From Propionibacteriaceae bacterium (GTDB lineage: Bacteria > Actinomycetota > Actinomycetes > Propionibacteriales > Propionibacteriaceae), in NCBI GenBank assembly GCA_031267645.1, contig JAIRYW010000037.1:1-59287 (forward strand): a DNA stretch of 59,287 nt. Direction: 5' to 3'. The translations under genes and the position numbers were made by a program. The notes under the pieces were generated by a model. The model saw only the letters and a program-made list of their open reading frames with translations, was not told the DNA's origin and did not search any database. Positions 1 to 59,287 of the stretch are shown here, one piece after another (position 1 is the stretch's first letter; each line of letters begins with the position of its first letter).

Positions 1-1166
1 GCCCGCGGATAGCCACCAGCCTCCTGCAATAATTGTTTTGCAAGCTCGACGTCGTATTCCAGGACTTCGACGCCCGGGATGGAGTCGGACCAGCCGGGCA
101 GGCCGGGTTGGGTGAACTCCTGGGCCGGAGCGGCCAGTCCGTTGAAGATGGTGGCGATGATGGCCTCCCGGTCGATGGCGTGCGAGATCGCTTGGCGCAC
201 TTTGAGCCCGTTCTCCGAACCCCAGAATTCGTCGTAGAGTGGGAAGGCGAGAGTCTGGGTCGGCCCGCCGGGTCCGCTCAGGAAGCGGTCGCCGAAGTCG
301 GCCGCCGCTGTCAACAACCCGCCGCCGGCCGCGTCGCCCAGATCAAGATTGCCGGCTAAGACGTCTTGGTAAATCGTGTCCATGCTGGTGTAGAAGCGGA
401 CGTAGAGTCCCTTGTTCTGGGGCGTCCGGCCGCCGATGTAGGTGGGATTGGCGTCGAGGTAGGCGCCGTCCGAAGGGTCGATGACATCACGCAGTTGGTA
501 CGGCCCGTTGCCGATCGGCTTGGTCGCGAACGACTCCGGATCCTCGAAGAAGGCCTTCGGCAAGGGGAAGAAGACGCCGTCGGTCAGATGGCCGGGGAAG
601 GTCGAGGCCGGTTCGGAGAGCTCGACCGTGAACGTCCTGTCGTCGATCAAGGTCAACCCGGACAACTTCTCGGCCGTCGGCTGAGCGCCCTCGGCGCTGG
701 GGTGGACTGCGTCGTAGCCCTTGATGAGGGCGTAGTCGGAAGCTGACTTCTGGGCGTTCGGCCCATAGGCCCCCCAGTTCCAGGCGTCGATGAAGCTGGA
801 CGCCGTCACCGCTTCGCCATTGGCGAAGACCCGGTCGGAGTGGATCGTGATCGTGAAAGTGATGGCGTCGTCGGTTTCGATCGACTGGGCCACTTCGTAG
901 ACCAACTCACCGGTCGGGCCGAGCCGGACCAGACCGTCGAAGAGGTTGCGAATGAGGACCTCGCGGCTGGACTCCGTCACGTCGGCCGGATAGATCGGCC
1001 CCTCGGGAACGGTGCCGGCCAGATTTATCATCTCTGAGATGGCGGGCGGGGCCCCGGCGGTCGAAACGGCCGGGGCCGAGTCGCCGCCGCAGGCGGCCAA
1101 GGACAGGGATAAGACAAGAGTAGTTATAGCGGCCAAGAATTGGACCGCTGGACGATGACGTGACAT
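1..1166 (-). CDS. Peptide ABC transporter substrate-binding lipoprotein (3' end outside window)
   Basis: Family 5 (peptide/oligopeptide) extracellular solute-binding protein that would deliver substrate to the permeases encoded upstream in the same operon. Translation from the ATG at 1166 gives an Arg-containing N-terminus, a hydrophobic core and a lipobox LSLAAC with Cys26, so it is a membrane-anchored lipoprotein. The mature part carries family motifs such as RNLFDGLVR, NGPYQL and VRQAISHAID. AGGAGT lies a few bases before the ATG. The frame stays open to the window edge, with about 388 residues visible. It closely resembles the receptor at 8060-9715 (shared stretches such as TIYQDVL/AIYQDVL and FPLYDEFW). 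It is the last visible gene of the minus-strand operon, 25 nt after the DUF885 gene. The substrate cannot be read from sequence. Confidence 0.93.
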   Translation of the reverse strand, partial: MSRHRPAVQFLAAITTLVLSLSLAACGGDSAPAVSTAGAPPAISEMINLAGTVPEGPIYPADVTESSREVLIRNLFDGLVRLGPTGELVYEVAQSIETDDAITFTITIHSDRVFANGEAVTASSFIDAWNWGAYGPNAQKSASDYALIKGYDAVHPSAEGAQPTAEKLSGLTLIDDRTFTVELSEPASTFPGHLTDGVFFPLPKAFFEDPESFATKPIGNGPYQLRDVIDPSDGAYLDANPTYIGGRTPQNKGLYVRFYTSMDTIYQDVLAGNLDLGDAAGGGLLTAAADFGDRFLSGPGGPTQTLAFPLYDEFWGSENGLKVRQAISHAIDREAIIATIFNGLAAPAQEFTQPGLPGWSDSIPGVEVLEYDVELAKQLLQEAGGYPR

Positions 1167-1191
1167 GGAGAACTCCTATAGGAAAAGAGAT

Positions 1192-2955
1192 TTAGCCGAG
1201 GGCGCCGGTCAGAGCCGGGCCGATGATGGACAAGGGAACGGACCCGAGCCGAAGGGCTTGGGTGTGGAAGGCCTTGAGGTCGAAGTCGCGGCCGTGGGCC
1301 AAAGCGGCGGCACGGACCTGGTCGCGCGCCTCCTCCCAGAGGCGCTGACCGATCTTGTAGCTGGGCGCCTGGCCCGGCCAGCCCAGGTAGCGGTTCAGTT
1401 CGGCGGCCAGGAAGGCCTCGTCCCAGCGGACATTGGAGCGCAGCAGCTGCCACGCCTTGGCGGCGTCCCAGGTCCCGCCGCCGTAGGCCTGCGGGGCCGG
1501 CAGTTGGGCGTGGACGCCGATGTCGAGCACGACCCGGGCCGCCCGCATCCTCTGGCCGTCGACCAGCCCGAGCCGGTCGCCCAGGTCGGTCACCAGTCCG
1601 AACTCCTCCATCAGCCGCTCGGCGTAGAGCGCCCAGCCCTCGCCGTGGCCGGAGGTCCGAGCCGCGTGGCGGCGCCACGGGTTGAGTTCGGCCCGGTTGT
1701 GGATGGCCAGGCCGTTCTGGAGATGGTGCCCCGGCACCGCCTCATGGTAAACTGTCGTTTTCTCGCGCCAGGTGGCGAAAGAGGTCACGCTGGGCGGCAC
1801 CGACCACCAGACCCGCCCAGGACGTGAGAAATCGTCGCTCGGCGCCGAATAGTGGACCCCGCCCGAACTGTCCGGGTCGATGCGGGCTTCGACCCGGCGG
1901 ACCGGCTCGGGGATGTCGAAGAAGCGGCCGTCGACGGCCGCGATGGCGGCGTCAGCCGTTTCCTGGACCCAACCGCGCAGGGCGTCGAGGCCGTCGAGGC
2001 GACGTCCCGGTTGGAGGTCGAGCACGGCGATGGCCTGGTCGACCGTCGCGCCCGGCCCGGCCAACCCGGCCGCTATGGCTTCCTGTTCGGCCGTCGTCTG
2101 GGCCAATTCCTCCAGGCCCCAGGCGTAGGTCTGGTCGAGATCGAGCTCGGCTCCAATGAAATAGGGCAACCACAAGGCGTAACGGTCACGTCCGAACCCG
2201 TCCGTGGGCCGGGCCCGAGGCGCCAATTCCTGGGCCAGGAAGCGGGCCGCCTCGGCGTAGGCCAGGCCGGCCGCCGCCGCGCCGTCGGCCAGGTCGGCGG
2301 CCAGCCCCGGGGAGGGCAGGCCCGAGTCCGGCTGGGCGCCCGCCACCAGCGACACGAAAAAAGAAGTTGCTGGATCGGCTTGGCGTCGGGCCCGCTCGAG
2401 GCCGACTTCGACCTGGCGCAGAGCCGGGGCGAGACCCCGGTCGGCGGCCACCCGGAGGGATTCCAGATATCCCTTGAGCGAAGCCGGAATGGCGGCCAAG
2501 CGCTGGGCGATGGCCGCCCAGTCCTCGGTCGTCGCGACGGCCATGACGTCGAAGATGGCCCTGAGCCCGGACAGCGGCGACGTGATCGGGTTGAGCTGAG
2601 CCAGCCACTCCCCCGCCTGGTCGAGCCGTTCCTCGCTGGCGAAGCGCTCCTCGGCGGCGGCCAAGCTGACGCGGTCGACGGCGTCGACCGGCTGGGCCAC
2701 CCGCAGGGCCGCCCCGGTCGCCCGTCGTAGGTCAGCTTTGGCGGCCCAGCCGGCCGGCGAGAAGTCCGGCAACTCGCCCTCGTGGCCGGTCAAGCCGGCC
2801 TGGGTGGCGAAGATGGGATCGAGCGCGGCCCAGCGGTCGACATGGTCCGAGAGAATCTGGTCGATGGCGCTGGGCGGGCGTTCCGCCCCGGCTGGCGCCG
2901 CTGTGGCTGAGCGAAGGTCTTTGAAATCGGTGGCGGGACCAGCGTTCATGGTCAT
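1192..2955 (-). CDS. DUF885 family metallopeptidase-like protein
   Basis: 587-residue protein of the DUF885 family, whose members look like zinc-dependent peptidases but are mostly uncharacterised. The diagnostic motif HEAVPGHHLQ lies near residues 404-413, followed by GHGEGWALYAERL, another family hallmark. No signal peptide is visible, so a cytoplasmic location is likely. It lies directly between a peptide ABC transporter ATPase gene (13 nt upstream) and a second peptide-binding lipoprotein gene. This context suggests it cleaves imported peptides. Length is normal for the family. The start ATG at 2955 has a plausible purine-rich stretch upstream. The reaction is inferred; the family assignment is firm. 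Confidence 0.9.
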   Translation of the reverse strand: MTMNAGPATDFKDLRSATAAPAGAERPPSAIDQILSDHVDRWAALDPIFATQAGLTGHEGELPDFSPAGWAAKADLRRATGAALRVAQPVDAVDRVSLAAAEERFASEERLDQAGEWLAQLNPITSPLSGLRAIFDVMAVATTEDWAAIAQRLAAIPASLKGYLESLRVAADRGLAPALRQVEVGLERARRQADPATSFFVSLVAGAQPDSGLPSPGLAADLADGAAAAGLAYAEAARFLAQELAPRARPTDGFGRDRYALWLPYFIGAELDLDQTYAWGLEELAQTTAEQEAIAAGLAGPGATVDQAIAVLDLQPGRRLDGLDALRGWVQETADAAIAAVDGRFFDIPEPVRRVEARIDPDSSGGVHYSAPSDDFSRPGRVWWSVPPSVTSFATWREKTTVYHEAVPGHHLQNGLAIHNRAELNPWRRHAARTSGHGEGWALYAERLMEEFGLVTDLGDRLGLVDGQRMRAARVVLDIGVHAQLPAPQAYGGGTWDAAKAWQLLRSNVRWDEAFLAAELNRYLGWPGQAPSYKIGQRLWEEARDQVRAAALAHGRDFDLKAFHTQALRLGSVPLSIIGPALTGALG

Positions 2956-2968
2956 CGTCTTATTCCTC

Positions 2969-4618
2969 TCAGAGGGTGGCTTGGGTGTGGAAGAGCGCCT
3001 GACCCGGCACCGCAGACAATAATTCTTTGGTGTGGGGGTCTGTCGGATGGGCGAATACCGTCGGGACGGGGCCGGTTTCGACGATGCGTCCCTGGTTGAT
3101 GACTGCCACGGTGTCGGCGATCTCGGCCACGACCGCCAGGTCGTGGGTTATGAACAGCATCGACAGCCCGAGCCGGCGGCGCAGCTCGGACAAGGTGTCG
3201 AGGATCTGGGCCTGGACCAAGACGTCGAGAGCGGAGACGGCCTCGTCGCAGATGAGGACCTCGGGAGCGAGCGCCAGCGCCCGGGCGATGGCGACGCGTT
3301 GGCGCTGGCCGCCGGACAATTCCGAGGGATAACGCCCGGCGATCTCCTCCGGCAGCCCGACCAAGTCGAGCAGTTCGGCCAGGCGCGTCCGGCGTTCGTC
3401 GGACGCGCCCTGGCCGTGGATGAGGAGCGGCTCCGCCAGAGTCCGGACGACCGTGAACTGGGGATCGAGCGAAGCGTAAGGGTCCTGGAAGACGACCTGG
3501 AGGTTGCGGCAGCGGGCTTTGGCCGCCCGGCCCGAGCGGGATGGCCGGCTCGGCTGGACCGGCTCGCCCGAGCCCAAGCGGACCGTCCCGGCCGTCGGCC
3601 TCTCCAAACCCAGGATGAGCTTGGCCACGGTCGACTTGCCCGAACCGGACTCCCCCACCAAGGCCAGGCATTCCCCACGATGGATGATCAGATCGACCCC
3701 GTCGACGGCCCGGAGGTGGCGCTGGGCCTTGGCCGCGTGGCGCAGCCGAAAGTCCTTGACCAGTCCCTCGACGGTCAGGACGGTCTCGGGCTCGAGGTCG
3801 GCCACCGGCCGGCACTGGGCGGCCGACAGCTTGGGCACGGCCTGCAACAACCGCTTCGTGTACGAGTGGCCGGCATAGGACACGACCTCGTCGGTCGGCC
3901 CGGATTCGACGATGTCGCCGTCGTGCATCACGACCACGCGGTCCGAGCGGTCGGCCACTAGACCCAGGTCGTGGGTGATGAGGATCAAGGACGCGCCCAG
4001 CCGCTTGGTCAGCCGTTCGAGCAGGTCGAGGACCTGTTTCTGGACCACCACGTCGAGGGCCGAGGTCGGCTCGTCGGCCACGATCAGCTTGGGCCGAGCC
4101 AGAACGGCCAGGGCGATGAGGACGCGCTGGCGCATGCCGCCGGACAGCTGGTGCGGGAACTGCTTCAAGATCCGGTCGGTGTCCACCAGACCGACCTCTA
4201 ACAATCGTTCTTTGGATAAGGCGCGCCACCCGCCCGTGACCCCGTCGGCCAGTCGGTGGGCCGCGATGGTCTGGCGGAAGTGCCGCCCGATCGACCACAC
4301 CTCGTTGAGCGAGGTCATCGGGTCCTGCGGGATATAGCCGATCTGGGCGCCGCGGACGTGGCGCCAGGCCCTGGGCGACAAGGCAGCCAGGTCCTGATGC
4401 CCGAAGTGGATCGCACCTGTGACCGACGCGCCACCGGGCAGCAGGCCCATGACGGCGTTGGCGATCGTGGTCTTGCCGGAGCCGGACTCGCCGACGATGG
4501 CCAGGGTCTCTTCGCCGTGGACGACCAGGTCGGCGCCGCGGACGGCCGGAGCCGACGCCTCGCCCGACGTGGCCGAGTATTGGACGCGCAGGTTCTCGAT
4601 CACGACCAGGGCGGTCAT
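2969..4618 (-). CDS. Peptide ABC transporter ATP-binding protein, two fused ATPase domains
   Basis: 549-residue protein carrying two complete ABC ATPase domains, equivalent to DppD and DppF joined in one chain. Domain 1 has Walker A GESGSGKTT, signature LSGGMRQR and Walker B IVADEPTSALD. Domain 2 has GESGSGKST, LSGGQRQR and LICDEAVSALD, where Ala replaces the usual Pro after DE. It powers import through the permeases encoded at 4615-6535. Start: the frame extends upstream to 4771, but that part antisenses nothing conserved and overlaps the permease gene; the ATG at 4618 forms an ATGA overlap with the permease stop. Fused ATPases of this kind are common in actinobacterial peptide importers. 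Confidence 0.94.
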   Translation of the reverse strand: MTALVVIENLRVQYSATSGEASAPAVRGADLVVHGEETLAIVGESGSGKTTIANAVMGLLPGGASVTGAIHFGHQDLAALSPRAWRHVRGAQIGYIPQDPMTSLNEVWSIGRHFRQTIAAHRLADGVTGGWRALSKERLLEVGLVDTDRILKQFPHQLSGGMRQRVLIALAVLARPKLIVADEPTSALDVVVQKQVLDLLERLTKRLGASLILITHDLGLVADRSDRVVVMHDGDIVESGPTDEVVSYAGHSYTKRLLQAVPKLSAAQCRPVADLEPETVLTVEGLVKDFRLRHAAKAQRHLRAVDGVDLIIHRGECLALVGESGSGKSTVAKLILGLERPTAGTVRLGSGEPVQPSRPSRSGRAAKARCRNLQVVFQDPYASLDPQFTVVRTLAEPLLIHGQGASDERRTRLAELLDLVGLPEEIAGRYPSELSGGQRQRVAIARALALAPEVLICDEAVSALDVLVQAQILDTLSELRRRLGLSMLFITHDLAVVAEIADTVAVINQGRIVETGPVPTVFAHPTDPHTKELLSAVPGQALFHTQATL

Positions 4619-5607
4619 CGCACGGTCCCCTTCGCGCCGAAGGTCGAGCGGACGACGTCGCCCAGAACCAGAAAATTGAAGACTGTCAACGTCAGCGCCC
4701 CGGCCGGCCACAGCAGGATGCCCGGGTTGACCTTGAGGACGGTCCGCCCGTCCGAGATCGCCCTCCCCCAACTCGGCACGTCGGGTGGCAGCCCGATGCC
4801 GAGGTAAGACAATGACGCTTCTGCTGCGATCAGTCCACCGACCGCCATCGTCACGACGACGATGATGGGGGCGAGGATATTGGGCAAGATGTGGGTGAGG
4901 AGGATGCGCGGCCGCGACGCCCCCAGAGTCCGGGTGGCGGCGACGAAGTCCTTGGTCGTGACCTCGATGGTGGCCGAACGGGCGATGCGGGCGGTCGAGG
5001 TCCAGCCGAAGACCATCAGGATGGCGGTCAGCGTCAGGACCGATCGCTGGGCCACGACTTGGCCCGCCACGATCGCCCCTAGCAACAGCGGTATGGCGAA
5101 GAAGATATCGGTCAAGCGCGAGATGACGGCGTCGACCTTGCCTCCGAAATAGCCCGCCACGACGCCCAAGATGGTGCCCACCAGGGTCACGCCGAAGGCC
5201 GCCAGCAGGCCGACCGAGACCGAGGCCCGGGCGCCGTAGACGATGGTGGTGAGGATGTCGCAGCCCTGGAAATCGGCCCCGAGCGGGAATTCGGCGCTCA
5301 TCGGGGCCTGGGAGTCAGCCAGGATGCAGCGCCGCGGATCGCGGTCGCGGAAGAGTTGGGGCCAGGCTGCGACCAACAGGATGAAGGCCGTCAGAACAGC
5401 CGAGAACCAAAAACCAGGATTGCGTTTGAGTCGACGCCAGGCCTCGCCCCAGATGCCTCTAGAGCGGGCCTTGGGCGCGGCCGACGGCGCGATATCGTCC
5501 GATTCGGAAATGGATGTCTCTGGAGCGACGTAGTGGAGACGCTGCTCCAGCAGAGCCATTTCGGCTTCTGGGTCACCGATCAACATGGTGGAATCAGGCG
5601 GCGCCAT
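4615..5607 (-). CDS. Peptide ABC transporter permease (DppC/OppC type)
   Basis: 330-residue inner-membrane permease. A cytoplasmic N-terminal region of about 60 residues precedes the first membrane span (around GFWFSAVLTAFILLVAAW), followed by five more spans. The ATPase-coupling EAA loop is visible as AATRTLGASRPRILLTHILPN-like sequence, and the C-terminal pattern LSYLGIGLPPDVPSWG is typical of DppC/OppC. The gene overlaps the neighbouring permease gene by 14 bp and the ATPase gene by 4 bp, so the three are translationally coupled. It pairs with the DppB-type protein to form the pore. Confidence 0.94.
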   Translation of the reverse strand: MAPPDSTMLIGDPEAEMALLEQRLHYVAPETSISESDDIAPSAAPKARSRGIWGEAWRRLKRNPGFWFSAVLTAFILLVAAWPQLFRDRDPRRCILADSQAPMSAEFPLGADFQGCDILTTIVYGARASVSVGLLAAFGVTLVGTILGVVAGYFGGKVDAVISRLTDIFFAIPLLLGAIVAGQVVAQRSVLTLTAILMVFGWTSTARIARSATIEVTTKDFVAATRTLGASRPRILLTHILPNILAPIIVVVTMAVGGLIAAEASLSYLGIGLPPDVPSWGRAISDGRTVLKVNPGILLWPAGALTLTVFNFLVLGDVVRSTFGAKGTVR

Positions 5608-6535
5608 AGCGGACCTTCGGGTTGAGAACGGCGTAGAGCAGGTCGACCACCAGGTTGACCGTGACGAAGATGACGACCATGACGATGACGAGGGAGACCG
5701 TCGGGGCCGATTCGCCGCGGATGATGTTCTGGTAGACCTGTTGACCGTAGCCGGGGATGTTGAAGATGGCCTCGGTGATGATGGCGCCGCCGAGCAGGGC
5801 GCCGAATTCCGTGCCGATGACCGTGATGATCGGGATGAGGGCGTTGCGCAGGACGTGGGCGGTCGTGATCTGCCATTCCGGCAGGCCGCGCGCCCGGGCC
5901 GCTTTGACGTGGTCGGCCCGCATCGCCTCGGAGACGCCGGAACGGGTGAAACGGATGAGGAAGGCCAGCGAGCCGAGGGCCAGGACGACAGCCGGGACGA
6001 TCATCTCCGACCAGCCGGCCTGGGCCGAGACGGTCGGTTTGACGATGCCCCAGCGGACGCCGAGGAAATATTGCACGACGTAGCCGGAGACGAAAGTGGG
6101 AACGCCGATCAGGACCATCGTGACGACCATGGCGGCGCCGTCGAAGATCGAGCCGCGGCGCCGGCCGGCCACCAGGCCGACGCCGACGCCGACGACGGAC
6201 TGGATCAGAACCGTGACGCAGGCCAGGCGGAAGGTGACGGGGAGGGCCCGGCCGATGATCTCGGTGACGGGCCGCCCGGAGAAGGTGGCGCCGAGGTCGC
6301 CTCGGAAGACGCCTTCGAGATAAAGCAGGTATTGGATGAAGAACGGCTTGTCGAGGTTGTACTGCGCGCGGATGCGGGCGATGGTGGCCTGGTCCAGCCG
6401 GGTGGCTGATTCCGAGCCGACCAGCGCCGCCACCGGATCGCCCGGCATGGCGTAGACCATGGCGTACAAGATCAGAGTGGCCGCCAGGACCACGATCAGC
6501 GCCTGTCCTAGACGCGACAGAGCGTATCTGAGCAT
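5594..6535 (-). CDS. Peptide ABC transporter permease (DppB/OppB type)
   Basis: 313-residue polytopic membrane protein. It starts MLRYALSRLGQALIVV, the usual DppB opening with one N-terminal span, then a periplasm-facing loop containing MPGDPVAAL. Later spans surround the EAA motif (KAARARGLPEWQITTAHVLRN). It is the second half of the transport pore with the DppC-type protein encoded downstream. It starts 7 nt after the S10 peptidase stop and overlaps the next permease by 14 bp, so all are one transcription unit. Confidence 0.94.
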   Translation of the reverse strand: MLRYALSRLGQALIVVLAATLILYAMVYAMPGDPVAALVGSESATRLDQATIARIRAQYNLDKPFFIQYLLYLEGVFRGDLGATFSGRPVTEIIGRALPVTFRLACVTVLIQSVVGVGVGLVAGRRRGSIFDGAAMVVTMVLIGVPTFVSGYVVQYFLGVRWGIVKPTVSAQAGWSEMIVPAVVLALGSLAFLIRFTRSGVSEAMRADHVKAARARGLPEWQITTAHVLRNALIPIITVIGTEFGALLGGAIITEAIFNIPGYGQQVYQNIIRGESAPTVSLVIVMVVIFVTVNLVVDLLYAVLNPKVRYGAA

Positions 6536-6542
6536 GACGGCC

Positions 6543-8060
6543 TCACGGAGTCGGCTCTGTCACGTCACGAGGACTCCCCAGGCCCGTCACGAAGCGCTCG
6601 ATGTCGGCCAACTCCTTGAGCCGGCTGGTTTCGTCGAGGTAGATCATGTGGCCGGCTTCGTAGTGGACGACTTCGATCCTGCGCAGCTCGCCCCTGGGGA
6701 CTTCCAGCTGGGCCAGGTCGGTCTCCGCCCCCCAGTAGGGGGTGCAGACGTCGTAGTAACCGAGGTGGTACTGGACGCGGAGGTGGGCGTTGACGCGCAG
6801 CGCGGTCGAGAGGGCGCCGACCGAGTCGAAGCCGAGGAAGTGGTTCTTCGGCCCCCGCCAAGGCTGGACCCGGTCGGTGATGAGTTCGTACGGCAAATCG
6901 TTTTTGTACCCCAGCTCGTGGCGTAGGTAGTGGTTGATGCCCGACCCGAAAGCGCCCCGGATGGCCTGGTCGGTCGGATCGTGTTGGGCCACCTCGCCGG
7001 CCCGGTCCGGGTTCCAACCGGTGAAGCGGCCGTCGATCTCCCCCACCGTCAGACCCCGGTCGCGGAGCAGCTCGGCGTAAAATCGACGCTTGTCGACTTT
7101 GAGGTTGGTGGCGTCGAGGTAGCGGGCGCCGAGTCCGGTCAAGCGTGACAACTTGGCAATCGCTTCGTCCCGTTCGGATCTGGGCAAGCGATGACCGCGC
7201 GCCAACACCCGCAAGAGGTCCCCGGAGGCGTAGTCCTCGGCCTCGGCCACGACCTCGGCCAGTGTCTTCCCGGGATGGAAGCCGTGGTAATGGGCGACGG
7301 CGGCGTAGGTCGGTAGGAAGGCCGGCGTCGACAGGATCGCCCCCGGGGCGAACTTCATGCCGTCGCCGCCCAAGGTGGAGGAGATCAAGATCAGCCCGGC
7401 CAGGTAGAGGCCGTGTCTGACCGACAGTTCAGCGGCAATTTTAGTTCCCCTGAGCACGCCATAGGACTCCCCCGCCAGATAGAGCGGCGAAGCCCAGCGG
7501 TCGCGGCGCGTGGTCCAGAGCCGGATGACCTGGCTGATGGCCTGGACGTCCTCGTCGACCCCGTGGTAAAGATCGGCCGGACTGCCCTCGGCGGCCCGCG
7601 AGTAGCCCGTGTCGACCGGGTCGATCAGGACCAGGTCGGCGTAGCGCAGCGGTGTCTCCAGGTTGTCGACCAGCCGGTAGGGCTGGGAGAATGGCTTGTC
7701 GCCGGCGGAATTGTCGACCCGCCTGGGGCCGAACAGCCCCAGGTGGAGCCAGACCGAGGCCGAGCCGGGACCGCCGTTGAAGACGAAGATGACCGGGCGT
7801 TGGACCCGTTCCTGGTCCGAGACTTCGGCCAGGTAGGCGGTGGTGAAGATACGGGCCGTGACGCGGGGAGACTGGGCCACCCCGGAACTGGGCCCGTCTT
7901 CCAGGAGGTCGAGGTAGCCGGCTTCGGCCGTGTACCTGAGACCGTTCGGCAGAATGTGACTTGTCACGCTGAGCCGATTGCGTTCCTCCAGATCGCGGTC
8001 GATCGAAGGTGACGGAGCCGCCGAGGCGACCCCACCATTCTCATCCAGGCGGGCGGACAT
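6543..8060 (-). CDS. S10 family serine carboxypeptidase-like peptidase
   Basis: 505-residue peptidase S10 (serine carboxypeptidase) family protein with an alpha/beta-hydrolase fold. The catalytic serine is in GESYG near residue 199, the oxyanion-hole strand is FNGGPGSAS near residue 95, the acid is in the YYDVCTP segment (about residue 437) and the histidine is in YEAGHMIY (about residue 470). No signal peptide is apparent, suggesting cytoplasmic hydrolysis of imported peptides from the C-terminus. The start ATG shares one base with the stop of the substrate-binding protein gene, and the next gene is the permease. Bacterial S10 members are poorly characterised, so substrate specificity is unknown. 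Confidence 0.92.
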   Translation of the reverse strand: MSARLDENGGVASAAPSPSIDRDLEERNRLSVTSHILPNGLRYTAEAGYLDLLEDGPSSGVAQSPRVTARIFTTAYLAEVSDQERVQRPVIFVFNGGPGSASVWLHLGLFGPRRVDNSAGDKPFSQPYRLVDNLETPLRYADLVLIDPVDTGYSRAAEGSPADLYHGVDEDVQAISQVIRLWTTRRDRWASPLYLAGESYGVLRGTKIAAELSVRHGLYLAGLILISSTLGGDGMKFAPGAILSTPAFLPTYAAVAHYHGFHPGKTLAEVVAEAEDYASGDLLRVLARGHRLPRSERDEAIAKLSRLTGLGARYLDATNLKVDKRRFYAELLRDRGLTVGEIDGRFTGWNPDRAGEVAQHDPTDQAIRGAFGSGINHYLRHELGYKNDLPYELITDRVQPWRGPKNHFLGFDSVGALSTALRVNAHLRVQYHLGYYDVCTPYWGAETDLAQLEVPRGELRRIEVVHYEAGHMIYLDETSRLKELADIERFVTGLGSPRDVTEPTP

Positions 8061-9715
8061 CAGTCGGCCCGCTCGTACAGGTGGACGAGGTTGCCACCGG
8101 TCGGAGACGGTATGACATTGGTCACCTTGTTGGAGTGGATGACCGACCTGTAGGTGTACCAGAGCGGCAGCGCCGGGAGGTCCTGGAAGAGGACTTCTTG
8201 GGCTTGGTTGAAGAAGACCACCGCCTCGTCAGTCGTGGCGGCGGAACGGCCCCGCTGGAGCAGGTCCTCGTATTCCTGGCTGGTCCAGCCGGACTGGTTC
8301 GAAGCGCCGCCAGTCTGGGAATACACATTACGTAATATGTCGTCCAGACTGGGGTTGAAGGGGATCTCCGAAGCCCGCCAGGGGCCGGTGAATTCGTGCT
8401 TGTCACGCTGTTCCAGGAACTCCGGGAAGGTCGTGATCGGCGTCGGCACGGCGTTGATCCCGAGGTTCTCGCGCAACTGGTAGGAGACGGCTTCGACCCA
8501 TTCCTTGTGGGCCCCGTCGCCGTTGTAGTAGATCGGCAGACGCTCGCCCGCGTAGCCCCCGGCCTGGTCCAGCAGTGCCTTGGCCTGGGCCAAGTCGAAG
8601 TCGAGGACCTCGCCGCCGGGGATGTCGTCGCGCCAGCCGTAGAGGCCGATCTGGGTGAAGTCCTTGGCCGGAGCGCCCAGGCCGCCGAAGATTGTGTCAA
8701 TGATTTCCTGACGATTGATGGCGTGCGAGATGGCTTGGCGGACGAGAAGTCCGTTGTCAGAGGCCCAGAACTCGTCGTAGAGCGGGAAAGTCAGAGTCTG
8801 GGTCGGACCGCCGGGGCCGGTGAGGAAGCGGTCGCCGAAGTCGGCCTGGGCCGTCAGCAGGCCGCCGCCGGAAGCCGAGCCGACGTCGAGGTTGTCCGCT
8901 AGGACGTCTTGGTAGATGGCGTCTGGATCGGTGTAATAACGGTAGTAAATACCTGTATTGTGAGGTGTGCGCGTCCCCGTGTAATTTGGGTTGAGTTCGA
9001 GGTAGGTCCCGGTGGACTCGTCGATCTGGCCCTGGATCTGGTAGGGACCATTGCCGAACGGGGTTTCCTTCCAGGCTTCCGGGTCGTCGAAGAAGGCCTG
9101 GGGCAGCGGGCTGAACACGACCGAGGTGAGGTGGGCCCGGAAGCCGGACCAGGGTTCGGCTAGTTCGATCGTGAAAGTCAGATCGTCGACCACGGTGAGA
9201 CCGGATAGTTCGGTGGCGGTGGGCTCGACGCCGACCTCGGACGGATGGACCTCGGAATAGCCCTTGATGACGGCCAGGTCGCCGGCCGCTTTCTGGACGT
9301 TCTCGGCCTGAGCGCCCCAGTTCCAGGCGTCGACGAAGCTCTTCGCGGTGACGGCCGAACCGTCGGCGAACTTCTGATCCGACTTGACCTTGACCGTGAA
9401 CGTGACCGCGTCCTCGGTCTCGATCGACTCGGCCACCTCGTTGACGACCTCGCCAGACTGGTCGATTCGGACCAGGCCATCGAAGATGAGCCAGACCAGA
9501 GTCTTACGGCCGGCTTCCTCCGTGTCGGTCGGGATGAGCGGACCGTCGGGCGGCGTGGCCGCGATCGAAATCGGGTCGTACTCGCCGCCGACGGGCCCGG
9601 CGTCGTCGGTCGTCTGGCCGCCAGAGCAGGCGGCCAGACCGAAGACGAGGCTTGAGGCGGCCAGTGCCGCCACTGTCTTGAACCGGCCGGACTTAGGCCG
9701 GAAGCTTGATGTCAT
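8060..9715 (-). CDS. Peptide ABC transporter substrate-binding lipoprotein
   Basis: 551-residue family 5 solute-binding protein. The N-terminus has a positively charged region, a hydrophobic stretch and lipobox FGLAAC with Cys30 as the lipidation site. The mature domain contains VWLIFDGLVR, NGPYQIQ and VRQAISHAINRQEI. The start ATG at 9715 is preceded by AAAGGAGA at good spacing; a longer open frame exists upstream but runs into the preceding gene and lacks a signal sequence. It is the receptor for the importer encoded downstream and a close paralogue of the partial gene at 1-1166. Substrate unknown; operon context suggests peptides, perhaps sulfur-containing ones. Confidence 0.95.
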   Translation of the reverse strand: MTSSFRPKSGRFKTVAALAASSLVFGLAACSGGQTTDDAGPVGGEYDPISIAATPPDGPLIPTDTEEAGRKTLVWLIFDGLVRIDQSGEVVNEVAESIETEDAVTFTVKVKSDQKFADGSAVTAKSFVDAWNWGAQAENVQKAAGDLAVIKGYSEVHPSEVGVEPTATELSGLTVVDDLTFTIELAEPWSGFRAHLTSVVFSPLPQAFFDDPEAWKETPFGNGPYQIQGQIDESTGTYLELNPNYTGTRTPHNTGIYYRYYTDPDAIYQDVLADNLDVGSASGGGLLTAQADFGDRFLTGPGGPTQTLTFPLYDEFWASDNGLLVRQAISHAINRQEIIDTIFGGLGAPAKDFTQIGLYGWRDDIPGGEVLDFDLAQAKALLDQAGGYAGERLPIYYNGDGAHKEWVEAVSYQLRENLGINAVPTPITTFPEFLEQRDKHEFTGPWRASEIPFNPSLDDILRNVYSQTGGASNQSGWTSQEYEDLLQRGRSAATTDEAVVFFNQAQEVLFQDLPALPLWYTYRSVIHSNKVTNVIPSPTGGNLVHLYERAD

Positions 9716-9776
9716 GGGTGGTCTCCTTTGTAGTTGCACATGCCAGGCGGCGCCGTCCCGCGCCGTGGCCCGTTCG

Positions 9777-10868
9777 TCAGCGGAAGGTCCAGCGCTCGTA
9801 GGAGCCGCCGCCTCCCGGGCCGGAATAGAAGGGCGTGCCGGTGAGGTGGTCGCGACCAGCCGGTTCCTGCCAGGCTTTGAGGGCCTCGGCCGGGCTCGGC
9901 AGGTTCGACTTGTCGCCGAAGCCGCCCTGGTCGGCGTACTGGCCGGACGGACCGGGCAGCAGACCCAAGAAATATTGTTCCCGTTCGTCGGCGAAGCCTT
10001 GCTGGAACAGGTCGCGGGCGTAATTCCACAGGTTCGGGAAATCGGCCAGTTTGACCGTGTCCTCCTCGCCGAACAACTTAACGATGCCGACGCGGTAGCC
10101 CCGATCGTAGCTCGAGAGCGTCTGGAAGAGGCGGACGTCGGAGTCCGTGATCCCAGGGCCGAAGAGGTAGCGCCGTGAGGCCAGCCGGAAGTCGTAGTCG
10201 AACAACCGTCCCTCGAAGACATGTTTGGCCGCCCGGGCGGCCTCCAGGTTGGTAGCGAAGATCTGTTTATAAGTGCCATTATTGATATCGTCGAAGATCT
10301 GCTGGTTGAGCAGGTCGATCTCCTGACGCAACGGGACCGGGTAGAGCTCGGGCGCGCCGGGCTTGTGGTACGACGCCCAGGCGGTCTCCCATTCGTAGCT
10401 CAGCAGGTGGTAGTTATTGCTGACGACCAGTCCGGATTTGGTGTCGATGACCGTTGGGGAGGTGCCCCGACCTTGAAAGTTGGGGTCGGTCCGGCGGTAG
10501 AAGTCATTGAGCCTATCGGTGCCGAAATCACGCCGCAAGCTGTTGCCGTGTTCGGCGATCTGCCAGCCTTCCTCGTCCCGGCCGGTCAACAGCGCGAAGG
10601 GCACGGCTTCGGTCAGGCCCAAGAGGCGCAGGACGATCTGCTGGCGCCGGTTCCAGCCGCAGCCGGTATTGCCAGCCAGGACATAACGGCCCGGCTCGAC
10701 CGGGAACTCGCCCGGCCCGACGCCGAAGTGGGCTGTGAACCAGTTGCGCTGGCGGCGGAAGGCGCCGTCCTCGGTTTGTTCGACGTTGGTCTCGGGGAAA
10801 CTGGCCGGGGGCGTCGGATGGGGTTTCCGCTTCAGGTCGGCTTCGAGTTCGGCGGTCAGGGTTGCCAT
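9777..10868 (-). CDS. Glutathionyl-hydroquinone-reductase-like (ECM4/YqjG) thioredoxin-fold GST protein
   Basis: 363-residue protein matching the xi-class GST/glutathionyl-hydroquinone reductase fold: an N-terminal thioredoxin-like domain, then the segment DPNFQGRGTSPTVID with a VVSNN strand, then the C-terminal helical domain with RYLFGP, DSDVRLFQTL and DFPNLWNYARDL. Characterised members reduce glutathionyl-hydroquinones with a catalytic Cys in CPWA. Here the equivalent site reads GCGWNRR (Cys70), so the cysteine is kept but the Pro-Trp-Ala context is not. Actinobacteria generally use mycothiol rather than glutathione, so the thiol partner is uncertain. It is the first long gene of the peptide-uptake operon, with AAGGAG 6 nt before the ATG, about 120 nt after the cysteine leader peptide. 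Confidence 0.85.
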   Translation of the reverse strand: MATLTAELEADLKRKPHPTPPASFPETNVEQTEDGAFRRQRNWFTAHFGVGPGEFPVEPGRYVLAGNTGCGWNRRQQIVLRLLGLTEAVPFALLTGRDEEGWQIAEHGNSLRRDFGTDRLNDFYRRTDPNFQGRGTSPTVIDTKSGLVVSNNYHLLSYEWETAWASYHKPGAPELYPVPLRQEIDLLNQQIFDDINNGTYKQIFATNLEAARAAKHVFEGRLFDYDFRLASRRYLFGPGITDSDVRLFQTLSSYDRGYRVGIVKLFGEEDTVKLADFPNLWNYARDLFQQGFADEREQYFLGLLPGPSGQYADQGGFGDKSNLPSPAEALKAWQEPAGRDHLTGTPFYSGPGGGGSYERWTFR

Positions 10869-10988
10869 TGTTGCTCCTTGTGGTTGGGTGATCAGAGAGT
10901 CGCGCGGACATAGACAGGTAAACGTAAATGATCAGACGGGAGGGGTCGATGAGCGACAGGGAAACGAGTGGGAAGGCGAGTCCGAACG

Positions 10989-11033
10989 TCACCGACAGGG
11001 ACAACGACGTGGGTCTATGTGGCTCTGAGCCAT
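10989..11033 (-). CDS. Putative cysteine-responsive leader peptide (14 aa)
   Basis: A 14-codon ORF, MAQSHIDPRRCPCR, with GGAGGT placed 4 nt before its ATG, a far better ribosome site than chance would give. It sits in the untranslated leader of the uptake operon. Two of its last four codons are TGT Cys codons, directly before Arg and TGA. The SHID...R...C.CR layout resembles the short leader peptides found ahead of sulfur-metabolism genes in other actinobacteria, where ribosome behaviour at Cys codons sets downstream expression. An in-frame ATG 12 nt upstream exists but lacks a ribosome site. The role is inferred; the ORF, Shine-Dalgarno and Cys codons are seen directly. Confidence 0.7.
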   Translation of the reverse strand: MAQSHIDPRRCPCR

Positions 11034-11101
11034 GTCAACCTCCATCCGTCGCGGCGGGCGCCATCCGGCGTCAGCCAGGGGACTCTCCCTCGGTGACGAG
11101 G

Positions 11102-11131
11102 AACCTAGCACATGTATACGTAAGTCTGCAA
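11102..11131 (-). promoter_or_regulatory. Predicted promoter of the peptide/thiol uptake operon
   Basis: On the minus strand TTGCAG (11131-11126) and TAGGTT (11107-11102) are separated by 18 nt, a plausible sigma-70-type promoter. Transcription would start near 11095, giving a leader of about 225 nt that contains the cysteine leader peptide. The region is much richer in A/T than its surroundings. Confidence 0.45.
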
Positions 11132-11140
11132 GTGTATACA
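11112..11140. promoter_or_regulatory. TGTATAC direct-repeat operator candidate
   Basis: Two near-identical palindromic octamers, ATGTATAC (11112-11119) and TGTATACA (11133-11140), start 21 bp apart, i.e. two helical turns. They flank the predicted -35 box of the uptake operon; the first lies in the spacer and the second just upstream. This is a typical arrangement for a repressor dimer pair. The cognate regulator is not in the window. Confidence 0.45.
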
Positions 11141-11413
11141 TACTCCACTATTCCTCTACCAGACGACTAGCCTGATCTGAAACGTCCGGGAACGAGCACG
11201 CCTGCCTGCCCTGGGAATGTCCGCCTGGCGGACGCGTCGGTTCGCTGGTGGGTCTGGATAGAGCGGTCGATAGCGGCGAGGCGGACATCAGGAAGAAGCC
11301 CGCCAAGCGGCAGGCGGGGGCGTCGGTTCAGAGGGCGGACCCCGCGCGGACATCGCTCGTCAGGCCCGCGCCCAACCTTCGCGGACGTCTTCGCGTCGGG
11401 CGAGACGGCGGGC
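11141..11413. other. Non-coding gap between smpB and the uptake operon promoter
   Basis: No credible gene. It holds an inverted repeat GTCCGCC-T-GGCGGAC (11219-11233) that could act as a transcription stop for smpB, and a short CGGGC/GCCCG hairpin overlapping the smpB stop. A tmRNA gene was looked for because of the smpB neighbour and was not recognised. Confidence 0.4.
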
Positions 11414-11887
11414 TCAAGCCCGGCGACGGCGCCCGGACATGGCCCGCTCGACCTCGCGTTGGGCGTCGCGGGCGGCCAGGGTCTGACGCTTGTCCCACTC
11501 CCGTTTGCCGGTGGCCAAAGCGATCTCGACCTTGGCGTAGCCGTCCGAGAAATAGATCGACAGCGGCACGATGGTTTGACCGGGCACTTGGGCCTCGCGG
11601 TTCAATTTGGCTAGCTCCCGCCGGTTCAACAGCAGCTTACGGACCCGCCGGGGGGCGTGGTTGGTCCAGGTGCCGAAGGCGTACTCCGGGATGTGGGCCT
11701 CGCGCAGCCAGGCCTCGCCGTCATCGATGGTGACGTAGGCGTCGGTCAGGGAGGCCCGGCCGGCCCGCAGCGACTTGACCTCGGTGCCGGTCAGGACCAA
11801 GCCAGCCTCGAAACGATCGTGGAGATGGTAGTCGTGGCGCGCCTTGCGGTTCTGAGCCACTAGTTTGCGGCCCTGCTCTTTCGGCAC
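11414..11887 (-). CDS. smpB: SsrA-binding protein SmpB
   Basis: 157-residue tmRNA-binding protein for trans-translation rescue of stalled ribosomes. Conserved segments: [13 protein letters not shown] at the N-terminus, GTEVKSLR, the AHIPEY motif, and the basic C-terminal tail ending GRRRRA that follows [11 protein letters not shown] at 11887 is chosen because AGGAGG lies 6 nt upstream and the protein then starts with the usual (V)PKEQGRK. The alternative ATG at 11905 would place the Shine-Dalgarno inside the coding region. It is downstream of the ftsE-ftsX-M23 genes, a conserved actinobacterial arrangement, separated by 266 nt. Confidence 0.96.
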
Positions 11888-12153
11888 GTCGTCCTCCTTC
11901 CCCACTGTGGGCGTCTGGTCCGACGCCGCCTTCGACTGAGATGGCCCGCCGGGCGCTGCCCGCCGCGGACCGAAGCTCGATTGTAGCGGTCCGCGACCGT
12001 CTCTGCCGTCGGCTCCTCGCGCCCGCCGCCGGGGCCGACTGGCGGCGTCTGGCCGGCCACCGCCCGCCCGGGCCGGCTCGCGCCAGGACGGACTGCGGCT
12101 GAAGGTCGGTCAGTCACAGGGCCGGTCAGGCGCCTGAGACCTAATCGGCCGCC

Positions 12154-13446
12154 TCAGAGATAGTTCATGACATTGGTCAGGGAGCCGTTCACCCACAGCA
12201 TCAGGTGCAGGTGGCAGCCGGTCGACATGCCGGTGGTGCCGACGTAACCGATGATCTGGCCCTGGGACACCCAGGCCCCCTTGGCCACGGCGAAACTGGA
12301 CAGGTGGTTGTACGAGGTCACCATGTGGCGCCCACTGACGATGCCGTGGTCGATGAAGACCCGGTTGCCATAAGCGGAGTTGTAATAGCGGTCCGTCACG
12401 GTGCCGGAGGCGGCGGCCTTGATCGGAGTGCCGCAGCCGGACCCCAGATCGGTGCCGTCGTGCAGCTTGTAGACCCCGGTGATGGGGTGGACGCGCATGC
12501 CGTAGGCCGAGGTGATGCGACCGTCGACCGGGCGGATCAGACCGTAGGAGGAAGGTCCGGCGGCGCTCGAACCGCCCCCGCTGGCGGCCGCCTCCTGCTG
12601 GCGGCGGGCTTCCTCGGCCCGCTGGGCGATGGCGGCGTTGACGGCGTTCTGTTCCCGCTCCAGGTCGGCCAAGGCGCGCTGGTCGGCCGCCAGGGCGTCT
12701 TGGGCCTCGGTCTTGGCGGCCTGCTCGACGGCCAGGGCCGAGTCCAAAGCGGCCTTGGCCTGTTGGGCCCGTTGCTCGGCCGCTTCGGTCTGGTCCAGAT
12801 AGTCGGCCGCCGCCTGTTCGGCCAGATCGGCCCGGGCCTCGGCCACGGCCCGGACGCCCCGGGCCTGGGCCAGAGCCAGTTGGAGGTCCTTCAAACGGTC
12901 CAGACCGGCTTGGCCGGTGGCGAAGACGGTTTCGACCCACTGCAGACGGTTGGAGACGCTGGCCGTGGTGTCGGGATTTATGGCGGCGGCAAGGGCGACC
13001 AAGGGGCTGTTCTGTTGGAAGGTCGAACGCACGACCTGGCCCAAGCGGCTCCGTTCGGACTCCAGGGCGGCCAAGCCGGCCTCTTCGTGCTGACGGGCCT
13101 GCTCCAATTCGGCTTGGGACTGATCCAACTCCAGTTGGCGCAGGTCGTGCTGCTGAGTCGCCTCCAGCACATCCGCCTCGGCTTGGAGCAGGTCGGCCTG
13201 GGCCTGGGCGACTTGGGCCTGGGCCTGGCTGACACGCTGGGAGGCGGCGTTGTAGACGGCCGAGGAAGCCTCTAGCTCGACTCGGGCCTCGGCCATGGCG
13301 ACGCCCAGCTGGGCCTTACGGGTGTCCAACTCGTCGGCCGCCGCCGGAGCGGCCAACCAGCCGCTGGCCAGTAGCGACAAGACCAGAGCGGTCATCAACC
13401 GCCGACTGGAGCGCCGGGCCGTCCGGGTGCGGGCTGCCGTAGCCAT
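12154..13446 (-). CDS. Secreted M23 (LytM) murein hydrolase / activator with coiled coil, EnvC-like
   Basis: 430-residue cell-wall hydrolase. Signal peptide to about residue 37 (cleavage APAAA/DE), a long Ala/Gln/Glu-rich coiled coil from about 40 to 290, then a LytM domain. The zinc-site motifs appear intact: HDGTDLG near residue 329, YNHL, and HLHLM near residue 412. The coiled-coil plus M23 design and position right after ftsX match the EnvC/RipC-like partners that FtsEX regulates across the membrane during division. The start at 13446 has GGGAG upstream and gives the signal peptide; an in-frame extension lies in the ftsX-proximal spacer and is not conserved. Downstream of ftsX by 29 nt. 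Confidence 0.9.
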   Translation of the reverse strand: MATAARTRTARRSSRRLMTALVLSLLASGWLAAPAAADELDTRKAQLGVAMAEARVELEASSAVYNAASQRVSQAQAQVAQAQADLLQAEADVLEATQQHDLRQLELDQSQAELEQARQHEEAGLAALESERSRLGQVVRSTFQQNSPLVALAAAINPDTTASVSNRLQWVETVFATGQAGLDRLKDLQLALAQARGVRAVAEARADLAEQAAADYLDQTEAAEQRAQQAKAALDSALAVEQAAKTEAQDALAADQRALADLEREQNAVNAAIAQRAEEARRQQEAAASGGGSSAAGPSSYGLIRPVDGRITSAYGMRVHPITGVYKLHDGTDLGSGCGTPIKAAASGTVTDRYYNSAYGNRVFIDHGIVSGRHMVTSYNHLSSFAVAKGAWVSQGQIIGYVGTTGMSTGCHLHLMLWVNGSLTNVMNYL

Positions 13447-13475
13447 CAAACCAACTCCCTGGGAAGAAGGCTGGC

Positions 13476-14378
13476 TCAGACTCTGAGATACCTCCGAGAA
13501 GAGACCAGCGTCGGGATCACTGAGAGCACGATAGCCACAATCACGACGGCGGCGATGGTCCAACTGGTTTCAGACCACGATATCCAGCGGAAAACCTTAA
13601 GTGTGACTTGAGCGTTACGGATGATTATCAGCCAGACGCCCAGAGCCAAGGTGGCGCCGGCCAAGGCCGCTCCGACCAAGGCCGCGACCAGGGACTCGAG
13701 CAGGAATGGGACCATGATGTAGAAATTGCTGGCCCCGACCAGCCGCATGATGCCGATCTCCTTGCCCCGGGTGAAGGTGGCCATGCGGATGGTGTTGGAG
13801 ATCTGGAGGGCGGCGGCCAGCAGCAGCAGCACGGACAGGGCGATGGTGGCCCATTGCAGAGCGCTCAACCAGCGGAAGATGGGGTCGAGGTACTGATGCA
13901 GGTCTTGCACGTTCTGGACCCCGGGCAGGGAGCGGACCTGGGAGACCAGCCCGGCGTATTGCTGGGGGTCGCGCAATTTGACCCGGAATGAGTCCTGCAT
14001 CTGGTCGACGGTCAGCGACTCTTGGATGGGCGAGTCACGGTACGTGTCCTGGAATTGGGCGAAGGCGGCCTCTTTGCTCTCGTACCAGCAATCCTCGACC
14101 TCCGGGTTGGAGTTGATGGACTGTTCGATCCGAGTGCGTTGGTCGTCGGTGGTGTCCTGACCGGCCTCGCAATTCTCGCCCGGGGTGTCTTGGGTGCAGA
14201 GGAAGACCGAGATCTCGATCTTGTCGTACCACTCCCCTTTCAGCAGTTCGACCTGCTGGGCGGCCAACAGGCCGGCCCCGAACAAGGACAGCGAGACCCA
14301 CATGGTGACGATGACGGCCAAAGTCATACCGGTGTTGCGACGCAGGCCCGACAGCGTCTCCGACAGCGCGTGGCGCAT
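13476..14378 (-). CDS. ftsX: Cell division protein FtsX
   Basis: 300-residue permease-like protein with four membrane spans: one near residues 20-42, a large extracellular domain of about 130 residues, then three spans in the C-terminal half. The start MRHALSETLSGLRRN is typical. The extracellular loop contains several Cys residues (LCTQDTPGENC, VEDCWY), as in actinobacterial FtsX. With FtsE it forms an ABC-type complex that does not transport but controls peptidoglycan hydrolases in the septum. It starts 11 nt after ftsE, and the gene that follows is its likely hydrolase partner. Confidence 0.96.
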   Translation of the reverse strand: MRHALSETLSGLRRNTGMTLAVIVTMWVSLSLFGAGLLAAQQVELLKGEWYDKIEISVFLCTQDTPGENCEAGQDTTDDQRTRIEQSINSNPEVEDCWYESKEAAFAQFQDTYRDSPIQESLTVDQMQDSFRVKLRDPQQYAGLVSQVRSLPGVQNVQDLHQYLDPIFRWLSALQWATIALSVLLLLAAALQISNTIRMATFTRGKEIGIMRLVGASNFYIMVPFLLESLVAALVGAALAGATLALGVWLIIIRNAQVTLKVFRWISWSETSWTIAAVVIVAIVLSVIPTLVSSRRYLRV

Positions 14379-14389
14379 GGTTCCCTCCC

Positions 14390-15079
14390 CTAGGCCCTGG
14401 CCCCGTAGATGCCGCGCACTTGGTCGCGCACCATGTGGCCGGAGTCCAATTCGATGACACGTTTGCGCATCTGATCCACCATGGCCCAGTCATGGGTGGC
14501 CATCACGACGGTGGTGTCGGCCCGGTTGATCCGGTCCAGCAGCTTCATGATGCCGACCGAGGTCTCGGGGTCGAGGTTGCCGGTGGGCTCGTCGGCCAAG
14601 ATGATCTTGGGCCTGTTGACGAAGGCGCGGGCGATGGCGACGCGCTGCTGCTCGCCACCGGACAGCTCGTCCGGGCGGCGGTCGGATTTGTCGCCCAAAC
14701 CGACCAGGTCGAGCGTCTCGGGCACGACCTTGCGGATATGAGACTTGGGTTTGCCGATGACCTGCAGAGCGAAAGCCACATTCTCGAAGACAGTTTTACC
14801 GGGCAGCAGACGGAAATCTTGGCTGACCATGCCGATCTCCCGGCGCAGGGCCGGGATGCGGCGCTCGGGCAGGGACTGCAGATTCTTGCCGGCCACGAAG
14901 ATACGTCCGGTGGTGGCGCGGAACTCCCGCAGGACCAGCTTGAGGAAGGTGGACTTGCCTGAGCCCGAACCCCCGACCAGGAAGACGAACTCGCCCTTGG
15001 CGATTTCGACGTTGACATTGGCCAAAGCGGCCCGCTTCTGCCCCTCGTAAATCCGGGAGACGTCTTCAAATCTGATCAC
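14390..15079 (-). CDS. ftsE: Cell division ATP-binding protein FtsE
   Basis: 229-residue ABC ATPase with Walker [10 protein letters not shown], signature LSGGEQQR and Walker [12 protein letters not shown]. The start [13 protein letters not shown] is characteristic. It couples ATP hydrolysis to FtsX and thereby to the M23 hydrolase. Start codon GTG at 15079 with AGGTGG just upstream. First gene of the ftsE-ftsX-M23 unit, preceded by a predicted promoter and a palindrome. Confidence 0.97.
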
Positions 15080-15112
15080 ATAACCACCTGGAGGTCGTCC
15101 GACACAGGAAAC

Positions 15113-15127
15113 CTGAGAAATTCTCAG
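15113..15127. promoter_or_regulatory. Perfect palindrome overlapping the predicted ftsE transcription start
   Basis: CTGAGAA-A-TTCTCAG is a perfect 7+1+7 inverted repeat just downstream of the predicted -10 box. It is a candidate operator or a short hairpin at the 5' end of the ftsEX mRNA. Confidence 0.4.
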
Positions 15128-15136
15128 CCTTTGCTC

Positions 15137-15165
15137 AGATTACCATGGTCCCCAAGTCCCGTCCA
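15137..15165 (-). promoter_or_regulatory. Predicted promoter of ftsE-ftsX-M23
   Basis: On the minus strand TGGACG (15165-15160) and TAATCT (15142-15137) are 17 nt apart. The start would fall at about 15130, giving a leader of about 50 nt before the ftsE GTG. Confidence 0.45.
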
Positions 15166-15231
15166 GGACGATAACACCCGCCTGGGCCGGGCACGGCCGA
15201 CTCGCCGGGAGGCGGCCCGAGGCCAGCCGGC

Positions 15232-16341
15232 TCAGCCTTGGCGCTGACGCCGCCAGCGGATGCCAGCGTCGATGAAACCGTCCAAATCGCCGTCGAAGAC
15301 CGCCTCCGGATTGCCGACCTCGTGTTCGGTGCGCAGATCTTTGACCATTTGATACGGATGCAAGACATAACTGCGCATCTGAGAGCCCCAAGAATTTCCG
15401 CCATCGCCCTTGAGCTGGCGCATCTCGGCCTCTTTCTCGGCCCGAGCCCGCTCCAACAGACGCGACTGCAGCACCCGGAGGGCGGCCGCTTTGTTCTGCA
15501 ATTGCGACTTCTCGTTCTGGCAGCTGACGACCAAGCCGGTCGGCAGATGAGTGATGCGGACGGCCGAGTCGGTCGTGTTGACCGACTGGCCGCCGGGGCC
15601 GGAGGAACGGAAGACGTCGACTCGGATGTCGGACTCGGGGATGTCGATGTGGTCGGTCTCCTCCGTCACCGGCAGCACCTCGACGCCGGCGAAGGAGGTC
15701 TGCCGGCGACCTTGGTTGTCGAAGGGCGAGATCCGGACCAGTCGATGGGTGCCCTGCTCGACCGACAGGGTGCCGTAGGCGAAGGGGGCCTGGACGGTGA
15801 AGGTGGCCGACTTGATGCCGGCCTCCTCGGCGTAGGAGATGTCCCAGACCTCGACCGGGTAACGGTGGCGGTCGGCCCAGCGCAGGTACATCCGCAGCAG
15901 CATCTCGGCGAAGTCGGCCGCGTCCACCCCGCCGGCCTCGGACCGGATGGTGACCAAGGCGTCGCGGTCGTCGTACTCGCCCGACAGCAAGGTACGGACT
16001 TCCAGGGCCTCGACCTCCGGCCCCAGCCCGGCCAGAGCGGCCTCGACCTCGGCCAAAGCCTCCCGGTCCTCTTCCTCCACCGCCAAATCGATCAGCACCG
16101 CCAGGTCGTCCAAGCGGCCGCGCAGACCGGCCACCCGGTCGACCTCGGCCTGCAGACGCGACAGTCGGGAAGTCACCTGCTGGGCATGCTCTTGGTCGTC
16201 CCACAGATCGGGGGCCGAGGCTTGGCGCTCCAACTCGGCGATGTCGGCCCGCTGGCGCGGCAGATCGACCACCGCCTCGATCGACGACAAGGTGGCGTCG
16301 AGGGCGGCGATTCTGTCTCGGGTTTCGTCAGCGGTGGCCAC
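15232..16341 (-). CDS. prfB: Peptide chain release factor 2
   Basis: 369-residue class I release factor for UGA/UAA codons. The RF2 codon-recognition tripeptide SPF is present (RISPFDNQG, about residue 204), as is the catalytic GGQ loop (SGPGGQSVN, about residue 250). The reading frame is continuous, with no programmed +1 frameshift site of the enterobacterial type. The start is GTG at 16341, with no clear ribosome site. It lies upstream of ftsE on the same strand, a conserved actinobacterial linkage, and is divergent from serC with 98 bp between them. Confidence 0.96.
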
Positions 16342-16427
16342 GACCAGCGATCATACCCAGTCCTGGACCGGCCCGAGACCGACCCGAGGACGTCCCGGAC
16401 TTCGGGCCGGCCCGATCCGCCCCGTGG

Positions 16428-16433
16428 CAGAAT
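16428..16433 (+). promoter_or_regulatory. -10 element for leaderless serC transcript
   Basis: CAGAAT followed by exactly 6 nt and then the serC GTG. There is no Shine-Dalgarno sequence between them, so transcription probably starts at the initiation codon. Confidence 0.4.
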
Positions 16434-16439
16434 GTCCGG

Positions 16440-17522
16440 GTGCGCGTCTACAACTTCTCGGCCGGACCGGCCATGCTGCCCTTGGAAGTGCTCGAACGGG
16501 CCCAAACCGAGTTGACCGACTGGCAAAGCTCCGGCATGAGCGTGATCGAGGTCTCGCACCGGGGCCAGCCCTTCGTCGAGTGCGCCCACCAGACCGAGGC
16601 CAAGCTGCGCCGTCTGATGGAGCTGCCGGACGACTACCGCGTCCTCTTCCTGCAGGGCGGGGCGACGGCCCAGTTCTCGGTCGTGCCGCTCAACCTGACC
16701 GCCCCGGGCCAGTCGGCTTGCTACCTCAAGACCGGCTCCTGGTCGGGCAAGGCCATCGCCGCCGCCCGTCGCCAACAGGTCGAGGTCCAGATCCTGGCCG
16801 ACCAGGCCGAGTCGTCGTACACCAGCGTGCCGGCGGCCGACTCGTACAGCGTGCCCAGCGACGCCGCCTACCTGCACTACACCCCCAACGAGACCATCGG
16901 CGGAGTCGAGTTCGACTACCTGCCCCAGACCGGCTCCGTCCCGCTGGTGGGCGATTTCAGCTCCACCATCTTGTCGCGTCCGCTCGACCTCTCCCGCTTC
17001 GGCCTGGTCTACGCCGGGGCCCAGAAGAACCTGGGGCCGTCCGGGCTCTGCCTGGTGATCGTGCGCGACGACCTGATCGGCCACGCCCGGGCCAACACGC
17101 CCGACCTGTTCGACTACGCCGCCCTGGCCAAGGCCGACTCCATGGTCAACACCCCGCCCACCTTCTCGATCTATCTGCTCGACCTGGTGTTGAACTGGGT
17201 CGAGCGCCAGGGCGGTCCGGTCGAACTGGGCCGCCGCAACCAGGCCAAGGCGACGGCTTTGTACGACGCCATCGACGCCTCCGACTTCTACGCCAACCCG
17301 GTGGCGCGATCGGCCCGCTCCTGGATGAACGTCGTCTTCACCCTGGCCGACCCCGAGTTGGACGCCGTCTTCGCCTCCCAGGCCGCCGCCGCCGGGTTGA
17401 CCAATCTGAAGGGCCACCGTTCGGTCGGCGGCATGCGGGCCAGTCTGTACAACGCCATGCCGATGTCCGGAGTCCAGGCTCTGATCGACTTCATGACCGA
17501 TTTCGAACGCCGTCAAGGCTAG
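16440..17522 (+). CDS. serC: Phosphoserine aminotransferase
   Basis: 360-residue PLP enzyme converting 3-phosphohydroxypyruvate plus glutamate to phosphoserine. It opens VYNFSAGPAMLP, has the phosphate-binding QGGATAQF, and the PLP lysine in YAGAQKNLGPSG near residue 196. Length is typical. Start GTG at 16440 lacks a ribosome site, but a -10-like hexamer ends 6 nt before it. serA follows 11 nt downstream, so the first two steps of serine synthesis after 3-phosphoglycerate are co-transcribed. No serB is seen. Confidence 0.97.
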   Translation: MRVYNFSAGPAMLPLEVLERAQTELTDWQSSGMSVIEVSHRGQPFVECAHQTEAKLRRLMELPDDYRVLFLQGGATAQFSVVPLNLTAPGQSACYLKTGSWSGKAIAAARRQQVEVQILADQAESSYTSVPAADSYSVPSDAAYLHYTPNETIGGVEFDYLPQTGSVPLVGDFSSTILSRPLDLSRFGLVYAGAQKNLGPSGLCLVIVRDDLIGHARANTPDLFDYAALAKADSMVNTPPTFSIYLLDLVLNWVERQGGPVELGRRNQAKATALYDAIDASDFYANPVARSARSWMNVVFTLADPELDAVFASQAAAAGLTNLKGHRSVGGMRASLYNAMPMSGVQALIDFMTDFERRQG

Positions 17523-17533
17523 GAGACGACCCC

Positions 17534-18703
17534 ATGACCTTCCAGGTGCGCACGCTCAACGCCATCTCCAAGACCGGCCTGAGCCGGCTGCCGTCCGATC
17601 TGTACGAGGTCGGCCCGGACGTCCCCACCCCCCAGGCCCTGCTCCTGCGCTCGGCCAACCTGCACGGGGCCGCCATCCCCAGCTCCGTCTTGGCGGTAGC
17701 CCGGGCCGGAGCCGGCACCAACAACATCCCCATCTCCGATTATTCGGCCCTGGGGACGCCGGTCTTCAACACCCCCGGCGCCAACGCCAACGCGGTCAAG
17801 GAATTGACCATCGCGGCCATCTTCTTGGCCGCCCGCAACATCGTCGACGCAGCCGCCTTCGCCCACCGGCTGGAGGGCGACGCCGCCGCCATGGACCAGG
17901 CCGTCGAGGCGGGCAAGAAACGTTACGTCGGTTTCGAGCTGCCGGGCCGTACCCTGGGCGTCATCGGCCTGGGGGCCATCGGCGTGGAGGTGGCCAACGC
18001 CGCCTCCGCCTTGGGCATGCGCGTGTTGGGCTACGACCCGGCCGTCACGGTCGACAACGCCTGGAAGCTGTCCAGCTTCGTCGAGCGCGTGACCGACCTG
18101 GGCCAGCTGTTGGCCCGGTCCGAGATCGTGACCTTGCACGTCCCCTTGGTCCCAGCCACCCGGGAACTGATCGGCCCGGAGCAATTGGCCTTGATGCGGT
18201 CGTCCTCCGTCTTGGTCAACTTCGCCCGCGGCCCGATCGTGCAGGAGGCCGCCGTGGTGGCGGCGCTGGAGAGCAAGCGCCTGCGCGGCTACGTCTGCGA
18301 TTTCCCCAGCCCGGCTTTGAACAAGCGTCCCGGCGCCGTCACCCTGCCCCATCTGGGGGCCTCCACCAACGAGGCCGAGGAGAATTGCGCCGTCATGGCG
18401 GTGGAGCAGCTGAGGGCCTACCTGGAGCACGGCGTCATCCGTAACTCGGTCAACTTCCCGGAAGCCGACCTGCCGCGCCGCGAAGGCACCCGCCGGCTGG
18501 CCATCGCCAACTCCAACGTGCCCAACATGGTCGGCCAGATGACCTCTCTGCTGGCCGAGGCCGAACTCAACATCGCCGACCTGTTGAACCGTTCCAAGGG
18601 CGATCTGGCCTACACCCTGATCGACATCGACGGCGACCTGCCGAGCAAACTTTTGAAACGGATCAAAGGCATCGCCGGCGTCCTGCGGGCCCGCCTGATC
18701 TGA
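17534..18703 (+). CDS. serA: D-3-phosphoglycerate dehydrogenase, short ACT-domain form
   Basis: 389-residue NAD-dependent dehydrogenase for the first step of serine synthesis. Rossmann motif GVIGLGAIGVEV (about residue 137), catalytic Arg in NFARGP, catalytic His in PHLGAST, and a C-terminal ACT domain (about residues 315-389) that probably binds serine. The segment where E. coli SerA keeps its catalytic Glu reads GYVCDFPSPAL, with no Glu; this looks like a subfamily feature rather than a mutation. ATG at 17534 with GGAG about 10 nt upstream, inside the serC stop region. Together with serC it forms a two-gene operon. Confidence 0.93.
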   Translation: MTFQVRTLNAISKTGLSRLPSDLYEVGPDVPTPQALLLRSANLHGAAIPSSVLAVARAGAGTNNIPISDYSALGTPVFNTPGANANAVKELTIAAIFLAARNIVDAAAFAHRLEGDAAAMDQAVEAGKKRYVGFELPGRTLGVIGLGAIGVEVANAASALGMRVLGYDPAVTVDNAWKLSSFVERVTDLGQLLARSEIVTLHVPLVPATRELIGPEQLALMRSSSVLVNFARGPIVQEAAVVAALESKRLRGYVCDFPSPALNKRPGAVTLPHLGASTNEAEENCAVMAVEQLRAYLEHGVIRNSVNFPEADLPRREGTRRLAIANSNVPNMVGQMTSLLAEAELNIADLLNRSKGDLAYTLIDIDGDLPSKLLKRIKGIAGVLRARLI

Positions 18704-18800
18704 GGTCGGTCGGGCTCGTCGCGCCCACCGGTCAGTCCCGAGCGCCGGCCCGGGCCGCGAGTCCGGCCTCGAACCGGGCCTGATCGACGCCGGGACCGGC

Positions 18801-19598
18801 TCAGGCCGATTCCACCTGGATGACGCGGGGACCGATCTGGCGCAGGCTGGCCATGGTCTCGCTCGGCAGATCGGCGTCGACGATGACGACGTCGAAGGCG
18901 CTGATGGGCGCCACCTCGTGCAGGGCGGTGCGAGTGAACTTGGTCGAGTCGGCGTACAGGACCCGGAAGCTGGCGCATTCGATCATGGCTCGTTTGACGT
19001 CGGCGGCGTTGTCGGTGGGGTGGAAGACCCGGCCGTTGATGATGGCGGTGGCGGACATGAAGACGGCGTCCGCCCGCATCGAGCGGATGGTCTTGAGCGT
19101 GGTCGAGCCCATGAAGGCGTCAGCCCAGACGATGAACTCGCCACCGGTCATCAACAGACGGATCTGAGGCTCGCCGGCCAGCTCTTTGAAGACCGGCAGA
19201 TAGTGCGTCACCACGGTCAGGGGGGACTTGCGAGGCAACATCTTTGCCAGCGGCAACCCGGTCGAGGAGTCGTCCAGGAACAGGGCCGAACCCGGTTCGA
19301 CCAGCTCCAAGGCGGCTTCCGCCAGCTTCTTCTTGACCACCATGGCCTGGGTCCGCCGATAGCGCGAGGAGGCCTCGTGCACATTCGACCCGGCGGCCGT
19401 GACCTGGCCCCGGGCCAGATGCAGCAGACCGGCCCGTTCCAGTTCGGACACGTCGCGATAGACCGTCATGGTCGAGACGCCCGTCACAGCGGCGATCTCA
19501 TCGACCGTCCGACTGCCCGACTCCGTCACGTAACGACAGATCTCCTCTTGGCGGGCGCGCTGCCCGGCGGCGCTACCCCGACCTCGTCTGACCACCAT
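18801..19598 (-). CDS. DeoR/GlpR-family transcriptional regulator
   Basis: 265-residue DeoR-family regulator. The N-terminal winged helix (about residues 15-65) contains TVDEIAAVTGVSTMTVYRDV and ERAGLLHLARGQV. The C-terminal sugar-phosphate-sensor domain has FLDDSSTG, VVTHYLPV, TGGEFI and a final IVDADLP. GGAGG lies before the ATG at 19598. It is transcribed divergently from a GpsA-like dehydrogenase and an FGGY kinase, so it very likely represses them until a phosphorylated substrate accumulates. It is convergent with serA at its other end. Confidence 0.93.
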   Translation of the reverse strand: MVVRRGRGSAAGQRARQEEICRYVTESGSRTVDEIAAVTGVSTMTVYRDVSELERAGLLHLARGQVTAAGSNVHEASSRYRRTQAMVVKKKLAEAALELVEPGSALFLDDSSTGLPLAKMLPRKSPLTVVTHYLPVFKELAGEPQIRLLMTGGEFIVWADAFMGSTTLKTIRSMRADAVFMSATAIINGRVFHPTDNAADVKRAMIECASFRVLYADSTKFTRTALHEVAPISAFDVVIVDADLPSETMASLRQIGPRVIQVESA

Positions 19599-19665
19599 AG
19601 TTCCAGACCTCCGTTCGCCCCCATATTGCCAGACCGGACGGCGGTGTTACGCCCGCGACCCGTTG

Positions 19666-19683
19666 GGTTGGCAAATTCCAACC
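19666..19683. promoter_or_regulatory. Candidate DeoR operator (inverted repeat)
   Basis: GGTTGG-CAAATT-CCAACC is a perfect 6-6-6 inverted repeat in the 187-bp divergent region between the DeoR gene and the dehydrogenase gene, placed to affect both promoters. Confidence 0.5.
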
Positions 19684-19723
19684 TAATTAACGCTATGGGT
19701 AGTTATCCCACCGTTTTTTGTGT

Positions 19724-19729
19724 TACAAT
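19724..19729 (+). promoter_or_regulatory. -10 element upstream of the GpsA-like gene
   Basis: TACAAT, close to the sigma-70 consensus, in an A/T-rich island. The -35 at the expected distance is poor, fitting a regulated promoter. The start would leave a leader of about 50 nt with AAGGAG at 19771. Confidence 0.45.
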
Positions 19730-19785
19730 CTCTAATATCGCCCGCCGCCGACGCCGCGGCTGATCCAACGAAGGAGTTCGCGAAC

Positions 19786-20850
19786 ATGCCCAGCAGTCCA
19801 CTCGGACCCACCACCGTGACTGTCTTAGGGGCCGGAGCCATGGGCTCGGCCATCACCACTCCGCTGGTCGACGCCGGCCACCGGGTCCGGCTCTGGGGCA
19901 CCCACCTGGACGACCACCTGATCGACGCCGTCCGAGCCGGACGGCCCCACCCCCGGACCGGTTGTGTCCTGCCCGAGTCGGTCCAGATCTTCCGTCACCC
20001 CGAATTGGCGGCCGCGCTGGCCGGAGCCCCGGTGGTGGTCGTGGCCGTCTCCTCGGTCGGCGTCTGGGACGTCGCCAGTTGGGCCGCCCCCCACCTGGAC
20101 CGAGCCGCCGCGGTCTGGCTGACTTCGAAGGGCTTCGCGCCAGACGACCAGGGCCTGATCCAATTGCTGCCCCAGACGGTCAGCCGGGCCTTGGCCCGAG
20201 GCGGCGCCCGGGATCTGCCGGTGGTGGCCGTGGGCGGTCCCTGCAAGGCCAACGAAGTGGCCGCCCGCCAGCCGACCGCTCCCCTCTTCGCCTTGCCCGA
20301 GGGGGCCCAGGCCTGGGCCGAGTCGGCCAGCACGGCGGCTTACCGGGTGGCCCACAGCGCCGACCGGGACGGGGTCGAGATCTGCGCCGCCCTCAAGAAC
20401 GTCTACGCCATCGCCTTGGGGATGGCCGACGGTCTGGGCGAGGTCGGACCGCAGCCCTGGCACGACCTCAAATCAGCCATCTTCGTCCAGAGCCTGGTCG
20501 AACTGCGCTGTCTGCTCCAAGCCGAGGGCTGCGACCCTTGGACCGCCCTCGGCTTGGCCGGAGCGGGCGACCTCGAAGTGACCGGCTTGTCCGGACGCAA
20601 CAAAGTCTTCGGCTCCCGGCTGGGTCGGGGCCAATCGGTCGAACAGGCCCTGGACCAGATGGCCGCCTTGGAGCAGACGGTCGAGGGCGTCCCGGCCGTC
20701 CGCCTGGCCCGGACCTGGATCGAGCAACGCCAGCCCGCTCTGGTCGGCCGTCTGCCCCTGCTGGAGGCCATCGCCGCCGTCGTCCACGACGGCGCCGCGA
20801 TCGAGCGCGTCATCGCCGCCGCCCTGCCCGCCACCCTAGTCGCGGCCTGA
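19786..20850 (+). CDS. NAD(P)-dependent glycerol-3-phosphate dehydrogenase-like protein (GpsA family)
   Basis: 354-residue GpsA-family dehydrogenase. Dinucleotide site LGAGAMGSAI at residue 11, the catalytic-lysine segment ALKNVYAIALGM, and the C-terminal GAGDLEVTGLSGRNKVFG. The usual GPSFA(K/R)E motif is replaced by GPCKANEV. ATG at 19786 is chosen because AAGGAG lies 9 nt upstream; a longer frame starts in the promoter region. It is paired with an FGGY kinase 11 nt downstream and a divergent DeoR regulator. It may therefore oxidise a polyol phosphate made by that kinase rather than supply phospholipid glycerol-3-phosphate. If no other gpsA exists in the genome, it would be the biosynthetic enzyme. 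Confidence 0.88.
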   Translation: MPSSPLGPTTVTVLGAGAMGSAITTPLVDAGHRVRLWGTHLDDHLIDAVRAGRPHPRTGCVLPESVQIFRHPELAAALAGAPVVVVAVSSVGVWDVASWAAPHLDRAAAVWLTSKGFAPDDQGLIQLLPQTVSRALARGGARDLPVVAVGGPCKANEVAARQPTAPLFALPEGAQAWAESASTAAYRVAHSADRDGVEICAALKNVYAIALGMADGLGEVGPQPWHDLKSAIFVQSLVELRCLLQAEGCDPWTALGLAGAGDLEVTGLSGRNKVFGSRLGRGQSVEQALDQMAALEQTVEGVPAVRLARTWIEQRQPALVGRLPLLEAIAAVVHDGAAIERVIAAALPATLVAA

Positions 20851-20861
20851 GGGATCCGGTC

Positions 20862-22382
20862 ATGCGAGCGCCTATCATCTTGGCTCTGGACTCCTCCACC
20901 ACTTCGACCAAAGCCATCGCCTTCGACAGCTTCGGCCACGCCGTGGTCGAAGCCCGCCGCGACTACCCCCGCTCCACTCCCCAACCCGGTTGGCAAGAGC
21001 AGGACGCGACCGACTGGTGGCGGGCGGCCAGCCAGTCCATTCAAGAGGTGACCAGCGTCCTAGCCGAGCAGGGACGCCCCATCCTGGCCCTGGCCATCAC
21101 CCATCAGCGCGAGACTTTCGTGTTGCTGGACGAGCAGGACCAGCCCTTGCGGCCGGCCGTGCTCTGGCTCGACACCCGGGCCAGCCAACAGATCGAACGG
21201 GTCGGCTCCGACTTCATCCACGCCTTGTCCGGCAAGCCGCCCTCCACCACGCCCAGCTTCTACAAGCTGATCTGGTTGGCCGAACACGAGCCGGACCAGC
21301 TCAAAGCGGCCCGCCGGGTGGTCGAGGTCCACGCCTATCTGGTGCATCGGCTGACCGGCGTCTGGCGCACCAGCTGGGCCACCGCCGATCCCATGGCGCT
21401 GCTCGACATGCGCCAGTTCGAATACGCCGACGCCCTGCTGGCCTCAGCCGGACTGAGCCGTCGCCAGATGGTCGACCTGGTGGCGCCGGGCCAGATCATC
21501 GCTCCGGTCAGCGACGCCATGGCCGAGCAGCTCGGCCTGCCCCGCGGCTTGCCCGTGGTGGCCGGGGCCGGCGACGGCCAGTCGGCCGGGCTGGGAGCCA
21601 ACGTGACCGGGGCCGACCGGGCCTACCTCAGCCTGGGCACCTCGATGACGATGGGCGTCCACTCCGACGACTACCTCTACTCACGCGCCTTCCGGACCCT
21701 GTCCAGCCCGATCGCCGGCGGTTACACCCTGGAGGCCCTGCTCTCCTCCGGCGCCCTCTGCATCGCTTGGTTCCGCGACCGGTTGTCGGGACTGGACCCG
21801 GCCGACGGCCCGATCGAACCCCGCTTGGAGGCGCTGGCGGCCCAGGTGCCGGCCGGGGCCCGCGGCCTGCGTTTCCTGCCCTATCTGACCAGCGCCGAGA
21901 CCCCCTTCTGGGACGCCGACGCCCGCGGCGTCTGGGCCGGGCTGTCGGACAGCCACGGCCTGCCGGAACTGTACCGAGCGGTTCTGGAGGGCCTGGCCTT
22001 GGAGGAACGTTTGACTCTGAAACGGATGGAGAAGGCCACCGGCGTCAAAGTGGCCCGCCTGTCGGTCATGGGCGGAGCCTCGCGCTCCGAGCTCTTCACC
22101 CAGATCATCGCCGACGTCTTACAGCGTCCGGTCGACGTCTGCGCCGAGACCGAGACGACCTGTCTGGGCGCGGCCATCCTGGGGGCGGCCGCCGTCGGAG
22201 CCGAAGGCGAGCACGACGTCCGCGCCACGGCCGCCCGCATGAGCCAGGTGGCCCGCACGGTCTATCCCGACCCGGCCACCAAGTCGATCTACAAATTGGC
22301 CGCCCGGGCCCACCAGCAGCTCTATCCGGCCCTTCGTGCCACCTTCCCCTTGATGGCCGCGTTGGGTCGCGGCGAAGTCTGA
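20862..22382 (+). CDS. FGGY-family carbohydrate kinase
   Basis: 506-residue kinase of the FGGY family (glycerol/xylulo/gluconokinase-like). ATP-phosphate motif ALDSSTTSTKAIAFD at the N-terminus, the segment ITHQRETFVLL and LWLDTRAS, the catalytic-base region GAGDGQSAGLGANV, and the C-terminal FGGY signature area RLSVMGGASRSELFTQI. Which sugar or polyol it phosphorylates cannot be read from sequence. It overlaps functionally with the upstream dehydrogenase (11-nt gap) and the DeoR regulator, suggesting a small catabolic module: uptake elsewhere, phosphorylation here, then oxidation. Confidence 0.92.
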   Translation: MRAPIILALDSSTTSTKAIAFDSFGHAVVEARRDYPRSTPQPGWQEQDATDWWRAASQSIQEVTSVLAEQGRPILALAITHQRETFVLLDEQDQPLRPAVLWLDTRASQQIERVGSDFIHALSGKPPSTTPSFYKLIWLAEHEPDQLKAARRVVEVHAYLVHRLTGVWRTSWATADPMALLDMRQFEYADALLASAGLSRRQMVDLVAPGQIIAPVSDAMAEQLGLPRGLPVVAGAGDGQSAGLGANVTGADRAYLSLGTSMTMGVHSDDYLYSRAFRTLSSPIAGGYTLEALLSSGALCIAWFRDRLSGLDPADGPIEPRLEALAAQVPAGARGLRFLPYLTSAETPFWDADARGVWAGLSDSHGLPELYRAVLEGLALEERLTLKRMEKATGVKVARLSVMGGASRSELFTQIIADVLQRPVDVCAETETTCLGAAILGAAAVGAEGEHDVRATAARMSQVARTVYPDPATKSIYKLAARAHQQLYPALRATFPLMAALGRGEV

Positions 22383-22396
22383 TCTGGGCCGGACAT

Positions 22397-22402
22397 TAGA
22401 CT
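22397..22402 (+). promoter_or_regulatory. -10 element for leaderless sdaA transcript
   Basis: TAGACT then 7 nt then the sdaA GTG, with no Shine-Dalgarno sequence. It implies that sdaA has its own start independent of the kinase operon, 27 nt after the kinase stop. Confidence 0.4.
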
Positions 22403-22409
22403 GTCCGGC

Positions 22410-23831
22410 GTGAGCGCCAGCGTCTTCCAGGTCTTCACCGTCGGCGTCGGTCCGTCCAGTTCGCACACCGTCGGACCGATGCGGGCGGCCAACCGCCTGG
22501 TCGCCGAGCTGGCCGGGGCGGAGATGGCTCCGGCCGACTCGAAGGCGGCGGACGCGGCCATCCCTTTGTGCCAAGTCACCGGCTTGACCGTCGAATTGTT
22601 CGGCTCGCTGGGCGCGACCGGGCGCGGCCACGGCTCGGACCGGGCCGTATTGACTGGTTTGAGCGGGGCCCAGGCCGAGACGGTCGACCCCGACGCCATC
22701 GATCCGCTGTTGGCCGACCTGCGCGCCAACCACCGGATCCGCCTGTCCGCCGGCCCGTCCGGCCCCAGCCAAGTGGTCGCTTTCGACCCGGAGCGCGACC
22801 TCGTCTTCCGGCCCGACCAACGCCTGGCCTACCATCCCAACGCCTTACGTTTCCAGGTCGAGTCCGCCGGCCGTCGGATCGCCCGGACCTACTACTCCAT
22901 CGGTGGCGGCCTGGTGGTGGCCGACGACGGCTCCGGCCGAGCGGTCCCACCCCCGGTTGAACGGGTCGATCTGCCGTATGACTTCGCCACCGGGGCCGAG
23001 TTGCTGGCCCGCTGCGCCGACTCCGGCCTCGACATCGCCGAATTGACCCTGCGCAATGAGATGGCCCGGGGCCGCGACCGCCGGCAGGTCCGAGCCGGCC
23101 TGCTCGAGCTGTGGTCGGTCATGTGCGAGTGCATCGCCCTGGGCTGCCGGACCGAGGGCGTCCTGCCGGGCGGCTTGGGCGTGCGCCGCCGGGCTCCCCG
23201 GATGGCCCGCCAGCTCAAACACCAAGGCCCGGACGCCTTCGCCGGCTTGGACTGGGTCAGCCTGTGGGCTCTGGCCGTCAACGAGCAGAACGCGGCCGGC
23301 GGCCGGGTGGTGACGGCGCCGACCAACGGCTCAGCCGGCATCGTGCCGGCCGTCCTGCGCTACGCCACCCGTTTCCTGCCCGGGGCCGACGACGACACCG
23401 TGGTCGACTTCCTGCTGGCGGCCGGAGCCATCGGCGCGGTCTACCAGGGCACGGCCTCCATCTCCGGGGCCGAGGTCGGTTGCCAGGGCGAGATCGGGGT
23501 GGCCAGTTCGATGGCCGCCGCCGGCCTCTGCCAGGTCCTGGGCGGCTCCCCGGCCCAAGTCGCCAACGCGGCCGAGATCGGCCTCGAGCACCACCTCGGC
23601 TTGACCTGCGACCCGGTGGCCGGCTTGGTCCAGGTGCCTTGTATCGAACGCAACGCGGTCGGCGCCGGCACCGCCATCACGGCCGCCCGCTTGGCTCTAG
23701 CCGGCGACGGTCACCACTTGGTGTCGCTGGACCAGGTCATCGCCACCATGATGGCGACCGGGGCCGACATGAGCACCAAGTACAAGGAGACCAGTCGCGG
23801 CGGACTGGCCCTGTCCATCGTGGCCTGCTGA
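22410..23831 (+). CDS. sdaA: L-serine dehydratase, single-chain iron-sulfur type
   Basis: 473-residue enzyme deaminating L-serine to pyruvate with a [4Fe-4S] cluster. N-terminal beta domain starts [17 protein letters not shown]; the catalytic domain has [12 protein letters not shown] and the three cluster cysteines in [15 protein letters not shown] and VPCIERN, all present. Length is standard for the fused alpha/beta form. GTG start at 22410, probably leaderless. It degrades the amino acid that serC-serA, only 4 kb away, help to make. Confidence 0.96.
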
Positions 23832-23985
23832 GCCGACCGAGGCCGGCGCCAAGGCCGGCTGAGCCGGCTCCCGGCCGCTGTTCCCACCGACTGGGAGCGA
23901 CCCCGGCCGACGAGAACTCGACGCCGATCCGGTTCGGTCCACCGTCCAGACGGCCGCCCACCGTCCGCCGGCTTTCGACTCCCGC

Positions 23986-24999
23986 TCAGCCGATCGGCGG
24001 CCCGGGCGGTTGGGGCGGCCCGGCCGTCGGCGGCCCGGCCGGTTGGGATGGCCAAGACGTCGGCGACGCCGGCGGTTGGGGCGGCCCGGCCGGCGGGGGC
24101 GACCAAGGCGGAGCGGCTTGAGTGGTCGGATCGGACCAAGGACCGGTCTGACCCGGACCGGCTTGGCCGGGAGCGACTGGCCCCGGGCCGGCCGGACTGG
24201 TCTGGCCGGACGGCGGAAGCGCCACTGGAGCGCTCGACCCGGCGGCCGGGACGGCCCCTTGGGCCCGGGACGAGCGCCAGATCAGGGCCGCCGTCACCAC
24301 CGCCACGGTGGTGAAGAGCCAGGTCAGCCAAAAACCGATACCGCGGCCGGTCGAGACGAAATCGCTGTAAGCGTCCAACCCGGATCCCGCCCAGCCGAAC
24401 ATGGAGATGAGGACCAGCAGCCAGGCCAAGACCAACGCCACCAAGCCGATGGCGCGCGCTTGCGCCACCGCCGCCTGGGTCAGGCTGATCGACTTGCCGA
24501 ACAATGTCCGAACCGATACGGCGACGCCGCCGACCAGGGTCAACAAGGCGCCTACCCAACCGCTGCCGCCACCCCAAGCCGAGGCGGTCATGGTCTGGTT
24601 GAAGCCCAGAAAGGACACACTGACGGTGTAGTAGGGCAGGAAGGAGGACAACAGAGCCAGCAGACCGGCCCCCAACGGGATCAGATGGATCAACTCTCGG
24701 TTGGGACCAGCCTGTCCGACCTTGTCGGTGGCTTGGTCCAGCGCCTTCTTGAAGGTTTGGCCGGCGCCGGCCAAACCGGAGGTCCGGGACGGGCCGGGTG
24801 GGCTGGCGCCAGGCTGGGGGGCAGCCGGGGGCTGGATCGGGCCGGACGGCCCCCCGGCCGACGGGGCGGCCGGGCCGGAGTACGGCTGCGCCGGCCGTCC
24901 CCAAGGCGACTGCGACTGGTCCGGGGGCTGAGAGGAGGGTCCGGGACCCGGCTGGTCGAACGGCTGGAACGGCCCTGGGGCCTGAGGGGGGATTGTCAT
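23986..24999 (-). CDS. Proline-rich membrane protein of unknown function, four membrane spans
   Basis: 337-residue protein. The N-terminal 80 residues and the C-terminal 90 residues are rich in Pro, Gly, Gln and Ser and probably disordered. Between them lie four hydrophobic spans: [55 protein letters not shown] and [19 protein letters not shown]. No enzyme motif is visible. Starting at ATG 24999 gives the usual MTIPPQ opening; the frame extends further but without a ribosome site. It is convergent with sdaA (154 bp between, containing only GC-rich inverted repeats). Similar Pro-rich tails occur on many actinobacterial membrane proteins, and no function is proposed. Confidence 0.75.
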
Positions 25000-25210
25000 G
25001 GTGAAGGCCTCGCCTGGTTCTCTCGTGGACGCCCAACCGCCTCGGTTGGCAGACCCCCCAAGGCTAACATCTGCCGCGGCTGGACGACGCCGTCGCCCGG
25101 CGCCGTTCCCGGGCCGGACGACCGGCCGGAAGCCGACGCCGCCCAAAGGGCCGTCGAGCCCGCCGCACCGACGACGGACCAGGGCCGGGGCGGCCCAGCC
25201 CATCACACAG

Positions 25211-25283
25211 TGGGCGCAACAGGACTTGAACCCGTGACCTATTCCTTGTAAGGGAATCGCTCTACCAACTGAGCTATGCGCCC
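25211..25283 (-). tRNA. tRNA-Val (anticodon UAC)
   Basis: 73 nt folding into a standard cloverleaf: acceptor GGGCGCA/TGCGCCC, D-arm GCTC/GAGC, anticodon stem ATTCC/GGAAT with loop CTTACAA (anticodon TAC), and T-loop GTTCAAG. The CCA end is not encoded. It lies 17 nt beyond the DUF3052 stop, between it and the membrane-protein gene. Confidence 0.95.
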
Positions 25284-25300
25284 CGTCGACCGCCGGCGGC

Positions 25301-25729
25301 CTACCGCCGTGGTCCCTTGGGCCGGACCAGCTTGTGGGCCGCCCAGTCCTTCGACACGGTGGCGGTCGAAGTCAAAGACAGACCGGCCGCCAGCGCGCCC
25401 TCGGCCACGTCGGCTTGGGGGACGTGGCCGGCCCGGCCGATCTTGGGAGTCAGCAGCCAGATCAAACCGCTGCCGGTCAGGTCGGTCAAGGCGTCGACCA
25501 AGGCGTCGATCAAATCGCCGTCGTCCAGCCGCCACCACTGCAGCACGACGTCGACGGCGTGGTCCGACTCCTCCACCAGGTCCGAGTCGATCACATCCAT
25601 GATGGCGTCGCGCAGGGTCTGGTCGACATCGTCGTCCCAACCCAGCTCTTCGACCATCAGGCCCTTACAAAATCCGAGTTGGTCGATGCCGGACTTGGCC
25701 GATCCGGCGTCGGGCCCTGCGGCGGTCAC
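25301..25729 (-). CDS. DUF3052 family protein
   Basis: 142-residue acidic protein of the DUF3052 family, conserved in actinobacteria and of unknown function. Recognisable parts: LGFCKGLMVEELGWDDDVD near the N-terminus and IWLLTPKIGR in the C-terminal half. GTG at 25729 is preferred over the GTG at 25735 because AGGAG ends 5 nt before it. Linkage to aceE, which is 56 bp upstream on the same strand, is common in actinobacteria. Confidence 0.88.
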   Translation of the reverse strand: MTAAGPDAGSAKSGIDQLGFCKGLMVEELGWDDDVDQTLRDAIMDVIDSDLVEESDHAVDVVLQWWRLDDGDLIDALVDALTDLTGSGLIWLLTPKIGRAGHVPQADVAEGALAAGLSLTSTATVSKDWAAHKLVRPKGPRR

Positions 25730-25785
25730 AATCACTCCTCTTCCACTAGGTCAGCTTTGCACCAGCGTAGAGGATGGCGCCACAT

Positions 25786-28542
25786 TCAGGAATCCTCTCC
25801 GGCCCGGCCCCGGTCGCCGACCGGCGTCGAATCGAGGCGATAGTGGGCGAAGGCTTGGGCCGGCACGCCCGGATCGACCTCGCCCCGACGGGCCAACAGG
25901 TGCAAGACCTTGACCACGATGGACGGCCCGTCGACCTTGAGCCAACGCCGGGCCGCCGCCCGCGTGTCCGAGAAACCGAAGCCGTCGCCGCCCAGGGAGG
26001 AGAAGTCCCCCGGCACCCAGGGCGCGATCTGGTCCGGCACGGCGCGCATGAAGTCGGACACCGCCAGGACCGGGCCGGGCCGGTCCTTCAGACAACGCGC
26101 CACATAGGGCGGCCGGGCCAACTGGCCGTTCATGACGGCGCCGTCGGCTTCGACCGCGTCCCGTCGTAACTCGTTCCAACTGGTCACGCTCCAGACGTCG
26201 GCCACCACGGCGGCGTCCCGTCGCAGCAGCTCCTGGGCCTCCAAGGCCCAGGGCAGGGCGATCCCAGAGGCCAGCAGTTGGACCCGGGGGGCCTGGGGCG
26301 ACAGGCCGTCGGGGTCCCCCGGACGCAGCAGGTAGAGGCCACGCCGGATGCCTTCGACGTCGACGTCGTCGGGCTCCTTGGGCTGCACGATGGGCTCGTT
26401 GTAGACGGTCAGATAGAAGATGACGTCCTGGGGGCAGGGGCCGTACATCGTCTCCAAACCGTGCTCCATGACATGGGCGATCTCGTAGGCGTAGGCCAGG
26501 TCGTAGTGTCGGACGGCCGGATTGGTCGAGGCCAGCAGGGGGCTGTGGCCGTCCATGTGCTGCAGCCCCTCGCCGGCCAGGGTGGTCTTGCCGGCGGTGG
26601 CCCCGATCAGGAAGCCCCGGGCCAACTGGTCGGCCGCCGCCCAGAAGCCGTCGCCGGTGCGCTGGAAGCCGAACATGGAGTAGAAGACGTAGATCGGCAC
26701 CATCGGCAGACCGTGGGTGGCGTAGGAGGTGCCGGCGGCGGTGAAGGCCCCGACCGCACCGGCCTCGTCGATGCCGGTGTGGATGATCTGCCCGGCGCTC
26801 GACTCCCGATAGGCCAGCATCAGCTCATGGTCGACCGGTGTGTAGCGCTGACCGTGCGGGTTGTAGATCTTGATGGTGGGGAAGAAGGAGTCCAGGCCGA
26901 AGGTGCGGGCCTCGTCCGGGATGATCGGCACGACGTGGGGGCCGAACTCCTTCTCCCGCATCATCTCCTTGAGCAGCCGCACCCAGGCCATGGTGGTGGA
27001 CACCGGCTGGGCGCCGGAACCGGACCGGGCCGCTTGATAGGCCCGGGCCGAGGGCAGCTTGAGACGGGCCGGCCGGTTCCGCCGCTGCGGCAGCGGGCCG
27101 CCCAGGGCGCGCCGGCGCTCCAGGGCGTAGACCACCCGGGGATCGTCCGCCCCCGGATGGTAGAAGGGCGGCTGGTCCGGGTCGGCCTCCAAGACGGCGT
27201 CCGTGATCGGCAGTTCCAAGCGGTCGCGGAAGTCTTTCAAGTCCTCCAGCTTCAACTTCTTCATCTGGTGGGAGGCGTTACGGGCCGTGAAGTGGGAGCC
27301 GAGGAAATACCCCTTGATGGTGTGGGCCAGCACCACGGTCGGGGCGCCGACCGTCTGGGTGGCCTGGCGGTAGGCGGCGTAGACCTTGCGGAAGTCGTGG
27401 CCGCCGCGGGCCAAGCGCCAGATCTCGTCGTCGCTCATGTGCTTGACCAGTTCGGCCGTCCGCGAGTCACGGCCGAAGAAACGCTGCCGCACGTAGGCCC
27501 CGTCTTTGCCTTTGAAGGTCTGGAAGTCGCCGTCCGGCACCGTGTTGAACAGATCGACCAGGGCCCCGGAGGTGTCGGCTTCGATCAGACGGTCCCAGCC
27601 CGAGCCCCAGACCACCTTGACGACGTTCCAGCCCGCCCCCCGGAACAGACCCTCCAACTCCTGGATGATCTTGCCGTTGCCCCGCACCGGGCCGTCCAGC
27701 CGCTGCAAGTTGCAGTTGACCACGAAGACGAGATTGTCCAAGCCCTCGTCAGCGGCGAAGTGGATCAACCCGCGCGCCTCCGGCTCGTCCATCTCGCCGT
27801 CGCCCACGAAAGCCCAGACCCGCTGATCGGAGGTGTCTTTGAGGCCGCGGTGGGCCAGGTAGCGGTTGAAGGAGGCCTGGTAGATGGCGTTGAGCGGGCC
27901 CAGACCCATCGAGACGGTCGGGAACTCCCAGAAGGCCGGGGCCGGCCGCGGGTGGGGGTACGAGGGCAGCCCGCGCAGGCGTCCGCCCACCGTGTGGCTC
28001 TTCTCCTGGCGGAAGCCGTCCAGATCCTCGGCCCCCAGCCGGCCCTCCAAGAAGGCGCGGGCGTAGACGCCGGGCGAGCAGTGGCCCTGGAAGAAGATCT
28101 GGTCGCCGCCGCCGGGGTGGTCCTTGCCCCGGAAGAAGTGGTTGAAGCCGACCTCGTACAAGGTGGCGGCGGAGGCGAAACTGGCGATGTGACCGCCCAG
28201 ACCGAGGCCGGGGCGCTGGGCCCGGTGCACCATGATGGCGGCGTTCCAGCGCAGCAGGCGGCGGAAACCGCGCTCCAACTCGACGTCGCCGGGGTAGACC
28301 GGGGTGGCGGCGGCCGGGATGGTGTTGATGAAATCGGTCGTGGTCAGGCCGGGCAGGCCGACCCGCCGCCGACTGGCGCCCTCCAACAACCGCCGCAGGA
28401 CGAAACGAGCCCGTTCCGGGCCGGATCGTTCGATCAGACCGTCCAGCGAAGCCAGCCACTCCTCGGTCTCGGCCGGGTCGCTGTCAGGCAGGGCGGTGGG
28501 CACGCCGTCGAGCATGGGGCCGATGGGAAGGCGAGGAATCAC
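25786..28542 (-). CDS. aceE: Pyruvate dehydrogenase E1 component, homodimeric type
   Basis: 918-residue thiamine-diphosphate enzyme, E1 of the pyruvate dehydrogenase complex. ThDP site FVGDGEMDE followed about 30 residues later by [12 protein letters not shown]-terminal [11 protein letters not shown] and [19 protein letters not shown]-terminal segments [17 protein letters not shown] and [16 protein letters not shown]-like sequence. Length matches the family. GTG start at 28542 with AAAGGA 8 nt upstream. It is transcribed divergently from fasR with 54 bp between, so pyruvate oxidation to acetyl-CoA is physically tied to the control of fatty-acid synthesis. E2 and E3 are not in the window. Confidence 0.97.
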
Positions 28543-28564
28543 ACGGAGGTCCTTTCTAACCGAA

Positions 28565-28577
28565 GACCGGTCCGGTC
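28565..28577. promoter_or_regulatory. Palindrome in the aceE/fasR divergent promoter region
   Basis: GACCGG-T-CCGGTC is a perfect 13-bp palindrome in the middle of the 54-bp region between aceE and fasR, directly upstream of the fasR -10 box. A candidate shared operator. Confidence 0.4.
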
Positions 28578-28584
28578 ACAGGGC

Positions 28585-28590
28585 TATTCT
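28585..28590 (+). promoter_or_regulatory. -10 element for leaderless fasR transcript
   Basis: TATTCT, then 6 nt, then the fasR ATG with no ribosome site between. Confidence 0.45.
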
Positions 28591-28596
28591 GCCGTC

Positions 28597-29811
28597 ATGC
28601 CCGAAACGACGCCAAAGCCTGACATCGTCCGGGGGCGCACGCTGGAGCCGGATCCTCAGCGGCGTCGGGCCATGACCAGCCACCTGGCCTCCCTGACCGC
28701 CCATATGACCACCGCCACCCTGGCTGAGATGGACCGTCAACACGATTGGTTCGCGGCCATGCCGCCGGAGCACCGTTCCTGGATCACGCTGGTGGCCCGG
28801 GCCGGCATCGACCAGTTCGTGACCTGGTTCGCCGACTTGGCCGACTCCCCGCCCTCCCCGGCCGGCTTCTTCAACGCCGCGCCGCGCCAGGCCACCCGGC
28901 GGATCAGCCTCAACCAAACCGTCCAGCTGGTCAAGACCACGGTCTCGGTGGTGGCTCAGGAACTATGCGGCCTGCCGCCGGACGAGAGCGCCGTGCTGGG
29001 TTTGGCCATCGTCCACTTCAGCCGGGACGCGGCCTTCGCGGCGGCCGAACTGTACGCCCAAGCGGCCGAGACCCGAGGCGATTGGGACACCCGTCTGGAA
29101 GCCCTGGTGGTCGACTCCATCATCCGGGACCAGATCGACGACGACCTGCTGTCGGGCGCCGCCGCCCTGGGCTGGCGGGCCCGGGGAGCGGTCTGCGCCG
29201 CCGTGGGCGGCCAACCCGCCGACCTCGACTCGGCGGTCGACCACCTCCGCATCCAAGCCGCCCAGACCGACCTCGACCTGCTGGTCTCGCCCCAGGACAA
29301 CCGTCTGATCTTGATCTTGGGCGGGGCCGAGTTGTGCGACCAGGCCGCCGGTCTGGCCCTGGTCGGCCAGTGGACCGACCATTTCAGCTCCGCCCCCCTG
29401 GTGGTGGGCCCACCGGTGGCCGACCTGACCGAGGCCTCGGCCTCGCTCCGCCCCGCCCTGCTGGGCCAGCGGGCGGCCGCCGCCTGGCCCGAGGCGCCAC
29501 GTCCGGTGGCCGCCGCCGCCCTCTTGGCCGAACGGGCTCTGGCCGGCGAGGCCGCCGCCGGCGAGGCTCTGGTGGCGCAGGTCTTCCGCCCCCTGGACGG
29601 GGCCGGGCCCGACCTGTTGTCCACCGTCACGGCCTACCTCGATCAGGCCGGCTCCATCCAAGCCACCGCCCGGGCCCTCTTCGTCCACGCCAACACCGTG
29701 CGCTACCGCCTGGCTCGGGTCAGCCAACTGGTCGGGCTTGACCCGGCTCGACCGCGCGACGCCTTCTGTCTGGGCCTGGCGATCCGCCTGGGCCGGCTCA
29801 AAACAACCTGA
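28597..29811 (+). CDS. fasR: PucR-type transcriptional regulator, probable fatty-acid synthesis activator FasR
   Basis: 404-residue regulator. The C-terminus holds the PucR-family helix-turn-helix (about residues 345-400): AYLDQAGSIQATARALFVH, then HANTVRYRLARVSQLVG. The N-terminal half is an all-alpha region without recognised enzyme motifs. In Streptomyces and mycobacteria the equivalent gene directly upstream of fabD encodes FasR, which activates the fab operon, and the layout here (fasR-fabD-fabH-acpP-fabF) is the same. ATG at 28597 is chosen because it fits the leaderless -10; a long upstream frame on this strand is only the antisense of aceE. Confidence 0.87.
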   Translation: MPETTPKPDIVRGRTLEPDPQRRRAMTSHLASLTAHMTTATLAEMDRQHDWFAAMPPEHRSWITLVARAGIDQFVTWFADLADSPPSPAGFFNAAPRQATRRISLNQTVQLVKTTVSVVAQELCGLPPDESAVLGLAIVHFSRDAAFAAAELYAQAAETRGDWDTRLEALVVDSIIRDQIDDDLLSGAAALGWRARGAVCAAVGGQPADLDSAVDHLRIQAAQTDLDLLVSPQDNRLILILGGAELCDQAAGLALVGQWTDHFSSAPLVVGPPVADLTEASASLRPALLGQRAAAAWPEAPRPVAAAALLAERALAGEAAAGEALVAQVFRPLDGAGPDLLSTVTAYLDQAGSIQATARALFVHANTVRYRLARVSQLVGLDPARPRDAFCLGLAIRLGRLKTT

Positions 29812-29850
29812 CTAACCGGGTGACGATTGTAGGATCCATCCAATGAATCT

Positions 29851-29870
29851 GTCGATTTTTCGTCGATTTT
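29851..29870 (+). promoter_or_regulatory. Tandem GTCGATTTT repeats upstream of fabD
   Basis: GTCGATTTT occurs at 29851-29859 and 29862-29870, an 11-bp period that places both on the same face of the helix. They lie about 40 bp before fabD in the A/T-rich 98-bp fasR-fabD spacer, suitable for an activator such as FasR. No strong core promoter was identified in this spacer. Confidence 0.45.
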
Positions 29871-29909
29871 CCGTATTCCTTTGATGGGTATCTACGAAAG
29901 TATGAAGAT

Positions 29910-30854
29910 GTGTTAGCGATCGTGGCGCCCGGGCAGGGCTCTCAGAAACCAGGTTTCCTGACCGCCTGGGCCGAACTCCCCCCCTTCGCCGAGCGTCTGG
30001 CCCAGTGGTCGGACGGCCTCGGCCTCGACTTGATCGAGTTGGGCTGTCGGGCCGACGCCGCCACCATCTCCGACACCGCCGTGACCCAGCCCCTACTGGT
30101 GTCGGCCGGTTTGGCCAGCGCTTTGGAACTGGGCCGATCGGACTGGCCCCAGTCCGATCTGGTGGCCGGACACTCGGTCGGCGAGTTGACCGCCGCCGGT
30201 CTGGCCGGCGTTTTGACACCGGCCCAGGCGGTCGCTTTGGCGGGCCAGCGGGGCCGGGCCATGGCCGCCGCCGCCCAGGCGGCCCCGACCGGTTTGACCG
30301 CTCTGCTGGGCGGAGACCCGGCCGCCGTGCTGGCCGCCATCGAACGGGCCGGAGCCAGCCCGGCCAACCACAACGGAGCCGGCCAGATCGTGGCCGGCGG
30401 CTCCCTGGCCGCGCTCGAACGTCTGGCCGCGGATCTGCCCGAACGGACCCGGGCCCGGCCCTTGGCCGTGGCCGGCGCCTTCCACACCGCGGCCATGGAC
30501 TCCGCCCTGCCCCTGGTGGCCGCGGCCGTGGCCGAGTTGAGGCCCGGCCGGGCCAGCCGGCCGATCCTGTCCAATCTGGACGGCGCCGAGCTGACCGACG
30601 GAGCGGAGCTGTTGGGCCGACTGGTGGCCCAGGTCGTCCGTCCGGTGCGCTGGGACCTGTGCCAGGACCGCCTGTCCGAACGAGGCGTGAGCGGAGTCTT
30701 GGAACTGCTCCCGGCCGGCGCCCTGGCCGGCCTGGCCCGCCGCCAGCTGCCCGGCGTCGAAGTCTTCGCCTTGACCGAACCGGACCAGCTCGACGCGGCC
30801 CGCCGCTTCTGCCGCCGTCACGCCGGCGCCGTACGACCTCAGGCGGCGGCATGA
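29910..30854 (+). CDS. fabD: Malonyl-CoA:ACP transacylase
   Basis: 314-residue acyltransferase loading malonate onto ACP. Starts VLAIVAPGQGSQKPGF; nucleophile Ser in GHSVGE near residue 90; catalytic His in GAFHTAAM near residue 192. GTG at 29910 has only a weak purine stretch before it. First gene of the fabD-fabH-acpP-fabF operon, overlapping fabH by 4 bp (ATGA). Confidence 0.95.
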   Translation: MLAIVAPGQGSQKPGFLTAWAELPPFAERLAQWSDGLGLDLIELGCRADAATISDTAVTQPLLVSAGLASALELGRSDWPQSDLVAGHSVGELTAAGLAGVLTPAQAVALAGQRGRAMAAAAQAAPTGLTALLGGDPAAVLAAIERAGASPANHNGAGQIVAGGSLAALERLAADLPERTRARPLAVAGAFHTAAMDSALPLVAAAVAELRPGRASRPILSNLDGAELTDGAELLGRLVAQVVRPVRWDLCQDRLSERGVSGVLELLPAGALAGLARRQLPGVEVFALTEPDQLDAARRFCRRHAGAVRPQAAA

Positions 30855-31930
30855 CCGACCTGCCCCAGACCTCGCCCCGCCCCGGCTCGGCCATCCTCGG
30901 CCTAGGCGCCTACGAGCCCAGCCGAGTCATCAGCAACCAACAGATGTGCCAGTGGATCGATTCTTCGGACGAGTGGATCCGTCAACGCACCGGCATCGTC
31001 GAACGACGCTGGGCCGAGCCGGAGGAGACCCTCCTGGCCATGACCGCGGCGGCCAGCCGGCGCGCCTTGGACCAAGCCGGGACGACCCCCGACCAGATCG
31101 ACGGGATCATCGTCGCCACCGTCACCCACTTGGAGCAGACCCCGGCCCTGGCCGTCCGCCTGGCCGGGGAGCTGGGCTGCGCCCCCTGTCCGGCCTGGGA
31201 CATCTCGGCCGCCTGCGCCGGTTTCTGCCACGCCTTGGCCCAAGCCGACGCCCTGATCCGAGCCGGCGTCTTGGAACACGTCCTGGTGGTGGCCGGAGAC
31301 CGTCTGTCCGACCTGACCGACCTGACCGACCGCTCGACCGCCTTCCTATTCGCGGACGGGGCCGGGGCGGCCGTGGTCGGCCCCAGCGACGGCCCCCGGA
31401 TCGGACCGGTGGTGTGGGGCTCGGACCCGTCCCAGGGCCACACCATCGGCCAGACCCTGGACTGGCGCCAGGCCGTGGAGCGGAGCCAGCCGGCCTACCT
31501 CCGGATGGACGGGCAGCCGGTCTTCCGTTGGGCCACCACCGCCATGGCCGAGGTGACCCGCCGCATTCTGGCCGACTCCGGTCTGACGGCCGAACAGCTC
31601 GACTTCTTCGTGCCCCATCAGGCCAACAACCGCATCACTGACTCGATGCTGCGCCATCTGCGTCTGCCCCAGTCGGTCCAGGTGGCCCGCAGCATCCAAC
31701 GGCTGGGCAACACCTCGGCCAGCTCGATCCCGCTGGCCATCGATCAGCTCTACCGGGCCGGCCAGGTGGCCGACGGGGCGACCTGCTTGATGGTCGGATT
31801 CGGGGCCGGGCTGGTCTACGCCGGCCAAGTCGTCATCCTGCCCGGCCGGCCGGCCGGCGACGACCGGCCCCTGGTCCTAGCCGACCCCGCCCCCACCACG
31901 CCCGTTCCAGATCTGACACTGAACCCATAA
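30851..31930 (+). CDS. fabH: Beta-ketoacyl-ACP synthase III
   Basis: 359-residue condensing enzyme that starts fatty-acid chains from acyl-CoA and malonyl-ACP. Catalytic triad visible: Cys in SAACAGF (about residue 121), His in PHQANNRI (about 255) and Asn in LGNTSASS (about 286). The C-terminus carries about 25 extra residues rich in Pro and Asp after the last conserved strand (LVYAGQVVI). ATG at 30851 overlaps the fabD stop; a long upstream in-frame extension is the shadow of fabD. Confidence 0.95.
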   Translation: MTDLPQTSPRPGSAILGLGAYEPSRVISNQQMCQWIDSSDEWIRQRTGIVERRWAEPEETLLAMTAAASRRALDQAGTTPDQIDGIIVATVTHLEQTPALAVRLAGELGCAPCPAWDISAACAGFCHALAQADALIRAGVLEHVLVVAGDRLSDLTDLTDRSTAFLFADGAGAAVVGPSDGPRIGPVVWGSDPSQGHTIGQTLDWRQAVERSQPAYLRMDGQPVFRWATTAMAEVTRRILADSGLTAEQLDFFVPHQANNRITDSMLRHLRLPQSVQVARSIQRLGNTSASSIPLAIDQLYRAGQVADGATCLMVGFGAGLVYAGQVVILPGRPAGDDRPLVLADPAPTTPVPDLTLNP

Positions 31931-31943
31931 GGAGAACGACATC

Positions 31944-32189
31944 ATGAGCACTGAAGAGATTCGCGCCGAGCTGGCCGAGATCGTCAACGAGGTGGCCGGC
32001 GTCGACCCGGCCACGGTCCAATTGGAGAAGTCCTTCGTGGACGACCTGGGTGTGGACTCCTTGTCCATGGTCGAGATCATCTACGCCTGCGAGGACAAGT
32101 TCGCCGTCTCCATCCCGGACGACGACTCGCGCGGTCTGCGCACCATCGGCGACGCCGTCAGCTATATCGAGCGGGCCCAAGCCCAGTGA
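31944..32189 (+). CDS. acpP: Acyl carrier protein
   Basis: 81-residue acidic carrier. The phosphopantetheine attachment serine is Ser39 in GVDSLSMVE. Typical four-helix ACP pattern with FVDDLGVDSL and a DDDSRGLRTIGDAV C-terminal part. AAGGAG lies before the ATG. It sits 13 nt after fabH and its stop overlaps the fabF start by 4 bp. Confidence 0.97.
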   Translation: MSTEEIRAELAEIVNEVAGVDPATVQLEKSFVDDLGVDSLSMVEIIYACEDKFAVSIPDDDSRGLRTIGDAVSYIERAQAQ

Positions 32190-33454
32190 CAGACATCGTC
32201 ATCACCGGCCTGGGCGCGACCACGCCATTGGGCGGTGACGTCTCCCAGACCTGGGCCGGCCTGCTGGCCGGGCGCAGCGGAGTGGTGCGCCTGACCTGGG
32301 ACTGGGCGGGGGAACTGCCGACTCAGATCGCCGCCCTGGCCCTGGTCGACCCCGCCCTCAGCATCGAACGCAGCCAGGCCCGCCGGCTCGACCGCTCGAC
32401 CCAGCTGGCTCTGGTCTCGGCGGTCGAAGCTTGGACCGACGCCGGTTTCAGCCTGCCCCCCGACGGACCGACCGAAGACCCGGCGGTCGATCGCGACCGC
32501 CTGCTGGTGTCCTTGGCCTCCGGCATCGGCGGCTTGACCTCCTTGCTGTCCAACTGGGACGCCCTGCGCGACCGGGGACCGCGCCGGGTCTCGCCCTTCA
32601 CCATTCCGATGCTGATGGCCAACGCGCCCGCCGCCAACGTCGGCCTCCGGCTGGGGGCCCGCACCGGCGTGCACGCCCCGGTCTCGGCCTGCGCCTCCTC
32701 CAACGAGGCCATCTCGATCGCCCTCGACCAACTGCGTTGGGGCCGGGCCGACGTGGCCCTGGTGGGTGGGACGGAGGCCGTCATCCATCCCCTGCCGTTG
32801 GCCGCCTTCGCCCAGATGCAAGCTTTGTCGCGCCGTAACGAAGAGCCCGAGCGGGCCTCGCGGCCGTGGGACGTCGACCGCGACGGTTTCGTCATCGGCG
32901 AGGGGGCCGCCTGCCTGGTGCTGGAGACCTTGGAACACGCCCAAGCCCGTGGAGCGCGGATCTACGGCTCCCTGGCCGGGGCCGGCATCACGGCCGACAG
33001 CCACGACCTGGTCCAGCCCGACCCGTCCGGCCGGGGCCAGACCCTGGCCATGGTCAAGGCCATCCGCGACGCCGGCTTGACCGCCCAGGACATCGTCCAC
33101 ATCAACGCCCACGCCACCTCGACGCCCCAAGGCGACCTGACCGAGGCGCGTTCGATCCGCCAGGCCTTGGGCGACGACAACCGAGCCGTGGTCTCCGGCA
33201 CCAAGTCGATGACGGGCCACCTGCTGGGGGCGGCCGGGGCCTTGGAGACCATCGCCACCGTGCTGGCCTTGTACCACCGCTTGGCCCCGCCCACCATCAA
33301 CTTGGACCGGCCCGAGCCCGACCTGGGCATCGACGTGGTCGCCGCCCAGCCCCGTCCCCTGCCCGACGGCCCACTGGCCGCATTGAACAACTCTTTTGGG
33401 TTCGGCGGCCACAACGTGGCCGTGGCCGTCAGCGACGCTCACGCCAACCGCTGA
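32186..33454 (+). CDS. fabF: Beta-ketoacyl-ACP synthase II
   Basis: 422-residue elongating condensing enzyme. Active-site Cys in SACASSNEA (about residue 170), first His in NAHATSTPQGD (about 308), second His in NSFGFGGHN (about 409). GTG start overlaps the acpP TGA (GTGA). Last gene of the operon; no fabG, fabZ or fabI is in the window, so reduction and dehydration enzymes are encoded elsewhere. Confidence 0.97.
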   Translation: MTDIVITGLGATTPLGGDVSQTWAGLLAGRSGVVRLTWDWAGELPTQIAALALVDPALSIERSQARRLDRSTQLALVSAVEAWTDAGFSLPPDGPTEDPAVDRDRLLVSLASGIGGLTSLLSNWDALRDRGPRRVSPFTIPMLMANAPAANVGLRLGARTGVHAPVSACASSNEAISIALDQLRWGRADVALVGGTEAVIHPLPLAAFAQMQALSRRNEEPERASRPWDVDRDGFVIGEGAACLVLETLEHAQARGARIYGSLAGAGITADSHDLVQPDPSGRGQTLAMVKAIRDAGLTAQDIVHINAHATSTPQGDLTEARSIRQALGDDNRAVVSGTKSMTGHLLGAAGALETIATVLALYHRLAPPTINLDRPEPDLGIDVVAAQPRPLPDGPLAALNNSFGFGGHNVAVAVSDAHANR

Positions 33455-33530
33455 CCGACCCCGGCCTCGACCGACCAGCCGCCCAGCCCCGGCCAGTCCG
33501 ATCCGACGGGCTCTCGGACCGGGCGCCGGC

Positions 33531-33536
33531 TAAGGT
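33531..33536 (+). promoter_or_regulatory. -10-like element upstream of uppP
   Basis: TAAGGT about 28 nt before the uppP ATG, in the 109-bp gap after fabF; no good -35 seen. Confidence 0.3.
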
Positions 33537-33563
33537 GGGGCGAGCGCCATCTTGGGAGGGATC

Positions 33564-34448
33564 ATGAACTGGTTCGAAGCCGTCTTGCTCGGCATCGTCG
33601 AGGGGGTGACCGAGTTCCTGCCCATCTCCAGCACCGGGCATCTGACGGTGACGGAGAAGCTGCTCGGCCTGTCCATCGCCTCCAGCGACGTGACGGCTTT
33701 CACGGCCATCATCCAAGTCGGCGCCATCGCTGCCGCCATCGTCTACTTCCGCCGCGACATCGCCCGGCTGGTGGCGGCCTGGTGCGTCGGCCTGGTCCGG
33801 TCGGAAGCCCGCCGCCGCACCGACTACCGTCTGGCCTGGGCCGTCATCGTGGGATCGATCCCGATCGGACTGGTCGGTCTGGCGGCCCAAGACTTCATCG
33901 AGACCACTCTGCGCAGCCTCTGGGTGGTGGCAGGGGCTCTGCTGGCTTGGAGCCTGGTGCTGTGGCTGGCCGACCGGCGGGCCGGCCGGGTCGAGGCCGC
34001 GCCGACGGCGGCCCGCGCCCTGACGCCGACCTCCGTCCCCCGTGGCGAGGACAGCCTGACCGTGGTCGACGGCTTGATCATCGGGTTGTGCCAGTGCTTG
34101 GCCTTGGTGCCCGGCGTCTCCCGCTCCGGGGCCACCATCTCCGCCGCCCTGCTGCGTGGCATCGACCGCACCACCGCCACCCGCTGGAGCTTCTTCCTAG
34201 GCATCCCGGCTTTGACCGCCTCCGGCGTCCTGCAGGCGGTCAAAGCGGCCGACGACATCAGCGCCGGCGTGGGCTGGGCCGCCACCGGCCTGGCCACCGC
34301 CGTCTCCTTCGTCGTGGCCTATCTGTCCATCGCCTGGCTGCTCAAATTCGTGGCCTCCAACCGCTTCACCGCCTTCATCGTCTACCGCGTCCTGGCCGGC
34401 TTGGCCGTGGCCGGCCTGATCCTGACCGGTCTGGTCAGCGCCGTCTGA
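33564..34448 (+). CDS. uppP: Undecaprenyl-diphosphatase (BacA/UppP)
   Basis: 294-residue integral membrane phosphatase recycling undecaprenyl diphosphate for cell-wall synthesis; loss or gain affects bacitracin sensitivity. Motifs: GIVEGVTEFLPISSTGHL at the N-terminus and PGVSRSGATI in the middle, both active-site loops, with about eight membrane spans. ATG at 33564 is chosen with GGGAGGG just upstream, rather than the in-frame TTG at 33552, which lies within that ribosome site. Confidence 0.96.
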   Translation: MNWFEAVLLGIVEGVTEFLPISSTGHLTVTEKLLGLSIASSDVTAFTAIIQVGAIAAAIVYFRRDIARLVAAWCVGLVRSEARRRTDYRLAWAVIVGSIPIGLVGLAAQDFIETTLRSLWVVAGALLAWSLVLWLADRRAGRVEAAPTAARALTPTSVPRGEDSLTVVDGLIIGLCQCLALVPGVSRSGATISAALLRGIDRTTATRWSFFLGIPALTASGVLQAVKAADDISAGVGWAATGLATAVSFVVAYLSIAWLLKFVASNRFTAFIVYRVLAGLAVAGLILTGLVSAV

Positions 34449-34492
34449 GAGCCCCGGGCCTTCCAGCCGCCGCCCTGGGCTAGGACACGCCC

Positions 34493-34498
34493 TAAGCT
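34493..34498 (+). promoter_or_regulatory. -10 element for leaderless aldo/keto reductase transcript
   Basis: TAAGCT, then 6 nt, then the ATG at 34505, with no ribosome site between. Confidence 0.4.
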
Positions 34499-34504
34499 GG
34501 CCCT

Positions 34505-35479
34505 ATGCAGACCCGTCGTCTCGGCGCCACCGACTTGGAGGTCACCCGCCTCGGTCTGGGCACCATGGGCTGGGGCTTGGACACCACGGTCTCCGAGGTG
34601 ATGGCCCTGTGGCGGCGCTACCGTGACGCCGGCGGCAATCTGATCGACACCGCCGCGGCCTATGGCGACGGGCGGGTCGAGAGTTTGATCGGCCAGTTGG
34701 CCGGGGCGGCCCAGCGCCGGGGCGAGGTCGTCATCGCCACCAAATCGGGTTACGTCCTGCGCCAAGGCCAGCGGGTGGTCGAGACCGGCCGGCGGACCCT
34801 GTTGGACGACTTGGCCGGGTCGTTGCGCCGTCTGCGGATCGAGACGGTCGACCTGTGGCAGATCCACGCCTGGGGCGACGCCCCCTTGGAGGAGACCCTG
34901 GCCGCCGCCGACCAGGCCGTGACGGCTGGCCTGGCCCGCCGGGTCGGGGTCTGCAACTACATCGGCTGGCAGCTGGCCCAGGCCGCCACCTGGCAGAAGG
35001 CGGTCCCAGGAAGGAGCCGGATCGCGACCGCCCAAATCGAGTACTCGCTGCTGGCACGACGGGCCGAGATCGAGATCCTGCCTTGCTGTCAGGCCCTCGA
35101 CATCGCTTTCCTGCCTTGGTCGGCCCTGGGCCGGGGCGTCCTGACCGGCCAATACCGGGGCGGGGCCAGGCCGCCCGGCTCGCGGGCCGCCTCCGACCGG
35201 TTGGCCTGGTTCGTCGAGCCCTATCTGACGCCGGCCGCGGACGGCGTGCTGGAAGCGGTGGTCCGAGCCGGCCAGGGGCTGGGCCTGAGCCCGGTCCAGG
35301 TGGCCTGGCTGTGGGTGCGCGACGCCCCCGGCGTCAGCGCCGCCCTGGTCGGCCCCCGCACGGCGGCCCAGCTGGAGCCTCTCTTGGCGGTCGAGGACCG
35401 GGTCCTGCCCGCCCCCATCGCCCAGGCTCTGGACGACGTCTCGGGCGGCCCCAACCGCTTACGGACCGTCCAGGATTGA
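34505..35479 (+). CDS. Aldo/keto reductase
   Basis: 324-residue NADPH-dependent aldo/keto reductase. The catalytic tetrad is visible: Asp in NLIDTAAAYGDG (about residue 46), Tyr five residues later, Lys in VIATKSGY (about 79) and His in LWQIHAWG (about 119). Begins MQTRRLGATDLEVTRLGLG, typical of the YajO/Gfo-like subgroup. Physiological substrate unknown. It is a stand-alone gene, convergent with the M20 peptidase gene (14 nt between stops). Confidence 0.94.
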   Translation: MQTRRLGATDLEVTRLGLGTMGWGLDTTVSEVMALWRRYRDAGGNLIDTAAAYGDGRVESLIGQLAGAAQRRGEVVIATKSGYVLRQGQRVVETGRRTLLDDLAGSLRRLRIETVDLWQIHAWGDAPLEETLAAADQAVTAGLARRVGVCNYIGWQLAQAATWQKAVPGRSRIATAQIEYSLLARRAEIEILPCCQALDIAFLPWSALGRGVLTGQYRGGARPPGSRAASDRLAWFVEPYLTPAADGVLEAVVRAGQGLGLSPVQVAWLWVRDAPGVSAALVGPRTAAQLEPLLAVEDRVLPAPIAQALDDVSGGPNRLRTVQD

Positions 35480-35493
35480 GCCCGGCTAGAGCC

Positions 35494-36801
35494 TCAGGCC
35501 AGGTCCAGGAAGTCGTCCAGGACCCGGCAGCCGAAGGCCAAGGACTCGACCGGCACCCGCTCATCGACGCCGTGGAACATGCCGGTGAAGTCGAGCTCGG
35601 CCGGCAACCGCAGGGGCACGAAACCGTAGCAAGGCAATCCCACCTCGTCCCAGCCCTTGGCGTCGGTGCCGGCCGACAGCAGATACGGCACGACCTGGGC
35701 CTGGGGGTCGTGCCGCAGCAAGGCGGCCCGCATGGCTTGGACCAGGTCGGACTCCATGTCGGCCTCGACGCCGGCCTGTTCGTGCGTGACCTCGAGCCGG
35801 ACCTTGGGGCCGATCAGGCGTTGGACCGTTTCGAAGAACTCGTCCCGCAGGCCGGGTATGAAGCGACCGTCGACCTGGGCGCTAGCTTGGCCGGGCACTA
35901 CGTTGACCTTGTAGCCGGCCTCCAACATGGTCGGATTGACGGTGTGGCCCATGGTGGCCGCCACCATGCGCGCCATCGAGCCCAAACGAGCCAGGGTCTC
36001 CTCCGGCGAGTCGGCCGTCAGCTCCACGCCCAGGGCCTGGCTGGCGGCGTCCAGGAAGGCCTGCTGGGCGGGGTGGATGCGCGGCGGCCAACGGTACGAG
36101 CCCAGCTTGGCCACGGCCGCCGCCAATTCGGTCACGGCGTTGTCCAGATTACGCATCGAGCCGTGGCCGGCCGTGCCGTCGACCACCAATTTGATCCAGG
36201 CCAGCCCTTTCTCAGCCGTCTGCAGCAAATAGAGTCTGGTCCGGTCCAAGGTCAGGGAGAAGCCGCCCACCTCGCCCACGGCGGCGGCGCAGTCGGCCAC
36301 CAGATCCGGATGGCGCCGGGCCAGCCAGACCGCCCCCTGGACCCCGCCGGCCTCCTCGTCGGCTGTGAAGACCAAACGGATGGGCCGCCTGGGGGCCCGT
36401 CCGGAGCGCGCCCGCTGCCGCAGCACCGCCAGCAGCATGGCGTCGAAGTCTTTCATGTCGACCGCCCCCCGGCCCCAGACGTAACCGTCTTGGACCGCGC
36501 CGGAGAAGGGGTCGACCGTCCAATCCGACTTGACCGCCGGCACCACGTCGGTGTGCCCGTGCAGCAGCAACGGGGCCTGCCCAGCGTCACAGCCGTCCGG
36601 TTGCCAGTGCGCCACCACGGTGGTGCGGCGGGGGGCGGACTCCAGGAGCCGGCACTCGATCCCGACCTCGTCCAAGCGGGCGGCGATGTACTCAGCCGCC
36701 CCCCGCTCCCCCGGCCCGGCCGTGCCCGGCCCCGGGTTGGTGGTGTCGATCCGGATCAGATCGCTGGTGAACTGGACGACCTCGTGAGCCATGTCTGACA
36801 T
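35494..36801 (-). CDS. M20 family metallopeptidase (dipeptidase/deacylase)
   Basis: 435-residue zinc amidohydrolase of the M20/ArgE-DapE-ACY1 family. Metal ligands in LLLHGHTDVVPA and GRGAVDMKDFDAM, the catalytic Glu in TADEEAGG, a further ligand Glu in VGEVGG and a C-terminal dimer/His region (YLLSAGTDAKGW). It probably cleaves N-acyl amino acids or dipeptides in the cytosol. ATG at 36801 is used; a second ATG three codons later is equally possible. CAAGAT lies 6 nt before the first, consistent with a leaderless start. Confidence 0.93.
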   Translation of the reverse strand: MSDMAHEVVQFTSDLIRIDTTNPGPGTAGPGERGAAEYIAARLDEVGIECRLLESAPRRTTVVAHWQPDGCDAGQAPLLLHGHTDVVPAVKSDWTVDPFSGAVQDGYVWGRGAVDMKDFDAMLLAVLRQRARSGRAPRRPIRLVFTADEEAGGVQGAVWLARRHPDLVADCAAAVGEVGGFSLTLDRTRLYLLQTAEKGLAWIKLVVDGTAGHGSMRNLDNAVTELAAAVAKLGSYRWPPRIHPAQQAFLDAASQALGVELTADSPEETLARLGSMARMVAATMGHTVNPTMLEAGYKVNVVPGQASAQVDGRFIPGLRDEFFETVQRLIGPKVRLEVTHEQAGVEADMESDLVQAMRAALLRHDPQAQVVPYLLSAGTDAKGWDEVGLPCYGFVPLRLPAELDFTGMFHGVDERVPVESLAFGCRVLDDFLDLA

Positions 36802-36933
36802 GTCTCGATCTTGCCCTACCGCGCCGCGGCCGCCGAATCGGCCCGTCCGTCGGTCCGGACGCCAGTCGCGGCCCGGCCACCTCGGAGCCCTCCCCCCGCT
36901 CCCTGGCCCGTCGCACCGGCTGCCCAGGGTTGA

Positions 36934-36939
36934 TATAGT
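36934..36939 (+). promoter_or_regulatory. -10 element of the tRNA-Leu promoter
   Basis: TATAGT, near-consensus, 30 nt before the mature tRNA 5' end, in a local A/T-rich patch. Confidence 0.5.
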
Positions 36940-36969
36940 TCATGCCTGGTCCACACCGATGGCCCACTC

Positions 36970-37055
36970 GTCCGGGTGGCGGAATAGGTAGACGCGCTAG
37001 CTTGAGGTGCTAGTGCCCGTTACAGGGCATGGAGGTTCAAGTCCTCTCTCGGACA
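36970..37055 (+). tRNA. tRNA-Leu (anticodon GAG)
   Basis: 86 nt with the long variable arm of class II tRNAs. Acceptor GTCCGGG/CTCGGAC (one G-T pair), anticodon loop CTTGAGG with anticodon GAG, variable arm TGCCCGTTACAGGGCA, T-loop GTTCAAG. CCA is not encoded. No duplicated tRNA 3' end or integrase is seen nearby. Confidence 0.95.
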
Positions 37056-37413
37056 CAAAGACGCGGCCCAGCCAGGCCGGGGTCGAGGGCGATCCCGAGC
37101 CCAGGCCTCCGAACCATCGCCGCCCAGCGCTCCGAAGCCAGAGTCAGACAGTCGAGCCGGTCCCGAGCCGACCGCTGATTTGGTGCCGCCCGAACCGCTC
37201 GCCCCCGGGTCGGAAGAGCCACGACTGAGGCGCCCCGTCGCCCCGACTGCGCCTCGCCCCCTCCATTCCCTCGTCCCGCCCTCACCTGGCCCGCCGCACG
37301 ACCGACCCGGCCGGATCGCCCCCAGCTGCCGGCCCGGCGCTCCGGTTCCGCTTCCCGCATGGTCCCGCCGAGCCGCCGGGGGAACCGGCTCAAACCAGCC
37401 GTAGAAGATTTAG
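37056..37413. other. Non-coding gap downstream of tRNA-Leu
   Basis: 358 nt without a credible gene. Short frames here show no homology-like motifs and no ribosome sites. The right end becomes A/T-rich ahead of the XRE regulator promoter. Confidence 0.5.
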
Positions 37414-37428
37414 ACGACAGTATGTCGT
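37414..37428. promoter_or_regulatory. Operator candidate upstream of the XRE regulator
   Basis: ACGACA-GTA-TGTCGT is a perfect 6-3-6 palindrome ending 6 nt before the -35 box. A typical place for autoregulation by the small helix-turn-helix protein. Confidence 0.5.
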
Positions 37429-37434
37429 GAATAG

Positions 37435-37463
37435 TTGACATTCAGTATCCGATTTACTACATT
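37435..37463 (+). promoter_or_regulatory. Promoter of the XRE regulator operon
   Basis: Perfect -35 TTGACA (37435-37440), 17-nt spacer, -10 TACATT (37458-37463). The ATG follows 7 nt later, so the mRNA is probably leaderless. This is the best consensus promoter in the window. Confidence 0.7.
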
Positions 37464-37470
37464 AAGTCGC

Positions 37471-37674
37471 ATGACAAAGAACCTGCGATTGAAAGCGGCC
37501 CGAGCCGCCCTCGATCTGACCCAAGCCCAACTGGCGGACCAGGTCTCGGTGTCGCGTCAAACCGTCAACGCCATCGAGCAAGGCGATTACAACCCGACCA
37601 TCCGTCTCTGCCTGGCCCTGTGCCACGTCCTCGGCCAAACCCTCGACCAACTCTTCTGGGAGGATCCCAAATGA
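37471..37674 (+). CDS. Small XRE-family transcriptional regulator
   Basis: 67-residue protein that is almost entirely a helix-turn-helix: KAARAALDLTQAQLADQVSV, then SRQTVNAIEQGDYNPTIRL and a C-terminal LDQLFW. This is the YgzD/Cro-like stand-alone XRE type. ATG at 37471 is chosen from the promoter; the upstream in-frame extension would include the -35 and -10 boxes. Its stop overlaps the membrane protein start (ATGA), a pairing frequent in bacteria where the regulator controls its membrane partner. Confidence 0.92.
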   Translation: MTKNLRLKAARAALDLTQAQLADQVSVSRQTVNAIEQGDYNPTIRLCLALCHVLGQTLDQLFWEDPK

Positions 37675-38141
37675 ACAGCCAAACCAAAGACAAGACCCGG
37701 CGGACCAACTACGACGAGCGCCAACTGCGTTTGCGCGGTGACTGCTTCATGCATGGCTTCGTCGTCATGTGCGCCCTTTGCATCTTGCAAGTCTTCCTGA
37801 GCCGGCCCGACAGCCATTGGTCGCCTGGCCCGATGGGAGTGCTGAGTCTGCTGATCGGCCTGTCCGTGGTGACCGTGGAAATGATCGCCCGCGGCGCTTA
37901 CTTCGGGCTGAAGCCGTCCAGCCGTCCGGCCGTGGCCATCCTCCTAGTCTTGGCCAGCGCCGTCCTGTGGGTGGTGGCGATCGTCCATCTGCTGGCGGAT
38001 CAGGTTTGGTCCGGCGGCGGGCTGACCGAAACCGGTTACGCGCTGATCGACGCCATCGTCTTCACCAGCGTCCCGATCGCCATCGCGTTCAAGGCCGGGC
38101 TGGAGCGCCGTCGGTCGGACGAGGACGAAGCCATCGCTTGA
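37671..38141 (+). CDS. Small membrane protein of unknown function paired with XRE regulator
   Basis: 156 residues with four predicted spans: MHGFVVMCALCILQVFL, MGVLSLLIGLSVVTVEMIA, VAILLVLASAVLWVVAIVHLL and ALIDAIVFTSVPIAIAFKAGL, with a charged, probably cytoplasmic N-terminus (KDKTRRTNYDERQLRLRG) and acidic C-terminus. The DERQLRLRG-type N-terminus resembles small DUF-type membrane proteins that accompany XRE regulators. Overlaps the regulator gene by 4 bp. Function not known. Confidence 0.82.
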   Translation: MNSQTKDKTRRTNYDERQLRLRGDCFMHGFVVMCALCILQVFLSRPDSHWSPGPMGVLSLLIGLSVVTVEMIARGAYFGLKPSSRPAVAILLVLASAVLWVVAIVHLLADQVWSGGGLTETGYALIDAIVFTSVPIAIAFKAGLERRRSDEDEAIA

Positions 38142-38236
38142 GCCCAGCCCTCTCTCTCCCACCCCGCTGCGGCGGTCCTCGGTTCCGGCTCGAGGGCCGC
38201 CGCGGCTCGGTCCTGAAGGGCCTTCGAGCGGTGTGG

Positions 38237-38242
38237 CAGGAT
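38237..38242 (+). promoter_or_regulatory. -10-like element for bPH2 gene pair
   Basis: CAGGAT, then 6 nt, then the ATG at 38249; no ribosome site. Weaker than the other leaderless candidates. Confidence 0.3.
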
Positions 38243-38248
38243 TGGCCC

Positions 38249-39163
38249 ATGAGCTGGCCCGTCCCCTCTCCACCCCACCCCTCTCAGCCCAGTCCCCCGG
38301 CCGCCGACCCCGCCTCGGCCGACCCCTTCGATCCCCCCGCCGTCGAGTGGCGGCCGGTCGAACCGGCCTTGGTCCGTCTGCGCTGGTTGCTGCTGGCGAT
38401 CTGGTTCGGCCCCTTGATCCTGCTCGGCGCCGGTTTGAGCGTCTTCTTCCCCAGCCCCGGGCTGATCGCGACCACCGCCGCCGTCGCCGGGCTGGCCGCC
38501 TGGCTGGTCGGACGGACGCCGCGGCAGGTCCGGGCTCTGAACTACGCCGTCCGCCAGGGCGACTTCCTGAAACGCTCCGGACTGCTGTTCCGCCATCTCG
38601 AGGTCGTGCCCCACATCCGCATCCAATACGTCGACCTCAACGTCGGACCGCTGGAGCGGGCCTTCCGCCTGGCCTCCCTCAACCTGCACACCGCCGCCCC
38701 CGGGGTGGCCGCCGCCCTGCCCGGGATATCGCCCCAGACCGCCGCCGCCTTACGCGATCAGCTGACGGCCCGGGACAAGTCGCAACCGCCGGCCACGCCA
38801 GACCCGAGTCACCAGCCGACCCAGCCCGCGGCCGGGGCGACGCCCTGGCCGAACCCCGCGCCGGCCGGGCCAGTCCAAACCGGACCCTGGCCAAGCCCCG
38901 CGCAGACCGGACCAATCCAAACGGAACCCTGGCCAAACCCCGAACCGACCGGACCGACCCAAACCGAACCCTGGCCAAACCCCGAACCGACCGGACCAAT
39001 CCAAACGGAACCTTGGCCGAACCCCGCGCCGGCCGGGCCAATCCAAACCGGACCCTGGCCAAACCCCGAACCGACCGGGCGGACTCAAACCGAACCCTGG
39101 CCGAGCCCGGGGCCGGCCCAGACGGGACCCGAGCCGAGTCCCGGGCCGGCCGAGACGGGTTGA
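38249..39163 (+). CDS. bPH2 (YdbS-like) membrane protein with Pro/Trp-rich C-terminal repeat
   Basis: 304 residues. A Pro-rich N-terminus, two spans (about residues 45-90: LRWLLLAIWFGPLILLG and TTAAVAGLAAWLVG), then a bacterial PH-2 domain with YAVRQGDFLKRSGLLFR, VVPHIRIQYVDLNVGPLERAFRLAS and LNLHTAAPG. The last 100 residues are a low-complexity array built on a 14-residue unit with PWPNPEPTGP. YdbS/YdbT proteins occur as neighbouring pairs; in Bacillus they have been linked to resistance to a circular bacteriocin. Three nt separate it from the second bPH2 gene. Confidence 0.88.
   Translation: MSWPVPSPPHPSQPSPPAADPASADPFDPPAVEWRPVEPALVRLRWLLLAIWFGPLILLGAGLSVFFPSPGLIATTAAVAGLAAWLVGRTPRQVRALNYAVRQGDFLKRSGLLFRHLEVVPHIRIQYVDLNVGPLERAFRLASLNLHTAAPGVAAALPGISPQTAAALRDQLTARDKSQPPATPDPSHQPTQPAAGATPWPNPAPAGPVQTGPWPSPAQTGPIQTEPWPNPEPTGPTQTEPWPNPEPTGPIQTEPWPNPAPAGPIQTGPWPNPEPTGRTQTEPWPSPGPAQTGPEPSPGPAETG
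38843..39136 (+). repeat. 42-bp coding tandem repeat, seven copies
   Basis: Seven Trp codons fall exactly every 42 bp (38846, 38888, 38930, 38972, 39014, 39056, 39098), each in a CCC-TGG-CC context. The translated unit is 14 residues of the type EPTGPIQTEPWPNP. Copies differ by scattered substitutions and not by length, so the frame is preserved. Confidence 0.95.
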
Positions 39164-39166
39164 CCC

Positions 39167-40972
39167 GTGCCCAATCCGACCTCCCCGCCGTTCCCCCCGA
39201 CCGACCCGGGCCGAGCCAGCCCACCGGCCTGGCCCATGGCTCCGCCGGTCGGTCCCGAGCCGGGCCGGCGTCCCACCGCCTGGCTGGCCCCGCCACCGAC
39301 CGACCCGGCGCGGCTCGGGGCCGACCGGTCGGCCCCGCCCATCCCCGGGCCGGATCCCCTCGCCCCGGCCGGGGACTCTCTGACGGACGGCAGCTGGCGT
39401 CGTTTCCATCCGCTGACCCCCTGGCTACGCGGCTGGGCCGCGCTCGGCGCCTTCATCGCCGTGCTCTACAACGTCATGCGCGACGACGCCCAGGTCTTGC
39501 TCTCGCTCTGGCGCCAAGGCGGGATCTTGGCTGTGGTCGGCCTGGTCCTGGTCTTAGTGGCGGCGGTCGGCCTGTACACCCTGATCCGGTGGCGGATGGC
39601 CCGCTTCCGCATCGGATCGGACGCGGTCGAATTGGTCAGCGGCATTCTGATGCGCCGCCAACGCAGCCTCAAGTTGGACCGCCTGGAGGCGGTCGACCTC
39701 GTCCATCCCCTGCTGGCCCGGATCTTCGGCTTGGTCGACTTGAAACTGGAGTCGGCCGGCGGCCAGGACTCCAACCTGACGCTGGCTTACCTGACCGCCA
39801 GCCAAGCCGAGGCCGTCCAAGCCGAATTGCTGCTCCGGTCCGGTCGACCGGCGCCCTTCAAGCCGTCCGCAGCCCATTCCCCGACTGGCCCGACGACCCA
39901 CCCCCAGACTGGGTTCGAGGCCCATCCGTCGATCGGACCAACCGCCAATCTCCAGACCGGACCGACGGCCCATCCGCTGGCTGGGCCCGGGCCCCTTTCC
40001 CAGACTGGACCGGCCTCCTATCCACTGGCTGGACCAGGGCCCCATCCGCTGGCTGGGCCCAGGCCCGACCGTTCGACCGCCGCCACCGGCTGGACCGGCC
40101 CAGAGCCCGGGGCGGTGGTCTTCCGTGTCCCCTTCGGCTTGACCGTGCGGGCCTATCTGCGCTCGCCCACCCCCTGGTTCTCCCTGGTCGCCGTCTCGGC
40201 GCCGCTGTTCTTAGCCTTGGCCACCGCCCGCTGGTCCGTCCTGGCCACCAGCCTGCCCATCATCTTCGGCTGCGTCCAAGCCTTCCGCCGCCACATCTTC
40301 ACTGAAGCCAACTTCAGCGCCTTCCTCCAGGCGGACGAGTTACGGCTGCGCCACGGTCTGACCACCCAGGTCAACCAGACCATCCCGCTGGGTCGCATCC
40401 AAGCCATCCGCTTGACCCAGCGCTGGCTCTGGCGCCGACCGGATTGGTGGCGGATCGAGATCGCCGTGGCCGGCTACGCCCAAGACGACCAGGCCGCCCG
40501 CTCAGTCCTGTTGCCGGTCGGCTCCAGCGCCACCGTGGCCGCCACCTTGGCCGTCATCCTGCCGCCGGGCGTCAGCCCGAGCCTCTGGGCGGCGCTGGAC
40601 GCCGCCCAACACGGTCCCTGGCCGGACGACGGCTTCAGCGGATCGCCCAGACGGGCCCGACTGTTCGATCCCGGGGCTTGGCGCCGGCGAGGCTTTCGGA
40701 AGACGCCCGGGGCGGTGCTCATCCGCTCCGGCTGGCTGATCCGCCAGGTCGTCGTCGCGCCACCCGAACGGACCCAAGCCATCACGCTCCGCAGCGGTCC
40801 GTTGGCCCGGCGCCGGCGCTTGGTCGACGTCCACTTCCACTACGCGCCCGCTCTACTCGGCTCCTCCGTCCGCCACCTGGACCCAGCCGACGCGGCCGAT
40901 CTGCTGACCTGGGCCGTCCCCCGCGCGGCCGGAGGACCCGTCGCCAGCGTCCCTGAGAGCGGCTCTCCTTAA
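39167..40972 (+). CDS. Large bPH2 (YdbT-like) membrane protein
   Basis: 601 residues with a duplicated spans-plus-bPH2 architecture. Pro-rich N-terminus (to about 80), two spans, PH domain 1 (RFRIGSDAVELVSGILMRRQ, LKLDRLEAVDLVHPLLARI), a low-complexity linker (about 228-305) of loosely repeated TGPTAHPLAGPGP units, two more spans, PH domain 2 (ADELRLRHGLTTQVNQTIPLGRIQAIRLTQ), and a partial third bPH2-like region near the C-terminus (GAVLIRSGWLIRQVVVAPPERTQAI). GTG start 3 nt after the first bPH2 gene. The two probably form one membrane complex. Its stop overlaps the convergent dprA stop. Confidence 0.87.
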   Translation: MPNPTSPPFPPTDPGRASPPAWPMAPPVGPEPGRRPTAWLAPPPTDPARLGADRSAPPIPGPDPLAPAGDSLTDGSWRRFHPLTPWLRGWAALGAFIAVLYNVMRDDAQVLLSLWRQGGILAVVGLVLVLVAAVGLYTLIRWRMARFRIGSDAVELVSGILMRRQRSLKLDRLEAVDLVHPLLARIFGLVDLKLESAGGQDSNLTLAYLTASQAEAVQAELLLRSGRPAPFKPSAAHSPTGPTTHPQTGFEAHPSIGPTANLQTGPTAHPLAGPGPLSQTGPASYPLAGPGPHPLAGPRPDRSTAATGWTGPEPGAVVFRVPFGLTVRAYLRSPTPWFSLVAVSAPLFLALATARWSVLATSLPIIFGCVQAFRRHIFTEANFSAFLQADELRLRHGLTTQVNQTIPLGRIQAIRLTQRWLWRRPDWWRIEIAVAGYAQDDQAARSVLLPVGSSATVAATLAVILPPGVSPSLWAALDAAQHGPWPDDGFSGSPRRARLFDPGAWRRRGFRKTPGAVLIRSGWLIRQVVVAPPERTQAITLRSGPLARRRRLVDVHFHYAPALLGSSVRHLDPADAADLLTWAVPRAAGGPVASVPESGSP

Positions 40973-42123
40973 TCGGACATCGGCCCGCCCGAGCCGGGCC
41001 GACCGCCTCGGACCAGACGCCACGCCCCCCGTTCGGTGGCCTGGACCAGACCCAACTCCCGCAAGTGGCTGAGGCAGCCGATCAGCCGCCCGACTGGCCA
41101 ACCGGTGCGGTCGGCCAACTCGTCGACCGTGACGTCGCCCCGTCCCGGGACCTCCTCGTAGACCAACCGCTCCGACTGGGGCAGGGCGTCCCAACGGCTG
41201 GCGGGCGCCCCGGGCCGGCGCTCCGCCGCCGGGTCGAGTGGGCCGATCAGCTGCAGCACCTCCTCGACCGTCGTCACCAAGACGGCCTCCTGATCGCGGA
41301 TCAAACGGTGCGGCGTGGCCGAGGTGGCCGAGGTGACGGGGCCGGGCACGGCCAAGACCGGCCGGCCCAGGGCCAACGCCCAACGGGCCGAGTTGGCCGC
41401 TCCTGAACGGACCGAGCCCTCCACCACCAGGACGGCCAAACCGAAGGCCGCGATCAGACGGTTGCGGGCCAAGAAGCGCGGCCGAGAGGGCCGACGGTCG
41501 GGCGGGTGCTCGCTGACCAGGACGTGTTCGGCCCGGATCCGTTCCAGCAGACGGATGTGGCCAGCGGGATAGAGCTGGCCCAGCCCACCCGCCATGACGG
41601 CCACGGTGGACCCGCCGACGGCCAGGGCGGCTCGATGGCTGGCCCCGTCGATGCCGTAGGCGCCGCCCGAGACGACGGCGTGGCCCCGCTCGGCCAAACC
41701 GGCCGCCAGATCAGCCGCCACGTGCTCGCCGTAAGCGGTCGAGGCCCGCGACCCCACCATGGCCACGGCCGACTCGACCAAGTGGTCCAACCGACCGGGC
41801 CCGGCCAACCATAGGCCCAGCGGCGCGCCGCCCGGCTCGGAGGGGCCGCCGCAACGGGCCAGATCCTCCAACTGGGCCGGCCACTCGGCGTCGCCCGGCA
41901 CGACGAAACGTTGGCCGGTGGCGGCCGTCTGGTCGATCAGGGCGGGCAGATCGACCGACCCGGCCCGCCGCGCCAGAGCCGATTGGGCCGGACCTTGCCG
42001 CAAGCGCTCCCAGACCTCGACCGCCCCGTGCTCGGCCACCAGGGCGGCCAAACGGGCGTCGCCCGGTTCTCCGGTGGCGGCCAACCCCAGTCGAGCCAGA
42101 CGCTCCGACTCAAGCCGCGTCAT
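40969..42123 (-). CDS. dprA: DNA-processing protein DprA
   Basis: 384-residue protein that loads RecA onto incoming single-stranded DNA during transformation and is also widespread in non-competent bacteria. Rossmann-like core: AMVGSRASTAYG, VVSGGAYGIDGASH, GGLGQLYPAGH and LVVEGSVRSGAANSA. A C-terminal winged helix (DELADRTGWPVGRLIGCLSHL) follows. The start ATG at 42123 overlaps the comM stop by 14 bp; the frame continues upstream as a comM shadow. Its TAA shares bases with the convergent bPH2 stop. Confidence 0.95.
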   Translation of the reverse strand: MTRLESERLARLGLAATGEPGDARLAALVAEHGAVEVWERLRQGPAQSALARRAGSVDLPALIDQTAATGQRFVVPGDAEWPAQLEDLARCGGPSEPGGAPLGLWLAGPGRLDHLVESAVAMVGSRASTAYGEHVAADLAAGLAERGHAVVSGGAYGIDGASHRAALAVGGSTVAVMAGGLGQLYPAGHIRLLERIRAEHVLVSEHPPDRRPSRPRFLARNRLIAAFGLAVLVVEGSVRSGAANSARWALALGRPVLAVPGPVTSATSATPHRLIRDQEAVLVTTVEEVLQLIGPLDPAAERRPGAPASRWDALPQSERLVYEEVPGRGDVTVDELADRTGWPVGRLIGCLSHLRELGLVQATERGAWRLVRGGRPGSGGPMSD

Positions 42124-43666
42124 GACGCCCCCCGCCGACTGGACGGCCAGCTTCCAGACCCTCGCCTTGGCGCAGGGCCAAAGCCAATCGGACGTGGTCT
42201 CGGTCGGGCCGGGCCGCTCCGGCCAGGTCGGCCACCGACCAAGCCACCCGGATGACCTTGTCCAAGCCACGATGGGACAACCGTCCCAGCCGAATGGCCT
42301 CGTCCACCAAATCCAAGCCGTCCCCCGGCGGCCAGTGGGAGCGCAGATACGACCCCGGCACCTCCGAGTTGACGCTCCAGGCCGTGCCGGCCAAGCGGGC
42401 CGCCTGACGCCGCCGGGCCGCCTCCACCCGCTGGCGCACGCCGGCCGAGCCCTCCCCGCCGACGGCCGCCGTCGACAGGCGACGGCGGGGCGGCGCGATG
42501 CGCTGATGGATGTCGATGCGATCCAAGATCGGCCCGGACAGGCGGGCGGCGTAACGCCGGATCGCCATCGGCGGACAGAGGCACTCCGCCCCCGGCGCGC
42601 CGGCTTGGCCGCAGGGGCAGGGGTTGGCCGACAGCACCAGCTGGAAGCGGGCTGGGTATCGCACTTGGGCCTCGGACCGGCCCAGCACGATCTCGCCCGA
42701 CTCCAAAGGCGTGCGCAGACTCTCCAAGACCTTAGGGGAGAACTCCGGAGCCTCGTCCAAGAAGAGCACGCCGCGGTGGGCCAAGCTGACGGCCCCGGGC
42801 CGGGCCAGCCGGGGACCGCCGCCGGCGATGGAGGCCACCGAGGCCGAGTGATGGGGATCGGCCCAGGGCGGGCGCCGCCGCAGACCGTCCTCCATGCCCT
42901 GGCCGACCAGGGAGTGGACGGCCGCCACCTCCAAGGCCTGATCGAGCGACAGATCGGGCAACAAGCTGGGCAGGCGGCGGGCCAGCAGGGTCTTGCCCAC
43001 GCCGGGCGGACCGTGGAAGAAGACATGGTGTCGCCCGGCGGCGGCCACCTCCAGCGCCCACCTGGCCTCGGCCAGACCGACCACGTCGGCCAGATCCAGT
43101 TCGCCCGCCACCGGCTCCGGCGCTGGGGGCGCGGCCGGCGGCAGGGCGACCGCTTGGCCCCGCAGGATCGCCACCAGGTCGCCCAGGTCGCGCACCGCCA
43201 AGACTTCCACCCCCTCCACCAAACTGGCCTCGCCGCGCTGCTGGGCCGGCACCACGGCCGCCCCGAAGCCGCTGCGCCGGGCCGCCAGCAGAGCCGGCAG
43301 CAGCCCCCGGACCGGACGGACCTTGGCGTCCAAGCCGACCTCGCCCAAGAGCACCAACCCCCGCAAACGTTCGGTCGGGGCCACCCCGGCGGCGGCCAGG
43401 ACGGCGGCCGTGATGCCGAGGTCGTAATGGGAGCCGGCCTTGGGCAAGGTGGCCGGAGTCAGGTTGATGGTGACCGATTGGTTGGGCCAGGTCAGCCCGG
43501 CGCTGGCGGTGGCGGCCCGGCAACGGTCCCGGGCCTCGTACAAAGCCGTGTCGGGCAGGCCGACCAAGACGGTGCGGGGCAGGCCGGGGCCGATCCAAGC
43601 CTCGATCTCGACCGGGGTGGCGGACAGGCCGACCAGGGCCAAGGAATGGGCGCAGGCCAGGCTCAT
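42110..43666 (-). CDS. comM: ComM / YifB-family AAA+ Mg-chelatase-like ATPase
   Basis: 518-residue AAA+ ATPase. The N-terminal Lon-like domain starts SLALVGLSATPVEIE and VGLPDTALYEARDRC; Walker A GPPGVGKT; Walker B LFLDEAPEFS; then the cysteine-bearing NPCPCG and LSGPILDRIDIH motif. ComM is a helicase that promotes branch migration during natural transformation in Vibrio. ATG at 43666 overlaps the yraN stop (ATGA). The yraN-comM-dprA order is conserved in actinobacteria. Confidence 0.95.
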   Translation of the reverse strand: MSLACAHSLALVGLSATPVEIEAWIGPGLPRTVLVGLPDTALYEARDRCRAATASAGLTWPNQSVTINLTPATLPKAGSHYDLGITAAVLAAAGVAPTERLRGLVLLGEVGLDAKVRPVRGLLPALLAARRSGFGAAVVPAQQRGEASLVEGVEVLAVRDLGDLVAILRGQAVALPPAAPPAPEPVAGELDLADVVGLAEARWALEVAAAGRHHVFFHGPPGVGKTLLARRLPSLLPDLSLDQALEVAAVHSLVGQGMEDGLRRRPPWADPHHSASVASIAGGGPRLARPGAVSLAHRGVLFLDEAPEFSPKVLESLRTPLESGEIVLGRSEAQVRYPARFQLVLSANPCPCGQAGAPGAECLCPPMAIRRYAARLSGPILDRIDIHQRIAPPRRRLSTAAVGGEGSAGVRQRVEAARRRQAARLAGTAWSVNSEVPGSYLRSHWPPGDGLDLVDEAIRLGRLSHRGLDKVIRVAWSVADLAGAARPDRDHVRLALALRQGEGLEAGRPVGGGRHDAA

Positions 43667-44040
43667 GCCGCCACCGCCCGGGCGTGGCGGATCTGGGACG
43701 GGCGCCCGGGCAGACGCAGCACTCCCAGGGCGTCGATCCGGATGCGGTCGGCGTGGCGGTCGTGCTGGGCCAGCCAAGCCAGGGCCAGCCGGCGCAAGCG
43801 AGCCAGCTTGACCGCCGTCAAAGCCTCCAAGGGGTCGCCGAAGCCCAGCCCGCGACGGGTCTTGACCTCGCAGAAGACGACCGTGGCCGAGCCGTCCTCA
43901 GCCGGCTCCAGCGCCACGATGTCGAGCTCCCCCAGCCGGCCCTGGCGCCAATTGCGGTCCAGGATGGTCCAGCCCAGGCCGACTAGGAAGCCGACCGCCT
44001 CCTCTTCGCCGTCCTGGCCGACCAGTTTGCGCGCGTCCAT
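43663..44040 (-). CDS. yraN: UPF0102 (YraN) family endonuclease-like protein
   Basis: 125-residue protein with a Holliday-junction-resolvase-like/PD-(D/E)XK fold. Motifs: GEEEAVGFLVGLGWTILDRNWR, LGELDIVALE and VVFCEVKTRRG, which hold the acidic and lysine residues of the nuclease core. GGAGGTG precedes the ATG at 44040. Exact role unknown; always near comM and rnhB. Confidence 0.94.
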   Translation of the reverse strand: MDARKLVGQDGEEEAVGFLVGLGWTILDRNWRQGRLGELDIVALEPAEDGSATVVFCEVKTRRGLGFGDPLEALTAVKLARLRRLALAWLAQHDRHADRIRIDALGVLRLPGRPSQIRHARAVAA

Positions 44041-44088
44041 GGCTCACCTCCACCTCGACCATGGGGAGCGGTCGGGTGGGATCGGTCG

Positions 44089-44144
44089 GCCGTGCACAGG
44101 CCGAGCCAGGGTTGAGCGCCGTCGAGTTCAGCCGTGCACAGGCC
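44089..44144. repeat. 14-bp direct repeat between DUF2469 and yraN
   Basis: GCCGTGCACAGGCC occurs at 44089-44102 and 44131-44144, 42 bp apart (four helical turns), each centred on GTGCAC. It lies in the 157-bp gap that otherwise carries only the yraN ribosome site. Confidence 0.55.
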
Positions 44145-44197
44145 AGCCACGGCCGCCGCCGGGGCGGACCTGTCGGAATCGGCTGGGGCCGGCCGGC

Positions 44198-44509
44198 CTA
44201 CTTGCTCTCCGGCACCTGCAGGTCGGAGTGGGCTATCTCCTCGATCGAGACGTCACGGAAGGTCAGGACCTTGGCCGATTTGACGAAGCGAGCCGGACGG
44301 TACATGTCCCAGACCCAGGCGTCGGCCATCGAGACCTCGTAGTAGACGTCGCCGCCCTCGGTCCGGACCTTGAGGTCGACGCCGTTGCAGAGGTAGAAAC
44401 GGCGCTCGGTCTCGACCGCGAATTTGAAGATGCCGACGACGTCTTTGTACTCCCGGTAAAGGGCGAGCTCGAGGTCGGTCTCGTACTGCTCCAGGTCTTC
44501 AGCGCTCAT
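44198..44509 (-). CDS. DUF2469 family protein
   Basis: 103-residue acidic protein of actinobacterial family DUF2469. Conserved text: MSAEDLEQYETDLELALYRE, RRFYLCNGVDLKVR, YYEVSMADAWVWDMYRPARF. Function unknown. Its ATG overlaps the rnhB TGA, and it sits in the standard rnhB-DUF2469-yraN order. Confidence 0.93.
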   Translation of the reverse strand: MSAEDLEQYETDLELALYREYKDVVGIFKFAVETERRFYLCNGVDLKVRTEGGDVYYEVSMADAWVWDMYRPARFVKSAKVLTFRDVSIEEIAHSDLQVPESK

Positions 44510-45129
44510 GGTTCTCTCACTCTAATGGCTCGCTCGACATTGCCATACCGCAGTCGGTGCACGGGCGACGGCCCCAAGCGCTCCAACTGGCGCTGGTGCG
44601 CCGCCGTGCAGTACCCCTTGTGCCGGGCGAAACCGTAACCGGGGTAGGCCTGGTCCAGTCGACACATCAGGCGGTCCCGGGTCACCTTGGCCACGATGGC
44701 GGCCGCCTGGACGCAGGCCGCCACCTGGTCGGCCTTCCACATGCCCAGCCCCGCCCCCGGCAGGCCATCGACGGCGAAACCGTCGGTCAAGACGAAACCG
44801 GGCCGCACCGCCAGCCGCCAGACGGCCCGCCGCAGCGCCTGCAGATTGGCCTCTTGCAGGCCCCAACTGTCGCACTCGGCCGGCGACAGCTCGACCCAGC
44901 TGACCGCCTCGGCCCGGGCCATGATCTGGTCGTACAGACGCTCCCGCGCCTTCGGGCTGAGCGCCTTGGAATCTTTCAAGCCTTCGATCTCGGCCTCGGC
45001 CGATTGGCCCAGGACCACCGCCGCCGCCACCAGCGGGCCGGCGCAAGCCCCGCGCCCGGCTTCGTCCGCTCCCGCCACCGGAGTCAGACCGACCTGGCTC
45101 AGCCAGGTCTCGTACAGACTCGCTCTCAC
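44506..45129 (-). CDS. rnhB: Ribonuclease HII
   Basis: 207-residue nuclease removing ribonucleotides from DNA-RNA hybrids. Catalytic acids in GADEAGRGACAGP, in IEGLKDSKALSP and in VLTDGFAVDG; KVTRDRLM and YGFARHKGY are also typical. GTG at 45129 overlaps the lepB stop (GTGA). The extended upstream frame is a shadow of lepB. Confidence 0.95.
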   Translation of the reverse strand: MRASLYETWLSQVGLTPVAGADEAGRGACAGPLVAAAVVLGQSAEAEIEGLKDSKALSPKARERLYDQIMARAEAVSWVELSPAECDSWGLQEANLQALRRAVWRLAVRPGFVLTDGFAVDGLPGAGLGMWKADQVAACVQAAAIVAKVTRDRLMCRLDQAYPGYGFARHKGYCTAAHQRQLERLGPSPVHRLRYGNVERAIRVREP

Positions 45130-46106
45130 CGGCCGAATGGACAATTTAAATTGTAGATGACGGCTTGGGCCAGAGGCTCTTGGGTCGGCTCGGGCACGCC
45201 GGCGAAAACAGCCGGCGTGGACAGAGTTCGCCATCGGCCCGGTGGCCAGGCGATGGCCACCACCGACCCTTCGATGGCTTCGACCGGCGGGAAGCCTAAG
45301 TATGGTGTGGGATCTCTGCCGTCGCAGAGGTGGTACCGCGAGTCGGCCGACATGTTGCGGTGGTCGCCCAGCACGAAGACGTGGCCGGCCGGCACCAACA
45401 GGTCGAAGGGGCTGGACGAGGCCTCGACCAGGGAGCCGTCCGCGTTGCGGTACAGGTACTCGGACTCGTCCAGGGCGAAGCCGTTGACCGAGATCCGGTT
45501 CTGCTCGTCGCAGCAGGTGACACGGTCGCCGGCCAGACCGAGGATGCGTTTGACCAAGAACTGGTCGCCGTTGGTCGGCAGCAGACCGACGAACTGCAGC
45601 GCGCCCTCGTACCAAGCCGGCGGAGTCAGATCGGGCGACAGCCATCCCAGTTTGTCTTTGAAGACAACCACGTCGCCCCGCTGGAATTGGCCGAATTGGC
45701 GCACCAGGATGCGGTCGCCCTGGCCCGAGTCGGTCCCCACCAGGGTCTGCTCCATCGAGCCGGACGGGACCAGGTACATCTGGAAGGCGAAATGTTTGAT
45801 CGCGGTCGATATCAACAACGCCACCAACAAGACGATGACGCCCTCTTGCAGACCGCGCAGCAGGCGCCGGGACAGACTCAGCTTGGGTCGCGGCTCCGGG
45901 TCCGGCCGGGAGCGGCCGGACGACCGCTTGACCTTCTCGGCCGCCAGAGCCCGCCGGGGCGTCTGTGGCCCGCTGTCGCTCTTCTTGGCCTTGGGCGGTT
46001 TGGCGACGGCCGGGCCGTCCCAGGCCCGCTTGGGGCCGGCGCTCTCCGACCACAGCACATGGCCCAAGCCGATGGCGGGTTGCCAGGTGGGCTCGATGAC
46101 GGCCAT
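45126..46106 (-). CDS. lepB: Signal peptidase I
   Basis: 326-residue membrane protease cleaving signal peptides of exported proteins. A long charged N-terminus (about 80 residues) precedes one span (VIVLLVALLISTAI). The nucleophile is Ser117 in PSGSMEQTL and the general base Lys186 in LVKRILGLAGD; GHVFVLGDHRNMSADSR is the conserved box E. GGAGGG lies 6 nt before the ATG. It follows rplS with 162 bp between, and continues into rnhB. Confidence 0.96.
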   Translation of the reverse strand: MAVIEPTWQPAIGLGHVLWSESAGPKRAWDGPAVAKPPKAKKSDSGPQTPRRALAAEKVKRSSGRSRPDPEPRPKLSLSRRLLRGLQEGVIVLLVALLISTAIKHFAFQMYLVPSGSMEQTLVGTDSGQGDRILVRQFGQFQRGDVVVFKDKLGWLSPDLTPPAWYEGALQFVGLLPTNGDQFLVKRILGLAGDRVTCCDEQNRISVNGFALDESEYLYRNADGSLVEASSSPFDLLVPAGHVFVLGDHRNMSADSRYHLCDGRDPTPYLGFPPVEAIEGSVVAIAWPPGRWRTLSTPAVFAGVPEPTQEPLAQAVIYNLNCPFGR

Positions 46107-46268
46107 GGGGGTCCCTCCGCAGATGTCCGGGCCGGATTACCCAGGCAGCTTAGCGGTCGGCTCGGGCTGATCCTGGTTCGAAGACTTTGACTCGCCCAAG
46201 GAAGTCGACCCCGGCCGATCAACGGCTCGGATCGACCGCCCGGAGGGCCGGGCCGACTGGGAGACGGC

Positions 46269-46619
46269 TCAGAAGTCCCGCTTCTCCTTGATCTTGGCCG
46301 CCTTGCCGCGCAGACCGCGCAGGTAGTACAGCTTGGCCCGCCTGACGTCGCCGCGCCGCTCGACCTCGATCCGTTCGATGATGGGCGAATGGAGGGGGAA
46401 GGTCCGCTCCACCCCGACCGCGAAGGAGACCTTGCGGACGGTGAAAGTCTCCTGCAACCCGGAGCCGGTCCGAGCGATGACGGCGCCGGCGAAGACCTGG
46501 ATCCTAGAACGGTTGCCCTCGACCACCTTGACGTGGACCTTGACCGAGTCGCCGGGGCGGAAATCGGGGATGTCGTCACGCAGAGAAGCGGCGTCCAACG
46601 CGGTGATGATCTGGCTCAT
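46269..46619 (-). CDS. rplS: 50S ribosomal protein L19
   Basis: 116 residues; conserved [43 protein letters not shown] and [23 protein letters not shown] at 46619 with GAGGAC 5 nt upstream. Usually directly downstream of trmD; here separated from it by sdhCAB. Confidence 0.97.
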
Positions 46620-46807
46620 GATAGTCCTCGCCCGGTGCCACAGGTCACCTCGGTGGTGATGTCGATCAGTCCCCCGACCGAACCGATCCCCCTGTGGCAG
46701 GCGCTCCGGAACGCGGGACAACAGTGGGAGATTCTGCCACATCCCGGGCCACTTGGCCAAAGCCGCCCCGCCGGCCCCCGACCGAGCCGGACCGGCCCCA
46801 GACCCGG

Positions 46808-46842
46808 CCGGCGGGCCCAGACCTCAAGTCTGGACCCGCCGG
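46808..46842 (-). terminator. Strong hairpin terminator after sdhB
   Basis: 15-nt arms CCGGCGGGCCCAGAC and GTCTGGACCCGCCGG with a single mismatch and a 5-nt loop. It lies 42 nt beyond the sdhB stop and before the rplS promoter region, so it should separate the sdh operon from rplS. No U-tract, as often in high-GC actinobacteria. Confidence 0.7.
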
Positions 46843-46883
46843 ATGACGATCGCCGGCCGTTAGGCCGGACTCAGCTCATTGGC

Positions 46884-47641
46884 TCACTTGCCGTCGCCCT
46901 TGAAGAGGGAGGCGATGAGGTCGCGGTTGAGTTGGCCGATCGAGGCCAACGGAATCTGCTTGGGGCAGACCGAGGCGCACTCGCCGATATTGGTGCAGCC
47001 GCCGAAACCGGCCGCGTCATGGGCCGCCACCATGGCCTTGACCCGGAGCGCCCGCTCCGGCTGGCCTTGCGGCAGCATGGCCAGGTGGGTGATCTTGGCC
47101 GAGGTGAACAGCATGCCGGACCCGTTCGGGCAGGCCGCCACGCAAGCCCCGCAACCAATGCAGGTGGCATTGTCGAAGGCCTTCTCCGACTGACGCTTGG
47201 GCGCCGGAGTGGCGTGGGCGTCCGGAGCCGACCCGGTGTTGACCGAGATGTAACCTCCGGCCTGAATGACCCGGTCGAAGGCCTTGCGGTCGACCACCAG
47301 GTCCTTGATCACCGGGAAAGCCCCGGCCCGCCAGGGTTCGACGTCGATGACGGCGCCGTCGGCGAAGCTGCGCATGTGCAGCTGACAGGTCGTGGTCGGC
47401 ACGGCTGAGTTGTAACGGCCGTGGGCGGAGCCGTCGATGACGACGCCGCACATGCCGCAGATGCCTTCCCGGCAGTCGTGGTCGAAGGCCACCGGTTCGA
47501 TGTCCTGGGCCGTCAACTGCTCGTTCAGCATGTCCAGCATCTCCAGGAAGCTCATCTTCTCGGAGACATTGTCGAGCTGGTACGTCTGCATGGCGCCAGG
47601 GGCGTCGGGACCGGCCTGCCGCCAGATCCGAAGTTTGATTC

Positions 47642-47645
<4 letters not shown>
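46884..47645 (-). CDS. sdhB: Succinate dehydrogenase/fumarate reductase iron-sulfur subunit
   Basis: 253 residues with the three cluster motifs: [2Fe-2S] CREGICGMC, [4Fe-4S] [12 protein letters not shown] and the [3Fe-4S] set [12 protein letters not shown]. It transfers electrons from the flavoprotein to the membrane quinone site. GTG at 47645 overlaps the sdhA stop by 4 bp. Sequence style matches the actinobacterial/Gram-positive three-subunit enzyme, which may run in either direction. Confidence 0.95.
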
Positions 47646-49651
<2,006 letters not shown>

Positions 49652-50371
49652 CTAGTTCACCCCCAGGTTCAAGAAGACAGCCACCGGCGGCAACATGAAG
49701 CCGACGAATATCAAAGCCGCCACGAAGTAGGCCAAGGCGTTCAGGATGGTCCGCGCCTGGGGACTGACATTGCCGCCCAGCGTGGTGAAAGCGCTCCAGA
49801 AGCCGTGCCTGACGTGCAGGCAGACCACGAGCATGAAGACGATGTAGGCCGCCAGCACCCACCAGTTGCCAAAGGCGCCGACGAACATCGAGTAGGGATC
49901 GTCGCTGGCCTCGAAGCCGGGCCGGATGGTCTTGGTGGTGAACATCAGGATGTGGAAGATCAAGAGCAGGGCCAAAGCGATGCCGCCCCAGCGCATGAGA
50001 CGAGCCGACACGGTCTGCTCGCGTCGCGTCACGCTGACGTAGCGGGAGCCACGCCCCCGCAGCGAAGCGGCCCAGACCTTGGCCGCGCAGTAGATGTGGA
50101 GGATCAAACAGGCCAACATGAAGGCCCGGAAGATCCAGATGAACCAGCCGTGCGGAAGCAGCGGCTCTAGGATGCCACCGGATTCCAGAGCGCCCTTCAA
50201 CCACTCAGCGTAGTGATTGTAGGCCTCCGCTCCGATGAACATCTTGAGATTGCCGAACATGTGCATGACGAGGAAAGCGATCAAGATCAGGCCGGTGATG
50301 GCCATCACGACCTTCTTCACGACCAATGAATGAAGCGCCCCCGCATGCACCGAGAGTGTGTTAGTCGCCAC
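49652..50371 (-). CDS. sdhC: Succinate dehydrogenase cytochrome b subunit
   Basis: 239-residue membrane anchor with five spans, of the diheme type. Histidines suitable for heme ligation occur in LVMHMFGN, LILHIYCA, LIFHILMF and LHVRHGFWSA. GTG start at 50371; no ribosome site, but TATGGT stands 6 nt upstream. First gene of the sdhCAB operon. Confidence 0.95.
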   Translation of the reverse strand: MATNTLSVHAGALHSLVVKKVVMAITGLILIAFLVMHMFGNLKMFIGAEAYNHYAEWLKGALESGGILEPLLPHGWFIWIFRAFMLACLILHIYCAAKVWAASLRGRGSRYVSVTRREQTVSARLMRWGGIALALLLIFHILMFTTKTIRPGFEASDDPYSMFVGAFGNWWVLAAYIVFMLVVCLHVRHGFWSAFTTLGGNVSPQARTILNALAYFVAALIFVGFMLPPVAVFLNLGVN

Positions 50372-50377
50372 AGGGCC

Positions 50378-50383
50378 ACCATA
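50378..50383 (-). promoter_or_regulatory. -10 element for leaderless sdhCAB transcript
   Basis: TATGGT on the minus strand, then 6 nt, then the sdhC GTG. The same hexamer serves the amidohydrolase gene at 53928. Confidence 0.45.
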
Positions 50384-50441
50384 CCGGGACTCTGGTGGCC
50401 CCCACCAAACCGGGCCGCCGCCAGCCAGTCGCGCCGGCCGA

Positions 50442-51158
50442 TCAGACCGGCTCCGACTCGCTTCCGTCCAACAGGTCGGGCCGCAGCCGACGGGTCGACT
50501 CCAGGGCTTGGTCGCGCCGCCAACGGGCGATCTGAGCGTGGTGGCCGGACAACAGCACCGCCGGCACGTCGAGGCCGCGCCAACTGGCCGGCTTGGTGTA
50601 GACGGGGTACTCCAAGAGCCGTCCCCAGCCCTCTGAATGCGACTCCTCGACCAAAGACTCCGGATTGCCCAAGACCCCGGGCAAGAGCCGTACGACGGCC
50701 TCCACCATGGCCAGGGCGGCCACCTCGCCGCCGTTCAAGACGTAGTCGCCCAGCGAGACCTCGACCGTCTCGACCCGGCTGGCGGCGTACTGGCTGAAAC
50801 GGGCGTCGATGCCCTCGTAGCGGCCGCAGGCGAAGATCAGGCGGTCACGGGCGGCCCAGCGCTGAGCCCAGACCTGGCTGAAGGGGACCCCGGCTGGAGT
50901 CGGCACGACCAAGGTGGTGGCCTGGTCTCGACCGGTCAGGAGCTCGTCCAAAGCCTCGCCCCAGGGCTCCGCCCGCATCACCATGCCGGCCCCGCCGCCG
51001 AAGGGGGTGTCGTCGACGCTGCGGTGGACGTCGTGGGTCCAGCGGCGTAGATCGTGGACGGCCAGCTCGACCACACCGGATTCGACCGCCTTGCCCACCA
51101 AGGACAGCCCCAGGGGCGCGAAATAGTCCGGGAAGATGGTCACCAGGTCCAGTCTCAC
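50442..51158 (-). CDS. trmD: tRNA (guanine-N1)-methyltransferase
   Basis: 238-residue SPOUT (trefoil-knot) methyltransferase making m1G37. Motifs [58 protein letters not shown] and [16 protein letters not shown] at 51158 overlaps the rimM TGA. The upstream frame extension is a rimM shadow. Downstream, the usual rplS partner is displaced by sdhCAB. Confidence 0.96.
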
Positions 51159-51682
51159 CAGGCCTCCTCGGCGGTGTCGTCGTCCAACAGCCCAGCCAGT
51201 TCGGCCAGCACCAGCCGCCTCTGGGCCAAGTCGACCCGGGTCACCAAGGCGGCCACGAAGGGCACCCAGCGGGGACCGGCCGGGGTGGTCAGCTGGAGCA
51301 GGTCTTGAGCCGGCCCGTGGGACACCCGTTCGACCTGGCCGACCGTCCGGCCGGCCTCGGTCACGGCCGTCAGACCGATCAACTGGTGGTCGTAGAACTC
51401 GTCCTGGTCCTGCGGCGATCGATCGGGGTCGACCCGGGCCAACAGGACGGACCCGGTCAGGGCGGCGGCGGCGGTCCGGTCGCTCGAACCGGACAGACGC
51501 AACAACAGACGCCCCTGATGCCAGCGCCGGGCCAGCACCGTCCAAGGCGGACCGCCCGACTGGGGCCAGAGTTCGGCCCCGACCGCGAAACGGAGCTCCG
51601 GCTCGTCGGTGCGGACTTCCACGGCCACTTCGCCGGACAGGCCATGGGCCCGTCCGACCACGCCGACGACGACCTCGATCAT
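51155..51682 (-). CDS. rimM: Ribosome maturation factor RimM
   Basis: 175-residue 30S assembly factor acting with S19. N-terminal RimM domain starts [23 protein letters not shown]-barrel with [22 protein letters not shown] and [15 protein letters not shown] at 51682; 46 nt after the KH gene, in the classic order rpsP-KH-rimM-trmD. Confidence 0.95.
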
Positions 51683-51728
51683 GGGGCCGCCTCTTCCGTC
51701 CGGGCCCGACCGGAGCCCCGGCGACGCC

Positions 51729-51989
51729 TCAGTGGCGCCGGCCGCGGGTGGGCCGCCGGTCGACGTCGACGAAGTCGACCCGGATCTGCTCCCGCCCGGC
51801 CAGAGCGGCCACGACGGTGCGCAGCGCCTGGGCGGTGCGGCCTTGACGGCCGATCACCTTGCCGACGTCGTCCGGGTGGACCCGGACCTCCAGCATGCGG
51901 CCCCGTCTCAGGGTGAGGTCTTTGACCCGCACCTCGCCCGGATTGGCGACGATTCCGCGCACCAGGTGTTCCAAGGCTTCGGTTAGCAT
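51729..51989 (-). CDS. khpA: KH-domain RNA-binding protein (KhpA/YlqC type)
   Basis: 86-residue RNA-binding protein with the GxxG loop in VGKVIGRQGRTAQALR. MLTEALEHLVRGIVANPGEV is the standard opening. ATG at 51989, one base after the rpsP stop. In other bacteria KhpA works with KhpB on small RNAs and cell elongation. Confidence 0.94.
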   Translation of the reverse strand: MLTEALEHLVRGIVANPGEVRVKDLTLRRGRMLEVRVHPDDVGKVIGRQGRTAQALRTVVAALAGREQIRVDFVDVDRRPTRGRRH

Positions 51990-51990
51990 C

Positions 51991-52500
51991 TCAGGCCTCG
52001 TTCTCGGTCTGGTCGGCCGCGGGCGGACTGGCCGGAGCTTCGGCCACCGGCTCACCCTCGGCCACTGCCGGCTGGGCGGCCGCGGTCGAGCTGGGCTCGT
52101 CCGCCGCGACCGACTTCTTGGGCGTCCGCTTGGGGCGCGAGATGGCCTCGCCGGCCGCCTCGGCTTCCAGCACGGCGGCGTTGTACCGGGCCAGCTTGTC
52201 CGGCTTGCTGGGCTGGGGGTCGACGCCGGACGGGATCGAGTGGTCGCCCGTGAACTGCTGCCAGTCGCCGGTCCGCTTGAACAGCGCGACGACGGCCTCG
52301 GTCGGCTGGGCGCCGACGCCGAGCCAGTGCTGGGCCCGCTCGGAGTCGACCCGGATGACGGACGGGTCGTTCTTCGGGTGATAGATGCCGATCTCTTCAA
52401 TGGCCCGGCCGTCCCGCTTGGTGCGGGAGTCCATGACGACGATGCGATAGTGGGGCGACCGGATCTTGCCCAGTCGCTTGAGGCGAATCTTGACGGCCAC
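51991..52500 (-). CDS. rpsP: 30S ribosomal protein S16 with long C-terminal extension
   Basis: 169 residues. The first 80 are S16 ([47 protein letters not shown]). The remaining half is an Ala/Glu/Pro/Ser-rich tail ending ADQTENEA, about twice the usual protein length, as seen in several actinobacteria. GTG at 52500, AGGAG about 11 nt upstream. Confidence 0.95.
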
Positions 52501-52768
52501 GAGTGTGGTTTCTCCTGTATGACGACGTCTGAAAACAGCTCCAGACGGAACGGGTGGAACCAGACTCGACGGTGGGGTCGTAGGCCTGCCTCCGGTTGAC
52601 TCGTCCACCTCGGCGGTGAGAGGGCGCCGAGATGGTCGATCCGTCGAGTATTTTGCCAGACTATGGCCGCGCCGCGAAATAGACCGGCCGGAGGGATTGG
52701 CCGAATCGCCTCCCACGGCCCGGTCGGACGGCCCTCGCGAGGCCGGAGCGGCCGTCGCCCAGCCCGCC
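52501..52768 (-). other. rpsP leader and upstream region
   Basis: No gene. Contains a hairpin CGTCTG/CAGACG (52526-52547, 10-nt loop) about 25 nt before rpsP and a -10-like TAGTCT at 52663-52658 on the minus strand. The -35 is poor. The hairpin would form in the 5' untranslated region of the rpsP-khpA-rimM-trmD mRNA. Confidence 0.35.
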
Positions 52769-53920
52769 TCAGGGCCGGACGGAGGACCAGCTGGGACCGG
52801 CCACTGGACGTCCGTCCAGCAGCACCAGGGCGGGATGGCCCAGCACCGCCGGATCGCGCCGGGGGTCGGCCGCGAAGCAGACCAGGTCGGCCGGGGCGCC
52901 CTCCTCCAAACCGGGTCGGCCGAGCCAGGCCCGGGCTCGCCAAGAGGCCGCCCCCAAAGCGAAGTCGGCTCCGCCCAAGCCGGCCAAGGCCGCCACCTCG
53001 GCCGGCAGAGTGCCATGGTGGCGCGAGCCGCCGGCGTCGCTGCCGGCGTAGATCGGCACCCCGGCCTCGACGGCTCGCCGCATGACCTGGAGCCGCCCGG
53101 CGTAAAGGTGGCGCATGTGGGCGGCGTAACGGGGGAACTTGGCTTCGGCTTGATCGGCCAGGCCGGGGAAAATGTCCAGATTGTCCAAGGTCGGCACCAG
53201 GGCGACCTGGCGGCGAGCCATCTCGGCCAGAGTGGCCTGATCCAGTCCGGTGCCGTGTTCGACGCAGTCGACGCCGGCCGCCACCAGCTCCGCCACGGCC
53301 TGTTCGCCGAAGCAGTGCGCCGTCACCCGGGCCCCCTGGGCGTGGGCGGCGGCGATGGCCCGGGCGGCCAAGTCGGCCGGCCAGAGCGGGGCCAGATCGC
53401 CGATCTGACGGTCGATCCAATCCCCCACCAATTTGACCCAGCCGTCCCCTCGGCCGGCCTGGCGGACCACCTCGGCCACCAACTGGCCTGGGTCGATCTC
53501 GGCCGCGTAGCCCCGCAGGTAACGGCGGGGGCGGGCGATGTGGCGGCCGGCCCGAATCAGCCGGGGCAGGTCCGAGCGCTGATCGATCCAGCGGGTGTCG
53601 GCCGGCGATCCGGCGTCGCGCAGCAGCAACGAGCCGGCGTCGCGGTCGGCGATGGCTTGTCCTGCGCTGGTGGCGCGGTCGACCGCGCCGTCGGGCCCCA
53701 GGCCGATGTGGCAGTGGGCGTCGACCAAACCGGGCAAGATCCAAACCGCCTCGGCCAGGCTGGTGGCGCCAGCCACCGGACGGCGGGTCAGACGGCCCCG
53801 CACGATCCAAAGGTCCTCGGTCCGAGCCTCGGGCAAGACCACCCCGCGCAGATGCCAAGCGGCGGCCTGGGAGCCGACCTGGGCCGGGCCGCCGGCGGAT
53901 TCGATCATTCCTGGTCCCAT
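52769..53920 (-). CDS. Amidohydrolase family protein
   Basis: 383-residue metal-dependent amidohydrolase. Metal ligands in [16 protein letters not shown] and VEHGTG, with a final Asp in [13 protein letters not shown] lysine in GWVKLVGDW may bridge the metals. Location next to ffh is conserved; Mycobacterium tuberculosis has an amidohydrolase gene at the same place. ATG at 53920 is chosen because TATGGT lies 7 nt upstream; the earlier ATG at 53932 is inside that -10 box. Substrate unknown. Confidence 0.9.
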
Positions 53921-53927
53921 CTGAACG

Positions 53928-53933
53928 ACCATA
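53928..53933 (-). promoter_or_regulatory. -10 element for leaderless amidohydrolase transcript
   Basis: TATGGT, then 7 nt, then ATG at 53920 on the minus strand. Confidence 0.4.
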
Positions 53934-54004
53934 ACCGCGGCGCCGGGCGATGGCCAACTGTCGGGCGTCGGGCCGCCCGGGCCGGGCGATTCAGCCGACC
54001 CCGG

Positions 54005-55567
54005 TCAGGCCGAGGGCGGGTTCTCCAACATCCGACGCAGATCCTCCGGCAGTTCGAAGCGGCCCTGCGGGCCGGCCTCGGCCACGGGGGCGGCCGGCAG
54101 GCCGAAGGCGGCTCCACTGGATTCGACCGGGCCGGCCGTCGGCGGCGCGGCCGGGGCGTTGCGCTTGGCCGGATTGCCGGAGACCTTGGAGCCAGCCCGC
54201 TTTTTCTTGGCCTGTTGCTTCGGTTTGGGGGCGGTTCGCGGCATGGCCCCGGGGCGTTGGCCCATCATGCCGCCGAATTGCTGCATCATCTGGCGGGCCT
54301 GGCTGAAGCGGTTGACCAGATTGTTGACGTCGGAGACCTGGACCCCGGCCCCCCGGGCGATCCGGGCCCGGCGGGAGCCGTTCAGGATCGCCGGGTCGCT
54401 CCGCTCGGCCGGCGTCATGGAATAGATGATGGCTTCGATGCGGTCGATCTCACGCTCGTCGACCGCCGCCAGCTGATCGCGCATCTGACCCATGCCGGGC
54501 AACAGGCCGAGGACCTTGGACAGCGGCCCCATCCGCCGGACGGCCTGCATCTGTTGGAGGAAGTCCTGCAAGGTGAAGCGTCCGCCCCGCATCAGCTGCT
54601 CGGCCGCCTGACTGGCCTGCTGGGCGTCGAAGTGCCGCTCGGCTTGCTCGATCAAGGTCAGAACGTCGCCCAGGTCGAGGATGCGACCGGCCATGCGGTC
54701 GGGGTGGAAGACCTCGAAGTCCTCCAGCTTCTCCCCCACCGAGGCGAACAGGATGGGCTGGCCGGTGACGCCGGCCACCGACAGGGCGGCGCCGCCGCGG
54801 GCGTCGCCGTCCAACTTGGTCATGACCACGCCGCTGAAACCGACCTGGTCGGCGAAGGAGCGGGCGGTCGTGACAGCGTCCTGTCCGACCATGGCGTCCA
54901 ACACGAACAAGATCTCGTCCGGGTCGACGGCGTCGCGAATCTGGGCCGCCTGACGCAACATCTCCTGGTCCACGCCGAGACGTCCGGCGGTGTCCACGAT
55001 GACGATGTCGTGCAAATGGCGGCGGGCCGCCTCCACGCCGTCGCGGGCGACTTCGACCGGATCGCCCACGCCGTCGCCGGGCTGGGGGGCGTAGACCGCC
55101 ACACCGGCCTGCTCGCCCACCACCTTCAACTGGGTGACGGCGTTGGGCCGCTGCAAGTCGGCCGCCACTAGCAGAGGCGAATGGCCTTGCCCACGCAGCC
55201 AGAGACCGAGCTTGCCGGCCAGCGTGGTCTTGCCCGAGCCCTGCAGGCCGGCCAACAGGACGACGGTGGGCGGACGCTTGGCCCAGCGCAGATCGCGCTG
55301 CTGGCCGCCCAGCAGGTTGACCAGCTCGGCTTGGACGATCTTGACCACCTGCTGCCCCGGGTTGAGGGCTTGGGACAGCTCGGCCGCCTTGGCTTGGGTC
55401 CGCACCGCGGCCACGAAAGCCTTGACCACCTCCAGGTTGACGTCGGCCTCGAGCAGAGCCAGGCGGATCTCCCGCAGAGTCTGGTCGATGTCGGAATCGC
55501 TCAGGTGGCCCTTGCCGCGCAGTGACCGGAAGGCCTGGGCGAGGCGGTCTTGGAGTGTGTCGAACAC
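54005..55567 (-). CDS. ffh: Signal recognition particle protein Ffh
   Basis: 520-residue GTPase of SRP. N domain MFDTLQDRLAQAFRSLRGKG; G domain with GLQGSGKTT (about residue 109), VDTAGRLGVD and TKLDGDARGG; Met-rich M domain (QQMQAVRRMGPLSKVLGLLPGM, QARQMMQQFGGMMGQRPGAM). The last 60 residues are an Ala/Pro-rich tail. GTG start at 55567 with AAGGAT upstream. Targets membrane proteins together with FtsY. Confidence 0.96.
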   Translation of the reverse strand: MFDTLQDRLAQAFRSLRGKGHLSDSDIDQTLREIRLALLEADVNLEVVKAFVAAVRTQAKAAELSQALNPGQQVVKIVQAELVNLLGGQQRDLRWAKRPPTVVLLAGLQGSGKTTLAGKLGLWLRGQGHSPLLVAADLQRPNAVTQLKVVGEQAGVAVYAPQPGDGVGDPVEVARDGVEAARRHLHDIVIVDTAGRLGVDQEMLRQAAQIRDAVDPDEILFVLDAMVGQDAVTTARSFADQVGFSGVVMTKLDGDARGGAALSVAGVTGQPILFASVGEKLEDFEVFHPDRMAGRILDLGDVLTLIEQAERHFDAQQASQAAEQLMRGGRFTLQDFLQQMQAVRRMGPLSKVLGLLPGMGQMRDQLAAVDEREIDRIEAIIYSMTPAERSDPAILNGSRRARIARGAGVQVSDVNNLVNRFSQARQMMQQFGGMMGQRPGAMPRTAPKPKQQAKKKRAGSKVSGNPAKRNAPAAPPTAGPVESSGAAFGLPAAPVAEAGPQGRFELPEDLRRMLENPPSA

Positions 55568-55612
55568 GAAATGATCCTTACCTGCTGGAGACCCGCTGTG
55601 GTGGCACCAAGA

Positions 55613-56170
55613 TTACGGCATCGGGCCGGCGGCGGCGCCGGCTCCGAGCGGGGCCGCCGGCGGCCGGTCGTCCAAGCGCCGGGTCATCAGGACCAGATCG
55701 AGCCAGCGGCCGAATTTCTGCCCGACCTGGGGCAGACGCCCGCTCACCTGGAACCCCAACCGGTCGTGCAGACGGATCGAGGCCAGGTTCTCGGCCGCCA
55801 GAGCCGCCACCATGACGTGGACGCCGCGGCTGGCGGCCTGGTCCGTCAACTGGCCCAACAACCGCCCGCCCAGGCCCTGGCCGCGGGCGGTCGGACGCAG
55901 GTAGATGGAATCCTCGACCGTGTCGCTGAAGCCCGCCTTGGAACGGAAGGGGCCGTAAGCGGCGAAGCCCAGCAGCTCGTCACCGGCCGTCGCCACCAGC
56001 ACGACCTGGCCGCCGCTGGAATGCTGGGCCAGCCAATCCCGCCACTGGGCCGGGCTCAGCGGGACCAGATCCCACGAGGCCAACGAAGTCTCGACGGCCT
56101 GGTTGTAAATGTCCCGGGCGGCGTCGAGGTCGCCCGGGGCCAAGGGACGGATCTGGACCGGATCAGTCAC
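55613..56170 (-). CDS. GNAT N-acetyltransferase (phosphinothricin-acetyltransferase-like)
   Basis: 185-residue GCN5-type acetyltransferase resembling the phosphinothricin/methionine-sulfoximine group: IRPLAPGDLDAARDIYNQAV at the N-terminus, acetyl-CoA site RPTARGQGLGGRLL, then ENLASIRLHDRLGF and FGRWLDLVLM. GTG at 56170 overlaps the ftsY stop by 8 bp; a longer upstream frame is a shadow of ftsY. It sits between ftsY and ffh, where many actinobacteria have nitrogen-regulation genes. Natural substrate unknown. Confidence 0.9.
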   Translation of the reverse strand: MTDPVQIRPLAPGDLDAARDIYNQAVETSLASWDLVPLSPAQWRDWLAQHSSGGQVVLVATAGDELLGFAAYGPFRSKAGFSDTVEDSIYLRPTARGQGLGGRLLGQLTDQAASRGVHVMVAALAAENLASIRLHDRLGFQVSGRLPQVGQKFGRWLDLVLMTRRLDDRPPAAPLGAGAAAGPMP

Positions 56171-57404
56171 CCAGCAGCCCGTCGACGAACTGGTCCGGCT
56201 CGAACAAGGCCAGATCGTCGGCCCCCTCGCCCAGACCGATGAACTTGACCGGCACACCCAATTCACGTTGCACGGCCACCACGATGCCGCCCTTGGCCGA
56301 ACCGTCCAGCTTGGTCAAGACGATGCCGGAGACCGCCACCGCCTGAGCGAAGACCCGGGCCTGGACCAGGCCGTTCTGCCCGGTCGTGGCGTCCAGCACC
56401 AGCAGGGTCTCGGTCACCGGGGCGACCTTCTCCAATACCCGCTTGACCTTGCTCAGCTCGTCCATCAGGCCGACCTTGTTGTGCAGGCGTCCAGCCGTGT
56501 CGACGATCAGGACGTCGGCGCCGTCGGCCTGGGCCCGCTGGGCGGCGTCGAAGGCGACCGAGGCCGGGTCGGCCTGTTGGGGGCCGCGCACCGTGTTGAC
56601 GCCGATGCGCTGGCCCCAGGTCTGGAGCTGGTCGGCGGCGGCGGCGCGGAAGGTGTCGGCCGCGCCCAGCACCACGCTGCGCCCGTCCGCCACCAAGACC
56701 CGGGCCAATTTGCCCACGGTGGTGGTCTTGCCGGTGCCGTTGACTCCCACCACCAAGACCACGGCCGGCCCCTGGGCGCCGTCCGGCAGCTCCAGGTCGA
56801 GTCGGCGGTCGAGGCTGGGGTCGACCAGGTCGATCAGCTCTTGGCGCAGGACGGCCTTGGCTTGGGCCGGGTCGGCCACGGCGTCCAAGGCCAGACGCGA
56901 GCGCAGCCGCTCGACCAATTCGGTGGTCGGCCCGACCCCCAAGTCGGAGGCGATCAAGGTGGATTCGAAATCGTCCCAGGTCTCGGCGCTGACCCGGTCG
57001 CTGGACAGCAGACCGGCCAAACCCCGAGCCAGGGCGTTGTCGCTCGAAGCCAGTCGGCGGCGCAGCCGCGACAGCCGTCCGACGGTCGGTTCGGGGGTCT
57101 CCCACTCGACCGCCGCCGCGACCGGCTCGACCGCGTCCGCCTGGTCGACCGGCTCGGACTGATCGACCGGCTCGGACTGGTCGGTCGGCTCGGATTGATC
57201 GTCCGGCGGCTCCAGGAGGGCGGGTCGACTCGACCCTTCCCCGTCCGGCTCTAGAGGGCTGGCCGGATGGTCCGGCTCCGACTCCGGGGCCGGACCGCCC
57301 CGGCCGGAGCGCCGGTTGGAGATGGTGACGACTAAGAAGCCAGCCAAGAAAGCGGCCAAGAGGCCAGCCAGAATGAACCAGAAGATCATGTCCACGTCGG
57401 ACAT
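56163..57404 (-). CDS. ftsY: Signal recognition particle receptor FtsY
   Basis: 413 residues. N-terminal membrane span (IFWFILAGLLAAFLAGFLVV), an acidic Ser/Pro/Asp-rich A region with repeated PTDQSEPVDQSEPVDQ-like text (to about 125), then the NG GTPase domain with GVNGTGKTT, VDTAGRLHNKVGLM and TKLDGSAKGG. Receives SRP-ribosome complexes. ATG at 57404. Confidence 0.96.
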   Translation of the reverse strand: MSDVDMIFWFILAGLLAAFLAGFLVVTISNRRSGRGGPAPESEPDHPASPLEPDGEGSSRPALLEPPDDQSEPTDQSEPVDQSEPVDQADAVEPVAAAVEWETPEPTVGRLSRLRRRLASSDNALARGLAGLLSSDRVSAETWDDFESTLIASDLGVGPTTELVERLRSRLALDAVADPAQAKAVLRQELIDLVDPSLDRRLDLELPDGAQGPAVVLVVGVNGTGKTTTVGKLARVLVADGRSVVLGAADTFRAAAADQLQTWGQRIGVNTVRGPQQADPASVAFDAAQRAQADGADVLIVDTAGRLHNKVGLMDELSKVKRVLEKVAPVTETLLVLDATTGQNGLVQARVFAQAVAVSGIVLTKLDGSAKGGIVVAVQRELGVPVKFIGLGEGADDLALFEPDQFVDGLLGD

Positions 57405-57550
57405 GTTAGTGTCCCGGGTCGCGGACCCGGGCGCCGAGCGCTAGCTCCGGGGGCGCCCAGACCACAATCGAGCCAGGGGCGGCCGCGCCGCCGGCCCCGA
57501 CCGTCGACCACCCTGAACAGAGCCGACCGCGACTGGGGCGGACCGGCCGA

Positions 57551-57661
57551 TCAGTCGGCCAGCGACCCCTCCGGGAAACTGGCCATCGACTCGTCGCCGA
57601 TCAGATATTCGGCCGTGCGGCAAAGAGCCCGGGTCAACATGGCGATGAAAGCGGGAAGCAT
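57551..57661 (-). CDS. Possible 36-residue small protein
   Basis: ORF starting MLPAFIAMLTRALCRTAEYL and ending EGSLAD, with AAAGG about 8 nt before the ATG, in the otherwise empty 458-bp gap between ftsY and smc. The N-terminal half is amphipathic or hydrophobic, the C-terminal half acidic. No family is recognised. Its size and composition would fit a small membrane-associated protein, but coding status rests only on the ribosome site, composition and position. Confidence 0.4.
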   Translation of the reverse strand: MLPAFIAMLTRALCRTAEYLIGDESMASFPEGSLAD

Positions 57662-57798
57662 GATTCGACCTTTCTCGAACGCCGGTTAAGACAGGCCCAG
57701 TCTGTCCGGCCCGGTCGGTTCTAGGCCAGAGGGGAGCGGCGATTTCGGCCTAAGAATTGACCAAGAACGCCGCTAGGCGACTCTCATATTTCTCAGGC

Positions 57799-57848
57799 GA
57801 GACCCCCTTTCAGACTTTCAAAATGAGAGTCTGAAAGAAAAAGGTCTC
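57799..57848 (-). terminator. Composite hairpin downstream of smc
   Basis: Inner stem CTTTCAGACT/AGTCTGAAAG (57807-57816 with 57828-57837, 11-nt loop) nested in GAGACC/GGTCTC (57799-57804 with 57843-57848). It lies 15 nt past the smc stop. Unusually A/T-rich for this window. Likely smc transcription terminator; it is followed by TTTT only on the plus strand, so it could also act in that direction. Confidence 0.6.
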
Positions 57849-57862
57849 AGTTTTCTCAGAAT

Positions 57863-59287
57863 TCATTCCGTTCGCAGGCGCTGACTGACCACATTCGAGA
57901 TGCCGTCGTCGCGCATCGACACGCCGTACAACACGTCGGCGATCTCCATCGTCCGCTTCTGGTGGGTGATGACGACCAGCTGGGAGTCGCGCCGCAGCTC
58001 TTCATAGATCTCCAGCAGCCGACCCAAGTTGGTGTCGTCCAGAGCCGCTTCGACCTCGTCCAGGATGTAGAAGGGGCTGGGTCGAGCTTTGAACAAAGCG
58101 ACCAGGAAGCAGATCGCGACCAAGGAGCGCTCGCCGCCGGACAACAACGACAGGCGTTTGACGTTCTTGCCGGCCGGACGGGCCTCGACGTCCACGCCGG
58201 TGGTCAGCCACTGGCCCGGCTCGGTCAAGAAGAGGCGGCCCTGGCCGCCCGGGAAGAGGCGGGCGAAGACGCTGCCGAACTCCCGCTCGACGTCGGCGTA
58301 GGCCTGGGCGAAGACGGTCTGGACTCTGGCGTCGACGTCGTCCACGATGGCCAACAGATCGCTGCGCGTCCGTCTCAGGTCGTCCAACTGCTCGGCCAGG
58401 AAGCGATGGCGCTCCTGCATGGCGTCGTACTCCTCCAAGGCCAGCGGATTGATCCGGCCCAGCAGTTGCAGGTCGCGCTCGGCTGTGCGCAGACGCTTGA
58501 GTTGCTCCTCGCGCACGAAGGGGCGGGTCGGCGGCGGACCGTCCTCGGCCTCGGGCTCGGCCTGGCTGGACGGGATCGGCCGGTCCGGACCGTACTCGGC
58601 CATCAGGGCCTCGGCGTCCAAGCCGACCTCGGCCAGGGCCCGTTCGGCCAAGGCGTCGATCCGCATCCGTTGTTGGGCCCGGGCCAACTCGTCGCGGTGG
58701 GCGGTGTCGACGATGGTCTCCAAATGGTCGGCCAGTTGGCGGGACGACCGCCTGGCCTCGGCCACGGCGGCGTCCGCCGTCTCCCGTCGGCGACCGGCCT
58801 CGGCCCGACCGGCGGCGGCCAGGGCCAGCGAGGCCTCGACCCGTCCGGCCAGCCAGGTGGCGGCCCGCGCCACCACCTCGGCCCGCGCCGCCTCGGCCGC
58901 CAACTGGGCTTGGACGGCGGCGGCCCGGGCCCGGGCTTGACGTTCCTGCTCGGCCGCCCGGCGCAAAGACTCGGACCGTCCGGCCAAGGAACGGGCCCGC
59001 TCCTCGACCGTGCGCAGCGCCAAACGAGCCTCCATCTCGGCCGCCCGCGCGGCCTTGGCCTGGTCGGCCAACTCCTGTCGGCGGTCTTTTGGCGGCGGGA
59101 CCAGATCCGGGTCGGCCTGGGCCCGCTCCAGCCGAGCGGTCAGCTGGGCCAGGCTCTCGCCGTCGCGGCCGCGGACCGCCGCGACCTGCTCCAACTGGCG
59201 GGCGGCGCGTTCGATCTCAGCTTGGGCGGCCCGGCCGGCCTGCTCGGCCAGACTGGCCTGTTGGACGGCGGCGGACTGGCGGGAACG
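57863..59287 (-). CDS. smc: Chromosome segregation protein SMC (C-terminal part; start outside window)
   Basis: About 474 residues visible. A long Ala/Arg/Glu-rich coiled coil, then the C-terminal ATPase lobe: LLGRINPLALEEYDAMQERH, FARLFPGGQGRLFLTE, signature LLSGGERSLVAI and Walker B FYILDEVEAALDD, and a final D-loop/H-loop LVVITHQKRTME. The frame is open to the window edge. SMC organises and segregates the chromosome. Upstream of ftsY in the conserved smc-ftsY-ffh order. Confidence 0.96.
   Translation of the reverse strand, partial: RSRQSAAVQQASLAEQAGRAAQAEIERAARQLEQVAAVRGRDGESLAQLTARLERAQADPDLVPPPKDRRQELADQAKAARAAEMEARLALRTVEERARSLAGRSESLRRAAEQERQARARAAAVQAQLAAEAARAEVVARAATWLAGRVEASLALAAAGRAEAGRRRETADAAVAEARRSSRQLADHLETIVDTAHRDELARAQQRMRIDALAERALAEVGLDAEALMAEYGPDRPIPSSQAEPEAEDGPPPTRPFVREEQLKRLRTAERDLQLLGRINPLALEEYDAMQERHRFLAEQLDDLRRTRSDLLAIVDDVDARVQTVFAQAYADVEREFGSVFARLFPGGQGRLFLTEPGQWLTTGVDVEARPAGKNVKRLSLLSGGERSLVAICFLVALFKARPSPFYILDEVEAALDDTNLGRLLEIYEELRRDSQLVVITHQKRTMEIADVLYGVSMRDDGISNVVSQRLRTE

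Follow-up and report, generated by a model that had tools for sequence, protein, structure and literature searches.

The stretch of DNA that was analyzed (59,287 nt, in the following called the window) contains, on its minus strand, a short open reading frame (ORF) with cysteine codons near the stop codon, and behind it genes for a GST-like protein and a peptide transporter. The question is whether this ORF is a leader peptide that couples the operon to the cysteine supply, whether it is present by chance, or whether it senses another signal.

The leader ORF and its surroundings

The ORF MAQSHIDPRRCPCR* (asterisks denote stop codons) extends from position 11033 to 10989 (10989..11033, minus strand) and comprises 14 codons plus stop (ATG GCT CAG AGC CAC ATA GAC CCA CGT CGT TGT CCC TGT CGG TGA). 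A GGAGG ribosome-binding site (11039..11043, minus strand) is located 5 nt 5' of the ATG, and the sequence directly 5' of the ORF is GGAGGTTGAC. Two TGT codons are found at 11003-11001 and 10997-10995, i.e., codons 11 and 13 of 14; the cysteine codons are thus clustered near the stop, as is characteristic of cysteine leader peptides of actinobacteria. A preliminary description of the locus had reported the 14-codon ORF, the ribosome site and the ending Cys-Pro-Cys-Arg-stop, and all of them were read as claimed. The first long gene starts at 10868 and has an AAGGAG 5' of it. Stop codon and GST start are separated by a weakly structured spacer of 120 nt (10869..10988, minus strand), which holds this AAGGAG. 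Rfam gave no match within window positions 8000-13000 at E up to 1, and NCBIfam gave none for the open frame of 40 aa that contains the ORF. Farther upstream, 5' of the leader ORF, an inverted repeat (ATGTATAC...GTATACAT, 11112-11141, arms 14 nt apart) represents a possible operator.

The downstream genes

Seven genes follow on the minus strand, and strand and spacing suggest that they form one operon. They encode an Xi-class GST / glutathionyl-hydroquinone-reductase-like protein (9777..10868), an extracellular solute-binding protein of family 5 (SBP5; peptide/opine/nickel class; 8060..9715), a Peptidase_S10-like serine carboxypeptidase (6543..8060), a DppB-type (5594..6535) and a DppC-type permease (4615..5607), a fused DppD-DppF-type ATPase (2969..4618) and a DUF885 protein (1192..2955), a candidate second peptidase. 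SBP5, two permeases and two ATPase domains make up the complement of an ABC importer of the DppBCDF type; neither the binding protein nor the permeases reached the cut-off of an NCBIfam importer model. The transporter, one S10-type peptidase and a GST-type first gene could therefore be retained from the earlier account, which had counted two peptidases; the second is not established, because DUF885 is, by its Pfam name, a domain of unknown function.

The first gene was compared with proteins of known structure. With an E limit of 0.01, the PDB search yielded 11 sequences and pointed to Xi-class GSTs / glutathionyl-hydroquinone reductases, with 4pts_A as the best match (E 2e-46) and yqjG 3r3e and 4uss also among them. 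The protein is homologous to YqjG and the Trametes Xi GSTs over most of its length and has a cysteine, Cys70, that aligns with the Cys of the CPW motif, which we take to be the catalytic residue of Xi-class GSTs. It differs from them in that CGW replaces CPW, and in that its operon also encodes a peptide transporter and is associated with cysteine leaders. In Pfam only GST_C_2 was found, below its cut-off. By homology and by the position of its putative active-site cysteine, the first gene product is a candidate Xi-class GST / glutathionyl-hydroquinone reductase. The genome (76 contigs, 2.85 Mb) encodes MshC, above the NCBIfam cut-off, and therefore mycothiol, which this organism probably makes, may be the reductant of the GST. 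At 16440-18703 of the window, 5.4 kb from the leader, lie ORFs resembling serC and serA, presumably of serine synthesis on the route to the cysteine precursor; smpB-, ftsX-, ftsE- and prfB-like ORFs are situated in between, as we take their resemblance to indicate.

Recurrence of cysteine-ending upstream ORFs

Taken alone, the window ORF is no more than suggestive, because 1-2% of shuffled leaders pass the filter that it passes (a Shine-Dalgarno sequence or a -10-like box, plus at least two Cys within the last six codons): dinucleotide shuffling of the window leader (480 nt) produced a passing ORF in 2 of 100 cases, and a second run, on a 510-nt stretch, in 1 of 100. A single ORF with two cysteine codons is weak evidence, and therefore relatives were compared.

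In the relatives, Xi-GST-type genes are often arranged in tandem or adjoin DppB/C/DF genes, so that GST and peptide importer form a recurrent unit; such operons were met in Propionibacteriaceae, Ancrocorticia, Actinomyces and Bifidobacteriaceae. The order GST-SBP5-S10-DppB-DppC-DppDF was met in one other locus, L063, many loci being too short to display the order. Of 396 genomes sampled across the phylum, a single one contained the GST subfamily (E <= 1e-120); this is the genome of the window itself, and the sample thus gives no independent replicate. Three to five tandem Xi-class GST-like matches were observed in L077, L083, L089 and L116, which belong to Bifidobacterium and to a genome of the family Propionibacteriaceae.

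Cysteine-ending upstream ORFs (uORFs) head GST/peptide-transporter operons at 17 loci in 12 genomes, of which nine were found automatically, six before DppB-first operons with a laxer filter, and two by eye (L125 and L100). The genome of the window has three close GST copies (C57, which is the window, C11 and C63), and all three operons are headed by such a uORF, with unrelated peptide bodies: MAKVMLISVCCCLCL precedes the GST gene in C63, and MSTALTFDGLAHLRCLARRCCR, which is devoid of a clear ribosome site, precedes DppB in C11. Elsewhere the uORF stands before the GST gene in G017:C44 (MVETVLNPVCCRLCL), in Ancrocorticia populi (MRKSMLTAQLSINCASACCCRMCCR), in L100 (MFAFLRLGVDSAARMCASCCCR) and L101 (MFASMQSGVSSAARMLSSCCCR), at two loci of G196 and at one of G371. 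In L087 and L065 it stands before an amidohydrolase-like gene that is followed by the GST gene, and in G017:C1, G021, G120, Ancrocorticia sp. (L185) and Actinomyces sp. ZJ308 (L186) before DppB of operons that begin with the Dpp genes. A Shine-Dalgarno-like site is present in 14 of the 17 leaders, the exceptions being L170, L172 and L186.

The automatic test of operon starts began with 56 loci, nine of which were dropped because a contig or stretch end cut them off; L100 was excluded for this reason. Nine of the remaining 47 passed, the window included, versus 0.58 expected from shuffles. Among the 38 failures are six operons with a Cys uORF farther upstream before DppB, which the test missed because the walk stops at gaps of more than 200 nt, and L125, where a spurious upstream ORF was taken. 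For DppB-first operons the ribosome site was waived if three of the last eight residues were Cys; with this laxer filter, which was widened after four of the six positives (L170, L172, L175, L176) had already been seen, 6 of 9 had a Cys uORF versus 0.22 expected. Only L175, L176 and L185 of these six have a Shine-Dalgarno-like site. Five loci were fetched to test the DppB-first idea and two were positive, i.e., L185 and L186, the latter in a region that had been unflagged under the stricter filter; no Cys uORF precedes DppB in L181, L182 and L183. A simpler first test, restricted to the 480 nt 5' of the GST gene, gave 6 of 48 versus 0.41 expected; the opposite strand yielded none. Among control genes from the loci of the relatives, tested over stretches of 360 nt, 6 of 136 passed, and 3 of 133 after removal of three that were at the head of or adjoining GST genes.

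Several candidates were left out of the count: MNERKSDGFGTRIINTNIARNGCRCLCCA* of Bifidobacterium psychraerophilum (L080/L182), which possibly overlaps the GST start, the doubtful MSCEPQRVIDRCCRMCMAAINAAFPGAGNR of L062, MMRAHYACPCR of L049 at a contig end, and L097 and L184, which do not head a GST operon in the stretch seen. In L097, from Propionibacterium cyclohexanicum, the uORF MSTLNARHNIPAVGARASLCCRACLPACC* (about 11952, minus strand) precedes a gene for a twin-arginine-type secreted protein that adjoins GST genes.

Cysteine leaders are not general for these operons. The automatic test failed for L064, L067 and L068, for 11 of 11 named Bifidobacterium loci and for 4 of 4 proteobacterial loci in view; the stretches of G012 and G005 and the more distant GST gene of the own genome (C30, L187) have no Cys uORF. 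Together, the negative results indicate that cysteine leaders are confined to a subset of the operons, which here we take to belong to the orders Propionibacteriales and Actinomycetales. L063, whose GST is 81% identical and which is the sole relative seen with the same gene order, also has no Cys uORF. Its 300-nt leader (5700-6001) holds a perfect 10-bp hairpin, GGAAGACGCT/AGCGTCTTCC.

Within homologous leaders the cysteine codons are mostly kept across species (L175/L176/L124, L170/L172, L100/L101). Over all leaders, peptide bodies and Cys spacing vary widely and the Cys codons persist. The preliminary description had proposed a search for the same ORF in front of homologous operons. The type of element did recur, at the 17 loci in 12 genomes, but the closest orthologues do not share the peptide sequence: L063 has no Cys uORF, L062 a doubtful one, and L065 an unrelated one that heads a different operon. 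The window peptide itself has no clear orthologue. Recurrence before homologous operons or other cysteine genes, a feature of this class of leaders, was thus found, with L063 as an exception.

Codon choice was also analyzed. In the 16 leaders other than that of the window the cysteine codons are TGT 47 times and TGC 15 times, whereas 17 genes, all from the window alone, contain 5 TGT and 26 TGC. The bias is uneven, since L124 and L176 favour TGC. In the window leader both cysteine codons are TGT.

These results bear on the possibility that the window ORF arose by chance and that a promoter alone controls the operon, e.g., via the inverted repeat ATGTATAC/GTATACAT. The pass rates of 1-2% for shuffled leaders and about 2% for control genes speak for this explanation, as do the uORF-free orthologous operon L063 and the small number of cysteine codons, which are just two and non-adjacent while most relatives have more. 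Nevertheless, we regard chance as unlikely: Cys-ending uORFs are present at the two other close GST operons of the genome and at 14 operons elsewhere, both cysteine codons of the window ORF are TGT, the minority codon of the window genes, and the ribosome site is strong. The window ORF is probably a genuine cysteine-responsive leader, judging from this comparison.

Other cysteine genes and the nature of the signal

Further genes of the same genus were inspected. A Cys uORF precedes 4 of 30 cysKM-family loci (L130, L146, L151, L141), with L151 below the family cut-off and L141 lacking a clear ribosome site; L134 and L148, where the ORFs close to cysKM-family genes are weak, were not counted. 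All three loci with genes for cystine-type binding proteins have one (L167, L168, L169). L167 (MITSFLLCCCPCR*) was the source of the query and had been picked out through a Cys-uORF pattern in the first place, L168 is devoid of a clear ribosome site, and that of L169 is weak. The cystine specificity of these transporters is presumed from family resemblance only. Ten MetQ loci had no clear Cys uORF, and the cysK gene of the own genome (L129) had none. In L036 (from 1514 on) and L037 (from 1512 on) the conserved leaders MIFRMRISLCCCCCR and MILRMRISLCCRCCCR are directly followed, after the stop, by a hairpin (CGCGCGCC...GGCGCGCG) and then by a small conserved ORF; the genomes, G024 and G039, belong to one large-genome genus of the same order.

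Because Cys uORFs recur before GST/Dpp, cysKM-family and cystine-type transporter genes, cysteine shortage is the natural reading of the signal. The leader could instead be real but act as a nascent-peptide, metal or redox sensor for thiol or quinone stress rather than for the Cys-tRNA supply. This would suit a first gene of the hydroquinone-reductase class, a CxC ending that could bind metal, and a genome that encodes MshC and probably makes mycothiol. However, the same element is found before cysKM-family and cystine-type transporter genes, and the Cys codons persist while peptide bodies and Cys spacing differ widely, which favours codon sensing over a defined peptide. We consider such a sensor quite improbable, and a signal of cysteine shortage remains the preferred reading.

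The spacer and the possible output

No intrinsic terminator was found between the window uORF and the GST start, so that the hallmark of a classical attenuator is lacking, and a simple scan for hairpins detected none in any of the 17 spacers. In all spacers but one (L087; 16 of 17) C is more frequent than G, a comparison with no control spacers behind it, and the window spacer has the largest C excess relative to G (C 0.39 versus G 0.17). The window leader is less structured than its shuffles (z +1.20 and +1.67). The absence of terminators and the C excess fit Rho-dependent control, without proving it.

The element CCCCTCCC, which was correctly described as the complement of 10938-10945, had been thought to pair with the downstream AAGGAG. 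Sequestration of the GST Shine-Dalgarno sequence by CCCCTCCC is hardly credible: the possible pairing GGAG:CTCC comprises 4 bp (-5.4 kcal/mol) and has a probability of 0.06-0.07, and CCCCTCCC in isolation prefers the uORF's own ribosome site (-15.7 versus -5.4 kcal/mol). With an ensemble pairing probability of at most 0.07 it was ruled out as an anti-Shine-Dalgarno sequence.

Pairing of the uORF itself with the ribosome site of the first gene was also analyzed. The strongest isolated pairing in the window joins GUUGUCCCU and AGGAGCAAC at -10.1 kcal/mol, a value that 20 of 200 shuffles match, and in the ensemble the probability of uORF:ribosome-site pairing is 0.00. In G000:C63 and G017:C44, UCUGUGUCUG, which includes a Cys codon together with neighbouring codons, is perfectly complementary over 10 nt to CAGACACAGA in the GST ribosome-site region. 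Ensemble folding of the sister leaders (L113, L078) gave pairing of 0.90-1.00 over nt -20 to -13, which in L113 falls for the most part immediately 5' of the core ribosome site. Since the Cys-codon stretch complements this region, a stalled ribosome would free the ribosome site in these two leaders.

In a set of 17 loci (10 GST and 7 non-GST loci) that was assembled before the DppB-first leaders were found, uORF 3' ends paired better with the ribosome site of their own gene than with those of others (permutation P 0.0013). The GST loci gave P 0.0074, the non-GST loci P 0.078 (not significant), and a less strict version of the test, again with all 17 loci, P 0.062; these P values are not fully independent, because some loci are close kin. 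When a ribosome mask was placed on the leader in the folding, the predicted Shine-Dalgarno accessibility gained clearly in 3 of 8 loci (window, L078, L101), and the gain in the window does not come from freed uORF:ribosome-site pairs.

Relation to known leader peptides

Canestrari et al. 2020 reportedly described cysteine-responsive polycysteine short ORFs in Mycobacterium smegmatis, in which the Cys stretch is said to cover the downstream ribosome site. Pairing with the downstream ribosome-site region could form in the two sister leaders and is not predicted in the window. Cysteine-responsive uORFs of M. smegmatis are described in PMC9031893, PMC13236596 and PMC9094748, and in the first two, downstream expression is held to depend on the ribosome speed at the Cys codons. 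Common to these systems and the window leader are a short uORF, clustered Cys codons and cysteine-related genes downstream. As portrayed there, the M. smegmatis ORFs are leaderless and have contiguous Cys codons, whereas the window ORF has a GGAGG site and Cys-Pro-Cys and thus lacks both features, and the operon behind it is of the Xi-GST/peptide-import type, not of cysteine biosynthesis.

Seliverstov et al. (2005, PMC1262725) predicted cysteine leader peptides for cys operons of Mycobacterium spp. and P. acnes and for the cbs gene of B. longum. The likeness includes the actinobacterial hosts, Cys codons near the stop and no terminator found, and Rho was proposed there; those leaders are predictions only and precede biosynthetic genes, in contrast to the window operon, which is of a different type. 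In PMC8079986 the printed sequence of the Streptomyces lividans metNIQ leader ends with ...RCMCRRMCAF. Its authors call it leaderless and interpret it as a methionine/threonine leader; because of this ending it resembles a cysteine leader before an importer operon, but metNIQ encodes a methionine importer, and no GST. In Rhodobacterales, a Cys uORF is described before cysS (PMC8632094). Cysteine leaders before GST/peptide-import operons were not reported in the literature searched (open-licence papers in PMC). The kind of switch is known, and in these searches the type of target operon appears to be unreported.

Proposed mechanism and significance

Taken together, the sequence comparison supports a leader ORF with its ribosome site, the recurrence of uORFs before homologous operons and cysteine genes, and a preference for TGT; ribosome stalling, the direction of the response and the function of the operon we infer. 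We think it likely that the leader senses charged tRNA-Cys and switches on an operon for thiol-peptide import and thiol release at cysteine shortage. With plentiful cysteine, ribosomes would complete MAQSHIDPRRCPCR* and depart, and the downstream operon would be poorly expressed. With scarce cysteine, stalling of a ribosome on the two TGT codons would turn the operon on. The output could be translational, a stalled ribosome uncovering the GST ribosome site as the pairing in G000:C63 and G017:C44 would allow, or it could be Rho-dependent. SBP5, DppBC and DppDF would import thiol-bearing peptides, the S10 protein and the DUF885 protein would trim them, and the Xi-class GST would free the thiol. 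Of the cysteine-shortage switch in the preliminary description, the comparative recurrence (17 loci, plus cysKM-family and cystine-type genes) supports the idea as such, but the pairing of CCCCTCCC with AAGGAG finds no support.

A more specific version is possible, though doubtful: the operon might mine cysteine by importing peptides with cysteines that are masked through quinones or further S-adducts, trimming them and stripping the adduct with the GST, with cysteine shortage inducing it through Cys codons in differently built leaders. Such peptides may arise in lignin- and cuticle-rich insect guts. If true, bacterial hydroquinone-reductase-like GSTs would gain a role in nutritional sulfur supply in place of detoxification.

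Cys-codon leaders thus appear to reach past cysteine biosynthesis to import and thiol processing, and a single genome has three of them with unrelated peptide bodies. The leader would assign a likely purpose, cysteine supply, to GST/peptide-transporter operons that are often present in multiple copies and that homology alone leaves unexplained.
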